In this document: one piece after another, positions 1 to 56,566 of the stretch | Layout: every line of letters starts with the position of its first letter | Numbering within the stretch: position 1 is the first letter of the stretch | DNA from: Gammaproteobacteria bacterium | Lineage (GTDB): Bacteria; Pseudomonadota; Gammaproteobacteria; Natronospirales; REEB76 | Direction of reading: 5' to 3' | DNA: 56,566 nt | NCBI GenBank assembly: GCA_035279405.1 | Contig: DATEHU010000022.1 | Span: 1-56,566, forward strand | Made by a program: the position numbers and the translations under genes | Notes under the pieces: model-generated | Databases searched by the model: none | The model's input: only the letters and a program-made list of their open reading frames with translations | Told to the model about the DNA's origin: nothing

Positions 1-711
1 GCGGCGGCCGGCAATCCGAACCTCAGCCCCTACAAGTCGGTGAACTTCGACGAGTCGCTGGAGTGGTACTTTGCTCCCGGCTCGGTGCTGGCCGCGTCGC
101 TGTTCTACAAGGATGTGAAGAACTACATCATCCAGCAGGCCACATTCCAGCAGCGCATCAACGGCTCCTGGACCTTGCCCGGTTATCTGAATTCGACCGG
201 CAATGCGCAGATTGCCGCGGGCTTGTGCACGCCGGCGGGTGTCTGCCAATACAGCGTCACCCAGCCGGTGGATGGCGGTCACGCCACGGTGAACGGCTTT
301 GCGGTCTCCTACCAGCAGCAGTTGCCGCAGGGCTTCGGGGTGCGTGCGAATTACACCTACTCCAACGCCACCACCAGCAGCGGTCAGCTGATGCCCTACA
401 ACTCGCTGCAGTCCTACAGCGTCAGTCCGTACTACGAGCAGGGACCATTCAGTGCCAGCATTTCCTACAACTGGCGCAGCGGGTATCTGGCCGGCGGCTA
501 CGTGGCGGGTGCGGCTCCGACCAATACGGCGTCCTTCAAGGAGCTGGATGCCTCGGCGGGCTATGCCATCAACGACAACTGGGCATTGAATTTCAGCGCC
601 TTGAATCTGCTGAATTCGACCTACTACCAGTATCTGGCGAATCCCACGCAACTCGCGCAGGAATACAAGACCGGTCGCCAGTATCTGCTCACCATGAGCT
701 ACAAGTTCTGA
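1..711 (+). CDS. TonB-dependent receptor, C-terminal part (5' end outside window)
   Basis: The reading frame is open from the first base, so this is the last 236 residues of a larger outer-membrane protein. The text NPNLSPYKS followed by alternating aromatic and polar beta-strand segments (LEWYF, YNWRSGY, LNFSALNLLNS) and a terminal YKF is typical of the last strands of a TonB-dependent receptor barrel. The final Phe is the usual Bam-recognition residue. Such receptors import siderophores, cobalamin or glycans using TonB energy. The substrate cannot be told because plug and N-terminus are missing. A strong hairpin follows 50 bp after the stop. The family call is good; the substrate is unknown. 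Confidence 0.85.
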   Translation, partial: AAAGNPNLSPYKSVNFDESLEWYFAPGSVLAASLFYKDVKNYIIQQATFQQRINGSWTLPGYLNSTGNAQIAAGLCTPAGVCQYSVTQPVDGGHATVNGFAVSYQQQLPQGFGVRANYTYSNATTSSGQLMPYNSLQSYSVSPYYEQGPFSASISYNWRSGYLAGGYVAGAAPTNTASFKELDASAGYAINDNWALNFSALNLLNSTYYQYLANPTQLAQEYKTGRQYLLTMSYKF

Positions 712-763
712 GCCGTGCAGCGCCAGCGATGGCGCAGTCAGCCAGGAATATCGTGTGATGAGA

Positions 764-799
764 ACCGGCCTGACGGCGCATAAAAGCCGTCAGGCCGGT
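764..799. terminator. Hairpin terminator after the TonB receptor
   Basis: A perfect 14-bp inverted repeat (ACCGGCCTGACGGC and its complement) is separated by an 8-base AT-rich loop. It lies between the receptor stop and the end of the convergent DUF1289 gene. The T-rich tail is weak (CGTGTATTT), so it may act on both strands. Confidence 0.7.
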
Positions 800-833
800 C
801 GTGTATTTACGCGCGGCACGTTTGTGCCGGGAA

Positions 834-1034
834 TCAACGCGGCCAGTCCTCGGGAAAACGTGCCAGGCGCTCGGCGCGGCGTTGCGCCGCGCGCGTCAAT
901 ACGGCGTGCTTCTCAGTCTCGTTCATCTCCGACCAGCAGCGGATTTCCTCCAGCGTGCGTCCGCAGCCGAGACACACCTCATGCTCATCCAGACAGCAGT
1001 TGCGCACACAGGGAGACAGCGCGACATCGGTCAT
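834..1034 (-). CDS. DUF1289 domain small Cys-rich protein
   Basis: A 66-residue protein. The Cys pattern CVRNCC followed by CLGCGRT, then a W-x-x-M segment, matches the DUF1289 family, whose members are 50-70 residues long. Cysteines at 9, 13, 14, 21 and 24 could hold a metal or Fe-S centre; that is inference, as the family has no firm function. The ATG at 1034 was preferred over a GTG six codons upstream because a GGAG lies about 11 bases before it and family members start close to the SPC motif. It is the last gene of a minus-strand run downstream of the HD-GYP gene, 48 bp away. Confidence 0.75.
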   Translation of the reverse strand: MTDVALSPCVRNCCLDEHEVCLGCGRTLEEIRCWSEMNETEKHAVLTRAAQRRAERLARFPEDWPR

Positions 1035-1082
1035 GAAGAACCAACTCCGCACCGGGCAGGCGGCTGCAAGCCTGCGAGGCGC

Positions 1083-2309
1083 TCAGTGCAGTTGCAGCTC
1101 CTGCAGCAGAATCTCGCGTACGTCAATCTGCACGCTTTCGGGTTCAATGATTTCGCTGATGCCGTACTTGGCGGTCAGGCGGCCTGACTCGATGTAGGCG
1201 AGATTCAGGGTGCGCCGCGGCATGAGCGTCTGGCCTGCAGCGTCTCTCACCAGCAGTACCGTGGGATGCAGGCGGCGCGTCTCGTCGGACGCCACGATGA
1301 TGGCTAGGGCCCCGCTGCGCAGCCGGACCAGGGTGCCGAGCGGGTAAATGCCGATGAAGCGTATGAATTTCTCCACCAGGTTCCTGTCAAAGTGACCGGC
1401 CGAGCGCTGGGTGAGCCGGCGCATGGTGGCGGAAGAAGTCAGCTGCTTGCGGTAACTCTGGGGCGTGGTGTAGGAATCGTACACATCGCAGATGGACACC
1501 AATTGCACATAGGGCGGGATGTCGCCGTCCGCCAGGCCGTCCGGGTAACCGCTGCCGTCAAACCGTTCGTGATGGTGGCGCACAATTTCCAGAATACGTG
1601 GATCGAATGTGCCACTGTTCTCCATTTGTGTGGCGGCGTAGACCGGATGCAGCTTCACCAGGCCGAATTCCTCCGCGCTCAGTGCTCCGGGCTTGTTGCG
1701 GATCTTTTCGGGAATGCGCGCCATGCCGACGTCATGCAGCATGGCACCTTCGCCCACGATGCCCTGCAGCTCCTTGTTCCAGCCCAGCTCCGCCGCAAAC
1801 GCCACCGCGAGCGTCGCGGTGTTCACCGCATGCCGCCCGATGCTGGCGTCCTGCTCCGACAGGATGCGCATCCACAGACCTGCCGTGGGGTCGGATGCGA
1901 TGTCGTCAATCAGTCCGGTCACCGCATTGCGCGTCTTCTGCAGGTCTTCGTCCGGCCCGCCAACCGCACTCTCGGCGAGGCGTGTGAGACTGGTCACCAC
2001 ATCATCCCGTTTCTGCTCGATACGCTTGAGGGTGGCATGCAGCTTCTTGGCGCCCTCCCATTCGGTGAACACCACGGTGATCGTGCTGCCGCGCACGGCG
2101 GTATGCAGACGATCCTGGAGTGCCTGCTCGGTGCTGGATTTCAGGTCGTCCACCCACACCTGCCGGCAATGCTGCCGCAATGCGGCCAGGTCGTCATCGC
2201 TTGCGATGACAAAGCCCTGAAACAGGAACGGCGTGCCTTCCCAGGGCCGATCCAGCTCGGCCACATACATGCCCTTCTCGAGTTGCTCCACTGGAAGCTG
2301 GATTTTCAT
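1083..2309 (-). CDS. HD-GYP domain protein (DUF3391 + HD-GYP), probable c-di-GMP phosphodiesterase
   Basis: 408 residues. The N-terminal ~70 residues (MKIQLPVEQLEKGMYVAELD) are a DUF3391 module, commonly found in front of HD-GYP domains. The catalytic domain holds LHDVGM at about residues 191-196 and HHERFDGSGYPDGL near 250, the hallmark HD and GYP motifs, followed by ICDVYDSYT. HD-GYP enzymes hydrolyse cyclic di-GMP to GMP using a bi- or trinuclear metal site. The Lys that normally ends the HDxGK motif is Met here. ATG 2309 is chosen because the DUF3391 motif begins at once; an in-frame start 14 codons upstream is possible. It fits the nearby type IV pilus genes, since c-di-GMP often controls twitching, but no direct link is shown. 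Confidence 0.85.
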   Translation of the reverse strand: MKIQLPVEQLEKGMYVAELDRPWEGTPFLFQGFVIASDDDLAALRQHCRQVWVDDLKSSTEQALQDRLHTAVRGSTITVVFTEWEGAKKLHATLKRIEQKRDDVVTSLTRLAESAVGGPDEDLQKTRNAVTGLIDDIASDPTAGLWMRILSEQDASIGRHAVNTATLAVAFAAELGWNKELQGIVGEGAMLHDVGMARIPEKIRNKPGALSAEEFGLVKLHPVYAATQMENSGTFDPRILEIVRHHHERFDGSGYPDGLADGDIPPYVQLVSICDVYDSYTTPQSYRKQLTSSATMRRLTQRSAGHFDRNLVEKFIRFIGIYPLGTLVRLRSGALAIIVASDETRRLHPTVLLVRDAAGQTLMPRRTLNLAYIESGRLTAKYGISEIIEPESVQIDVREILLQELQLH

Positions 2310-2439
2310 TCGGTGTTCGGAACGGTTTGCGGCTGATTCGGCCTGCCGCAATCCGGCTCTCCATGCGCCCCCGATACGAGAAGTATAGCCTGCGATTTCC
2401 CCGGCTGCGCGTGTGACCGGGTGAGTACCGGGATCCGGG

Positions 2440-3456
2440 TCACACCTGTGTCAGCAGCGCGCACATGAGCACATAGGCGAGACCGCAGGGCAACAGCCAC
2501 AGCGGCTTCAAGCGCCGGCTCAAGCCCAGGAACAGGATCCACAGAACGGCGGCGAACGTGAGCGCCATGGCCAGCAGCATGTCGGAGCGTGCCTGCCAGG
2601 CGCCGAGCTGGATGCCGAAGGCGGGCAGCAACGTGCCCTGAAACACCAGCGCACCCGTGACGTTGCCGAACGCCAGCGTGTCCTTGCGGCGGCGGATCCA
2701 CAGGATGCTGTTGAACTTTTCGGGCATTTCCGTGGCCACCGGGATGATCAACAGTGACAGCACCAGCACGCCGACCCCGGTAAGTTGTGCCAGCTGTTCC
2801 ACACCGTGCACGAACAGTTTCGCGCCCACAATGATGAGTGCCAGACTCAGCACGAGTTGCGCGATTTCCAGCCCCAGCGTCTGCCGCAGGCGCAGGCGTG
2901 CCAGCAGCAGCGGCGCATCCGCCGTGGTGCCGTGGCCCTGCTCCACGAGAAAGCGCGAAGCGCGCACCGTGTTGCGCACGTAAATGACGTAGATGAATAC
3001 CAGCGCCGCGGAGGCCAGCATGCGCGGCGCCGCCTGCTGCAAGGGGATGAACAGCGCCAGCAGCGTGATCAGGAATGCCACCAAAAAATACAGCAGGTCG
3101 CGGTACAAGCCGCTGCTTTCCGGCGTGAGGGCCTCGCGCCAGCCGCGCTTGGCGCCGGCGAACACTGCGATCAATGTCATGGCCACCGAGGCCAGCATCA
3201 GCGGAGCGCCGAGGATGGCACCGATGCCCACATGTTCGCGCACCACCGTGGTGCTGGCGCCGCCGAAAAACACCGCAACGATGGGTACTATGGTCTCGGG
3301 CAAAGCCGTAGCCACTGCGGCCAGCACCGAGCCCACCAGGCCCTGCGAGAGACGGTAGCGCTGACCCACGTGCTCGACCGCGTTGGTGAACAGCTCGGCG
3401 CCCGCAAGAATGACGAGCAGGGCCAGCAGCAGCGCGCCGGCATCAAACGCCAACAT
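2440..3456 (-). CDS. Calcium/sodium antiporter family (CaxA/YrbG-like) membrane protein
   Basis: 338 residues with about ten hydrophobic segments. The first alpha-repeat motif is seen as VATALPETIVPIVA near residue 50. A second, inverted repeat follows after residue 215 (PVATEMPEKFNSIL), where the acidic residue is retained. This twin-repeat layout defines the cation/Ca2+ exchanger superfamily of inner-membrane exchangers. The transported ion is not proven; bacterial members exchange Na+ or H+ for Ca2+. It lies 130 bp upstream of the HD-GYP gene on the same strand, with a separate transcription unit possible. Confidence 0.8.
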   Translation of the reverse strand: MLAFDAGALLLALLVILAGAELFTNAVEHVGQRYRLSQGLVGSVLAAVATALPETIVPIVAVFFGGASTTVVREHVGIGAILGAPLMLASVAMTLIAVFAGAKRGWREALTPESSGLYRDLLYFLVAFLITLLALFIPLQQAAPRMLASAALVFIYVIYVRNTVRASRFLVEQGHGTTADAPLLLARLRLRQTLGLEIAQLVLSLALIIVGAKLFVHGVEQLAQLTGVGVLVLSLLIIPVATEMPEKFNSILWIRRRKDTLAFGNVTGALVFQGTLLPAFGIQLGAWQARSDMLLAMALTFAAVLWILFLGLSRRLKPLWLLPCGLAYVLMCALLTQV

Positions 3457-3570
3457 TCGCGGTCTCCCGATCCGGCACTGTGCGCCCGGTTACCCGCGCG
3501 CCTGTGCGCGGGTTATGGAACTCGAACGGATGGCGGCGTGTCCCTGTACCCGCCGCCAGTGCGCAGTCGG

Positions 3571-4209
3571 TCAATGCACGGCCCGCGATTTCTGGCGCGC
3601 GGCCTGCAATGCCTGAATGAACACCGCGACGGGCTGGGCGCCGGACAGCGCGTAACGTCCATCCAGGATGAAGAACGGCACGCCGCCGATCCCCAGGCGG
3701 TGTGCGGTGTGCAAATCCTCCAGGACCTCCGCGCGCTGCTCGTTCCCGGCGAGCCACGCGCGTAGGTCTCCGGTGAGACCCGACGCGCGCGCCAGCTCGA
3801 CGAGCGTGTTGGTGTCTCCCAGGTCGCGACCCTCGACGAAGTAGCCCCGGAACAAGGTTTCCACCAGGTCCGCGGCGCGCTGTTGTGTATCCGCGAGGCG
3901 AATCAAGCGGTGCGCATTCAAGGTATTGGGGCTGCGGGCGATCTTGTCGAACTGGAATTCGATACCGGCGCCGCGCCCGGCTTCCTCGATGCGTGCGTGG
4001 ATTGCGCGCACGGCGTCGGGACCGCCGAATTTTGCATCCAGGTATGTGTGCCGGTCGCGCCCCTCGGGCGGCAAATCCGGATTGAGTTGGAACGCGCGCC
4101 AATGAATGTCTGCGGGACCGAGATCAGCCTGCGCGAGTGCCTGTTCCAGGTGACGCTTGCCGATATAGCACCACGGACAAACGCAGTCGGAAAACACCTC
4201 GATGCGCAT
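3571..4209 (-). CDS. DsbA family (FrnE-like) oxidoreductase
   Basis: 212 residues, thioredoxin fold with an inserted helical domain. The N-terminus MRIEVFSDCVCPWCYIGK holds the CPWC redox motif at residues 11-14. The C-terminal GVPFFILDGRYALSGAQP carries the cis-proline region of the FrnE/2-hydroxychromene isomerase-like DsbA branch. There is no signal peptide, so it is probably cytoplasmic, unlike true DsbA. Its start overlaps the stop of the small upstream gene (TGATG), so the two are translationally coupled. The exact substrate is unknown; FrnE homologues are tied to disulfide chemistry under oxidative or metal stress. Confidence 0.85.
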   Translation of the reverse strand: MRIEVFSDCVCPWCYIGKRHLEQALAQADLGPADIHWRAFQLNPDLPPEGRDRHTYLDAKFGGPDAVRAIHARIEEAGRGAGIEFQFDKIARSPNTLNAHRLIRLADTQQRAADLVETLFRGYFVEGRDLGDTNTLVELARASGLTGDLRAWLAGNEQRAEVLEDLHTAHRLGIGGVPFFILDGRYALSGAQPVAVFIQALQAARQKSRAVH

Positions 4210-4442
4210 CAGCGATGCACTTTGGTATAGATGACGTTCGGCAGATCCCCGCGGCGCGAATACACGTGCTCACTGGCGTAATCGGCATAGAAGGCGTCGC
4301 GTTCCTCGGCGGTTTCGAACCAGCGGTAGGACTCCCAGGCCGGGCCGAGCAGATGCGGCGCCGTCATGGGGTTGTCGGGTGGCAGCGTGCAGCGGATGCC
4401 GAAACGTTTACGCGTGCGTTGGGAAAGCATGTCTGGACTCAC
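4209..4442 (-). CDS. Conserved-looking small protein of unknown function, coupled to the FrnE-like gene
   Basis: 77 residues, soluble, no signal peptide or membrane segment. The text WESYRWFETAEERDAFYADYASEHVYSR is rich in aromatic and acidic residues, and the protein ends in NVIYTKVHR. I do not recognise a named domain. The reason to believe it is coding is the TGATG overlap with the downstream DsbA-family start and the consistent composition. The start could also be an internal Met (MLSQRT or MTAPHL). Function unknown. Confidence 0.6.
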   Translation of the reverse strand: MSPDMLSQRTRKRFGIRCTLPPDNPMTAPHLLGPAWESYRWFETAEERDAFYADYASEHVYSRRGDLPNVIYTKVHR

Positions 4443-4508
4443 GGCGCAGGAATGGAGGACTATTTTAACGCGCCGGCGGTGTTGATTCCCGCGCGCTTCC
4501 GCCAGGCC

Positions 4509-6083
4509 TCAACTCTGGGCAAAATAGTTTGCCAGATAATCGTCGAAGGACAGGCGATCGGCGGCTTCGATGCGCGCCTGCTTTGCCAGCGATTCCCGCG
4601 TCAGCTTTGCAAACAGCGCTTCGGTCTCGACCGGCAAGCTGCGTTGCTGGAAGTGCCGGGCATGTTCCTCCGACACGCGCTGCCCGAATTGGAAGAAGCT
4701 CTCGTGCCGAGCGCGCATGTCGGCGAGCACGCGCGCGGAGGGCAGGCGCTCGGGGTTGGCCAGTGCATCGCGCTGTGCCTGCAGCGCTGCGCTGTACGGC
4801 CTTTGCGGGTCGGCGGCATCCAGCACTGCGCAGATGCCCGGCATGCCCTCAAGTACATCCCTGGCCCAGGCGCGCAACCCGATTGCGCGACCGTCGCGTT
4901 GCAGCTCGAGGCCGGGATTGCGGCCGTCGCGTGCGGTTATGGTCTGGTTATGGTTGATCACCGCCTGTTCTTCCCGGGATACCGGGGGACTGTCGGTCAG
5001 CAGACACAGGACCAGCAAGGCTTCGATGAAACGCAGTGCGGCTGTGTCCACGCCCGCCGGGTGCCAGGCGTTCACGTCCAGCGCGCGCACTTCGGCGTAC
5101 ATCACGCCGCGCTCGCGCAGCGCGAGCGCGGCGCGCTCGCCGGGCTTGATGGGTTGCTTGGGGCGCACGAAGGTGTAGAACTCGTTTTCGATCTGCAGGA
5201 TGTTGGCGTTCAACTGGCGGTACTCGCCGTCCACCTTGACGCCGATGGCCTCATATTCAGGCTCCGGTGTGCTGATGGCGTGGGTGAGCGTCGTCACGTA
5301 ATCATTGAGGCTGTTCCAGCTCACACCGATGTGGGCCTGATTCTTGTTCTTGTAACCGATATCGCTCATGCGCAGCGAGGTGGCATAGGGCTCGAAATAG
5401 GTGTGGGCGTCGAACTCGCTGAACGGGGCAGGCTGGCCGTGGAAGAAGCTCTTGCACAACGCCGGCGAAGCGCCGAAGAAATACGGCACCAGCCAGCCGA
5501 GGCGCTGGAAATTGCGCAGCATGCCGAAGTAGCACTCGTCGGTGAACGCGCGCAAAGGCCGGTGGTCGCCGCGCAAATCCCGGAGCGCCGGCCACGATGC
5601 CGGCGGAAACGAGTAATTGAAATGCACGCCGGAAATCGTCTGCATGGTGCGTCCGTAGCGCCAGCCCAGGCCGCGCCGGTACACGTGCTTCATCATGCCG
5701 ATGTTCGAGCCCCCGTAACGCGCGATGGGGATGCTGTGCTCGGATTCCAGTGTGCAGGGCATGCTGCTGGCCCAGAGCATTTCCCCGTCCAGATGCCGGT
5801 ATACGAAGCTGTGGATGTCGGCGAGAAAATCCAGCGTGGCTTCCGGCGTGGCCAGCGGCGGGGTCACGAGTTCAATCAGCGCTTCGGAGTAGTCCGTGGT
5901 GATGTGCGGGTGCGTGAGCGGCGCGCCAAGCGCTGGCGGGTGCATTGTCTGCGCGATTCGGCCGCTGGCATCCACGCGCAGGCTTTCTTTTTCCAGGCCC
6001 TTGAGCCCGCCGCGCAGCAGCGGCGCGAGCGGACCGGCAAGCAGTTTTTCCAGTGAGGCGGCAGTATCTTTGTTGGCGGGCAT
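4509..6083 (-). CDS. gshA: Glutamate-cysteine ligase (gammaproteobacterial type)
   Basis: 524 residues, close to the roughly 520 of E. coli GshA. It joins L-glutamate and L-cysteine in an ATP-dependent step, the first of glutathione synthesis. Visible family signatures are GLEKESLRVD near the N-terminus, ITTDYSEALIELVTP, MPCTLESEHSIPIARYG, the GVHFNYSFP segment and IGYKNKNQAHIGVSWNSL. The ATG at 6083 is chosen because MPANKDTAASLEKLLAG matches the usual N-terminus; an upstream start would add 19 unrelated residues. gshB is not in the window. Confidence 0.95.
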   Translation of the reverse strand: MPANKDTAASLEKLLAGPLAPLLRGGLKGLEKESLRVDASGRIAQTMHPPALGAPLTHPHITTDYSEALIELVTPPLATPEATLDFLADIHSFVYRHLDGEMLWASSMPCTLESEHSIPIARYGGSNIGMMKHVYRRGLGWRYGRTMQTISGVHFNYSFPPASWPALRDLRGDHRPLRAFTDECYFGMLRNFQRLGWLVPYFFGASPALCKSFFHGQPAPFSEFDAHTYFEPYATSLRMSDIGYKNKNQAHIGVSWNSLNDYVTTLTHAISTPEPEYEAIGVKVDGEYRQLNANILQIENEFYTFVRPKQPIKPGERAALALRERGVMYAEVRALDVNAWHPAGVDTAALRFIEALLVLCLLTDSPPVSREEQAVINHNQTITARDGRNPGLELQRDGRAIGLRAWARDVLEGMPGICAVLDAADPQRPYSAALQAQRDALANPERLPSARVLADMRARHESFFQFGQRVSEEHARHFQQRSLPVETEALFAKLTRESLAKQARIEAADRLSFDDYLANYFAQS

Positions 6084-6187
6084 GCATGCGCGTCCGGCCA
6101 TGGGGCGCGTATGGTGACGCAGGCCACGGCCTGCGTGCAAGTCCGAAGCCGCTGCGCTGAATCCGAATCAACCCGGCGAGTGGATGC

Positions 6188-6601
6188 TTATTGGCCCCAA
6201 CAGGTGGTGGAGTTGTCGGTGCCGCCTGAACTGAAAGCGGATTTCTTGCCGGTGTTGTCCAGCTTGAAAGTGAAGCAGCTCGTGTCCCTGGTTTGATTGC
6301 CCTGGGCGGTGGCCGTGAGCACGTATGCCGCAGCGGCAATCGTGCTCGCTAATGAATAATAGCCGTGTTCGCTGGTCGTTGTCAGCGACGGGCAGGCGTT
6401 GTTGGTGTAGCTGAAGTACTGCGTGTAGCAGCGCTCCAGTATCTGCGCGTCCTGCGTGAGCATGCTCTCGACATCCGCGCGGTGTGACTTGAGCACCGAG
6501 CGTTCATAGGAGGGGTAGGCGATGGCCGCGATGATGGCGACGATCGCCACCACGATCATCAGCTCGATGAGCGTAAAGCCGCGCGAGTTATTGCGTGTCA
6601 T
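6188..6601 (-). CDS. pilE: Type IV pilin-like minor pilin PilE
   Basis: 137 residues. It has a short basic leader MTRNNSRG, a prepilin peptidase site G/F at residues 8-9, then the conserved FTLIELMIVVAIVAIIAAIA helix with Glu5 of the mature protein and a YPSYERSV tail. Two Cys (RCYT and NACP) and a third near the C-terminus could form the usual disulfide. It is the last gene of the fimU-pilV-pilW-pilX-pilY1-pilE cluster, as in Pseudomonas, where PilE is a minor pilin that primes and decorates the pilus. ATG 6601 has GGGAG 7 bases upstream. A longer start overlapping the pilY1 stop (ATGA at 6640) is less likely. Confidence 0.9.
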   Translation of the reverse strand: MTRNNSRGFTLIELMIVVAIVAIIAAIAYPSYERSVLKSHRADVESMLTQDAQILERCYTQYFSYTNNACPSLTTTSEHGYYSLASTIAAAAYVLTATAQGNQTRDTSCFTFKLDNTGKKSAFSSGGTDNSTTCWGQ

Positions 6602-6636
6602 GGTCTGCTCCCGCGCGGCGGACTGGCGGCCGCGCT

Positions 6637-9600
6637 TCATTGCAATTGCACCCAGGATTGCCGCCCGGTACCCGCGGCCGCGGATTCGGTGACCGACAGT
6701 ATCTGGCCGGTGCTGCCGCTCGCGAACTTGTACTCCAGGCTGGAGGCGGAGATGATCGCCGGGGTCTGGATGATGCCCACGCTGGATTGCAGGCCGCTCA
6801 CCGGTACGGTGATGGTCTGTGTGCCGCCGCTGCCGTTCGGCACCGTGACGGTTACGTAATCGCCGCTGGTGAAGTGACCGTCGCCGTTCATGTCGAAGGG
6901 CGATTGCATGAGGCGCGAACCGGTGAAGGCGTTCAGCTCCATGAGGTAAGAGGTGCCGCCAAAGCCGCAGGAATTGGTGTTCGGGATCAGAGTAGTAAAC
7001 ACGATGCGGCCGTTGTCGAGTTCCGCGGGGCTGACCACCATCTCGTCTATGCCAGCGGCGCCGGGCTGGTTCAGCAGATCCATGTACCAGCCGGGCTGGG
7101 TCATGGCGCTCGGTCCGCCAGGCGGATTGCTGGTGGTCGGGTTGTTGGTGGTGACGCGGATGGTGTTGGTGACGCCGTTCACGGTCACCTGCTGGGTGGT
7201 GAGAATCTGCTGTTGCAGGAGCTGGCTGCGGGTAATGGCGCCGCTGCCGCCGTCAATGATGGAGTAGAAGGTCTGCACCTGCGGGCTGCTCGGCACCACG
7301 TTGTCGCCGGTCTCGAAGTACTTGCCGGTGCCGAAGTAAATCTGCGGGCTGCTGCTGTTATTGGCGAGGCCCACCACCGGACGCACGGTGATCGGCTGGG
7401 ACTTGCCGCTCGCGTCCACGGCCTTGAACAGGGGCGTGGCCGAGGTGGCACTGGAGCTGATACAGCCGCCGCTGTTGTTGGACACGCACCAGTTGGCCGG
7501 ATTGGTGCTGGTCACGTCGAACTTCCATAGATTGCCCTGCACGTCGCCGGCGTAAATATAGTTGGTCACTCGGTCGCCCGGCTGGTTGATGTCCACCGGA
7601 ACCGCGGCCGCCAGGCCGTCGCTGGTCACGCCGGGAACCTTGATTTCGCGGATCAACTGGCCGTTGAAGAGGTTGATGATGAACAGCGCGGCCGCACCGG
7701 TGATGCTGTCAAAGCCGTTGGAGACAATGACCGCGTACTGGCCGTTGCTCATAAGCGCGATGCTGGCACGCGGGATGGTGTAGCCCAGGTCGCCGTAGCC
7801 CGTGGTGGAACTGTTGACTCCCCACATCACCCAGCTGGACGCATTGGCCTCGGTATTGGAGCCGGGGTTGGTGACGTTGAGCGCGAACACCCCAGTGCCG
7901 CCGGCGCCGGTGCTGCCCACCAGGTAAGTACCCCAACTGGTGCCGTTGAAGGCATCGCCCACGGTCGGAGTGCCGTCCACGTAGAATTGGTGGTTGGCCG
8001 AGTAATTGGGCGCCATCAGCTTGTTGAGTGCCGGTATCACGGCATTGGGCACGAAGGCGAACAGCTCCTTGCCGGTGTTGGCGTCAAACGCGTGCAGCAT
8101 GCCGTCATTGGCGCCCACGTAAATCACCGGCTGGCGGCTGAGATTACTGACGAAGTACTGCGAATAGGTGCTCTGGCCCACGTTCACGCCGTTGACCAAG
8201 GTTGGCGCGTTGTTGTAGGCAAAGTTGTCATCCTGCACGAACAGCGGGTTGCTGTTCACAATGTCGCCGAGCGGGCTACTGCGGGTGCGGAAGCCGTCGG
8301 TGCTGGGCACCGAGCCGCCGCGCAACCAGGTGACGCGATCGGCGCCGAAGCCGTCGGCCGTGCCGGTGCCGGGATTGAGATTGAGCGCGGTCTGCTGCGC
8401 GCTGCTCAGGGTGCTCCATTCGAAGGCGGCCCCCGCGCCCGTGCCGCTGCCGCCGCTCGGGTTCCAGGTGGCGATGTTGCGGCTTGCCGCGCCGGGTATC
8501 TGCTGGGCCGCATCCCAGGTGGCGTTGGCGGCGATGCTGCCGTCCGGATTGACCTTGAAGGCCAGCAACTGGCCGGTCCAGTCGGTGGTCTGGAAGCGCG
8601 CCTGGTAGATGGAGGTGCTGGTATCGAGGCGCGTGGAGTTGGTGGCGATGGCCGCGGCCGAGCCGGTGCGGGAGGCGATGCCTTTCAACGCCTGCTGCAG
8701 TTGCTGGGCTATCAACTGCGGGGTCTGCGCGGCAAACATCTCGCCGCGGCTGTCGAGCGTGGCATGCCAGAGGTCGTCAACGCCGGTGGGGCTGCGGTTC
8801 TGGAAGGCGGAGCCTATGGGCCAGGGCGGCAGATTCTGGAACGGGTTCTGGGTTGCCGGCAGGTTCACGTTCCAGATCAAGCCCTGCTGCACCAGCGTGA
8901 CGGCGTAGGTGTCCATGTGCAAATTGATGTTGCAGTCGAGGCCCGGGGGTGCAGTCGGCGTGCCGCAGGCGGAATCCGGGGTTACTTGCCCGGTCGGCAA
9001 ATCCGGCCGCAGGTTGTTCGCATAGAAATAGGTCGCCAGATCCCCGAGCGTACCGCTCACACCGTCGAGGTACGGTGCTTTGCCGAAGCCCAAGCTGCCG
9101 TAAGGCGCACTGGTACTGGAATCCGTGTTCTTGGATCCGGAAAACGGCCAGGACGGATAAGGATAGCTGGCATAACCGTCCGTGAAGATGATGCCGAAAT
9201 TCTTCTGGCAGGCCTGGGTGATGGGCGCGCCGGAATCGGTGCGCTGGTACTGCTTGCCGATGTATTCGAGCAGATCCCAGGTCGGCGTGCCGCCGCCGCC
9301 GGAGTTGTTGAAAAAATTGGTGAAGAAGGTGGCTTTATCAGAAGCCTTGTTCAGGTCGTACATGGTCAGATTGGTACCGGACCCCTGTTTCGGGCAACCG
9401 TTGCTGCTGTCGCTGTTCATGTAGGCGCAGGCCACGCGCATGTTAGAGAGACCCACGAAGGTTTGGCTCAAAGAGGCCCGCAGGGCCAGATGGCGCTTGC
9501 GGTAATAGCTGAACCAGTTGGCGAAGTTCTGGATCGCGGCGGTGTACTGCGCGCCGCTGGCGAAGTTTGCGGGTTTGATCTCATAGCCCAACATGGGTTC

Positions 9601-10566
9601 GCCCGCCGGGCCGGTGCCTATGAGCGGCGTGCCGATGTAGCCGTAGCTGGCGGGCAGGCTGTCGGTCGCTTTCAGCCAGAAGGTCGCCGGGAAGTAGGCG
9701 ATCGCAAGGTACTGGTCGTTCGTCGAGCCGTCATTGTTGGTGTTCACGAAATAGGTGCTGTTCGCGAAATTATTGTCCGGAATCGGGTCTGGAACGGTGA
9801 TCGTCTGCCATTGACCGGTGCCACTGTTGCCGTTCGGATTCCAGACCACGGTTCCGGCAGGCAGCGTCATGCCCTGCTGCAGCATGAACCATGGCGATTT
9901 CCAGGCGGGGGGCGTTGTGCTTCCGGACGCACCGCCTATCGCGCTCGTAAGATCCACGGTGGTACTGGTGTAAAGGAAAGGATCATCGGGCGCAGCGGCA
10001 GGGTTGATGTCGCCTTGAGCGTCGAAAGCGGTATAGACCGGCGCGCCGGTGGAATTCACCCAGGGGGTGTAGGCCACGCTGGGGTCGAAATAAGCGTTGT
10101 TGAAATCCGGGCTGCGCGCCCACGCATATTGGGGCAGCGGCGGGATGAAATAATGTCCCTGCGCCGACGGGCTGTTATTGCCGCCGTTGCGGATGTGTAC
10201 TCCGTTGAACGGGAACAGATAGGCATATTTGAGCCACGGCCCGCTGTTGCCGAAGTCGCCCGCCTTGTTGAAATTGAAGGTGTCGCTTAAAGTTGTGTTG
10301 CTGCAGTTGTCGTTCAGGTCGCAGCCCACGAAACTCCGCCACTGGTCGTTCCACCATATCGCGCCGTCGTTGGTGGGGAACAGCACCTCGAAATCCATGC
10401 TGCCGGAGTTGTCTATGCCGAGGATGACGTTGGGCTCCGCCGCGGTGCTCAGGAACAGCGGCGTTTGCGACACCGTGCCGGCGTGCGCCGCATTCAGGTT
10501 GGCGAGCGTGAGCCCCGCCGTGGCCAGGGCGATCAGGAATTTTTTCGAATGCAGTCTGAGGTTCAT
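6637..10566 (-). CDS. pilY1: PilY1 type IV pilus tip/assembly protein
   Basis: 1309 residues, somewhat longer than the approximately 1160 of P. aeruginosa PilY1. A Sec signal peptide ends near AHA at residue 29. A von Willebrand A-like region starts with the MIDAS motif DNSGSMD near residue 52. The C-terminal half is the PilY1 beta-propeller ([55 protein letters not shown]). Near the C-terminus [12 protein letters not shown] looks like an EF-hand-type calcium loop. The usual Ca2+ loop before the YAGD motif reads DINQPGDRV and seems degenerate. PilY1 sits at the pilus tip with the minor pilins, controls extension/retraction and acts in surface sensing and adhesion. AGGA precedes the ATG. Confidence 0.95.
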   Translation of the reverse strand: [1309 protein letters not shown]

Positions 10567-10599
10567 GTGGCTTGTCCTTGGTCCGTTGCAGTGGACCCA

Positions 10600-11166
10600 T
10601 CAACGCTTGTAGGTGGATTGCAGGATCACGACCGATTTGCCGTCCGGGCTCACGCCGCGCGCGGTGATCGCGTACAACTGCTGGCCGGGAACCGGCGCGC
10701 TCACGTCCAGCGACTGGCCGGGGGTGGCCACATACTGGAATGGCTCGACGTAATAGCTGGCCGTCGCGCCGGTATTGCCTCCGATGGCGAGCGTCCCGGT
10801 ATAGGGAATGGATTTACCGGCCCAATTCCAGTTTTGCCAATCGGCTCCCGCCGTCAGGGGATAGCCACCGGAGTCGTTGGAAGTCGGGTAATAGCCGAGC
10901 ACGCTGCCATCAAACGGCGGCAGCGAAGCCAGGCCGTTCAATGCCTGCTCGCCCTGGCGCAACGCGGCTTCCGCCGCCTCGAAGGCCAACTGGTGCGAGC
11001 GCTGATTGCCGGCCATGCGCTCTTCGAGCGAGGTGCTCTGGATCGCGGCGATGCCGAGAATGGTGAGCACCAGCAGCAGAATCAAGCTGACGACCAGCAC
11101 TACGCCTTGCTGGCGCCGGGGCGGTGAAGAAAACCGGGGCGGTGCAGAAAAATCGTGTGGTTTCAT
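10600..11166 (-). CDS. pilX: Minor pilin PilX
   Basis: 188 residues. A leader MKPHDFSAPPRFSSPPRRQQG ends in G/V, followed by the hydrophobic helix VVLVVSLILLLVLTILGIAA and the PilX N-terminal signature STSLEERMAGNQR with AFEAAEAALRQGE. This matches the PilX_N/PilX family of minor pilins, which form the initiating complex with PilV, PilW and FimU under PilY1. Position five of the mature helix is Val rather than Glu. The ATG at 11166 lies inside an 8-bp sequence repeated at the end of pilW, so its original overlap with pilW was probably separated by a repeat insertion. Confidence 0.9.
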   Translation of the reverse strand: MKPHDFSAPPRFSSPPRRQQGVVLVVSLILLLVLTILGIAAIQSTSLEERMAGNQRSHQLAFEAAEAALRQGEQALNGLASLPPFDGSVLGYYPTSNDSGGYPLTAGADWQNWNWAGKSIPYTGTLAIGGNTGATASYYVEPFQYVATPGQSLDVSAPVPGQQLYAITARGVSPDGKSVVILQSTYKR

Positions 11167-11599
11167 GGCGAGTTCACCCCGAGGTCTTGCCCCCTCCTTT
11201 GAAAAAGGAGGGTGGGGGAGGATTTTCCTGTTTCATTACAGATGGCATTGCGTCTTGTAGGAGCGGCGATATTCGCCGCGATTCTGCAAGCGTGGAAATC
11301 GCGGCGGTGACCGCCGCTCCCACAAAATCCTGCTCCCTCCTTTGAAAACGGAGGGCGAGCTGCAAAGCAGCGAGCGGGTTGCCCGGGGCGCATTGCGACG
11401 CAATGTGCGGGTTGCCAGGGATGGCAACCCTGGACAGGAATACGAAGCATGGATTGCGCAGTATTCATGCAACCCTGGGCTTTCAGGCGAAGTCGGAATG
11501 CGCAGCCTGAAAGGGGAGGATTTTCTTGCAAAATCCCCCTTGATCCCCCTTTTGCCAAGGGGGATGGCAGCAGTGGCAACAGGATAGTGTTCATGGCAC
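11159..11599. repeat. Composite repeat inserted between pilX and pilW, flanked by an 8-bp direct duplication
   Basis: About 416 bp of repeat DNA separates pilW from pilX. TTCATGGC occurs at 11163-11170 and again at 11591-11598, where it holds the pilX start and the pilW stop. Taking out one copy and the insert restores an ATGA overlap between pilW and pilX. The insert contains AGGAGGGTGGGGGAGGATTTT and GGGGAGGATTTTCTTGC blocks, a CCCCCTTTTGCCAAGGGGG hairpin and a REP-like hairpin at 11257-11323. A 143-codon frame crosses the insert and overlaps both neighbours by ATGA. Its text is repeat-derived (PLLPSPLAKGGSRG), so it is not called as a gene. Confidence 0.75.
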
Positions 11600-12760
11600 G
11601 TGGTTGCGCAGCGCGATGGTTTCGACGAACACCCGGTGCAGCCGCCGGGTGGTGGTGGCGCCGGGGTTTGGCGGCGGCGTGACCGCGACGCCGTCCACGT
11701 CAAGCGCGGTGAGCGTCGTGGCCGGCACCACGTTATTGTTGCTGCGGATCAGCAGGCCGAGACGCACGCTCACGATGTTGGCCGCCGCCCAGTTGCCAAT
11801 GCCGCTCGCGGCCACGTACTGGTTGGCGATGCCGTCGCCGTCGGTGTCCACGCCATAGAGGACCTGCATGTTCTCGATATCGGGTACCAGTTCCTGGGGA
11901 GTAGCCAGCGCGCCGGTGTTGCTCAGGATGACTTGGTAGAGCGCCGGTCCCTGATCGGCTCCCCGGCCGATGTAATACAGATAAGTCTGAATCGTGTAGA
12001 GCTGGGCCGGAAGCCCAAAATTGCCGACCTTGCCGGCGGACACGTTTCCCGGAGACACGCCGCCGCCTGCGGAATGGACAACCGTTCCGCTGCTTTGGTT
12101 GACATTGGTTGCCTGGAATACGGCCGATTGCGAGCAATTGGTAACATACGCAATGGTGCCTATGACCAGACCGGCATTGGCCAGCGACACGTTGTTGTAA
12201 ACCTTCACGTTGGCGGAATTGCCGCCGCCCGGGAAACTCGATATGGCAATGCCGCCGGGGGTGACGGCGTGGATCATGATGATGTCGCTGCCGGGGATGA
12301 CGGTGTTGCTAATCGCGCTCCAGATGGTCGCGGGCAGGGCCGGCGACCAGTCGCTCGCGGAGGTATCAAGCGCCGGCGTTTCCGATGCGACGGCGTATTT
12401 TCCGCCCACGTTGGTCGCGGGACTGTTGTAGTCATAGCCCTGCACGGCTTGCGTAAAGTTGTAAAAATCAGTCTGAACGTTCAGCAGGTTGACGCTGGGA
12501 GCCTGCCAGAGACTCTGGCCGCCGCAGCCGGTGTAGCCGGCGAGGCGCAGTACCGGTCGCATGAAATCCAGTGCGAAGCGGCCGTTTTCCTGCAAGCGCG
12601 CCACGGCGCTGCCAAGCGTGTAGCTTTGCCGGCTGGCCAGGAACATCGAAATCACGCCGGCCATGAACACCAGGCCGACCACCAGCGCAATCATCAGCTC
12701 CACCAGTGACAAACCCTGCTGGCGGGCCGGAACGAACGGATGCGGGTGCCGGCGGTTCAT
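11591..12760 (-). CDS. pilW: Minor pilin PilW
   Basis: 389 residues from ATG 12760. The leader MNRRHPHPFVPARQQG precedes the processing site G/L and the helix LSLVELMIALVVGLVFMAGV with Glu at mature position 5. PilW-type text follows (ENGRFALDFMRPVLRLAGYTGCG). The long C-terminal half includes a PDIENMQVLYGVDTDGDG segment that is common in PilW. The start overlaps the pilV stop (ATGA); a longer frame upstream lies within pilV and lacks the pilin leader spacing. Part of the minor pilin priming complex. Confidence 0.92.
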   Translation of the reverse strand: MNRRHPHPFVPARQQGLSLVELMIALVVGLVFMAGVISMFLASRQSYTLGSAVARLQENGRFALDFMRPVLRLAGYTGCGGQSLWQAPSVNLLNVQTDFYNFTQAVQGYDYNSPATNVGGKYAVASETPALDTSASDWSPALPATIWSAISNTVIPGSDIIMIHAVTPGGIAISSFPGGGNSANVKVYNNVSLANAGLVIGTIAYVTNCSQSAVFQATNVNQSSGTVVHSAGGGVSPGNVSAGKVGNFGLPAQLYTIQTYLYYIGRGADQGPALYQVILSNTGALATPQELVPDIENMQVLYGVDTDGDGIANQYVAASGIGNWAAANIVSVRLGLLIRSNNNVVPATTLTALDVDGVAVTPPPNPGATTTRRLHRVFVETIALRNHVP

Positions 12761-13317
12761 AAGCCGCTCACGATGGTGAAGTTGGTGGTGCCGGCGGCCG
12801 GCACGGTGGTGAACTTGGCGAGCGCCTGGGCGGCGCGCGCGGCGTTCCACTGGATGACGATGGTGACGTCAATCACGCCGTTCGCATCAAGCGCCGTGCT
12901 GACGCTGCCGTCGCCCGCGGGCAAATCCGTGGCCAGATCTTGTTTCCACATGCTGAGGTCCGCCTGGGCCATGGCGTTGGGTGTACAGGTGTTTGCCGCT
13001 CCCAGGCACAGGGCCGCCAGTTGGGTGGTCGAGCAGTTGCTGGTTTGCAGACAGGCAGTGCTCACCGGCGCGAGCGTGCCCATCGCGATGTTGTAACCGC
13101 CTTGCGTGGCGCTTTGGCGGTTGGCGCGCATGCGGTCCAGGATGCTGTACGCCAGGCTGTTGGCGGTGCTGCGCAGGTAGGCGCTGTCGTTGGCCTTGAG
13201 CGAGCTTGTCACCATGCCGGCGATGCCGAGCAGGCCGACCGACATGACCAACAGCGCAATCAGCACTTCCAGCAGGCTGAAACCGGCTGCGGATGATTTG
13301 GCGGAAATCACTTGCAT
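12757..13317 (-). CDS. pilV: Minor pilin PilV
   Basis: 186 residues. The leader MQVISAKSSAAG is followed by the helix FSLLEVLIALLVMSVGLLG with Glu at mature position 5, then ANSLAYSILDRMRANR, a segment characteristic of PilV/GspI-like minor pilins. Cysteines near residues 95-120 (CLQTSNC, CLGAANTC) may form disulfides in the globular head. It lies 9 bp after fimU and overlaps pilW by ATGA. Confidence 0.92.
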   Translation of the reverse strand: MQVISAKSSAAGFSLLEVLIALLVMSVGLLGIAGMVTSSLKANDSAYLRSTANSLAYSILDRMRANRQSATQGGYNIAMGTLAPVSTACLQTSNCSTTQLAALCLGAANTCTPNAMAQADLSMWKQDLATDLPAGDGSVSTALDANGVIDVTIVIQWNAARAAQALAKFTTVPAAGTTNFTIVSGL

Positions 13318-13326
13318 GGCTTCACC

Positions 13327-13884
13327 TTAGCAACTTGAAATGGCAGTGGTGCCATTTACCTGATAGCCGGTCTTTTGCGCGGCCTGCAAGCTGCCCGTGG
13401 GCAGCAGCGTGAGCGAGCGCCCGTAGCTCGGGCCGCGTCCGTCGCAGAGCGTGAATACGGTCGCGCTCGCGGGCGGCGCATTGGTCAGGGAGTAAGGCAG
13501 GCCGTTGGGATAGAAGGTAAAGCTGTACCCGCCGTTGCTGGTAAACGTGTTGCTGCCGCTAATCGGCGGGAATGCGCGGATCACGGTGGCGGCGCCCGGC
13601 GGCGGGGTCGCGTAGAACACCACCCAGCCGGCGGCCCAAGTGGCGCCGCCGCACGCGGTAGTGGTACCGGCGCAGATCGTGACCTTGGAACTGCCGTTTT
13701 TGACGGCTGCGCTGCGCGCGGTCGTGAACCCGGTGATCAGGGCGTTGACCTGCGAGACGTCGCGCGCATTCTTGATGGTGGCACTGAAATTCGGCACGGC
13801 CATGGCGGTCACGATGCCGAGCACCGCGACCAGCACCACGAGTTCGATCAGCGTGAAGCCGCGCGTGAATCTGATGGTTTCCAT
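13327..13884 (-). CDS. fimU: Minor pilin FimU/FimT (GspH-type)
   Basis: 185 residues. METIRFTRG leader, then FTLIELVVLVAVLGIVTAMAVPNF with cleavage at G/F and Glu5, then the GspH/FimT domain (SQVNALITGFTTARSAAVKNG, VTICAGTTTACGG, W..GWVVF). The terminal CDGRG..GRSLTLLPTG segment is typical of FimU/FimT. It is the first gene of the operon, and the start ATG 13884 is preferred over a TTG three codons upstream because the usual leader is 6-10 residues. The promoter should lie in the long divergent gap that follows. Confidence 0.9.
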   Translation of the reverse strand: METIRFTRGFTLIELVVLVAVLGIVTAMAVPNFSATIKNARDVSQVNALITGFTTARSAAVKNGSSKVTICAGTTTACGGATWAAGWVVFYATPPPGAATVIRAFPPISGSNTFTSNGGYSFTFYPNGLPYSLTNAPPASATVFTLCDGRGPSYGRSLTLLPTGSLQAAQKTGYQVNGTTAISSC

Positions 13885-14403
13885 GGGCAACAACTATAGC
13901 GGCTGCGCAATCATTTTACAGAAGTCACAGACCGGCGAGATAAAACCCGCGATAAGTGGGTGCGGGCCCGAATCCCGCGCCGGCGCGTCATTTTGCGCTT
14001 GCAACAAGATTCTACGGCTGTCGGTTCCGGCGGACCGCTGGTCGTTTCCCGTTGCACTCGCTCCGAGTGGCAGGACAGAGGGCAAGACAAGGATCACCAG
14101 CCTGTGGGGTGCCGTCGGATCCTGCAGGATCGTGCGCGCGGGCGCCGCAGCCGGGCGCAACATGCGCAATGAAAATACTGTAGCGGCATCAGAGCGCCGT
14201 TGTCTTGGACGCTGCCCTCCGACATACGCTTGCGCCGCGCGCCTGAAATCAGGCGATGTTCACAGGGCCGGCTCCGGTTGGTCCGGGGTAAAATGCGGGT
14301 GCTGGCCCTTCTTTATATATAGAACCTGTATCAGTGGTAGGCATTGGCCGATGAATGGCGGATAGCACAAAATGGAATCTCGCCTCGAAGATTTGTACAC
14401 ACC
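13885..14403. other. 519-bp divergent intergenic region between fimU and the acyl-CoA dehydrogenase gene
   Basis: It must hold the promoter of the pilin operon (minus) and of the acyl-CoA dehydrogenase (plus). On the plus strand a TAAAAT at about 14288 and a TATATA stretch at about 14312 in otherwise GC-rich DNA are -10-like, but no convincing -35 partner was found. A 91-codon minus-strand frame here shows no recognisable domain and is not called. No tRNA or known RNA element was seen. Confidence 0.5.
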
Positions 14404-16011
14404 ATGAACGACGCCGGTGAATTCTTTCAGGATGCGCCCGTGCTGGGTAACCAGTACCAGGGCGACGCGGCATTACAGGCTTGGCTCAAGGCTTACCTGC
14501 CCACAGACGTCCTGAAGCAAATCACCCCGGGCCTGGAGCGTCTGGGGGAACGCGCAGCCGGCGACATGCTCGCGATGGCTGCGGATGCCGAAGCCCATCC
14601 GCCGCGGCATGTGCCCTATGATCCCTGGGGCCGGCGGATTGATCGCATCGAAACCACTTGGGGCTGGCAGGCTCTGCGGCGGGTGGCCGCCGAAGAAGGC
14701 ATCGTAGCGACGGCGTATGAACGCCGGGAGGCCGCGTGGTCCCGGCTGCATCAATTCGTGCGTCTGTACCTGTATCACCCCTCTTCGGCGATGGCTTCTT
14801 GTCCATTGGCCATGACCGATGGTGCGGCCCGTGTCTTGGAAGTATACGGCGACAAATTGCTGCAGGAGCGCTACCTGCCGCACCTCCTGAGCCGGGATCC
14901 CGAACGGTTCTGGACTTCCGGCCAATGGATGACCGAGCGCAGTGGCGGCTCCGATGTGAGCGGCACGTCTACGGTGGCGCGCATCGAATCCGGCGCATAT
15001 CGGCTGCACGGTACCAAGTGGTTTACCTCGGCGACCGATTCGCAGCTCGCGGTCACACTGGCGCGTGACCCCGATGCCGGCGACAAGCTCAGCATGTTTC
15101 TGCTGGAGTTGCGCGATGCCGGCGGTTGGCTCAACGGCATTCAGGTGCATCGCCTCAAGGACAAGCTCGGCACCCGCGCCCTGCCCACGGCCGAACTCAC
15201 GCTCGCGGGCACGCCCGCGCAGCGCATCGGCGCGCCCGGTCACGGCGTACGCAACATCGCCACCGTGCTCAACATCACGCGGCTGTACAACTCAGTGTGC
15301 GCAGTGAGCTATATGCGTCGCGGACTGGCGCTCGCGGAAGATTACGCCCGCAAGCGGCGCGCATTTGGCAAGTTGCTTTCGGAACACCCGCTGCACCGCG
15401 AGACTTTGGCGGACCTGCACACGGAATTCATCGGCGCGCTGCATCTGGTGCTGCACCTCGGCGTGTTGTTGGGACGCGATGAAACCGGCGCCGCCGGCGA
15501 TGCGGATAAAACCTTGTTGCGCCTGCTGACACCCGTGGCCAAACTATTTACCGGCAAGCAGTCCATCGCCGTGGTCAGCGAAGTGCTGGAGTGCTTCGGT
15601 GGCCAGGGCTACATCGAGGACACCGGTCTGCCGGTGCTGCTGCGCGACTGCCAGGTACTCTCCATCTGGGAAGGGACGACCAATGTGTTGAGCCTGGACG
15701 TGCTGCGCGTGCTCGATCACCCGCAGGCCCTTGAGGTGTTTGCGGCGGACGTTGAGAACCGGCTAGCGCGTGCGCAGCATCCAGACCTCGAGCGTGCCTG
15801 CCACGCCATACGTCATGCCGTGCAGGACATCCGGAACTGGTTCGAGGCAACCGCCGGCTCACCCACCGAGCGCGAGACCTTTGCGCGGCGTTTTGCCTTC
15901 AGTCTGGCGCGCAGCTATACGGCTGCTCTGCTTGCCGGTGCCGTGCAGGATGGCTGGCTGGACCGCGACATCCTGCAGCGCTGGTGCCGTGTGCCGTTGA
16001 CGCTGGTTTGA
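14404..16011 (+). CDS. AidB-like acyl-CoA dehydrogenase family protein
   Basis: 535 residues, near the 541 of E. coli AidB. N-terminal text (DAPVLGNQYQGDAALQAWL) is the AidB-specific extension. The central domain has MASCPLAMTDGAARVLE and WMTERSGGSDVSGT, the flavin-binding substitution of this branch, and TKWFTSA. The C-terminal helical domain has GGQGYIEDTGLPVLLRDCQV and IWEGTTNVLSLDVLR. AidB is a FAD protein of the adaptive response to alkylating agents and binds DNA; a purely catabolic acyl-CoA dehydrogenase role is the alternative. ATG 14404 fits the family N-terminus; an in-frame start 20 codons earlier does not. Confidence 0.85.
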   Translation: MNDAGEFFQDAPVLGNQYQGDAALQAWLKAYLPTDVLKQITPGLERLGERAAGDMLAMAADAEAHPPRHVPYDPWGRRIDRIETTWGWQALRRVAAEEGIVATAYERREAAWSRLHQFVRLYLYHPSSAMASCPLAMTDGAARVLEVYGDKLLQERYLPHLLSRDPERFWTSGQWMTERSGGSDVSGTSTVARIESGAYRLHGTKWFTSATDSQLAVTLARDPDAGDKLSMFLLELRDAGGWLNGIQVHRLKDKLGTRALPTAELTLAGTPAQRIGAPGHGVRNIATVLNITRLYNSVCAVSYMRRGLALAEDYARKRRAFGKLLSEHPLHRETLADLHTEFIGALHLVLHLGVLLGRDETGAAGDADKTLLRLLTPVAKLFTGKQSIAVVSEVLECFGGQGYIEDTGLPVLLRDCQVLSIWEGTTNVLSLDVLRVLDHPQALEVFAADVENRLARAQHPDLERACHAIRHAVQDIRNWFEATAGSPTERETFARRFAFSLARSYTAALLAGAVQDGWLDRDILQRWCRVPLTLV

Positions 16012-16042
16012 CTGCGGGGCGACCCGGTATGGCCGGCTCCTT

Positions 16043-16171
16043 GTGGGAGCGAGCTGCGTTGTGGGAGCGGCGGTCCCCGCCGCGAAAGCATTTCGGCCGG
16101 CTCTTTGTGGGAGCGGCGATATTCGCCGCGATTCCAAATGATGATCTCGCGGCGGGGACCGCCACTCCCAC
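16043..16171. repeat. REP-like GTGGGAGCG hairpin cluster
   Basis: Three GTGGGAGCG heads occur in the 237-bp gap before the permease gene, with one inverted CCACTCCCAC end. GCGGCGGTCCCCGCCGC and its near-complement at 16148-16162 form nested hairpins, with an inner GCGGCGATATTCGCCGC. The same head occurs at 11257, 18528, 25381, 41558 and 52903. REP-like, extragenic. Confidence 0.8.
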
Positions 16172-16248
16172 AATAGAATGGCGAGCTTACGCGGAGCGTC
16201 AACATTAACGACAAAAACAATCGGCCTCCTGCCACCGGCGACGATTGC

Positions 16249-17349
16249 ATGCACGAGTTACATCCGCCGTATTCCCTGAAACGGGACTATCTGCTGTGGA
16301 CTCTGGTCGCCGCGCTGATTGTGTTCAGCGTACTCGAGCCGCACAAGATTCCGGATTATCCCCAACTGGTGAACTGGCCGACCATTGCGACGCTGCTTGG
16401 CCTGATGATCCTCACCAAGGGAGTGGAGCAGAGCGGCTGGCTGCACCGTGTGGGCCGGAACGTGATCGCGCGGGTGTCCAGCCAGCGTGTGCTGGCGCTC
16501 GTGCTGGTATGCGGGTCCGCGCTGCTCGCGATGCTGCTGACCAACGACATTGCGCTGTTCGTGGTCGTGCCGCTGACGTTGCAATTGGGCACGCTCGCCG
16601 CGTTGCCGCTGCGGCGCCTGGTGATATTCGAAGCCCTGGCGGTGAACGCCGGTGCCATGCTCACGCCCATCGGCAATCCCCAGAACATTTTTCTCTGGCG
16701 GCTTTCGGGCGTGGACTTTGTTCACTTCGTGTGGCACATGGTGCCGCCGTTCATGATTGCCATGGCGTGCCTGCTGTTGCTTACCGCCTGGGCATTCCCC
16801 GGCGCACGCATCCGGGTGCAGCCGCGCGCGCCGATCCCGGCTGTGCAGCAGCGGCTGCTGCTGACCTCGGCACTCTTATATATACCGTTCCTTGTACTGG
16901 CGGACCTGCAGCTCACCGCGCTAGCCCTGGTACTGGTCGTGGCGGTGTTCCTGGCCGGGTTTCCGCGGCTGTTGCGCCGCATTGATTGGCCGCTGATCGT
17001 GGTCTTCGTGCTGATGTTCATTGATCTCGGCCGGCTGGCCGAGTATCCGGTGCTGGCGTACGTGAATCTCGCCGAGCGCAGCTCGCTGTACCTGGCGGGC
17101 GCGTTGAGTTCGCAGGTCATCAGCAACGTGCCGGCCGCGATCCTGCTGTCGCGCTACTCACATGATTGGGGCACCATCGCCTGGGCGGTGGACGTAGGCG
17201 GCTTTGGCGTGTGCATTGCCTCGCTCGCCAACCTGATTGCGCTGCGCCTCGGCCGCCAGCGCGGCATGCTGCCGGCGTTCCACGCCTGGTCACTGCCGTT
17301 CTTCGTGGTAGTGGGCGTGTTGGTGTGGCTGTGGCTGCGTCTGGCGTGA
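16249..17349 (+). CDS. ArsB/NhaD-type (ion transporter superfamily) permease
   Basis: 366 residues with ten or so hydrophobic segments. Diagnostic motifs of the SLC13/ArsB/NhaD group are visible: MLLTNDIALFVVVPLTL near residue 100 and MLTPIGNPQNIFLW near 140, with a second-half LSSQVISNVPAAILLS repeat. These motifs line the ion and anion site. The substrate cannot be read: arsenite, Na+/H+ and dicarboxylate carriers all share them. It is shorter than most ArsB (about 430). ATG 16249 follows the REP cluster. It may be cotranscribed with metX, 31 bp downstream. Confidence 0.75.
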   Translation: MHELHPPYSLKRDYLLWTLVAALIVFSVLEPHKIPDYPQLVNWPTIATLLGLMILTKGVEQSGWLHRVGRNVIARVSSQRVLALVLVCGSALLAMLLTNDIALFVVVPLTLQLGTLAALPLRRLVIFEALAVNAGAMLTPIGNPQNIFLWRLSGVDFVHFVWHMVPPFMIAMACLLLLTAWAFPGARIRVQPRAPIPAVQQRLLLTSALLYIPFLVLADLQLTALALVLVVAVFLAGFPRLLRRIDWPLIVVFVLMFIDLGRLAEYPVLAYVNLAERSSLYLAGALSSQVISNVPAAILLSRYSHDWGTIAWAVDVGGFGVCIASLANLIALRLGRQRGMLPAFHAWSLPFFVVVGVLVWLWLRLA

Positions 17350-17380
17350 CCCGGCTGCGCGGCTCAGGCAGAATACGTGC

Positions 17381-18517
17381 ATGCAACCCAAGCTGACCGT
17401 GCACAGTGCTGAGGCCGCACCTGCGGGTGACGCCGCACGCCGCTTGCTGCCTCTGCCGGGAACGTTTGCCATGCATCTCGGCGGCGAGCTGCGCGACGTG
17501 CAGATCGCATATGAAACCTGGGGCAAGCTCGCGCCTGCCAAGGACAACGTGCTGCTGTTGTTCACCGGGCTTTCGCCCTCGGCGCATGCGGCGTCCTCGC
17601 CGGCCGATCCCACTCCCGGCTGGTGGGAGGAAATGCTCGGGCCCGGCAAGCCGCTCGACACGCAGCGCTTTCACGTCGTGTGCGTGAATTCGCTCGGCAG
17701 TTGCTTCGGCTCCACGGGCCCGTCCACCCTCAATCCCGCTACCGGCAAACCCTACGCGCTGGATTTCCCCACGCTCACGGTCGAGGACATTGCGGCAGCG
17801 GCGCACGCCACACTGCGGGCACTCGGCATCCGACGCGTGCGCGCGGTGATCGGCGCCTCGCTCGGCGGCATGAGCGCACTTGCCTATGCACTGCTGTTTC
17901 CAACCGCGGCCGAAGTGCTGGTGAGCCTGTCCTCCGCCACCCATTCGGAACCCTTTGCCATCGCGGTGCGTTCCCTGCAGCGCGAACTCATCCGCAACGA
18001 CGGCGCCTGGCAGGGCGGCAACTATCCACCGGGCGGCGGGCCGCGCGAGGGCATGCGGCTCGCCCGCAAGCTCGGCATGATGTCTTACCGCTCGGCCAGC
18101 GAATGGCTGGAGCGCTTCGGCCGCGAGCGTGCGGACAGCGCCGAGCATGAGCCGTTCGGCATAGAATTTGAGGTCGAGTCGTATCTGGAATCGCGGGCGC
18201 GCGCGTTCGTCGGCGGCTTCGATGCCAATTCCTACCTGTATCTGTCGCGCGCCATGGATTTGTTCGACGCCGCCGAGCACGGCGGCACCGTGGACAAGGC
18301 CTTCAAGCGCCTGAAACTGCAGCAGGCGCTGGTGGTGGGCGTGGAAACCGACATCCTGTTTCCGCTCCACCAGCAGCGCGCCCTTGCCGATGCCCTGCGA
18401 CGTGCCGGCATCGAGACCCAATATCTGTCGCTGGCATCAAGGCAGGGCCACGATTCCTTCCTCGTGGACATGGACCACTTCCGGCCCGCGGTCGGCGATT
18501 TTCTCGCGGGCCTGTGA
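17381..18517 (+). CDS. metX: MetX-family homoserine (or serine) O-acyltransferase
   Basis: 378 residues, alpha/beta hydrolase fold. The catalytic triad is readable: Ser160 in GASLGG, Asp324 in VETDILFP and His357 in GHDSFL. The family acylates the hydroxyl of L-homoserine using acetyl- or succinyl-CoA, opening methionine synthesis. The oxyanion/substrate loop reads NSLGSCFGSTGP rather than the NxLGGC.GTTGP-type text of typical homoserine acetyltransferases. From memory, the LGSCFGSTGP form is found in xanthomonad enzymes assigned as L-serine O-succinyltransferases for cysteine synthesis. The fold and class are sure; the substrate is not. No metW was seen next to it. Confidence 0.85.
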   Translation: MQPKLTVHSAEAAPAGDAARRLLPLPGTFAMHLGGELRDVQIAYETWGKLAPAKDNVLLLFTGLSPSAHAASSPADPTPGWWEEMLGPGKPLDTQRFHVVCVNSLGSCFGSTGPSTLNPATGKPYALDFPTLTVEDIAAAAHATLRALGIRRVRAVIGASLGGMSALAYALLFPTAAEVLVSLSSATHSEPFAIAVRSLQRELIRNDGAWQGGNYPPGGGPREGMRLARKLGMMSYRSASEWLERFGRERADSAEHEPFGIEFEVESYLESRARAFVGGFDANSYLYLSRAMDLFDAAEHGGTVDKAFKRLKLQQALVVGVETDILFPLHQQRALADALRRAGIETQYLSLASRQGHDSFLVDMDHFRPAVGDFLAGL

Positions 18518-18527
18518 TCTTGCTTGT

Positions 18528-18691
18528 GTAGGAGCGGCGAGCGGACCCATGGGTCCGCGCCGCGATTCCAATATCGGTCCCGGCCACGATTCTAGTGCCG
18601 GCTTCTCTGATTGTGGGAGCGGCAATATTGTGGGAGCGACGGTCCCCGTCGCGATTCCAAAGATCATCGTGGCCGGGACGACCACTCCCAC
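18528..18691. repeat. REP-like hairpin cluster between metX and the M23 peptidase
   Basis: GTAGGAGCGGCGA at 18528, GTGGGAGCG at 18613 and 18630, and an inverted CCACTCCCAC ending at 18691 enclose ACGGTCCCCGTCGCGATTCC and its partial complement. It fills the gap between convergent genes and may serve as a transcription stop. Same family as the element at 16043. Confidence 0.75.
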
Positions 18692-18700
18692 AATATAGTT

Positions 18701-19993
18701 TTATTGTTTTGCCGGCGTGGATGGCATTGCCGCCGCCGGAATGAAAGCGTGCGGATCCACGGGCGTGCCGTTCAGGCTCACGGTCCAATGGAGATTCGGC
18801 CCGGTGGTGCGGCCGGTGGCGCCGATGTTGCCGACGATTTGTCCCTGTTGGACGCGCTCACCGCGCTGCACGCTGATTCTGCTCAGATGGCAGTACACGC
18901 TGTACAACCCCTGACCGAGATCAATGGTCAAGGTGTTTCCGCAGAAATAGTAATCGCCCGCATCCGCCACCACGCCGTCCGCCGGCGCGCGCACCGGCGA
19001 ACCTTCAGGTGCGCCGATGTCTATGCCGGTGTGCCGGCTGCGCTCCTCGCCGTTGTAGAAGCGCCGCAGGCCGAAGCCGCTGGTTTGCGGACCGTCCGCA
19101 GGCCAGATGAAGCTCAGCCCGGGCGCGGCGTCCGCGGTCCAAGTGTTGAGCACGTGTTCGAGATGCGCCTGTTCGTGCTCGATGCGGTCGAGAGCGCTCG
19201 CCGGCGGATTCACGAGCTCCGGATTCTTGATGATGAGCTGCTGCTCGGGGTACTGCTTGGGCGCGATGGTGAAATCCAGTTGCCTGCGCGGCTGGTCGGC
19301 AAGCCGGACGCTCAGGGTTTTTTGTCCCGGTGCCGTGGCCAGCGGAATGCCGACCACCGCGTACCAGCGCCCGTCATGTTTGACGACCATGATGCGCCGG
19401 CCATCGAACTGCACGCGCGGCGCCCGGCCGGCCTGCGGCAATTCCATGACCACCACGCCGCCCGGCACCGGTTCGTTCTGCGGCAACGGCGTAGCGAAGG
19501 CGCTGAGTGGAAACATTCCGCCCGCGAAAATTCCAGCAAGCACCCACAAGAAACATCTGCGGAAAATCCCCCCGCGCGTAGCGCGCGCGCGCCCTTTTGC
19601 AAAGGGGGCGAGGGGCGAAGCCCCGAGCGGGCAGCCACGGAAGGCTGCCCTGGACTTTCGGGCGAAGCAGGAGTGCGCAGCCCGAAAGAGGGGCGAAGCC
19701 CCGAGCGGGCAGCCACGGAAGGCTGCCCTGGACTTTCGGGCGAAGCAGGAGTGCGCAGCCGGAAAGAGGGGCGAAGCCCCGAGCGGGCAGCCACGGGCAC
19801 ATCGCGAAGCGATGTGCGGGAGACCAGGGACGGTCTCTCTGGACCTGTACGCGATGCAGGACGGCAGCGTGTACAGGGCTGCCCCGGACTTTCGGACGAA
19901 ACAGGATTGCGCAGTGCGAAAGAGGGGGGATTTCAGACGCCGGCTGACAACGGTTACCGAGCATTTATTTACATACGTCGAGGCGCAATTCAT
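18701..19993 (-). CDS. M23 family metallopeptidase (LytM-type) with repeat-derived N-terminal extension
   Basis: The trustworthy part is 18701-19549. It has a signal peptide (FLWVLAGIFAGG..FPLSAFA), then a beta-rich region (YPEQQLIIKNPELVNPP) and a C-terminal LytM domain with RHTGIDIGAPEGSPV, YSVYCHLSR and GPNLHW, giving the Zn ligands H..D and H-x-H. Such periplasmic enzymes cut peptidoglycan cross-bridges or activate amidases. No ATG starts the signal peptide; TTG 19549, GTG 19543 or the inner ATG 19516 are options. The frame is open back to ATG 19993, which overlaps the xseA stop (ATGA). Everything from 19993 to about 19564 is dispersed-repeat DNA, so some 140 extra residues would precede the signal peptide. 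The real start is uncertain. Confidence 0.75.
   Translation of the reverse strand: MNCASTYVNKCSVTVVSRRLKSPLFRTAQSCFVRKSGAALYTLPSCIAYRSRETVPGLPHIASRCARGCPLGASPLFPAAHSCFARKSRAAFRGCPLGASPLFRAAHSCFARKSRAAFRGCPLGASPLAPFAKGRARATRGGIFRRCFLWVLAGIFAGGMFPLSAFATPLPQNEPVPGGVVVMELPQAGRAPRVQFDGRRIMVVKHDGRWYAVVGIPLATAPGQKTLSVRLADQPRRQLDFTIAPKQYPEQQLIIKNPELVNPPASALDRIEHEQAHLEHVLNTWTADAAPGLSFIWPADGPQTSGFGLRRFYNGEERSRHTGIDIGAPEGSPVRAPADGVVADAGDYYFCGNTLTIDLGQGLYSVYCHLSRISVQRGERVQQGQIVGNIGATGRTTGPNLHWTVSLNGTPVDPHAFIPAAAMPSTPAKQ
19564..19933. repeat. AAATCCCCCC/GGGGGGATTT-bounded repeat element with internal 78-bp tandem units
   Basis: The ends are AAATCCCCCC (19564-19573) and GGGGGGATTT (19924-19933). Inside is a CCTTTTGCAAAGGGGG hairpin, then two nearly identical 78-bp units (19611-19688, 19689-19766) and a third that diverges after 34 bp. 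Each unit holds GGGGCGAAGCCCC, GCAGCC..GGCTGC and CTTTCGGGC..GCCCGAAAG hairpins. Because 78 is a multiple of 3, one frame stays open through the array. Related elements lie at 36923-37058 and 47450-47572. Confidence 0.8.
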
Positions 19994-21372
19994 TTTGTGT
20001 TGTCTTTGTTGACGGTTGCAACATTAGCCGAAAGATGTCCGTCGGCAAGTCGCGCCAGAATTTCCTGGCCTTTGTGCGCCTGGCGTACCGATGCAATCAC
20101 CGTGCCGCTCATCGCATCGCTCACGATGGCATAGCCGCGCTCCAGCGTGGCCAGCGGGCTGACGCTGTTGAGCGTATGCACGGCGATGTCCAGCCGGCTG
20201 CGCACTTCCGCCAAATGCCGCAGGATCGCGAAGTGCAGGCGCTGCGTCAGAGCTTCGCCGCGGCTGCGCAATGCAGCGAGTGCCTGCGCGGGACTGTGCT
20301 GGTGCAGGCGGGCGCGCAGGCCGGTGAACAATGCACCGCGTGCCTGCAACCCGCTGCGCAACGATTGCTTGAGGCGCAGTTCCAGCTCATCCAGCCGTTG
20401 GGCGCGCTCGCGCAGCATGCGTGCCGGGTGCAGTTGCTGCAGGCGTTCCTCACACCATGCAGCGCGCTCGCGCAAAGCGTCGAGTTGTTCGCGCACGACG
20501 CGCAGCAAACGCCGGCCACTGTCATTCAGGGTGCGCCGCCAGGCGTCGGCATCGGGCGTAACCAGTTCCGCAGCGCCGGTCGGCGTGGGCGCACGCAGGT
20601 CCGCGACAAAATCCGCGATGGTGAAATCAATCTCGTGACCTACGCCGCTTACCAGCGGGATCGTGCAAGCGTAGATGGCGCGCGCCACGACCTCCTCGTT
20701 GAACGCCCACAGGTCTTCGAGCGAACCGCCGCCGCGCGCCAGGATCAACACGTCGCACTCGGCACGCGCGGCCGCGGTGCGGATCATGTTGACGATTTTC
20801 TGGGCGGCACCTTCGCCCTGCACCGGCACCGGATAGACGATGATGCGCGCCAGCGCATAGCGGCGGCTGATCACGCTCAGCACGTCGCGCAATGCGGCGC
20901 CCGCGGGCGAAGTGATGACGCCGATGACGCGCGGCAACGCCGGCAACGGCTGTTTGTGCGCGGCGTCGAACAGGCCCTCTTTGGCGAGCTTTTGCTTGAG
21001 TTCCTCGAAGGCGCGCTGCAAGGCTCCGTGGCCGGCCTCTTCCATGTGCTCGACGATCAACTGGAAATCGCCGCGCGCCTCGTAGAGACTCACGCGCGCG
21101 CGTACCAGCACCTGCAGGCCATCGCCGGCCTGGAAGCGCAGCAGGCCCGCGCGCGCGCGGAACATGGCGCAGCGCACCTGCGCCGCGGAGTCCTTGAGGG
21201 AGAAATACACGTGGCCGGAAGGCGGGCGCGAGAGGTTGGAAATCTCGCCCTCCACCCAGATGAGCGGCAAGCCGCCTTCGATCAGCAGCCGGGCCTCACG
21301 GTTGAGTTGCGAGACCGTGAGAATCCGCTTTTGCGGAGCTTCCAGCTCCAGGCTGCCCTGCGTCGTGACCAT
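19990..21372 (-). CDS. xseA: Exodeoxyribonuclease VII large subunit
   Basis: 460 residues, as expected. An N-terminal OB-fold (LTVSQLNREARLLIEGG.LIWVEGEISN, SGHVYFSLKD) binds single-stranded DNA. The catalytic domain carries PRVIGVITSPAGAALRDVLSVISRR and the DVLILARGGGSLEDLWAFNEE and VSGVGHEIDFTIADFVADLRAPTPT blocks. A coiled-coil C-terminal region for XseB binding follows. With XseB it degrades single-stranded DNA to short oligonucleotides in mismatch repair; xseB is not in this window. The 3' end overlaps the ATG of the downstream M23 frame. Confidence 0.95.
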   Translation of the reverse strand: MVTTQGSLELEAPQKRILTVSQLNREARLLIEGGLPLIWVEGEISNLSRPPSGHVYFSLKDSAAQVRCAMFRARAGLLRFQAGDGLQVLVRARVSLYEARGDFQLIVEHMEEAGHGALQRAFEELKQKLAKEGLFDAAHKQPLPALPRVIGVITSPAGAALRDVLSVISRRYALARIIVYPVPVQGEGAAQKIVNMIRTAAARAECDVLILARGGGSLEDLWAFNEEVVARAIYACTIPLVSGVGHEIDFTIADFVADLRAPTPTGAAELVTPDADAWRRTLNDSGRRLLRVVREQLDALRERAAWCEERLQQLHPARMLRERAQRLDELELRLKQSLRSGLQARGALFTGLRARLHQHSPAQALAALRSRGEALTQRLHFAILRHLAEVRSRLDIAVHTLNSVSPLATLERGYAIVSDAMSGTVIASVRQAHKGQEILARLADGHLSANVATVNKDNTK

Positions 21373-21426
21373 GACGCATGATAGCTGCGGCGTCGGCGGC
21401 GTGAAAGCGGCGAGCGGGTGTCTCGG

Positions 21427-23089
<1,663 letters not shown>

Positions 23090-24705
23090 TTCTCGCGCGG
23101 CGGAACCGCGCGGGATTCATTCCGACCGCATCCTGATCCTGGATTTCGGTTCGCAGTGGACGCAGTTGGTTGCGCGCCGCGTGCGCGAGATCGGCGTGTA
23201 CTGCGAAATCCGCGCACCGGACCTGGGCGCGCAGGCGCTGCGGGAATTTGCGCCGCGCGGTGTGATTCTCTCGGGCGGCCCGGAATCGGTGGTGGGCGAG
23301 GCGACGCCCAGGACTCCGCGTGCGGTGTTTGAGCTGGGCGTACCGGTGCTCGGCATCTGCTACGGCATGCAGGACATGGCGGCGCAGCTCGGCGGCAAAG
23401 TGCAGTCCGAAGCTCACCGCGAGTTCGGCGTGGAATTCATGACCGTCACCGCGCCCTCGCGCCTGCTGGATGGAATTGAAGACGAGCGTGACGGCCAGGG
23501 CCGCGCACGGCTGGAAGTGATGATGAATCACGGCGATTCCGTGACTGCGTTGCCAAAGGGCTTTGTGCGCACCGGTAATTCTCAGGACCAGGCCTGCGCC
23601 GCCATGGCCGACGATGCGCGCCATTTCTACGGCGTGCAGTTCCACCCGGAAGTCACGCAGACGCGCCAGGGCCTGGCGGTGCTGCAGCGTTTTGTACTCG
23701 AGCTGTGCGGCTGCCAGCCGCTGTGGAATCCCGCGCGCATCATCGAGGACAGCCTGCGCAGCGTGCGGGAGCAAGTCAGCAGCGACAGGGTATTGCTGGC
23801 GCTCTCCGGCGGCGTGGACTCCGCGGTGGTGGCGGCGTTGTTGCACCGGGCCATCGGTAAGCAGTTGACCTGCGTGTTCGTGGATACCGGCTTGTTGCGC
23901 GCCCACGAGGGCGACCAGGTGATGGACACCTTCGCGTGCCACCTGGGTGTGCGCGTGATCCGCGTGGACGCCGAGGCCCGTTTTCTGGCCGCACTGAAGG
24001 GCATTGCCGATCCGGAACAAAAGCGCAAGATTATTGGCAGACTGTTCATCGAAGTGTTCGAGGAGCAGGCCGCGAAGCTGAAAGACGTACGCTGGCTGGC
24101 TCAGGGCACCATTTATCCGGATGTCATCGAGTCGGCGGCCGCGAGTGGCAAGGCGCACGTCATCAAGTCCCACCACAATGTCGGCGGCCTGCCGGAGCGC
24201 ATGCATCTCAAGCTGGTCGAGCCGCTGCGCGAACTTTTCAAGGACGAAGTGCGCAACATCGGCCTGGAGCTGGGGCTGCCGCGCGAGATGGTGCATCGCC
24301 ACCCGTTTCCCGGTCCGGGCCTCGGCGTGCGTATCCTCGGCGAAGTCAAAAAGGAATATGCCGAACTCCTGCGGCGTGCGGATGCCATATATATGGAGGA
24401 GCTGCGCACGGCCGGGCTGTACGACTCAGTGAGCCAGGCGTTCGCGGTATTCCTGCCGGTGCGTTCGGTGGGCGTCATGGGCGATGGCCGGCGCTACGAT
24501 TACGTGGTGGCGCTGCGCGCGGTGGAAACCGTGGATTTCATGTCGGCGCGCTGGGCACGGCTGCCCTACGATTTCCTGGAGCGCGTGTCGCGCCGCATCG
24601 TGAATGAAGTCAACGGAATTTCACGCGTGGTGTACGATGTCACCGGCAAACCACCGGCGACGATTGAGTGGGAATAGCCGTGCAACTGCCAGCGAGGAGA
24701 TGTCT

Positions 24706-25352
<647 letters not shown>

Positions 25353-25380
25353 GCGCGCCGTTGCAGCGCGCAGGTCTTTT

Positions 25381-25445
25381 GTGGGAGCGGTGATATTCAC
25401 CGCGATTATTGCGATCAGGATCGCGACGGGCCCGTCGCTCCCGTC
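25381..25445. repeat. REP-like hairpin after tadA
   Basis: GTGGGAGCGGTGATATTCAC begins a hairpin (GCGGTGATATTCACCGC), and the unit ends in the inverted GCGACGGGCCCGTCGC followed by CTCCC. Same head as at 11257 and 16043. It lies 29 bp after the tadA stop and may end its transcript. Confidence 0.7.
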
Positions 25446-25457
25446 ATGGAATCAAAC

Positions 25458-25584
25458 TGGCGGAGGGGGTGGGATTGCTCGCCCCATCCTTGGGGCTCGC
25501 CCTTCGGGCCCCGCTACGCGGGTCCAACAGTTCCATACAAATTTGTCGAACCCGGATGTTTGATTTCACGTGGGTTCGAATCCC
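25458..25584. repeat. tRNA-Ser-derived fragments (possible attachment-site scar)
   Basis: 25458-25476 repeats exactly the 19 bases of the tRNA-Ser 3' end found at 25640-25658. 25567-25584 is an 18-base exact copy of the same tRNA's T-arm in the opposite orientation. Between them is GC-rich hairpin DNA (GGGGCTCGCCCTTCGGGCCCC). There is no complete second tRNA. Partial tRNA copies beside an intact tRNA are what remnants of integration or local duplication leave. Confidence 0.55.
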
Positions 25585-25639
25585 GCGGTATTCCTATGTA
25601 GGCGCTTGATTTATAAAGTTGCAGCATCTCGCGAAAACA

Positions 25640-25731
25640 TGGCGGAGGGGGTGGGATTCGAACCCACGTGGGGCGTTTAGCCCCCAACCGATTTCGAGTC
25701 GGTGCCGTTGTGACCGCTTCGGTACCCCTCC
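25640..25731 (-). tRNA. tRNA-Ser(CGA)
   Basis: Read on the minus strand, a 7-bp acceptor stem (GGAGGGG/CCCCTCC), discriminator G and encoded CCA are present. The anticodon arm is CCGAC-TCGAAAT-CGG, giving anticodon CGA for UCG codons. A long variable arm follows (GGGGGCTAAACGCCCC), as expected of class II tRNA-Ser, then a normal T-arm with GGTTCGAATCC. 92 nt. It lies alone in the gap between tadA and the DUF1820 gene, opposite in strand. Confidence 0.95.
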
Positions 25732-25837
25732 ATAGGGGTGCGCATTTTACCTCAGACGGGACGCATTAATCCCGAATGGCGGCACACCGGACGCTCCGGT
25801 AGAATCAACCGTCGGCATTGCTCGCAGTAAGGTCAGC

Positions 25838-26179
25838 ATGTCATCTGTACGCCACATTTACAAAGTTACGTTCATGAACCAGGGCAAGATCTACGAGATC
25901 TATGCCCGCAAGGTCAGCCAGGAAGGTTTCTGGGGATTCGTCGAGATCGAGCAACTGGTGTTCGGCGAGCGCGGCGGGGTGGTGCTGGACCCGGGCGAGG
26001 AAAAACTCAAGGACGAATTCGCCGGCGTGAAACGTACCTACGTTCCCATGCATGCGGTAGTGCGCATTGACGAAGTCGCGCGGGAAGGTACCGCCAAGAT
26101 CATCGCCATCGAAGGCGGCTCCAACGTGACGCCGTTTCCGATGCCGGTGTACACCCCAGGAAGCACGCACAAGAAATGA
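25838..26179 (+). CDS. DUF1820 family protein
   Basis: 113 residues. HIYKVTFMNQGKIYEIYARKVSQ, FGFVEIEQLVFG-like text (here WGFVEIEQLVFGE), VLDPGEEKLKDEFAGV and a VPMHAVVRIDEV segment match the DUF1820 family of gammaproteobacteria. Soluble, no signal peptide. The C-terminus (PFPMPVYTPGS) is low in structure. Function is unknown; the family is small and strongly conserved. It starts 107 bp after the tRNA 5' end. Confidence 0.85.
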   Translation: MSSVRHIYKVTFMNQGKIYEIYARKVSQEGFWGFVEIEQLVFGERGGVVLDPGEEKLKDEFAGVKRTYVPMHAVVRIDEVAREGTAKIIAIEGGSNVTPFPMPVYTPGSTHKK

Positions 26180-26218
26180 GCCGACAGCGCTGCTACCAAC
26201 GGTCGAGGCTGCATTAAG

Positions 26219-26980
26219 GTGCGCTTCGCACTGCTCGGCAGTGGCAGCCGCGGCAACGCCACGCTGGTCGAGGCGGACGGCACGCTCGTCATGGTGGATT
26301 GTGGATTTCCGCTCGTGGAAACCGAGGCGCGCCTGGCGCGTCTTGGCATTGCCGCGGACCGGATTGCGGCGTTGCTGATTACCCATGAACACGGCGATCA
26401 CGCCAGCGGCGTGGCGCTGTTCGCGGCGCGCTATCAGGTGCCGGTCTGGTGTACGGCCGGCACGCGCGCGGCCTGCGGCAAGTTCGGTTTGCACCGTGCC
26501 GAGCTGTTCAGCCCGCAAACCTCATTTGCGCTCGGAGCATTGGAAGTGACGCCGATCACCGTGCCGCACGACGCCTGCGAGCCCACGCAATTCGTGTTCA
26601 GCGACGGCCGCCAGCGCCTGGGGCTGCTGACCGACACCGGCAGCATTACGCCGCACATCCGCGAGCGGCTTGCGGATTGTGCGGCGCTGATTCTGGAGTG
26701 CAACCACGACCGCGACATGCTGGAGCAGGGCCCGTATCCGGCCAAGCTGAAGCAGCGTGTGGGCGGGCGCTTTGGTCACTTGAGCAATGTGCAGGCCGCG
26801 GAGCTGCTGGCGCAACTGGAATGCGGGAATCTGCAGCACCTGGTGGCCGCGCACCTGAGCGAGAAGAACAACACGCCGCAACTGGCGCGTGCCGCGCTCG
26901 CAGATGTCCTCGACTGCGAGGCCGACTGGGTGCAGGTGGCAACCCAGGACGGCGGACTCGATTGGCGCGAATTGCACTAG
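26219..26980 (+). CDS. MBL-fold metallohydrolase (YycJ/WalJ-like)
   Basis: 253 residues from GTG 26219. LGSGSRGNATLVEADG at the N-terminus and LLITHEHGDHASGV, carrying the HxHxDH metal motif near residue 60, then VPHDACEP and a final VAAHLSEKNNTPQLA identify the YycJ-like branch of metallo-beta-lactamase hydrolases. Homologues are implicated in nucleic acid processing and cell division coordination; the substrate here is unknown. It lies 39 bp after the DUF1820 gene and is probably cotranscribed. A GTCACACC..GGAATGACG repeat follows before purL. Confidence 0.85.
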   Translation: MRFALLGSGSRGNATLVEADGTLVMVDCGFPLVETEARLARLGIAADRIAALLITHEHGDHASGVALFAARYQVPVWCTAGTRAACGKFGLHRAELFSPQTSFALGALEVTPITVPHDACEPTQFVFSDGRQRLGLLTDTGSITPHIRERLADCAALILECNHDRDMLEQGPYPAKLKQRVGGRFGHLSNVQAAELLAQLECGNLQHLVAAHLSEKNNTPQLARAALADVLDCEADWVQVATQDGGLDWRELH

Positions 26981-26998
26981 GGAAATCTTGGTATTTCG

Positions 26999-27087
26999 TC
27001 ACACCGGCGAAAGCCGGTGTCCAGGTTCTTGAAAAGACTGGATTCCGGCTCCCCGCCTGCGCGAGGACAGGTTTCGCCGGAATGACG
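26999..27087. repeat. GTCATTCC..GGAATGAC-type dispersed repeat before purL
   Basis: GTCACACCGGCGAAAGCCGG with TGTCCAG, then CTGGATTCCGGC, a spacer, and CGCCGGAATGACG form an imperfect inverted element of about 89 bp. Related copies lie at 47329-47396 and about 56172-56200. No gene is seen in the gap. Confidence 0.7.
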
Positions 27088-27181
27088 GCAAACGGTTTAT
27101 TCAGGGCCTTCTCAAATTGAAACTGGAGAGCTCGGCGTTCATCCGGTAAAATACGCACCCGTACCTGTCCCAGGACCAAGC

Positions 27182-30100
27182 ATGCTGCAGTTCCGTGGTG
27201 GCCCGGCGCTTTCCGAGTTCCGCCTCCAGAAACTGCTTGTCAACCTGCGCACGCATCTCCCGGCGCTGAACGCGCTCGCGGCGGAATTCCACTACTTTAT
27301 TGATGTCAGCCGTGCGCTCGAAGCCAAGGACGAGCGCACGCTGCGCGCGCTGCTGGCCGATGGATTGGCAATCGCGGCCGAGCTGCCACCGGGCTCGCCG
27401 CTGGTCTGCGTGCCGCGCTTCGGCACGGTCTCGCCCTGGTCCAGCAAGGCCACCGACATCGCGCACAACTGCGGACTCAACCACGTGCGGCGCATCGAGC
27501 GCGGCGTGGTGTTTTACCTTCAGCACTCCGGCAATGGCTTGCGACCTGCGGATATAGTGCAGGCGGCGCACTTGTTGCACGATCGCATGACGCAGACGCT
27601 GGTCATGCACCCGGACGAGGCTGAGGGATTGTTTCGTGCGGCGACACCCGCCGTGCTCAAGAACGTGGACATTCTGCGCGGCGGCCGCCAAGCCCTGGAA
27701 GAGGCAAATCGCGCGGCCGGCTTCGCGCTTTCGGACGATGAGCTTGATTATCTCGTCGAGAATTTCCGCAAGCTCAAGCGCAATCCCACGGATGCGGAGC
27801 TCATGATGTTCGCGCAGGTGAATTCCGAGCATTGCCGCCACAAAATTTTCCGCGGCGAGTGGATCATTGACGGCCAGGCCCAGCCGTACTCACTTTTCGA
27901 CCTGATCCGCGCCACGCACACGCACAATCCAGCAGGCGTGCTTTCCGCTTACCGCGACAATTCCGCGGTCATCGCCGGTGGCCCGGGCGGTCGTTGGTTC
28001 CCGCGTCCGGCGGACAAGGTGTACGCGCGCCATGTGGAGCCGGTGCACATCCTCATGAAAGTCGAGACCCACAATCACCCGACCGCGATCTCGCCGTTCC
28101 CGGGAGCGGCCACCGGCGCGGGCGGTGAAATCCGCGACGAGGGCGCCACTGGGCGTGGCGCCAAACCCAAGGCCGGGCTCACCGGTTTCTCGGTTTCCAA
28201 TTTGCACATTCACGGATACGCACAGCCGTGGGAAGAAGATCACGGCAAGCCGGCGCACATGGCATCGGCGCTCGACATCATGCTCGATGGACCGATCGGT
28301 GCGGCGTCGTTCAACAATGAATTCGGCCGGCCGGCGCTGCTCGGATATTTCCGCACCTACGAGCAGCAGGTTGCCGGGCAACTGCGCGGCTATCACAAAC
28401 CCATCATGATCGCAGGTGGCGTAGGCAACGTGCGTGCGATGCACGTGGACAAGGCCGAATTGCCGGCGGGCGCGAAAATCATCGTGCTCGGCGGGCCGGC
28501 CATGAAGATCGGCCTGGGCGGAGGCGCGGCCTCGAGTCTCGCCGGCGGCGCGGGTCTCGAGGAACTGGATTTCGCCTCGGTGCAGCGCGGCAATCCCGAA
28601 ATCCAGCGGCGCGCACAGGAAGTCATTGACGCCTGCTGGGCGCTCGGCGATGCCAATCCCCTGCTCTCCATCCACGACGTCGGTGCCGGCGGCCTGTCGA
28701 ATGCCGTGCCGGAAATCCTGGATGCCAGCTGCCGCGGCGGTGCCCTGGAATTGCGCCAGGTGCCGAACGACGATCCCGGCATGTCGCCCATGGAAATCTG
28801 GTGCAACGAAGCGCAGGAGCGTTACGTGCTGGCGGTTGCGCCGGAGCGGTTAGCGGAATTCGAGGCGCTGTGTGAGCGCGAACGCTGTCCGTTTGCGGTG
28901 ATTGGCGCAGCCACCGGCGATGGCCGCCTGCAGGTGACGGATGCGCATTTCCACAATCATCCGGTGGACATGCCCATGGAGTTATTGCTTGGCAAGCCTC
29001 CCAAGATGCAGCGCGACGTAACGCGCGTTGCTGCCGTCTCGGATTCATTCGACACATCGAATATTGATTTACACGAAGCCGCGTTGCGTGTGCTGCGCCT
29101 GCCGGCCGTAGCCGACAAGGGATTCCTCGTCACCATCGGCGACCGCAGTGTCGGCGGTCTGGTGTGCCGCGATCCGATGGTCGGTCCCTGGCAGGTGCCG
29201 GTGAGCGACGTGGCGGTGACCGCCGCAGGTTATGACGGCTATCGCGGCGAGGCCATGGCCATGGGCGAGCGCACGCCGGCGGCGGTGCTCAACGCACCCG
29301 CTTCGGGACGCATGGCGGTGACCGAAGCGCTCACCAACATCGCGGCTGCGGATGTCGGCGAACTACGGCGGGTGCGCCTGTCCGCGAACTGGATGGCCGC
29401 CTGCGGACAGCCGGGTGAGGACGCCGCGCTCTACGACACCGTCAAAGCGGTGAGCGAGCTGTGCGTCGCGCTAAATATCGCAATTCCGGTGGGCAAGGAT
29501 TCGCTGTCCATGCAAGTGCAATGGGAGCAGGGCGGCGAGCGCCGCAGAGTGATTTCGCCGGTGTCGCTCATCGTATCGGCGTTCGCACCGGCCAACGATG
29601 TGCGCCGCACGCTCACGCCGCAGCTGCTCCTGGATACCGGCGACACGCGCCTGTTGCTGGTGGATCTGCGCAGCGGCCGCTATCGTCTCGGCGGCTCCTG
29701 TCTGGCCCAGGTTTACGGGAAGACGGGCGGGGCGGTGCCTGACCTGGACAGCGTGAAAGTATTGCAGGGGTTCTTTGCCGCCATCCAGGAACTGAATACT
29801 GCCGGGCGGCTGTTGGCGTATCACGACCGCTCTGACGGCGGCCTGTTCGTGACGCTCTGCGAAATGGCGTTTGCGGCGCATTGCGGATTCGAGGTGGAAA
29901 TTCCCGCCGGCGACAACACCGCTTTGGAATTCATGTTTGCCGAAGAAGCCGGTGCGGTTGTGCAAGTGCGCGCGGAGGATGTTGTATTGGCGCAGCGCAC
30001 TCTGGCCGCGCAGGGCGTGGTCAACACTTTGGTGCTTGGCGCACCGCGATCCGACAACCACCTGCGGTTCAAGCGCGACGGTCAGGTACTGCTGGAAGGC

Positions 30101-31057
30101 GAACGCCAGGGTTTCCAGCGTGCCTGGAGTGAAACCAGTTTTCACATGCAGCAGTTGCGCGACAATCCGCAGGGCGCGCATCAGGAATTCGATGCCAAGC
30201 TCCACGATGATCCCGGACTGCATGCGCGCCTGGGTTTCGATGCGGACGAGGATGTGGCCGCGCCCTTTATCTCCAAGGGATTACGCCCGCGGGTCGCGGT
30301 GCTGCGCGAGCAGGGCGTCAACGGTCAGGCTGAAATGGCCGCGGCATTCGATCGCGCGGGATTTGCCGCGGTGGACGTGCACATGACCGACATCATTGCC
30401 GGGCGCGTGAGCCTCAGGGATTACAGTGGCATCGTCGCCTGCGGCGGCTTTTCCTACGGCGACGTGCTGGGCGCCGGTCAGGGCTGGGCCAAGACCATCC
30501 AGTTCAACCCGCGCGCACGCGCAGAGTTCGCGGAGTTTTTCGCCCGCAACGACAGCTTCGGTCTGGGCGTGTGCAACGGCTGCCAGATGATGGCCGCGCT
30601 CGGCGACCTGATTCCCGGCACCGCGGGCTGGCCGCGCTTCGTGCGCAACGCTTCGGAGCAATTCGAGGGACGCCTGAGCCTGGTGGAAATCCCGCCGTCT
30701 TTGTCGCTGTTCTTCAAGGGCATGGAGGGTTCCGTGCTGCCGATCGTGGTGGCCCACGGCGAAGGCCGCGCGCAGTTCAACCGGTCAGACGGGGCGCAGC
30801 AGTTGCTTGCCAGCGGCCGCGTGGCGCTGCGTTTCGTGGACAATCACGAGCGCGTCACGGAAAACTATCCGGCCAATCCCAACGGCTCGCCGCTCGGCAT
30901 CGCCGGCATCATCAACACCGACGGGCGTTTCACCCTGCTGATGCCGCATCCGGAACGCGTGGTGCGCAGCGTACAGCTGTCCTGGCATCCGCGTGAGTGG
31001 AACGAGCACTCACCTTGGCTGCGCATGTTCCGCAACGCACGCGCCTGGGTGGGCTAG
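27182..31057 (+). CDS. purL: Phosphoribosylformylglycinamidine synthase (large, single-chain type)
   Basis: 1291 residues, as for E. coli PurL. It converts FGAR to FGAM with glutamine and ATP in step four of purine synthesis. The N-terminal PurS-like part is followed by the FGAM synthetase core ([15 protein letters not shown] near 210, [22 protein letters not shown] near 290 split here into two parts in the enzyme, [22 protein letters not shown]). The C-terminal class I amidotransferase has Cys1131 in GVCNGCQMM and the His-Glu pair in [12 protein letters not shown] 27182 is the first codon of the conserved start ([14 protein letters not shown]). Confidence 0.97.
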
Positions 31058-31111
31058 ATCAGAAGAAGAATCGTGACCTGTTACCTATAAGGTGGGCGTG
31101 GGATCGCAACT

Positions 31112-31576
31112 ATGAAAAAAAAGCTTAACTTGTTGCTTTATGCCAGTCTTATTTTGTTGGCTACACGAATCTGCTTTGCAGACTCACTGATAAGCACTGA
31201 ACCCCAAACGCTCAGCTTTATTCTGAATAATCTTGTACCCGTAGGGACGTATGTAAACGATATGCCTTGGGGTGTAACAATTTATAAAGTTGGAGAGTCG
31301 GGCGACTGTTACGGTTTTAATACAGCTTGTCCTAAGGAATGGCTGTACATCGGCATATCAGAGATATTACTCGGTCCGCGTCAAAACTTGTATAAGCTCG
31401 CGGGGTCATACGGCTGGCAAGTAAAATCAGTTCATTACAGATCGGACATGGATAAACCGGATGGCTGCATTGATATAAAACTAGTGGAGAAGGATGCTGA
31501 TAGAAAATTCAAGAAATGGTCTTATTTGCCTAGAGAAATTTGTATCAACCTGTACCATGCAACCGTTCTACGTTGA
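31112..31576 (+). CDS. AT-rich predicted secreted protein, unknown function
   Basis: 154 residues with a clear signal peptide (MKKKLNLLLYASLILLATRI, cleavage after CFA). The mature part has four Cys (GDCYGF, TACPK, DGCID, REICI) that could pair in the periplasm, and many aromatic residues. No domain was recognised. Base composition is much more AT-rich than purL upstream, and codon choice (AAA, TTA, ATA) differs, which suggests recent acquisition. It forms the first part of a short island that also holds the HTH/nucleotidyltransferase pair. Confidence 0.65.
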   Translation: MKKKLNLLLYASLILLATRICFADSLISTEPQTLSFILNNLVPVGTYVNDMPWGVTIYKVGESGDCYGFNTACPKEWLYIGISEILLGPRQNLYKLAGSYGWQVKSVHYRSDMDKPDGCIDIKLVEKDADRKFKKWSYLPREICINLYHATVLR

Positions 31577-31628
31577 CAATAACTCAAGGAATAATAGTGG
31601 AGAGACTGAACGCCCCCTATCCGTTGGA

Positions 31629-31718
31629 TCACCATGAACCGCCGGCCGGGATGAACCCCTGCGAGAGCATGCGGAACTCATCCCGGATGCGCTGTTCGGG
31701 CCTCCGTTCCGGCCGGCT
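31629..31718 (-). pseudogene. 3' remnant homologous to the end of the M56-TonB gene (direct repeat copy 1)
   Basis: On the minus strand this reads SRPERRPEQRIRDEFRMLSQ then GFIPAGGSW and stop. The end of the M56 gene at 33041 reads SRPGRNHEQRIRDEFRMLSQ then GFIPAGGSF and stop. At DNA level 31646-31698 is identical to 33058-33110 over 53 bp, and similarity at protein level extends further at both sides. There is no start or upstream domain, so it is a gene-end fragment. It may be a recombination scar or an attachment-like repeat. Confidence 0.65.
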
Positions 31719-31820
31719 TCCAAGAGATAGGTCATTCCCCAAGACCGGGGGAGGGGTTGTCCCGATTCCACCTCCACCACCAATATCCCCATATAAAGCA
31801 AGGGGGTTACGGGTGTGAAA

Positions 31821-31836
31821 GTCCAATATGTTGGAC
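31821..31836. promoter_or_regulatory. Candidate operator palindrome upstream of the HTH gene
   Basis: GTCCAATATGTTGGAC has 6-bp perfect arms (GTCCAA/TTGGAC) around TATG and sits 52 bp before the HTH start in AT-rich DNA. Autoregulation by the HTH protein is common in such pairs. That this protein binds here is inference. Confidence 0.45.
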
Positions 31837-31887
31837 ATTACGATATGATTCGATTAGGCTTATATATCGGCTAGCGGGGGTACCGTC

Positions 31888-32214
31888 ATGGCAGTCCATT
31901 CCCAGAGCATGTTGATTCAGGGCCCCTCGATTCAAGAGGTGGGCAGGCTGGTCCGCGAGCGTCGTCAGGCGCTGGGTCTGCGGCAGGTTGATGTTGCTGA
32001 TCGCGCGGGACTGAGCCGTTCGAGGCTCCTGGATCTCGAGAACGACAAGCCGGTTGAGGGCTTGAGTTTTTACAACCTCAGTGCTCTGTTGGCGGTACTG
32101 GGTCTGCAGTTGGCAATCATGGCCCCGCACGATGCCTCTGAGGTGGCGGCGCACAATCGTAATGCTATCCGCGTGTCCGTGGGTATGAAGCTCAGCGTAC
32201 CCTCCATTGGGTAA
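31888..32214 (+). CDS. Xre-type HTH regulator, likely antitoxin
   Basis: 108 residues. A helix-turn-helix of the Xre/Cro type covers about residues 17-70: IQEVGRLVRERRQALGLRQV, DVADRAGLSRSRLLDLEN and LLAVLGLQLAIM. The C-terminal 30 residues are polar and could hold the partner. GGGGG lies about 8 bases before ATG 31888. It is 3 bp from the nucleotidyltransferase gene, the usual order of an HTH antitoxin in front of its toxin. It sits between the 53-bp direct repeats. Confidence 0.8.
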   Translation: MAVHSQSMLIQGPSIQEVGRLVRERRQALGLRQVDVADRAGLSRSRLLDLENDKPVEGLSFYNLSALLAVLGLQLAIMAPHDASEVAAHNRNAIRVSVGMKLSVPSIG

Positions 32215-32217
32215 CCG

Positions 32218-32973
32218 GTGAACGAACGGACTTCCTTGGGGCTTCCCGAGGTCGCGGACCTCCTCGACCAATCTCCCCGCACACGCAAAGCCATTTTGGT
32301 GGGTGGTCAAGCACTCAATGTGCTTGCAGTTCACTACGGCCTGGATGCGATCGCCACGGCGGTCAGCAACGATATCGACTTCTTCGGGAACGCGGCCCTG
32401 GCACGCGAAGCGGGCAAGGCCTGGGGTGGCCGTACCCGCAAAGCGGCTATGGACGATCACACGCCCAATTCCGCCTTGATACTGGTCAACATTCACGGGC
32501 AGACCCATCAGATAGATTTCATGTCGCAGATACTTGGCGTGCAAGCGAACGAGCTGGAACGCTGGGCCGCCACTGTAGAAGCGGCTGGAAAGAATTTCCT
32601 TGTCATGCATCCGCTGCATGTATTGCAGTCGCAGTTGGAAAACGTGTACGGAGTCCTGAATCGTCGTCGTATGGGTCCGCGAGCAGTCCGTCGTACCGGA
32701 CTCGCCATCAGAGTGGCCGAACGCAGCATACGGGAATACCTCGAGGGCGGTGACCTCCGCGCTGCATTGAAAGCCGCCGAACGTGTGGGCGAAATCGCTG
32801 CGACCAAGGCAGGATTGCACGCTTGGCATGCCGACAGACTGGATCTGTTGGCGGCCATACCGTCACACAGGAAATGGCCGGAGGAATTCCTGGAAAAACG
32901 CTTGCCGCAGATTCGAGATATGCTGTCAAAGCTGCGCGAAGATTACGCGCGCAGGCGGATACGCAAATCGTAG
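32218..32973 (+). CDS. Nucleotidyltransferase-fold protein, likely toxin of the HTH pair
   Basis: 251 residues from GTG 32218. VGGQALN near residue 22, SNDIDFFG near 50 (the DxD metal pair) and HQIDFM near 100 (third Asp) make a complete nucleotidyltransferase active-site set, as in AbiEii/MenT-like enzymes. Such toxins add nucleotides to tRNA or proteins and stop growth, and some guard against phage. The helical C-terminal half (VRRTGLAIRVAERSIREYL) is not recognised. Coupling with the HTH gene supports a toxin-antitoxin or phage-defence role, but the activity is inference. Confidence 0.7.
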   Translation: MNERTSLGLPEVADLLDQSPRTRKAILVGGQALNVLAVHYGLDAIATAVSNDIDFFGNAALAREAGKAWGGRTRKAAMDDHTPNSALILVNIHGQTHQIDFMSQILGVQANELERWAATVEAAGKNFLVMHPLHVLQSQLENVYGVLNRRRMGPRAVRRTGLAIRVAERSIREYLEGGDLRAALKAAERVGEIAATKAGLHAWHADRLDLLAAIPSHRKWPEEFLEKRLPQIRDMLSKLREDYARRRIRKS

Positions 32974-33040
32974 CAGACTAATTTCCGAAGCGGGCTGCGA
33001 CGACATTAGCCACTGTGGACTGACCCTGTTATCCCCCGGC

Positions 33041-34876
33041 TCAAAAAGAACCACCCGCCGGGATGAACCCCTGCGAGAGCATGCGGAACTCATCCCGGAT
33101 GCGCTGTTCGTGATTACGACCCGGGCGGCTGGCGGCAAAGAAACAACTGTCCTGCGGGCGGCAAAATGTGCCTTGCGCATTCTCCACAACCGCGAGTTTC
33201 ACCCGCTGGCTTTGTTCGCCCATAACCTCGGAGCCGCCATCCGGTACCCCGGGCGTGACATTCCGCAGGCTGATCCGGAATGAATGACAGACATGGCTGC
33301 CGGTCACCATTGAGCAGTTGCCGGCCGCTTTCGAGTCGGGATCCGCGCTGAATACAAATTCGAGATTGACCTGCGGCATGACGATTTTGCCGTTGATCCG
33401 CACCGGTTGGAATTGCCAGTTCTCGAGAGCCGCGCGCGCGGTGGAGGCCAGGATCGCCGGGCCGGAAATCATTTGCGTGCGGATATCGGCGACTTGGCCG
33501 CTGGCGCCGACACGGAACGAAACCTGTACCGTGCCGCCGAGACCGTCGCGCAGCGCTGCATACGGATACTCCGGTTGCGGCAGTGGATGTGGCGCCACTA
33601 CGGTAATGGCGGGAGCGGCCGGCACAGAAACCGCCGCAAGCTGCATTGGCAGCGCGGTGGCCAGCGGCGTGACCGATTGCGACGACAGCGCTATGGCTGA
33701 CGCAAAAGCAAATTGAACGCCTGACGCAGATGGTGCGATCCGTGTGGGGGGAAGTACCACGCGCAGTGCTGAATCCTTGAGAGCGACGACTTGCAGATTC
33801 CTGACGACAGGTACGGGTGCACCCGCAACCGCCATTGGACGAGCCACAGCGGATGTGTGCATGACAATGTGCTCGGCTGTGCGCTGCGGATGGACCAGTA
33901 ACGCGGTGGCTGACACTGCAGCGAGCAGCGCCAGCAGCGCCGTCCACACCGGCAGCCGACCGATAGGTTCGATGCGGTACGCGATCCGGTAGGCGCGATG
34001 CCACAGCGCACCGCCGCTCGCGGCCAGCGCGGCCGAAGCGTGCAGGCGGTGCTGCGCAAGTTCCGCCAGCGCTTTGATGTAGCTCAGGCGATCGCCGCAG
34101 GTCTGCATGACGGCGTCATCGCAGCAGAACTCACGCTCGTTGCGTGCGTCCCGGGAAATCCAGTGCACCACCGGATGATAGAACAGCAGGGCTTCCACCA
34201 TGATCTGCAGCAGATTGAAAAGATAATCGTGACGGCGGATGTGCGCGAGCTCATGCGCGAGAATCATTTCCGCCTGCCGCCAATCCAGCCCGATTACAGC
34301 GCTGGGTGGAATCAGGATCACCGGCTTGAGCCAGCCGATGACCAACGGCGCCTGAACGCGCGCGGAGGCGAGCAACTGAATTGCCCGCTGCATCCGCATT
34401 TTCTCCTGCAGTGCATTGAGTAACGCCTGCCAGGGGTGTGGCGCTGAAATCATCACGGGACGCAGCTTTGCCGCTTGCGTCCAGCCCCAGCACGCACGTG
34501 CGCCCATGCACGCTACGCCGGCAAGCCAAAACCAAACCACCCACGACAAATACGGGATTGCCTGTTGAACCGGCGGTACTGCCAGTCCTAAGGGCGCGCT
34601 GGCAGCAGACATCACGAGCACCTGGGTTGGCAGCGCCAGGCGGGCACCGGTGTTGTCCACATGCGAGCCGCCCAGCCACAAGAATGTGCACAGAGGCAAC
34701 AGCATCAGCACCAGCAGGGTTCCGAGCGCCAGCAGATAGCGCGTCTGCGGTGTCGCGTTACGCAGCGCGCACCGCACGCCCAGATACACCAACCCTACGA
34801 GTGCGCCCTGCCACAGAAAGTGGATCAGGCTCCAGGCAATATGCGCAAGCACCACGGATTCCGCCGGCGCGCCCAT
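33041..34876 (-). CDS. M56 (BlaR1-like) membrane metallopeptidase with TonB C-terminal domain
   Basis: 611 residues. Four N-terminal membrane segments surround the M56 domain, with HELAH of the zinc motif near residues 209-213 and EREFCCDDAVM downstream. A periplasmic TonB-like domain follows (HPLPQPEYPYAALRDGLGGT, VQVSFRVGASGQVADIR, ARAALENWQFQPVRINGK). The last 90 residues, with several Cys, form an extension ending in EQRIRDEFRMLSQGFIPAGG, and this end is duplicated at 31629. BlaR1-like proteins sense a signal and cleave a BlaI repressor; the BlaI-like gene is 2 bp upstream. The TonB domain replaces the penicillin sensor, so the signal is unlikely to be a beta-lactam. Confidence 0.85.
   Translation of the reverse strand: MGAPAESVVLAHIAWSLIHFLWQGALVGLVYLGVRCALRNATPQTRYLLALGTLLVLMLLPLCTFLWLGGSHVDNTGARLALPTQVLVMSAASAPLGLAVPPVQQAIPYLSWVVWFWLAGVACMGARACWGWTQAAKLRPVMISAPHPWQALLNALQEKMRMQRAIQLLASARVQAPLVIGWLKPVILIPPSAVIGLDWRQAEMILAHELAHIRRHDYLFNLLQIMVEALLFYHPVVHWISRDARNEREFCCDDAVMQTCGDRLSYIKALAELAQHRLHASAALAASGGALWHRAYRIAYRIEPIGRLPVWTALLALLAAVSATALLVHPQRTAEHIVMHTSAVARPMAVAGAPVPVVRNLQVVALKDSALRVVLPPTRIAPSASGVQFAFASAIALSSQSVTPLATALPMQLAAVSVPAAPAITVVAPHPLPQPEYPYAALRDGLGGTVQVSFRVGASGQVADIRTQMISGPAILASTARAALENWQFQPVRINGKIVMPQVNLEFVFSADPDSKAAGNCSMVTGSHVCHSFRISLRNVTPGVPDGGSEVMGEQSQRVKLAVVENAQGTFCRPQDSCFFAASRPGRNHEQRIRDEFRMLSQGFIPAGGSF
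33048..33110. repeat. Direct repeat copy 2 (M56 gene 3' end)
   Basis: 33058-33110 is identical over 53 bp to 31646-31698, in the same orientation, with weaker similarity to about 63 bp. It encodes the C-terminus of the M56-TonB protein on the minus strand. The two copies bracket the HTH/nucleotidyltransferase pair (1.36 kb between them). Confidence 0.85.
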
Positions 34877-34878
34877 GC

Positions 34879-35271
34879 TTATGCCTTCTCCAGTTCGTCA
34901 ATCAGTTCGCGGATGCGCGCCAGCTCCGCGGGGTTCGCGTGCCGACCCGAGCCCAGCGCCTGCACCACGAGATCTGCGACCGAGCCGCCGAAGGCACGCT
35001 GCGTGAGCTTGCTCAGCAGTTGCCGCTGGGTGTGCTCGCGGCTGGCGGTGGGTTGGTAAACATGCGCGCGCGCGGAGTCGTCGCGTTCCAGCAGACCCTT
35101 GGCGTGCATGATCTGCATGAGTTTGAGTACGGTGGTGTAGCCCACGCGGTTATGTTCCAGAATCCGGGCGTGCACATCGCCGACCGTACTCGGGCCGCGT
35201 TTCCAGAGCACATTGAGGATTTCAAGTTCGGCATCCGTGGGGTGATTGGGCCGGGCACGGCGCGGGGACAT
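34879..35271 (-). CDS. BlaI/MecI/CopY-type transcriptional repressor
   Basis: 130 residues. A winged helix (PTDAELEILNVLWKRGPSTV, DVHARILEHNRVGYTTVLK, LMQIMHAKGLLERD) is followed by the C-terminal dimerisation helix (RQLLSKLTQRAFGGSVADLV). This is the BlaI/MecI layout. It should repress its own operon with the M56 gene until cleaved. ATG 35271 has GGAGAGGAG 4-12 bases upstream; an earlier in-frame start is less suitable. Confidence 0.92.
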   Translation of the reverse strand: MSPRRARPNHPTDAELEILNVLWKRGPSTVGDVHARILEHNRVGYTTVLKLMQIMHAKGLLERDDSARAHVYQPTASREHTQRQLLSKLTQRAFGGSVADLVVQALGSGRHANPAELARIRELIDELEKA

Positions 35272-35409
35272 GAGCTTCTCCTCTCCGGAGTGTATGGCCA
35301 CGGGCGGTCGCGCCGTGGACTGAGTCCAAGTATAGCCCGGAATCCGATGCTTTTCGTAGTACTTGCCGGTTGATATCGCAGCCGGCCAAGATCGTGACGT
35401 TTGCGCGTA

Positions 35410-36696
35410 TCAGCGTGAGCGGCCGGTGTTGTGTCGCCGGGCGGAATGCTGACCGTGGCTGCGCGAGCCGGGTCGGCTGTGCCAGCCGGATTCATGGTTG
35501 CGTGCGGGCTGCGGACGGTGTTTGTGCTGTGCGGTGCGGTTGTCCGGTTCCGGCTTGGCGGTAGCCGGGTTCGGTTTGAAACCTTCGGCGGTGGCGCGCG
35601 GCAGTTCCTGCTTCAACAGGCGCTCGATGTCCTTGAGCAAGCCGCGTTCATCGGACGACACCAGCGAAATAGCCTCACCGGAATTGCCGGCGCGGGCGGT
35701 ACGGCCGATACGGTGCACGTAATCCTCGGGCACGTTCGGTAGCTCGTAGTTCACCACATGCGGTAACTGGTCAATGTCCAGACCGCGGGCGGCGATGTCG
35801 GTGGCTACCAGCGTGCGCACGCGTCCCTGTTTGAAATCCGCCAGCGCGCGAGTGCGCGCGGCTTGACTCTTGTTACCGTGGATGGCGACGGCCTCGATGC
35901 CGTCCTGCTGCAACTGTATGCACAGGCGGTTGGCGCCGTGTTTGGTGCGAGTGAATACCAGCACCTGCCGCCAGTTGCCGGAGCCGATCAGCCAGGAGAG
36001 CAACGCGCGCTTCGCGCCCTTGTCGCAGACATACACCCGTTGGGTGACGCGCTCGACGGTGCTGTTGCGCGGCGCCACATCAATAATCTCCGGGTTCTTG
36101 AGAAGTCCGGCGGCGAGTTTGCGGATGTCATCGGAAAAAGTGGCGGAGAACAGCAGGTTCTGGCGCTGCCTCGGCAAGAGCGCGAGGATGCGACGGATAT
36201 CGCGGATGAAGCCCATGTCCAGCATACGGTCGGCTTCGTCCAGCACCAGGATCTCCACGCACGAGAGGTCAATGGTTTTCTGTTGCGCGTGGTCCAGCAG
36301 CCGGCCGGGTGTGGCCACCACGATGTCGGCGCCGCGGCGCAGCTTTTCGATCTGCGGATTGATATTGACGCCGCCAAAAATGACCGCGGTGGTGAACGGC
36401 AGGTACTTGCCGTAAGTCTGCACGCTCTCGCCCACTTGGGCGGCGAGTTCGCGGGTGGGCGTGAGCACCAGCACGCGCGGCGTGCGGGAACGCTGCGGAT
36501 GTTTCTGGAGGTGCTGCAATAGCGGCAGGGTAAAACCGGCGGTTTTGCCAGTGCCGGTCTGGGCGGCGGCCTGAAGATCACGGCCCGCCAGCACCACGGG
36601 GATGGCGCGAGCCTGCACAGGCGTGGGTTCGGCGTAGCCCTGATCGCTCACGGCACGCAATAACTCGGCCGACAGGCCGAGGGAAGAAAATGACAT
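35410..36696 (-). CDS. rhlE: DEAD-box ATP-dependent RNA helicase, RhlE type
   Basis: 428 residues. [20 protein letters not shown] with [10 protein letters not shown] (Q motif), [10 protein letters not shown] (Walker A), [44 protein letters not shown] and HRIGRTAR are all in order. The basic, low-complexity C-terminal tail ([16 protein letters not shown]) is typical of RhlE and helps RNA binding. It unwinds RNA duplexes in ribosome assembly and decay. ATG 36696 has AGGAG 6 bases upstream, so 13 codons of the longer frame are dropped. Confidence 0.93.
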
Positions 36697-36922
36697 AGAT
36701 ACTCCTGGAGCCGCCTGCTGGCGCATAAGCGCCATGCCGGTCCAGGCAGTGAATTGTTTTAAGGGGATCGGGGAATACGCTGTAAAGGTAGGCCGCGATG
36801 GGCTTGCGGGACAGCAGACCGGAGCGCGTCACCTCAAACTCGGGGCGCATTGTACAGGAGCCGCGGCGATTTACCTAAGAGCGTCTAACAAAATGTGCGA
36901 TGGTTATCACCCGGCACAGTTT

Positions 36923-37058
36923 AAATCCCCCCGCTTTCGAACTTCGCAATCCTGCTTTGTCCGAAAGTCCAGGGCCGCCGTCCGTGGCGGCCCGCTCGGA
37001 GCTTCGCTCCTCGCCCCCTTTGCAAAGGGGGGAGCGCGCTTTGCGCGCGGGGGGATTT
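36923..37058. repeat. AAATCCCCCC/GGGGGGATTT-bounded repeat element
   Basis: The 468-bp gap between rhlE and the DoxX gene has no credible gene. It holds this 136-bp element with exact 10-bp inverted ends, GGCCGCCGTCCGTGGCGGCC and CCCCCTTTGCAAAGGGGG hairpins, and GCGCGC around TTTG. Outside it, TAACAAAATG (36888) and CATTTTGTTA (37071) extend the inverted ends further. A GTCATGCCGGC segment with some likeness to the repeat before purL follows at about 37119. Confidence 0.75.
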
Positions 37059-37164
37059 GTCACGAATGGCCATTTTGTTAAGTGTTCCAAGGAAGCGCTA
37101 CTGATTTATTCCGTTTTCGTCATGCCGGCAGATCCCGGCTTTCGTTGGGAGGCATCCGGTGAGT

Positions 37165-37674
37165 TCAGCCAGCCGATGCCGTTCTGGTCCGAAACAGTGG
37201 CCATATCCACTTTTGAAGTACGTGATCCAGCGACAACTTGCCGGGGCCAAAGCACACGATAGCAAGCAGCATCAGGCCCCAGACCTTGTGGTCGGTGAAG
37301 TCACTGCCCCAGAAACCATGCCACAGTCCGTGTGGCCAGAGTGCCGGATAGGAAATCACCGCAATGATGTTGTACACGAACAGGAACAGCGCAGTGAGTC
37401 GGCCGAGCAGGCCGAAACCCAGGAACCAGGGCGTGATCAATTCGATGGCGGTACCGAGATAAGCCGCGGCGACTGCGGGTAGCAAGGGTACGTGATAGAC
37501 ATATTGGAACAGCGAGATGGTGCTCTGCATGTCACTCACTTTCGCGACCCCGGCGCGCCAGAAATCCACCGCCACCCACAGGCGGAACAGGAGCAGGCTC
37601 ACGGGCGCGAGCCATTCAAGGCCGCGGACGGTTTTCGAATAACCGCGGCAAATGCGTTTGCAGGCGTTCTGCAT
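37165..37674 (-). CDS. DoxX family membrane protein of the bufferin operon (BufD-like)
   Basis: 169 residues, four hydrophobic segments (SLLLFRLWVAVDFWRAGVAK, VAAAYLGTAIELITPWFLGF, LTALFLFVYNIIAVISY, VWGLMLLAIVCFGPG). RLWVA.DFWRAGVAK and the GPGKLSLD end are DoxX signatures. DoxX members often close bufferin operons; their biochemical role there is not settled. ATG 37674 has GGGGA 8 bases upstream. It follows the DUF2063 gene by 16 bp. Confidence 0.85.
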   Translation of the reverse strand: MQNACKRICRGYSKTVRGLEWLAPVSLLLFRLWVAVDFWRAGVAKVSDMQSTISLFQYVYHVPLLPAVAAAYLGTAIELITPWFLGFGLLGRLTALFLFVYNIIAVISYPALWPHGLWHGFWGSDFTDHKVWGLMLLAIVCFGPGKLSLDHVLQKWIWPLFRTRTASAG

Positions 37675-37690
37675 GTTGGTCCCCAAGTGG

Positions 37691-38467
37691 TTAGTGGTTT
37701 GAAAGGCCGGTGATGAGTCCGGTCTGCACCAGCCAGCGCAGGCCGGTGATGAGATCGAAACCCGGTTCGGCGGTCAGCGCATCGGCATGAGCGCTGGCCA
37801 GGGTTTCGCCGGTCAGAAGCGCGCCGATGAATTCGCTTTGTCCATGAACCAGCGGCTGCATGGCAAGTTGGCACTCCTCGCGCCATATCAACGCCGTCTG
37901 ACCCGTACCGGACAGGTTCAGGCGCTCGGGTGCGGTCTGTTGGCAGAACAGCCAGATATCAAAGATGGGGTGAGCGGACACGACCAGCCGCACGCTCGGA
38001 TGCAGCGTAGTCTTCAATTCCGCAAAGCCGGCTTCCGGCAGGTCCGCGAGTGCCGCGGGATTCAGCGGTTCGGCGTCGGCGGCCAGATAACTTTCCTGCC
38101 GCGCCCACTCCAGCCGCGCCACATCCGGCAGGTACGCGAGGCCTGCGGCCTCCGGCATGTGTGCCAGAAAGGCAGGAAAAGCGCCGCCGTAATCCTGCAG
38201 ATTGCCGCTGGCAGAGCCGTTAGCGTGCAGATAACGCGCCGCCGCGGTCTCGAAGAAATCCTCGCCCACGAGTTTCAGAACCGCGGGATAAGCCGTGCGC
38301 AGCGCCGCCGCGTGATTGTTGCGCACCAGGTTGCGGTAAATCTGCACGCGGGCGTCCGCCCCGAGGCCGTTGCCGGCGATCCAATCAGCGGGCACGGCAT
38401 CCGCGCTGCCCAGCAGGGCGTCGGCGAAGCGTCGTTGCAGTTCAGGCAGCGAGGGCGCGGCGTTCAC
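37691..38467 (-). CDS. bufC: DUF2063 protein, partner of the DUF692 oxygenase (BufC-like)
   Basis: 258 residues from GTG 38467. LPELQRRFADALLG at the N-terminus, then VQIYRNLVRNNHAAALRTAY, PAVLKLVGEDFF, YLHANGSASGNLQDYGGAF and LPDVARLEWAR are the DUF2063 signatures. In bufferin clusters this protein binds the precursor and recruits it to the DUF692 enzyme. The frame overlaps the DUF692 gene by 26 bp, so the two are translated together. No signal peptide, hence cytoplasmic. Confidence 0.9.
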   Translation of the reverse strand: MNAAPSLPELQRRFADALLGSADAVPADWIAGNGLGADARVQIYRNLVRNNHAAALRTAYPAVLKLVGEDFFETAAARYLHANGSASGNLQDYGGAFPAFLAHMPEAAGLAYLPDVARLEWARQESYLAADAEPLNPAALADLPEAGFAELKTTLHPSVRLVVSAHPIFDIWLFCQQTAPERLNLSGTGQTALIWREECQLAMQPLVHGQSEFIGALLTGETLASAHADALTAEPGFDLITGLRWLVQTGLITGLSNH

Positions 38468-39308
38468 GCATCAATCCTTCCGCTTTCGCGGCTTCGGCCT
38501 GCAAGACTTCCAGCTCCGGGATGTCCTGGTCCCATTCGATGAGCGTCGCCACCGCCCCCACGTGGGCGAGCGCCTCACGGTACAGCGCCCACACCTCGTC
38601 AGACACCGGCCGGCTGTGAGTGTCAATCAACAAGGGTGCGCCCAGTCCCGGCTTGGCGGTGAAACCGGCCAGATGGATTTCCCTGACAGCCGCCGCGGGA
38701 ATGGCGTGAATGTACGCGTGCGGATCAAAACCGTGATTCACGCTGTTCACGTGAATATTGTTCACGTCAAGCAATAAACCGCAGCCGGAACGCCGGCTCA
38801 GTCCGGCCACGAATTCACATTCCGGAATCGTGGAATGCGTGAAACTCAGATAAGTGGAAACATTCTCCATGAGCAATTCGCGGCCGAGATATTCCTGGGC
38901 GCGGGACACGTGTTCCACCATGAGGTCCAGGGCTTCCTCGGTGTACGGCAGCGGCAGGAGATCATTGAGATGGCGCGGGCCGACGGCTCCCCAGCACAGA
39001 TGCTCGGATACCAGCGCCGGTTGCACGTGCTGCACCAGGGTTTTGAGTTTCGCCAAGTGTTCTTGGTGCAAGCGGTCACTGCTGCCGAGCGACAAGCCCA
39101 CACCGTGCAGGCTCAGCGGGTAGTCGCGGCGCACATCTTGCAACATGTGCAGCATTTCGCCGCCGGCGCAGAAGAAATTCTCGCTGTGGACTTCGAACCA
39201 GGGCACGGGCGGACGCTCGGCGAGCACCCGCCGGAAATGCGGAGGGCGAAGACCGATCCCGGCCTGCGTCGGGACCGGTCTTGCCTGAAACGCCGGTTGG
39301 TTGGACAC
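38442..39308 (-). CDS. bufB: DUF692 multinuclear non-heme iron oxygenase (BufB-like)
   Basis: 288 residues, TIM barrel. FEVHSENFF, YPLSLHGVGLSLG, SEHLCWG, LMENVSTYLS, LLLDVNNIHVNS, EIHLAGF and LIDTHSRPV carry the conserved His, Glu, Asp and Asn residues that bind two or three iron ions in this family (MbnB relatives). It oxidises Cys side chains of the precursor to thiooxazole-type heterocycles. GTG 39308 follows AAGAG and begins right after the precursor stop (39319); TTG 39314 is possible. Its pairing with BufC and the precursor makes the assignment firm. Confidence 0.93.
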   Translation of the reverse strand: MSNQPAFQARPVPTQAGIGLRPPHFRRVLAERPPVPWFEVHSENFFCAGGEMLHMLQDVRRDYPLSLHGVGLSLGSSDRLHQEHLAKLKTLVQHVQPALVSEHLCWGAVGPRHLNDLLPLPYTEEALDLMVEHVSRAQEYLGRELLMENVSTYLSFTHSTIPECEFVAGLSRRSGCGLLLDVNNIHVNSVNHGFDPHAYIHAIPAAAVREIHLAGFTAKPGLGAPLLIDTHSRPVSDEVWALYREALAHVGAVATLIEWDQDIPELEVLQAEAAKAEGLMRERRALAA

Positions 39309-39318
39309 CGGCAAACTC

Positions 39319-39621
39319 TTATCCGGCCTTGGTCTGGCCGCCGTCAATCTTCGAGCACAGACCGGCGGGCACCAGTACGAAGGCGCCCGGGTCGCGGGCC
39401 TTGGAATCTTGACCGGCACAGGAATGGCCTGGGGACTGGCAGTCGTTCTTGTACGCGGCGTTGATGCCGTAACAGGGCTGCATGCCCTCGGCCATCATCT
39501 TTTTGGTGTGGGCGACGGGATTGCTCATGTCGCCTGCGAAGGCACTCTGGGCCAGACCGGCCACGCCGAGCGCCAGGGCACCGGCCAGAGCGGACTTGAG
39601 GATCAGGTTGGAACTCTTCAT
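39319..39621 (-). CDS. bufA: DUF2282 bufferin precursor peptide
   Basis: 100 residues. A Sec signal peptide (LILKSALAGALALGVAGLA, cleavage after SAFA, residue 29) is followed by a short mature peptide with four Cys at 50, 61, 68 and 89 in PCYGINAAYKNDCQ, GHSCAG and AGLCSK, then GG near the end. This Cys layout is that of bufferin A1 (DUF2282), a ribosomally made and post-translationally modified peptide exported to the periplasm and linked to copper binding. AGGGAG lies about 9 bases before the ATG. It is the first gene of a four-gene operon, 96 bp after the DUF1841 gene. Confidence 0.93.
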   Translation of the reverse strand: MKSSNLILKSALAGALALGVAGLAQSAFAGDMSNPVAHTKKMMAEGMQPCYGINAAYKNDCQSPGHSCAGQDSKARDPGAFVLVPAGLCSKIDGGQTKAG

Positions 39622-39717
39622 GACAATAATCTCCCTAGGGGGTAGTGAATGATTGGAACGAACTCTTAGACCCGGGGAGCAGATGGGTTATTTCAGCCGA
39701 AAGGGAAATTATTTAAA

Positions 39718-40158
39718 TCACTTTTGAGTGCGGGCTTTGAGACAGGCGAGATAGGCTTGGTCATCCGGCAGCCGGCCTTCCCGTTGGCCGCGCCACAAGG
39801 TTTCGGCCAGGCACTCCAACATGATGTGTTCCGCGGCATGCGGATCGCGGGTGCGCTCCAGCAGCGCCCTGTAGGCGGCCTTGACTCCGGGCGGCCGGTC
39901 TATGGACAACTGCTCGCGGATGGCGATGTGCAGGCCCATGTGCAGGAACGGATTGGTTTCGCCGCCTTCCGGTAACCAGTCGTGGTCCAGCGTCTTGTCG
40001 AGATCGCTGGCAAGCAGCGCGTGATATTCGGGGTGCAGGCGTATGACCTCGGCCACGATGGTTTCCAGCGCCGACAGCGGCTTGCCCGCCTGCTGTTTGC
40101 GCCAGACCTCGAGAAACATGCGGCGCGTATCGGTGCGGCTGTCGGGTTGAATGGGCAT
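39718..40158 (-). CDS. DUF1841 family protein
   Basis: 146 residues, soluble. RRMFLEVWRKQQAGKPLSAL, VIRLHPEYHALL, GGETNPFLHMGLHIAIREQL and a final CLAETLWRGQREGRLPD are the DUF1841 signatures of beta/gammaproteobacteria. It has no known function. It lies 3 bp after nth in the same direction, as in several gammaproteobacteria, so it is probably cotranscribed with nth, rnfB and metG. Confidence 0.88.
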   Translation of the reverse strand: MPIQPDSRTDTRRMFLEVWRKQQAGKPLSALETIVAEVIRLHPEYHALLASDLDKTLDHDWLPEGGETNPFLHMGLHIAIREQLSIDRPPGVKAAYRALLERTRDPHAAEHIMLECLAETLWRGQREGRLPDDQAYLACLKARTQK

Positions 40159-40161
40159 GCA

Positions 40162-40845
40162 TCAGTCCCGGGTGCGCGTGTGGCGCGATTGACGGTTTGG
40201 CTTCGCCCCCGGCGCCGGAGTCTTGTGCGGATACTCGCAGAGATCACGGATCAGACAACGCCAGCACTCGGGTATGCGCGCCTTGCACACGTAGCGGCCG
40301 TGCAGGATCAGCCAGTGATGGGCGTCCTTCCTGTATTCGTCCGGGGTGAATTTCAGCAGCTTGTCCTCCACCTCGCGCACGGTCTTGCCCGGAGCCAGGC
40401 CGGTGCGGTTGGCGACGCGGAAGATGTGCGTGTCCACGGCGATAGTGGGCTCGCCGAATGCAACGTTGAGAATCACGTTCGCAGTCTTGCGGCCCACGCC
40501 GGGAAGCGCCTCGAGTGCGGCGCGCTCACGCGGCACCTGGCCGCCGTGCTGCTCGATCAAGATTTTTGTCGCGGCGACGATATTTTTGGCCTTGGTGTTG
40601 TACAGGCCGATGGTCTTGATGTATGGCTTGAGTCCGGCTTCGCCGAGCGCCACCATGGCCGCGGACGTGTTGGCGATGGGGAACAGCTTGGCCGTGGCCT
40701 GGTTGACGCCTATATCGGTGGATTGGGCCGACAACACCACCGACACCAAGAGTTCGTAAGGCGTGCGGTATTTGAGTTCCGTGACGGGCTTGGGATTGGC
40801 CTTTTTGAGCCGCGCGAAAATCGCGGCGCGTTTGGCGGGGTTCAT
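40162..40845 (-). CDS. nth: Endonuclease III
   Basis: 227 residues. It removes oxidised pyrimidines and nicks the abasic site. The helix-hairpin-helix [19 protein letters not shown] holds the catalytic Lys; the catalytic Asp is in [11 protein letters not shown]. The C-terminal C-x6-C-x2-C-x5-C ([17 protein letters not shown]) binds a [4Fe-4S] cluster. The C-terminal tail ([18 protein letters not shown]) is longer and more basic than in E. coli (211 residues). The start overlaps the rnfB stop by ATGA. Confidence 0.95.
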
Positions 40846-41483
40846 GTGCGCTGCCGTTCACGCTGCGCGCGCCGGGCGCGCACCCGCGCCACGGCGGCGG
40901 CGATTTCCGCCTTGCGCTGGGCGATGATCTCGTCGGCGGTTGCGGCCTTGTTGCGCAAGGGTGCCTCGCGTTCGGTTTGGTCGCGTGCCAGCCGCGCGTT
41001 GTGTGCCTGGTAGCGCGAATGAAAGTATTCCGCGCGTGCCGGCCCGGCGGCTGGCACGTCAATGCCCTCGGTCGTGCCGCGCGCGGGCTGCATATAAATG
41101 CAGTCCACCGGACAGGGCGCCACGCATAACTCGCAGCCGGTGCACAACGCCTCGATGACGGTATGCATCTGCTTCGGCGCCCCCACGATGGCGTCCACCG
41201 GACAGGCCTGGATGCACTTGGTACAGCCGATGCACAAGGCTTCGTCAATGAAGGCCACCGTGCCCAGCGTGAATACACCGACGGCGGGATCGAGGGGTGC
41301 GAAGCGCTGCCCGGCGATTTCCGCCAGTGCTTGAATGGTTTCGTTGCCGCCGGGCGGACAGCGGTTGATGGCGGCTTCGCCGGCTGCGATGGCTTCCGCG
41401 TACGCGCGGCAGTCCCGGTAGCCGCAACGCCGGCACTGGGTCTGCGGCAGAAGCGCGTCAATGTGGTCGGCGGGCGTGTTCAT
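40842..41483 (-). CDS. rnfB: RnfB-like ferredoxin protein without the N-terminal membrane anchor
   Basis: 213 residues. The N-terminal domain has the four-Cys Fe-S motif CRRCGYRDC and NRCPPGG. Two ferredoxin clusters follow ([16 protein letters not shown] and [16 protein letters not shown]). A basic coiled-coil tail ends the protein. Rnf complexes couple ferredoxin and NAD+ to ion pumping, but rnfACDGE are not here and the usual N-terminal membrane helix is missing. So this stand-alone form, linked to nth and metG, more probably serves as a cytoplasmic electron carrier, perhaps feeding the Fe-S enzyme Nth; that last point is inference. Confidence 0.85.
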
Positions 41484-41557
41484 TTGTAGCTAGTTTACTT
41501 CTCAACGGCGCGCTCCCGTCTTGTCCGGCAAGCGGAGAACTGATCGGCAGGGAAAGC

Positions 41558-41610
41558 AGGAGCGACTTCAGTCGCGGCGCAAGTAATATCGCGGCTGAAG
41601 CCGCTCCCAC
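41558..41610. repeat. REP-like hairpin after metG
   Basis: AGGAGCGACTTCAGTCGCGGC, a 12-base spacer, and GCGGCTGAAGCCGCTCCCAC form inverted arms. It lies between the metG stop and rnfB, 8 bp from metG, and may be the metG terminator or a stabilising hairpin. Confidence 0.7.
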
Positions 41611-41618
41611 AAGCAGGA

Positions 41619-43679
41619 TTACTTCACACGCATGCCCGGCTGGGCGCCCTTGTGCGGCTCGAGGATCCACAAGTCCTTGCCGCCCGGGCCGGCGGCCAGC
41701 ACCATGCCTTCGGACACGCCGAATTTCATCTTGCGCGGCGCGAGGTTCGCCACCATCACCGTGAGCTTGCCCTCGAGCTGCTCGGGCGTGTAGGCGGCCT
41801 TGAGGCCGGCAAATACGTTGCGGGTCTCACCGCCGAGATCCAGCGTCAGGCGCAGAAGTTTGTCGGCGCCATCCACCTGCTCGGCCTTGGCGATGCGCGC
41901 GATGCGCAAGTCCAGTTTCGCGAAATCTTCGTAGCTGATTTCCGGGAAGATGGGTTCCATGTTTGCTGCAACCTTGGAGGATGAAATTTCAAGATTTTCC
42001 TTGGAAGCCTCCACCATAGCTTTGGTTTTGGCGGGATCAACGCGCGTCATGAGCGGCTTGTATTCATGGATCGGGTTTGTCGGATATTCCGCTAGATGGT
42101 TCCAGGTCAATTTTCCTTCCGCGTTAAGGAACTTTTCTGCTTCTACAGCAAAAGATGGGAGGACTGGAGCCAGATAGATCGTGAGTATGCGAAAGGCATT
42201 GATGGCAGCGCTGCAAATCCGGTGTAGTATTTCCTTGTTTTCTTTCTGTTTTGCCAATTCCCACGGTTTGTATTTGTCGATGAATTGATTGACCAGGTCG
42301 GATAATCGCATGATTTCCCGGATGGCCGCAGCGTATTCGCGTTTTTCGTAATATTCCGCGATCGTATCATCGGAGCCAAGCAATACCATCTCTATTCCAA
42401 GATCGGCGTCAATGGACGTTCCACTGATTGTTTTCCATTCTTCCTGAGTGCTGAACAATCTGCCTTGAAAATTCTTTGTAAGGAATCCCGCGCAGCGGCT
42501 CGCGATGTTCACCAGCTTGCCCACGAGGTCGGAATTCACGCGCTGTGCGAAATCGTCGAGGTTGAGGTCAATGTCGTCCACGCCGGGACCGAGCTTGGCG
42601 GCGAAGTAATAGCGCAGGTATTCCGGGCTCAGATGCTCGAGATAAGTGCGCGCCTTGATGAAGGTGCCGCGGGACTTGGACATCTTCTGGCCGTTCACGG
42701 TGAGGAAGCCGTGCGCGTACACCGCCGTGGGCGTGCGGAAACCGGCACCGTGGAGCATGGCCGGCCAGAACAGGGTATGGAAATAGGTGATGTCTTTGCC
42801 GATGAAGTGGTAAAGCTCGTGCTTGCTATCCTTGCCCCAGTAATCGTCGAATTTCAGGTCCTTGCGGCGAGCACACAGGTTCTTGAAACTCGCCATGTAG
42901 CCGATGGGCGCGTCCAACCACACGTAGAAATACTTGCCCGGCGCATCTGGAATCTCGAAGCCGAAGTAGGGCGCGTCGCGCGAAATATCCCAGTCCTGCA
43001 GCCCCGCTTTGAACCACTCGTCCAGCTTGGCGCGCACCGCGGGGTGCAGCCGGCTTTCCGCGATCCAGCGCTTGAGGAAATCGCCGAACTCGCCGAGCTT
43101 GAAAAAGTAATGCTCGGATTCCCGTTCCACCGGCCGGGTGCCGGAAATCACCGATACCGGGTTTTTCAGGTCGGCGGGCGTGTAGGTGGCGCCGCAGTTC
43201 TCGCAGGCGTCGCCGTACTGGTCCGGCGTGCCGCAGCGGGGACAGGTGCCCTTGATGAAGCGGTCCGGCAGGAACATCTTGGCCTGCTCGTCGTAGAACT
43301 GGCGGATGCTGCGCCGCGCGATATAGCCGCCGCTCTTCAGGCGCTTATATATAAGAGTGGACAGCTCGCGATTTTCGGGCGAGTGGGTGGTATGGAAATT
43401 GTCCAGACTGATGCGGAAGTCCTGGAAGTCGCGGCGGTGTTGCTCGCCGACGGCCGCGACCAGTTCCTCCGGCGCGATGCCGAGCTCGCGTGCCTTGAGC
43501 ATGATAGGTGTGCCGTGGGCGTCGTCGGCGCACACGTAGATGCAATCGTGACCACGCAGCCGCTGGAAGCGCACCCAGATGTCGGTCTGGATGTATTCCA
43601 GCATGTGCCCGAGGTGCAGCGGGCCGTTGGCGTAGGGCAGCGCGCTGGTGACCAGGATGCGGCGTGGGGAGCTGTTCAT
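41619..43679 (-). CDS. metG: Methionyl-tRNA synthetase
   Basis: 686 residues with the C-terminal dimerisation/tRNA-binding domain. The class I motifs are PLHLGHML (HIGH) near residue 20 and KMSKSRGTF near residue 335. A zinc knuckle ([18 protein letters not shown]) sits in the connective insert. The C-terminal domain starts near [12 protein letters not shown]. It charges tRNA-Met and initiator tRNA. Between about 41950 and 42480 the DNA is clearly more AT-rich (some 60-bp lines near 42-48% GC against about 60-65% around) although the protein stays continuous, which suggests a recombined segment. Confidence 0.96.
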
Positions 43680-43824
43680 CGGCTTGCGGGTTCTTTGGAA
43701 TTATGCGGCAGCGGCGCATTTTACGAAGCGCAAGTATGCCACAGACGCCAAGTCGGCGGCCGCGCGTGCGTCGGCTTGATGCACGTCAATGCTAGAATGC
43801 CGCGATTTTTGCGATGGTGCGAAC

Positions 43825-44913
43825 GTGAGTGACGTTTCCCGCGAACAGATCGAAGCCGCGCTGCGTGGCTGGCGCGAGCCTTATTTCGGCACGGACCTGG
43901 TAAGCGCCAATGCGGTGCGCGGCATCCAAGTGCAGGACGGTCGCGTATCCGTCGAAGTGGAACTGGGGTTCCCGTCCGGGAGCTACCCCACGGAACTTGC
44001 CGCCACGCTGCGGGAACAACTTCAGAAGCATTCCGGCGTGCGTACGGCGGAGATCCGCGTGGAAACGCGGATTCTCTCGCACGCCGTGCAGCGCAATCTC
44101 AAGCCGTTGCCGGGCGTGAAGAACATCATCGCCGTGGCTTCCGGCAAGGGCGGCGTAGGCAAATCCACGGTAGCCGTGAATCTCGCGCTCGCACTCAAGG
44201 CCGAGGGCGCCAACGCCGGCATCCTCGATGCCGACATTTACGGCCCCAGCCAGCCGCGCATGCTGGGCTTGCGCGGCACGCCCTCAACGAAAGAAGGCAA
44301 GCGCATCGTGCCGATGGTGGGGCACGGCATCCAGTGCATGTCCGCGGGTTTCCTGGTGGACGAGGAAACGCCGATGGTGTGGCGCGGGCCGATGGTCACG
44401 CAGGCGCTCATGCAGTTGATCGGCAATACCGACTGGCAGGATCTGGACTATCTCATCGTGGACATGCCACCCGGCACCGGCGACATCCAGTTGACGCTCT
44501 CGCAGCGCGTACCGGTCTCGGGCGCGGTGATCGTTACCACGCCGCAGGAAATCGCGCTGCTGGATGCGCGCAAGGGCCTCAAGATGTTCCAGAAGGTAAA
44601 TGTGGAAATCCTCGGCATCGTCGAGAACATGGGCACGCACGTGTGCTCGCACTGCGGCCATGAGGAAGCCATTTTCGCCTCGGGAGGCGGCGAGCGCATG
44701 GCGGCGCAGTACGGCGTGCCGTTTCTCGGCAGCCTGCCGCTCGACATCACGATCCGCGAGCAGACCGACAGCGGTAACCCGAGCGTGGCCGCCGATCCGC
44801 ATGGCAAGATCGCCCTGCGTTACCGCGAAATCGCGCGCCGCACCGCGGCGCAACTGGCGCTGGCTGGCAAGGATTATGCCGGCGCGTTTCCGAAGATTGT
44901 GATAGAAGAGTGA
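43825..44913 (+). CDS. apbC: Mrp/ApbC iron-sulfur cluster carrier ATPase
   Basis: 362 residues from GTG 43825. An N-terminal DUF59-type domain (residues 1-90) is followed by the P-loop IAVASGKGGVGKST near residue 110, DADIYGPSQPRMLG, the Mrp signature YLIVDMPPGTGDIQLTL and a CSHC pair near 274 that holds the bridging cluster. It delivers Fe-S clusters to targets. Its stop codon is inside a GAGTGAGG repeat, and dcd follows. Confidence 0.93.
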   Translation: MSDVSREQIEAALRGWREPYFGTDLVSANAVRGIQVQDGRVSVEVELGFPSGSYPTELAATLREQLQKHSGVRTAEIRVETRILSHAVQRNLKPLPGVKNIIAVASGKGGVGKSTVAVNLALALKAEGANAGILDADIYGPSQPRMLGLRGTPSTKEGKRIVPMVGHGIQCMSAGFLVDEETPMVWRGPMVTQALMQLIGNTDWQDLDYLIVDMPPGTGDIQLTLSQRVPVSGAVIVTTPQEIALLDARKGLKMFQKVNVEILGIVENMGTHVCSHCGHEEAIFASGGGERMAAQYGVPFLGSLPLDITIREQTDSGNPSVAADPHGKIALRYREIARRTAAQLALAGKDYAGAFPKIVIEE

Positions 44914-45005
44914 GGGGTGAGGTCGGCCGCTGCACGGCCTGGTGAGGATTGAGGGAAAGAGTGCATTTGGTTTTTCCTCACCCCTCACCTCTCACACCTC
45001 ACTAT
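44907..45005. repeat. GAGTGAG/CCTCACC heptamer element between mrp and dcd
   Basis: GAGTGAGGGGTGAGG starts at the mrp stop codon; CCTCACCCCTCACCTCTCAC with ACCTCACTATGTGAG ends it. The arms are complementary and could pair. It is the same kind of element as between guaB and guaA, and in both cases the left arm begins at the last sense codon, GAG-TGA. Confidence 0.7.
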
Positions 45006-45063
45006 GTGAGGCAGCGATAGCTGAGCAATAGGTAACTGTAAAAAGTACTGTAAGGTTAAAAGA

Positions 45064-45630
45064 ATGAGCATCAAATCCGACAAATGGATCCGCCGCATGG
45101 CGGAACAACACAAGATGATTGAGCCCTTCGAGCCGGGTCAGGTGCGCCAGAACGGCGGCGGCAAGATCGTGTCCTACGGCACCTCCAGCTATGGCTACGA
45201 CGTGCGCTGCGCCGACGATTTCAAGATTTTCACCAACATCAACAGCACCATCGTGGACCCCAAGGCCTTCGACGCGCGCAGCTTCGTGGATTTCAAGGGT
45301 CCGTGCTGCGTGATTCCGCCCAATTCCTTCGCGCTCGCGCGCACCGTGGAATACTTCCGCATCCCGCGCAACGTGCTCGTAGTGTGTCTCGGCAAGTCCA
45401 CTTATGCGCGCTGCGGCATCATCGTGAACGTCACTCCGCTGGAGCCGGAATGGGAAGGCCATGTAACACTGGAGTTCTCCAACACGACGCCGCTGCCTGC
45501 AAAAATCTACGCCAATGAGGGCGTGGCCCAGATGCTGTTCTTCGAATCCGATGAAGTCTGCGAAACCAGCTATAAAGATCGCGGCGGGAAATATCAGGGG
45601 CAGAAAGGCGTGACGTTGCCGAAGACTTGA
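45064..45630 (+). CDS. dcd: dCTP deaminase
   Basis: 188 residues. It deaminates dCTP to dUTP for thymidylate synthesis. [63 protein letters not shown] (in parts) and [10 protein letters not shown] carry the trimer-forming beta-sheet and the catalytic Glu and Ser. The usual C-terminal ending ([12 protein letters not shown]) is complete. An upstream AAGGTT precedes the ATG. Linkage to mrp is common in gammaproteobacteria. Confidence 0.96.
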
Positions 45631-45668
45631 TGTTTATGTTAGTCATATGAGCAGACGGGGAGGAATAT

Positions 45669-46115
45669 ATGCGTGCCTATTGGTGGGAATGCGAAAAGTG
45701 TGGTGAGAAATCTGATTTTCGAAGTGCAGTCGGCGTTTCAAGTATGTCTAGCTTTATATGGGATAAGCTGATCCCTTCAGATTGGGATCAATCCATTCTC
45801 GTGAAGAACTGTTCGAATTGTGATGCTCCAACTTGACGGATTACCTATGAGTTTCCTCGCAAGGATAAGGTCACGCTTCGCGTTGTGCACATTATTGGTC
45901 TCCGACACGACGATTATGTCCCCATGATGTGGGAAACTTATTCTTCAGTTTCTCCGGAGGAGCGTTGGTTCGATTTCAAATATCAGAAAAGCCGAAATTC
46001 ATGGGGGCTCAATAAACCTGCGGTATTTTCCCGTCAAGACTTGCATGAGATTTTTGCGTTGTACCGCCAGAAGACTGGGAGCGGTCAAGGAAATCTGGGA
46101 AACGTTTCAATTTAA
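45669..46115 (+). pseudogene. AT-rich gene split by an in-frame TGA, unknown function
   Basis: From ATG 45669, with GGGGAGGA upstream, 55 codons run to TGA at 45834: MRAYWWECEKCGEKSDF and KNCSNCDAPT, a possible zinc ribbon with two CxxC pairs. The same frame then continues without break for 92 codons, RITYEFPRKDKVTLRVVHII to NLGNVSI, stop at 46113. The second part has no proper start (GTG 45885 at best). The simplest reading is one 148-codon gene with TGG changed to TGA. Composition is AT-rich like the gene that follows. The family was not recognised. Confidence 0.55.
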
Positions 46116-46142
46116 CGTGATCCTCAATTGGAGAAGCCCGGT

Positions 46143-46538
46143 ATGAAGACATTTATTCTTTGTTTATCGCTCATTGCTTGTTCAGTTTCAGTCGCAGGAG
46201 CGGCCATCCCATCTCATAACTGGGTTCTAATTCACATGAGCATGGCTGATATGAATGCTCCCACTGTGTACCTCGATACTAATTCAGTTAAACGAGAAGC
46301 AGGGGGTGTAATGGCTTTATTACTTTTCTCTGACTCTAGCAGTGGAAGTAATGAATACGCTATGTACGAGGTAAATTGTAAAACTGGGAAATCTGCCATA
46401 ATGTTTGGCGACATTGACCCAGACACCGGTGAATTTACTGGGATTATGCCCCCCGCACCTGGTAACGGTTCTGCGACTCCACTAGCGCAGGCCGTATCTT
46501 CGTATTTATGCAAAAAAATTTACAAAAGAAAAAAATAA
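46143..46538 (+). CDS. Predicted secreted protein, surface-adhesin E-like
   Basis: 131 residues. Signal peptide MKTFILCLSLIACSVSVAGA, cleaved near AGA/A. The mature part has WVLIH, TVYLDTNSVKREAG, YAMYEVNCKTGKSAI and a C-terminal LCKKIYK. A WxLI opening, a YxDxxS/T motif and two Cys are a layout seen in surface-adhesin protein E-type domains; that match is from memory and weak. AT-rich DNA suggests recent gain. Function unknown. Confidence 0.6.
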   Translation: MKTFILCLSLIACSVSVAGAAIPSHNWVLIHMSMADMNAPTVYLDTNSVKREAGGVMALLLFSDSSSGSNEYAMYEVNCKTGKSAIMFGDIDPDTGEFTGIMPPAPGNGSATPLAQAVSSYLCKKIYKRKK

Positions 46539-46546
46539 AAGCACAC

Positions 46547-46630
46547 GTAGGTTGGGGTGAGTCTTCGAACCCCAACATGATTGAATTGTTGGGCTTCCCC
46601 CGGATCAAGTCCGGCGTCAGCCCAACCTAC
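46547..46630. repeat. GTAGGTTGGG inverted repeat element
   Basis: GTAGGTTGGG (46547-46556) and its exact complement CCCAACCTAC (46621-46630) bracket GTCTTCGAACCCCAAC and CCCCCGGATCAAGTCCGG. It lies between two convergent genes, and the TAG stop of the DUF3108 gene is inside its right arm. Confidence 0.75.
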
Positions 46631-47604
46631 CTGGAAGCTGTGTCGAATTTGATTTCCGTCAGTACCAGGCTGATGGTGGCCTTACCGGGCTCAGTCTGGC
46701 GCATCTGCACCGGCAAGTAATCGAGTTTCGGCGCGAGCCAGAAGCTGGTGATGCGGTTTTTCTTGCTGTCTTTGCGGGAAACTTCGATGGTATCGAATGT
46801 TCCCGCCCCAGTGTCAACTCTGGCCTTTGCACCCTCTCGCAGGTCGTAGGTCTGCATCTCGGCATGATCCAGAACCGCAAAATCGTTGTTGAAACGGCCC
46901 TCCATTGCACTGAGCGAGATGCGCAATTGCGCGAGCATGACGTCACAGGTGCCGGGTTTCAGGGGCAAAGCCTGTTTGTCGTTGTTGCGATCGCTGTAAG
47001 CCAGGCCTTTGTTCCAGTCGAAGCGGATAAGCTCGGATTTGCCGCTGCTGCCCGTTTCCTGGTAGCTGTAGAACAAGGAGCGTGGCTGGCCGTTGGTCAT
47101 AGTGAAGTGGCTGGTTTCGGTGATGACCGTGTGCAGGAACAGCGACAACAGTCCGGAGGCTTGGGTCACGGACTGGTAGGTGTAGGTGCCGTTGGCGTTG
47201 CGGGTCACGGCGAATTCCGCATTTCCAATATGCAGGTCATTGCGCTCGAGGGAATAGGTGGCGTGGTAAAGAGGAATCGCGGGTGCGGCGGCGTAGGTGG
47301 CAGCGCTGGCCGTCGCAAGCAGCAGAATCGTCATTCCCGCGAAGGCGGGAATCCAGTTGTTGAAATACCTGGACCCCCGCTTCCGCGAGGGCGACGAATC
47401 CCTGCCACTGCCAATGAAACAATCGTCGCTATCTACTGGAGGATTGGAGAAATCCCCCCTCGCCCCCCTTTTGCAAAGGGGGGATATACCTCGGTCGGCG
47501 TCGCAATTGGCGGAAGATTGTCCTCTCACCCCCCTTTGAAAAAGGGGGAAAGCGCTGCGCGCGGGGGGATTTTGTAATAAAGCGCTCATTCGACCGATGC
47601 TCAC
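46627..47604 (-). CDS. DUF3108 domain protein with repeat-derived N-terminal segment
   Basis: 325 residues. From about residue 91 (ILLLATASAATYAAA) there is a signal-peptide-like hydrophobic stretch, then the DUF3108 domain: YHATYSLERNDLHIGNAEFA, TYTYQSVTQASGLLSLF, LKPGTCDVMLAQLRISLS and APKLDYLPVQMRQTEPGK. DUF3108 proteins are periplasmic and of unknown role. GTG 47604 overlaps the purN stop (GTGA) and has GAGGA 7 bases upstream, so it looks like the true start. Residues 11-90 are translated from two dispersed repeats (for example WIPAFAGMT). ATG 47334, given by the repeat edge, is the alternative start and would leave a signal peptide without basic residues. Confidence 0.75.
   Translation of the reverse strand: MSIGRMSALLQNPPARSAFPLFQRGVRGQSSANCDADRGISPLCKRGARGDFSNPPVDSDDCFIGSGRDSSPSRKRGSRYFNNWIPAFAGMTILLLATASAATYAAAPAIPLYHATYSLERNDLHIGNAEFAVTRNANGTYTYQSVTQASGLLSLFLHTVITETSHFTMTNGQPRSLFYSYQETGSSGKSELIRFDWNKGLAYSDRNNDKQALPLKPGTCDVMLAQLRISLSAMEGRFNNDFAVLDHAEMQTYDLREGAKARVDTGAGTFDTIEVSRKDSKKNRITSFWLAPKLDYLPVQMRQTEPGKATISLVLTEIKFDTASR
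47329..47396. repeat. GTCATTCC..GGAATCCAG dispersed repeat in the DUF3108 5' region
   Basis: CGTCATTCCCGCGAAGGCGG with GAATCCAG, a 15-base centre and CTGGACCCCCGCTTCCGCGA with GGGCGACG form an imperfect inverted element. Same family as at 26999. Its left edge supplies an ATG to the DUF3108 frame. Confidence 0.75.
47450..47572. repeat. AAATCCCCCC/GGGGGGATTT-bounded repeat in the DUF3108 5' region
   Basis: Exact 10-bp inverted ends enclose CCCCCCTTTTGCAAAGGGGG and CCCCCTTTGAAAAAGGGGG hairpins and GCGCTGCGCGC. It lies in the frame between the purN-coupled start and the signal peptide of the DUF3108 gene. Confidence 0.75.
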
Positions 47605-48278
47605 GCAATTTCCTCGTCGATTTCAAAAACCCGCGGACTGGCAAGTGGTTGACCATCGAATGATACGCGGTCTTCATTCAGTTTGACTCGGCCTTCGACC
47701 AGCCAGCGCACGACCAGCGGGTAGAGTGCATGTTCGCGCTGGCGCACGCGCGCGGCGAGCGTTTGTTCAGTGTCGCTGGTTTTCACCGCGACTTTCGCGC
47801 GTGCAATGATCGGGCCGCCGTCCAGCTCTTCGGTGACGAAATGCACGCTGCAGCCGTGTTCCTTTTCGCCCGCTTCCAGAACGCGCCGGTGGGTGTGCAG
47901 GCCACGAAATTTGGGCAACAAGGCCGGATGGATGTTGAGCAGCCGGCCGCGGAAGTGGCGCACGAATTCGTCGCTCAGCACGCGCATGAATCCGGCGAGC
48001 AGGACCAACTCGGGCGCGTGACGCTCGATGAGCATGCGCAGCGTCGCATCGTAATCTTCACGCGCGGTTCCACTGGCGGCAAGAATCGCGTGTATCGGCA
48101 CCTGCGCGGTTGCGGCACGCCGCAGGCCACGTGCGCAAGCACGATTGCTGATTACCGTGGACACATCGGCGGGCAAGGTGCCGCTGGCACAGGCGTCGAG
48201 AAGCGCCTGAAGATTGCTGCCTTCGCCGGAAATCAGCACCGCAAGTTTCGTGCGCTGCACGGACTCGGTCGCGGCCAT
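47601..48278 (-). CDS. purN: Phosphoribosylglycinamide formyltransferase (folate-dependent)
   Basis: 225 residues. LAVLISGEGSNLQALLDA at the N-terminus, AGFMRVLSDEFV, the catalytic-site LNIHPALLPKFRGLHTHRR and SVHFVTEELDGGPII are the formyltransferase signatures with the Asn-His pair. It moves formyl from 10-formyl-THF to GAR, step three of purine synthesis. The start overlaps the purM stop (TGATG), so the pair is coupled. The C-terminal tail (FDGQPLASPRVFEIDEEIA) is slightly longer than in E. coli. Confidence 0.95.
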   Translation of the reverse strand: MAATESVQRTKLAVLISGEGSNLQALLDACASGTLPADVSTVISNRACARGLRRAATAQVPIHAILAASGTAREDYDATLRMLIERHAPELVLLAGFMRVLSDEFVRHFRGRLLNIHPALLPKFRGLHTHRRVLEAGEKEHGCSVHFVTEELDGGPIIARAKVAVKTSDTEQTLAARVRQREHALYPLVVRWLVEGRVKLNEDRVSFDGQPLASPRVFEIDEEIA

Positions 48279-49303
48279 CAGCTGATAGCGACGCCTGTGC
48301 GGCCGGCACGCACTTCACCGATGCGCCAGGCCGGTTCGTCGGCGCGCTTCAGCCGGGCGAGGATGCGTTCCGCATCCGCGGGTGCAACACACAGCACCAT
48401 GCCCAGCCCCATGTTGAAGGTGCGGTACATCTCGCGCTCGGCGATGTTGCCCTCGCGCGCCAGCCAATCGAAGATCGGCGGCCGCGGCCAGGATTTGGAA
48501 TTCAGCTCCACGCCCAAGCCTGCGGGAAGCACGCGCGGAATGTTTTCCAGCAGGCCGCCGCCGGTGATGTGCGCGAGCGCGTGCAGCGGAATTTCCTTCA
48601 TCAGGGCCAATAGGGTTTTCACGTAAATGCGCGTGGGCGCCAGCAACACCTCGATCAACGCGCGTCCATCAATGCGCTGCTCAAGTTTGGCGCCGCTCTG
48701 CTGCAGGACTTTGCGGATCAGCGAATAGCCGTTGGCATGCGGGCCGGAGGAGGCGAGGCCGATCACCGCATCACCGGCTTTGACCGCGCGGCCATCAAGG
48801 ATGCGGCTTTTCTCCACTACGCCGACTGCGAAGCCCGCAAGGTCGTAATCTTTGCCTTGATACATGCCGGGCAGTTCCGCGGTTTCGCCGCCGACTAGCG
48901 CGCAGCCGGCCAGTTCGCAGCCGCGCGCGATGCCCGTAATCACGGATTGTGCAATATCCACGTCGAGCTTGCCGCTCGCGTAATAATCCAGGAAAAACAG
49001 CGGCTCGGCGCCCGCCACCACGATGTCGTTGACACACATCGCGACCAAGTCAATGCCGATGCCGTCATGGCGGCTGGATTCAACGGCGAGCTTGAGTTTG
49101 GTGCCGACGCCGTCGGTGCCCGACACCAGCACCGGATGGTGGTAACCGGCGGGGATTTCCACCAGCGCGCCGAAGCCGCCGATGCCACCCAGCACCTCGG
49201 GCCTGTGGGTGCGTGCCGCGGCCGGTGCGATGCGCTCCACCAGCGTGTCGCCGGCGTCGATGTCCACGCCCGCATCGCGGTAAGTCAGCGGCTTTTTTGA
49301 CAT
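48278..49303 (-). CDS. purM: Phosphoribosylformylglycinamidine cyclo-ligase
   Basis: 341 residues. [20 protein letters not shown] opens the protein; [35 protein letters not shown] (split in the enzyme between ATP-loop and dimer strand), [12 protein letters not shown] and [17 protein letters not shown] follow. It closes the imidazole ring to give AIR, step five. ATG 49303 is chosen because [12 protein letters not shown] is the family start; a longer frame would run into the divergent promoter region. Confidence 0.95.
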
Positions 49304-49414
49304 CCCGGAAGCTTCCCGCTTGCTGGGGCGAGCGCGGCTCGCCGGACAATGGTGTAAGCCTGTATATTCTACACGTGGAAGGCCACTGCTCCGGGTGGGG
49401 CGGACGATTCCAAG

Positions 49415-50560
49415 ATGGAGAAGCCGGTGCATCGCACGCTTGCGCGGATTAGCGCTTTGCTGATGGGAATGTTGTTGTGTGCAGGCATGAGCGCGCACGC
49501 GATGGTGGTCACGGGTTTGTATGAAGCGAGCGTGCCGGTGGCGGATCAGTCGGCGGCCGCGCGGCGTGTCGCATTGCAACAGGCGCTGGCTGCCGTGCTG
49601 GTCAAAGTCACCGGCGAACGCAGTGCGGGCGGTGTGCCGGCGCTGGCGAACCTGGTTCAGGATCCGTCACGTTTTTTGCAGCAATACCGTTATGACCAGG
49701 TGCCTGCTGCGAGTGGCGCCGCGGCACTGACCTATTACGATTTGACGCGCACCGGCATGCCGGCCATCCCGCCCACGGGTTTGCTGCTGTCCGCGCGCTT
49801 CGACCCCGAGGTGGTGGACCAGGCGGTGCGTGCCGCGCATGAACCGCTCTGGGGCCGGGAACGGCCGGCGACGCTGGTGTGGATTGCGCTGCAGGACGGC
49901 GCCAATGTAAGCATCGTGTCCGCGTCCAACAATCCCGCGATTGCACAGGCGATGAACAGCGCCGCGCAGCAGCGCGGCATGCCGCTGATTTTCCCCAGCA
50001 TGGATGCAGTGGATCAGCAGGCCATCGGCATTCCCGACATCACCCAGGACAACAGCGCGCGCATCCAACAGGCATCGCTGCGCTATAAACCCGACGCCAC
50101 GCTGGTCGGCAGCATTTACATGACCACGCCCGGCCAGTATGCGGCGCGCTGGCAGCTCACGGTCGGCGCTCAGGTGCAGAGCTGGACTACGCCGCCCGCC
50201 GACCTTGCCAGCGTGGCCGCTGACGGCGTGCAGACCGCCGCAGACGATTACATCAAATGGTTTGCACTGGCTCCGGATGCCGTGGGCGTGAACGGCGTGA
50301 CGCTCAGTGTTACTGGCATCAGCGGCGTGGATGCCTACGCCAAGGTGCTGGCCTATCTCGGCCAGCTCACACCGGTGAAGTCGGTGCAGGTAACGCGCGT
50401 GGACAACCACACCGTGTATTTCAGTCTCGACACCCGCGGGAATCTTGCCAACCTGCAGCAAGCCGTGCTGCTCGGCGATTTGCTCAAGACTGCGGCGCCG
50501 GCTGCGGCCAGTGGCAATCCGCCGTCCGCGTCCCTGCTGCAATTCCAGTATGCGCCGTGA
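49415..50560 (+). CDS. DUF2066 domain secreted protein
   Basis: 381 residues. Signal peptide ([18 protein letters not shown]) is followed by the DUF2066 N-terminal block [36 protein letters not shown] and FLQQYRYD. Further on, [19 protein letters not shown] and [10 protein letters not shown] match the family. Function unknown; it is found next to purM and a phosphatidyltransferase-like gene in related genomes. Its stop overlaps the GTG of the next gene (GTGA). Confidence 0.88.
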
Positions 50561-51117
50561 ACGCCCGCTGGATACCCAATGCCATCAGTGTTACGCGCAT
50601 GCTGCTGGTATTGCCCGCGGCCTGGAGCATCGTGCGTCGCCAGGATGAAGCCGCATTGACCTTGATCATTGTTGCCGGCGTGAGCGATGCGCTGGACGGT
50701 TTGCTGGCCAAACGCTTTGGCTGGGTGACGCGCGCCGGCGCGATTCTGGACCCGCTCGCCGACAAGCTGTTCGTGGCCGGGAGTTTCCTCGCCGCCACCT
50801 GGGCGGGGCTGGTGCCGGCGTGGATTACGGTGATCGTGATTGCGCGCGATGTCGTGATCGTCGCCGGTGCGATGTTGTATCGCTGGCAGGTGGGTGAATT
50901 CCGCCCGCAACCCAGCGTGCTCAGCAAGGTGAATACCTTTCTGCAGTTGCTGTTGGTGCTGACGGCGGTGATCCAGCATTTCCTGCACATCGTGCCACGC
51001 GGCATGTTGCCGGCGCTGGTGGTGGCGGTGGCCCTGAGCACGCTCACCAGCGGCGTGGATTATTTCTTCCGCTGGGGATCGCGCCTGACACGTGCCTCCG
51101 GCAGGAAAGCGGTATGA
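50557..51117 (+). CDS. CDP-alcohol phosphatidyltransferase family protein
   Basis: 186 residues, about six membrane segments. The CDP-alcohol phosphotransferase motif is SDALDGLLAKRFGWVTRAGA with ILDPLADK, giving D-x2-DG-x2-A(K)R...G-x3-D-x3-D with all four Asp in place. Most resemble PgsA, which makes phosphatidylglycerol phosphate from CDP-diacylglycerol; cardiolipin synthase of the CDP-alcohol type is the other option. GTG 50557 overlaps the DUF2066 stop, and the end overlaps the next gene by ATGA. Confidence 0.85.
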   Translation: MNARWIPNAISVTRMLLVLPAAWSIVRRQDEAALTLIIVAGVSDALDGLLAKRFGWVTRAGAILDPLADKLFVAGSFLAATWAGLVPAWITVIVIARDVVIVAGAMLYRWQVGEFRPQPSVLSKVNTFLQLLLVLTAVIQHFLHIVPRGMLPALVVAVALSTLTSGVDYFFRWGSRLTRASGRKAV

Positions 51118-52181
51118 GCGCGGCGCAGAAACTCTGGACGCTGGCGATCCTTGTACTCGCAGGGGTGCTGTTGCACTTCCTGCGGCCGGTGCTGGTGCCG
51201 TTTTTCGCAAGTTTCATCCTCGCCTACCTCGGCTATCCGCTGGTGGACCGGTTGCAGCGCTGGAAACTCCCACGCAGCGTGGCCGTGCTCGCGGTGTTCC
51301 TGCTGACCTTCATCGTGCTCGGGCTGATCCTGGTGCTGGTGATTCCCATGGGCATCCGCGAAATCGCGGTGCTGTTTGCGCACGCACCGGAAGCCGTGGC
51401 CTGGTTCCAGGTGCACGCGCTGCCGTGGCTGACCGCGCATTTCGGCATCCAGCCCGGTGCGCTGCAACCCTCGAAGCTCATGGATCTGGTGAGTTCCAAT
51501 TTCGAGTCCGCAGGAAAACTGGCCGGTCAGGTGCTGGTGACGGTGTCGAGCTCCGCGGCCGCGGTATTCGAATTCTTCATCAATCTGGTTCTGATTCCGG
51601 TGGTGACTTTTTATCTGCTGCGCGACTGGCACGTGCTCATGCAGCGCATCGTGGAACTGGCGCCGCAGAAGGCTGCGCCCACCGTGGTGCGGCTGGCGCG
51701 CGAGTGCGACAAGGTCCTCGGCGCGTTCCTGCGCGGCCAGTTGCTGGTGATGGTGGCGCTCGCGATTTTCTACAGCGTGGTGCTGTTCATCATCGGCCTC
51801 GACAATCCCATTGCCATCGGCGTGGTCGCCGGGTTGCTGAGTTTCGTGCCCTATCTGGGCGTCATCACCGGCGTCGGCCTGGCGCTGCTCACGGCGTTGC
51901 TGCAGGGCGGAGGCTGGCTGCTGCTCTCGGTGGTGGCGGTGTTCATTGCCGGGCAGTTGCTGTCCGATTTGGTGCTTACGCCGCGGCTGGTGGGTGAGCG
52001 CATCGGACTGCATCCGGCATTGGTGATTTTTGCCATCCTCGTGGGCGGGGCGCTGTTCGGATTTGCCGGCATCCTGCTGGCGCTGCCGGTGGCCGCCGCC
52101 GGCACGGTATTGGTCCGCTATGCCCGCGAACGCTATGTGCAGAGCCGCCTGTACCAGGGAAATGACGGCGACACGACATGA
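51114..52181 (+). CDS. AI-2E family (PerM-like) membrane protein
   Basis: 355 residues with seven or eight membrane segments. LRPVLVPFFASFILAYLGYP and LVDRLQRWKLPRS at the N-terminus and a second block VLIPVVTFYLLRDW, NPIAIGVVAGLLSFVPYLGV, GERIGLHPALVIFAILVGG define the family. Members include putative autoinducer-2 exporters and Na+/H+ antiporters; the name does not prove the substrate. Position upstream of hda is shared with many gammaproteobacteria (perM-hda). Overlap with both neighbours by 4 bp indicates one operon. Confidence 0.88.
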   Translation: MSAAQKLWTLAILVLAGVLLHFLRPVLVPFFASFILAYLGYPLVDRLQRWKLPRSVAVLAVFLLTFIVLGLILVLVIPMGIREIAVLFAHAPEAVAWFQVHALPWLTAHFGIQPGALQPSKLMDLVSSNFESAGKLAGQVLVTVSSSAAAVFEFFINLVLIPVVTFYLLRDWHVLMQRIVELAPQKAAPTVVRLARECDKVLGAFLRGQLLVMVALAIFYSVVLFIIGLDNPIAIGVVAGLLSFVPYLGVITGVGLALLTALLQGGGWLLLSVVAVFIAGQLLSDLVLTPRLVGERIGLHPALVIFAILVGGALFGFAGILLALPVAAAGTVLVRYARERYVQSRLYQGNDGDTT

Positions 52182-52888
52182 TGGTTGAGAACTTTGGCAG
52201 CCAGTTGCCGTTGCCCATCAGCCTCGATGAGGGCGCCACATTCGAGAATTTCCACGCGGCGGGCAATCAGGCGGCGGTAGATGCGCTCAAGCAGTTGGCG
52301 CAATCCGGCGGACAACGCGCGCTGTTCATCTGGGGTGGCGATGGACGCGGCAAGTCACACCTGCTGCAGGCCGCCTGCCGGCTGGCGACCGCCAGCGGAC
52401 GGCGTGCCATTTACCTGCCCATGGATCAGGCGGTGCTGCTCGATCCGCAGGTGACGGACAATCTGGACAGTTACGCGCTGGTGTGCGTGGACGACGTGCA
52501 GCGTGTCGCCGGCATCGAGCCCTGGCAACTGGCGCTGTTTGCCCTGTTCAATGCGCTTGCGGATCGGGGCGGCAGCTTCGTGGCGAGCGCGCGCACCGCT
52601 CCGAATGCCATCAAACGCCTGCTGCCGGACCTGGCTTCGCGGCTCGCCTGGGGACCGGTGTTCCAGCTGGAGCCCTTGAGTGACGAGGACAAGATTCGGG
52701 CGCTGCAGCAGCGCGCCGCACGCCGCGGCTTCGAGTTGCCGGACGATACCGCAAAATTCCTGCTCAAGCGCCAGCAGCGCGACATGCGCAGCCTGTGCGC
52801 GACGCTGGATGCCCTGGATACGGCTTCACTGATCGCGCAGCGCCGTCTGACGCTGGCATTCGTGAAATCCTTTCTCGACAAGCGCTGA
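52178..52888 (+). CDS. hda: DnaA regulatory inactivator Hda
   Basis: 236 residues. The N-terminus carries QLPLPI, the sliding-clamp binding motif of Hda. An AAA+ domain follows with WGGDGRGKSHLLQA (Walker A), VCVDDVQR (Walker B) and a RLAWGPVFQLEPL box VII region. Hda bound to the loaded clamp stimulates ATP hydrolysis by DnaA and so stops re-initiation. No DNA-binding domain IV follows, as expected. ATG 52178 or 52181 are both possible. Confidence 0.93.
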   Translation: MMVENFGSQLPLPISLDEGATFENFHAAGNQAAVDALKQLAQSGGQRALFIWGGDGRGKSHLLQAACRLATASGRRAIYLPMDQAVLLDPQVTDNLDSYALVCVDDVQRVAGIEPWQLALFALFNALADRGGSFVASARTAPNAIKRLLPDLASRLAWGPVFQLEPLSDEDKIRALQQRAARRGFELPDDTAKFLLKRQQRDMRSLCATLDALDTASLIAQRRLTLAFVKSFLDKR

Positions 52889-52902
52889 CTGAAGATTCGG
52901 CT

Positions 52903-52926
52903 GTGGGAGCGACTTCAGTCGCGATT
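52903..52926. repeat. Single REP-like head after hda
   Basis: GTGGGAGCGACTTCAGTCGC is one hairpin half of the family seen at 41558, with no inverted partner. It lies in the 54-bp gap between convergent genes. Confidence 0.6.
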
Positions 52927-52942
52927 TACTTTCCAATAACGG

Positions 52943-53895
<953 letters not shown>

Positions 53896-54246
53896 TCAGA
53901 GAATTTCCAGCACGCTTTCCGGGGGCCGGCCGATGCGTGCCTGACCGTTGGCGAACACTACCGGGCGCTGTATCAGGATGGGATGTGCGTGCATGGTTTC
54001 GATCAACTGTGCACGGCCAAGCGCCGGGTTGTCGAGTTGGTGCGTGCGGTATTCCGCTTCGTTGCTGCGCATCAGGGCGCGCGGCTGAATGCGCAAAAGC
54101 TCCAGGGCGTTCTGGATTTCCGCCGTGGACGGCGGGTGCTTGAGGTATTCGATTACCTGGATTTCATTGTCGCGCGCCTGCAACAACGCGAGCGTCTCGC
54201 GTGATTTCGTGCAGCGCGGGTTGTGCCAGATTGTGACTTTTGCCAT
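53896..54246 (-). CDS. arsC: ArsC-family arsenate reductase (glutaredoxin type)
   Basis: 116 residues. NPRCTKSRETLALL gives the active Cys12 with the CxxSR anion loop. YLKHPPSTAEI, PRALMRSNEAEY and HPILIQRPVVFANGQARIGR carry the Arg residues that bind arsenate in this family. E. coli ArsC is longer (141), and related YfgD-like proteins lack proven arsenate activity. No arsB/arsR lies next to it; the ArsB/NhaD-like permease at 16249 is far away. So the fold is clear, the arsenic role is not. Confidence 0.85.
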   Translation of the reverse strand: MAKVTIWHNPRCTKSRETLALLQARDNEIQVIEYLKHPPSTAEIQNALELLRIQPRALMRSNEAEYRTHQLDNPALGRAQLIETMHAHPILIQRPVVFANGQARIGRPPESVLEIL

Positions 54247-54369
54247 ACACCGGAACTCAAATCCGCGCACGAACAATGCGCCAAATATACCCCACGTGGC
54301 GTGCTTGACGGGTAAAGAGGCGGTTGGTAGCTTGGCGTCCCGCTGATTTTCCCTCGCGGAACCTGGCAA

Positions 54370-54687
54370 GTGCGCGTTCGTATTCCAATAGTCGGGCAAT
54401 TTGCATTTTTGATGCTGGTGCTGGCGATGGTGGCCTGTGCCGGAGCGCCCGTGCAGGAAATGAGCAATGCCCGACAAGCGGTAGCGGCGGCCCGCCAAAT
54501 GGGCGCAGCGCAATCTGCGACCAGGGAAATGTCCGAGGCGGAACGTCTTTTGCAAGCCGCTCAATCCGCGCTGGACCGAGGGGATTACGGTACAGCGCGC
54601 GCCAACGCCAATCGCGCCCGTGATCACGCCGTCAAGGCGCTGCGCATTGCCCAGCAACAAGGTCCCGGCGGACCTTCACCGCCTTGA
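54370..54687 (+). CDS. DUF4398-type helical lipoprotein
   Basis: 105 residues from GTG 54370. A lipoprotein signal ends in MVAC (Cys23). The mature part is helical and Ala-rich (NARQAVAAARQMGAAQSA, EAERLLQAAQSALDRGDYGT, ARANANRARDHAVKALRIAQ), as in DUF4398 domains, and ends in a short Pro/Gly tail. Such small envelope lipoproteins often sit with a LysM or OmpA-like partner; here a second lipoprotein with the same helical type follows 155 bp downstream. Function unknown. Confidence 0.75.
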   Translation: MRVRIPIVGQFAFLMLVLAMVACAGAPVQEMSNARQAVAAARQMGAAQSATREMSEAERLLQAAQSALDRGDYGTARANANRARDHAVKALRIAQQQGPGGPSPP

Positions 54688-54842
54688 ATTTACACGGGAT
54701 TCCGGACGTTATGGCGTTGGGATTGCTTGACCCCAAGCCGGCACCGCGCTACCCTTGTGCCACCTTTTTTTCCCAACCCGGCTAACGGGTTCCCCCGATT
54801 TTTTAAACCATTGTCAAAACAACAAGGTTGGAGACGATTGCC

Positions 54843-55703
54843 ATGATGAAGAATTACGCCAAACAGCTCGCTATCGTGTTATTGACCGCCGGCATTGCCG
54901 TCGGTTGTGCGACCCACAAAGTGCAACCACAAGCGGCACCGCCGCCTCCGGGACCGAATGCAGCGACCACGCAGGCGATTGCTGACGCCCAGGCGGTGAT
55001 CAACGGTGCGCAAGCGCCGTGCACCGACACTGGCGACGCATCGCAACTGCTGACGCAGGCGCAAGCGGCCGGTCAGGCCGGCGACAACGCCAAGGCCCAG
55101 CAGCTCGCTGCTCAAGCCAAGCAGGATGCGGAAACCGCAATCAACGGCTGCTATCTGAATCACGCCAAGGATCTGCTGACTCAGGCGCAGGGCTACACCA
55201 ACCTGAATGCGGATGAGCAGAACAGCCTGAATCAGTGTCAGACCGACATCACCAACAACCAGGGCAAGCAGGCGTATGACACCTGCTCGGCGCTGGTGGC
55301 GCAGTTGCAGGCCGCCAAGAGCACCTACACCGTGGTGCGCGGCGACAGCCTGTGGCGCATTGCCGGCAAGTCCGATGTGTATGGCAATTCGATGGAATGG
55401 CCGCTGATCTTCAAGGCCAATTCGGATTCCATCAAGCATGCGGATCTGATCTATCCGAAGCAGAACCTCAATGTGGTCAGCAATCCGCTCAAGACCGATG
55501 CGGATTCCGCCACTTGGTATGCGCAGCACCGCGGTGCGTGGAAGAACCACCGGGCCGACAAGCGCGATCAGGAATGGCTGAACGGCACACTCACACCGCC
55601 GTCCGCCGCTCCGGCTGCCAGCCCCGCGCCCGCGCCCGCGCCTGCACCAGCACCGTCTTCCGCTCCGGCCGCTACCAGTGCGCCTGCAGCCACGACCCAC
55701 TGA
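54843..55703 (+). CDS. LysM domain lipoprotein
   Basis: 286 residues. Lipobox AVGC with Cys22; a helical Ala/Gln-rich region with DUF4398-like repeats (QLLTQAQAAGQAGDNAKAQQ, DLLTQAQGYTNLNADEQN), two Cys pairs, then a LysM domain at about 161-210 (YTVVRGDSLWRIAGKSDVYG, WPLIFKANSD, ADLIYPKQNL) and a Pro/Ala-rich tail. LysM binds peptidoglycan, so it may anchor the membrane to the cell wall. ATG 54843 has GGAGA about 8 bases upstream; the next codon is also ATG. It ends 48 bp before a terminator. Confidence 0.88.
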   Translation: MMKNYAKQLAIVLLTAGIAVGCATHKVQPQAAPPPPGPNAATTQAIADAQAVINGAQAPCTDTGDASQLLTQAQAAGQAGDNAKAQQLAAQAKQDAETAINGCYLNHAKDLLTQAQGYTNLNADEQNSLNQCQTDITNNQGKQAYDTCSALVAQLQAAKSTYTVVRGDSLWRIAGKSDVYGNSMEWPLIFKANSDSIKHADLIYPKQNLNVVSNPLKTDADSATWYAQHRGAWKNHRADKRDQEWLNGTLTPPSAAPAASPAPAPAPAPAPSSAPAATSAPAATTH

Positions 55704-55751
55704 GTCGAGCGCAGCCGCTGTGGCTGAACAATAGTTCGGGTTTTATTTTTG

Positions 55752-55778
55752 AAGGGCCCTGCGGGGCCCTTTCCTTTT
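55752..55778 (+). terminator. Rho-independent terminator after the LysM lipoprotein gene
   Basis: AAGGGCCC-TGCG-GGGCCCTT makes an 8-bp GC-rich stem with a 4-base loop, followed by TCCTTTTGG. It lies just before the acylphosphatase start, so acyP is probably read from readthrough or a weak promoter. Confidence 0.75.
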
Positions 55779-55782
55779 GGGC

Positions 55783-56070
55783 ATGAGCAAAGGGTCTGTC
55801 ACAGTCTGCAAGCATTGCTTTGTGTCCGGCCGCGTGCAGGGGGTGTTCTACCGTGCGAGCGCGGGGCAACGCGCCCGCGAACTCAAGGTCACGGGCTACG
55901 CCAGGAATCTGGCCGATGGCCGCGTGGAAGTGCTCGCCTGCGGCGCACCCGCGGCCGTGGATGCACTCTGCGATTGGCTGTGGCACGGGCCGCCGGCCGC
56001 GAAGGTAAGTGAGGTGGTGGTGCGGGAAGTGCAGTGCACGGAGATCCCGCGCGAATTTGCCACGCGATAA
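55783..56070 (+). CDS. acyP: Acylphosphatase
   Basis: 95 residues. FVSGRVQGVFYR carries the catalytic Arg and the phosphate loop, GYARNLADGRVEV the catalytic Asn. It splits acyl phosphates such as acetyl phosphate and 1,3-bisphosphoglycerate. ATG 55783 follows the terminator by 4 bases; a TTG two codons earlier is the only other start. Confidence 0.92.
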   Translation: MSKGSVTVCKHCFVSGRVQGVFYRASAGQRARELKVTGYARNLADGRVEVLACGAPAAVDALCDWLWHGPPAAKVSEVVVREVQCTEIPREFATR

Positions 56071-56566
56071 TTTTTGTGCGGCTGTAACGCAGCCGCCACC
56101 TAGTCCCATTTCCCCCTTCGGGGGAAAAGCAGGATGAGGGGGCTTGTGTGCGCCCGCATGCTGTTCCCCGTTATTCCGGCGCACGCCGGAATCCAGATCT
56201 GAATAGTACGGCCTGCGGCCGCGCGCGTATTTTGGAGCGGGTACCCGCACCCGCGGGCGGGGCACTTTCGTTTCGGCGAAAGTGCCCAAAGCCATTCCCC
56301 CGGAGCGCGGGTCGCGGAAACCGCGACTGCCCTGCGCGCTTCCTTCGCTGTGGAGTCCCGCCGACAGGCCATCCCTGGCCTGACGGCGGGAGCGCGAACA
56401 TCCTGTTCGTGCCCCTTCGGGCTAACCTTGCTCAGTCCAGTGCTCGGCTCGCGCTACGGGTACAAGAATCAACGCATCGACATCCAGTGCCTCTTGCTCT
56501 TCAGGCCCCCGTGGATTGCGCCGAGCGCGCAGCGCCCGCAGGGAAGAGCCTGCGAAGCAGGTCGGG
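56071..56566. repeat. Noncoding repeat-like tail of the window
   Basis: No convincing gene was found in the last 496 bp. It contains a TTCCCCCTTCGGGGGAA hairpin, a half copy of the GGAATCCAG repeat (about 56172-56200), TTTCGTTTCGGCGAAA near 56266 and several short GC palindromes (GCGGTTTCCGCGACC-like text near 56310, GGCCTGACGG). It resembles clustered intergenic repeats. Frames here overlap on several strands and carry no domain. Confidence 0.45.

Follow-up and report, generated by a model that had tools for sequence, protein, structure and literature searches.

Organization of the pilW–pilX junction

The window, by which we mean the whole 56,566-nt stretch of DNA that was analysed, carries on its minus strand the genes pilV, pilW, pilX and pilY1, as assigned from open reading frames and family profiles. 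The pilW gene (11591..12760, minus strand) matches the PilW profile (7.1e-28) as well as N_methyl, and its TGA stop codon lies inside CCATGAAC. The product of pilX (10600..11166, minus strand) is a minor pilin that matches PilX_N (1.2e-18) and the PilX C-terminal family (3.5e-11), and relatives of this gene are present in 37 of 56 genomes; its predicted leader is MKPHDFSAPPRFSSPPRRQQG, which is followed by VVLVVS. A Shine–Dalgarno (SD)-like sequence, GGGGTGA (11174..11180, minus strand), is situated 7 nt 5′ of the pilX ATG. An earlier note on this DNA drew attention to the word TTCATGGC, which is indeed found on both sides of the sequence separating the two genes: one copy (11590..11597) holds the pilW stop, in an GCCATGAAC context common to the sister species (G004) and to a genome of another genus (G011), and the other (11162..11169) holds the pilX start. 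The copies are 420 bp apart, edge to edge, and not 416 bp, as had been given for the insert that they flank; the SD-like sequence falls within that insert.

When the insert is used as a query against its own genome (G000), 54 matches are returned, and these fall on separate pieces of it. It was previously taken to be a single inserted repeat, but is made up of several elements. On the pilX side is a short hairpin element, CTCCTTT...AAAGGAGGG, ending in GGGGGAGGATTTT (11190..11226), for which there are approximately 16 hairpin sites in the parts of G000 and G004 that were read. Then comes a REP doublet, TGTAGGAGCGGC ... GCCGCTCCCACA, in which two REPs face each other (11256..11324), followed by a long modular repeat that ends in a CCCCCTT...AAGGGGG hairpin (11328..11569) and has an 85% identical copy elsewhere in this genome (G000:C34:182437-182681). 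The doublet belongs to the GTAG/GTGG class of REPs, being an opposed pair of short palindromes with the head TGTAGGAGCGGC as tabulated in PMC2817692, and is multi-copy: many partial copies exist, and the REP part accounts for over half of the 54 matches. There are four matches to Y1 transposases in G000, none of which has this REP within 1.5 kb, although the type of transposase is not distinguished by these matches and a cognate copy need not persist in each genome. The RNA of the insert is predicted to be strongly structured (fold z = -7.6); nothing in the insert approaches the gathering score of a known structured RNA, and no intrinsic terminator or promoter was found within it.

Between the two genes runs a 143-codon frame (11163..11594, minus strand), the ATG of which overlaps the pilW TGA and the TGA of which overlaps the pilX ATG, so that there is an ATGA at both ends, just as the earlier note described. 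As a gene, this frame is rejected: it matches no Pfam or NCBIfam family, and the C34 copy of the repeat, which lies at an unrelated intergenic position, is likewise open in the corresponding frame. After dinucleotide shuffling, the same frame remains open in 5.6% of shuffles and any frame in 16.7%. The openness of the frame is therefore mostly inherited from the repeat, which elsewhere is open in that frame as well. It is possible that ribosomes pass from pilW to pilX by way of it; pilX seems to own a separate ribosome site.

Several further repeats were seen. Long palindromic repeats lie at 36883-37083 of the window and at C33:188823-188944, C48:54438-54560, C11:80229-80353 and C17:112004-112275 of G000. 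At their outer ends they conform to the core sites of integron attC (RYYYAAC ... GTTRRRY; ACCTAACAAAATG ... CATTTTGTTAGAC), and they are scattered, forming no single array. An integron integrase scores above the curated cut-off in two genomes of the same genus (G007 and G008), and none does so in this genome; no attC-like repeat was seen within 1.5 kb of the G007 and G008 integrases. At G000 C40:98769-98998, compared with G004 C50:2313, a short CCCCCCTTT...GGGGGG/GGGGATTT element in one species has a counterpart in the other with approximately 230 bp of additional modules inside it; it is as though such elements grew from inside. Finally, at G000 C26:420750-421191 (L057), a gene for a Y1 (IS200-type) transposase, interrupted by an internal stop, is situated approximately 70 bp from a CTCCTTT hairpin element; since the element is on one side only, this proximity is possibly due to chance.

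The junction in related genomes

Within the genus, pilX starts 13–27 nt after the pilW stop and is preceded by an SD-like site in 12 of 12 junctions from six genomes, although these comparison junctions and genes are only approximately 40% identical and some represent paralogous pil clusters. In four of the 12, the pilW stop lies in CCATGA, yet the pilX start, with its SD-like site, comes 17 nt later. In relatives, then, this junction is short. The earlier note supposed that pilW and pilX overlapped by ATGA before the insertion, but no ATGA common to stop and start is found in the same-genus junctions, which are short spacers with a ribosome site. A plain ATGA overlap occurs only in G011, the leader there being 17 aa compared with 21 aa for the window pilX. 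The N-terminus of the latter, MKPHDFSAPPRF, resembles MKTPHPTADFRH of L045. Given the same-genus spacers and the SD-like site retained at pilX, the ancestor probably had a short spacer and not an ATGA overlap.

A scan of contigs for further relatives returned only the sister species and one distant match. G000 and G004 are roughly 88% identical and their genes are collinear, whereas the intergenic spaces have been largely replaced by differing mixes of the same repeat modules. The G004 PilW and PilX genes are 92% and 88% identical, respectively, to those of the window. Its junction carries a REP doublet in the same place and orientation, 88–89% identical to that of the window, and has neither a second TTCATGGC nor the long modular repeat. 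The earlier note was right that repeats have entered the pilW–pilX junction. Common descent of the two doublets is uncertain because another doublet in G004 is equally similar to that of the window (88.4%).

In G004, the pilX frame is open from an ATG that overlaps the pilW stop, through the REP and into the conserved pilin (MNTLIKSRVEAPIPCGSDGLLWERRSPPRVPCHRIAANIAAPTTQNLQQG, then VVLIVS), and there is no ATG nearer to the mature pilin. The first codons of pilX and its ribosome site appear to have been lost here (C54:4640-4790; L010, L039), and the frame reaches the pilW stop by way of the REP doublet. With this arrangement the repeat would encode a leader as long as 50 residues; a start at a TTG within the repeat, as an alternative, would give a shorter leader, still encoded by the repeat. 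The sister pilX is thus a case of an intragenic REP, in frame within a conserved gene, with its translation predicted from sequence. One might go further and regard prepilin leaders as a tolerant landing zone, in which repeats are either translated as a throw-away leader, as in the sister species, or spanned by a coupled frame, as in the window. This general reading seems rather doubtful; if true, it would mean that translation of the operon persists through repeat invasion.

It has also to be considered that pilX originally started at the ATG overlapping the pilW stop (MN(T/V)..., the start seen in G011 and, at present, in G004), that repeats struck the leader codons and broke the frame in the window, and that pilX there restarts at 11166. 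The ATGAAC at the end of pilW is common to G000, G004 and G011, and the ATG within it opens the pilX frame of G004, both of which would be expected on such a scheme. It is nevertheless unlikely, as it requires an unusually long ancestral leader, and same-genus pilX genes start downstream, with an SD site, even where the pilW stop is CCATGA.

The TTCATGGC words and target duplication

The earlier note interpreted the two TTCATGGC words as an 8-bp duplication made when the repeat was inserted. A target duplication should touch the ends of the element. Comparison of copies places these ends at approximately 11190 and 11566-11574, because the sequence outside the hairpins varies from site to site; unique sequence of approximately 20 bp on the pilX side and 16–24 bp on the pilW side separates them from TTCATGGC. 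The separation of approximately 16–24 bp argues against target duplication. When two 40-bp windows separated by 400 bp are placed at random in the genome, they have an exact 8-mer in common at 3.8% of positions. Moreover, four of the eight letters of TTCATGGC are ATGA, which tends to arise where one flank has a start codon and the other a Pro-stop, and in this genome GCCATGAA is read at the start of 0.66% of ORFs and at the end of 0.48%. For a single chosen site such a match is mildly unusual; genome-wide it is unremarkable, given the many repeat-filled junctions. Coincidence is the most likely explanation of the 8-letter ‘insertion scar’.

Examination of other copies for 8-bp duplications had been set in the earlier note as a check that could refute its reading, and it revealed none as a signature of the family. 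The search covered approximately 1.63 Mb of this genome (about two-thirds) and 0.44 Mb of the sister species. Some bacterial MITEs have target duplications, the Correia elements being an example, and certain elements of this genome resemble them in having inverted ends (AAATCCCC...GGGGATTT). However, at 33 such elements there was no direct repeat of at least 5 bp at the termini, and no 8-bp word was shared by their 35-bp flanks. Since some elements reach past the inverted ends that were used, the terminal test is less sharp for that subset; the test with wider flanks is less dependent on this. Among 17 REP doublets, only one had a 5-bp terminal direct repeat, the same as in shuffled pairings, and their 35-bp flanks shared one 11-bp word, itself repeat sequence. 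In 13 other comparisons of long and short (occupied and empty) sites between species, shared words again matched shuffled pairings, with one 8-bp word. Clean empty sites are scarce, as the intergenic regions of G000 and G004 are mostly replaced and not simply gapped. A family-wide target-site duplication is rejected by these 33 elements, 17 doublets and 13 comparisons: a fixed-length direct repeat abutting both ends in many copies, by which a target-duplicating element or MITE is recognized, is not what is found. The known IS200/IS605-type transposases, which are relatives of the RAYTs, make no larger target duplications (PMC2817692). As REPs are mobilized by transposases of the Y1/IS200 type (PMC2817692), sizeable duplications are not expected.

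That one mobile repeat entered an ATGA overlap with duplication of 8 bp of target, the earlier join being GCCATGAAACCACACG with no spacer, is thus quite improbable: the exact 8-bp match at both gene ends, together with the true ATGA overlap of G011 and its 17-aa leader, close to the 21 aa found here, has to be set against words that do not adjoin the repeat ends, other copies lacking duplications, a multi-element insert, a ribosome site within that supposed insert and same-genus junctions that are spacers.

Origin of the junction and its consequences

We consider it likely that pilW, a short spacer and pilX were the ancestral arrangement, that repeats accumulated in the spacer, and that the TTCATGGC match is coincidental. 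The order of events is a reconstruction, for which the anatomy, the repeat membership, the junctions of relatives and the continuity of the frames provide direct observations. In the ancestor, pilW would have been followed by a spacer of approximately 14–20 nt with a ribosome site, ending in GGGGTGAACTCGCC before the pilX ATG. The REP doublet and the hairpin and modular repeats would then have built up downstream of the pilW stop and upstream of the pilX ribosome site. In the window, pilX would have retained its own start and ribosome site, and therefore should still be translatable; the TTCATGGC words would be the old end of pilW and the old start of pilX, identical by chance. The sister species would likewise have acquired a REP doublet, but with the first pilX codons and the ribosome site gone, its pilX frame opening at the ATG on the pilW stop or at the repeat TTG and the repeat being translated as a long prepilin leader. 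Some points weigh against this account: no clean empty site exists, the one close relative being rearranged itself; G011, albeit from another genus, overlaps by ATGA; the GGGGTGA could be a chance SD-like site; and the two species could have acquired their REP doublets at this site independently. The earlier note's picture of repeat movement as dated and reversible does not hold, as the movement is neither dated nor demonstrated to be reversible.

The structured RNA of the array may modulate the amount of PilX and PilY1 relative to PilW. Translation of a gene is reported to be lowered when a REP follows within 15 nt of its stop codon (PMC12306157); the window REP is far from the pilW stop, and the hairpins start approximately 20–25 nt after that stop. 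At most, the amounts of PilX and PilY1 would be anticipated to shift mildly relative to PilW. Little effect on mature PilX is expected because prepilin peptidase removes the leader.

The doublet resembles the GTAG-tagged REPs and BIME-like doublets that RAYT/Y1 transposases mobilize (PMC3733652, PMC2817692) in its opposed TGTAGGAGCGGC.../GCCGCTCCCACA palindromes between genes of the same direction, in that no sizeable duplication is expected, and in the presence of Y1 transposase genes in this genome. It differs in sitting within a patchwork of CTCCTTT/CCCCCTTT hairpin elements and a long modular repeat that matches no named family here. REPs inside genes, N-termini included, are already known, as are Rickettsia palindromic elements that add residues (PMC3733652). 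The G004 doublet is comparable in being in frame, where it would add N-terminal residues, but its location is a cleaved prepilin leader and its translation is predicted; it has been cautioned that many N-terminal REP extensions are probably untranslated (PMC3733652). No new kind of system is needed: this is a fairly ordinary build-up of repeats in an operon, to which the sister pilin gene reading through a repeat adds a curiosity. The analysis corrects a tempting, and probably false, insertion scar, and sets two sister species side by side, with REP-type repeats at the same junction lying outside pilX in one and in frame with it in the other. It thereby bears on how far operons, and cleaved leaders, tolerate invasion by repeats.
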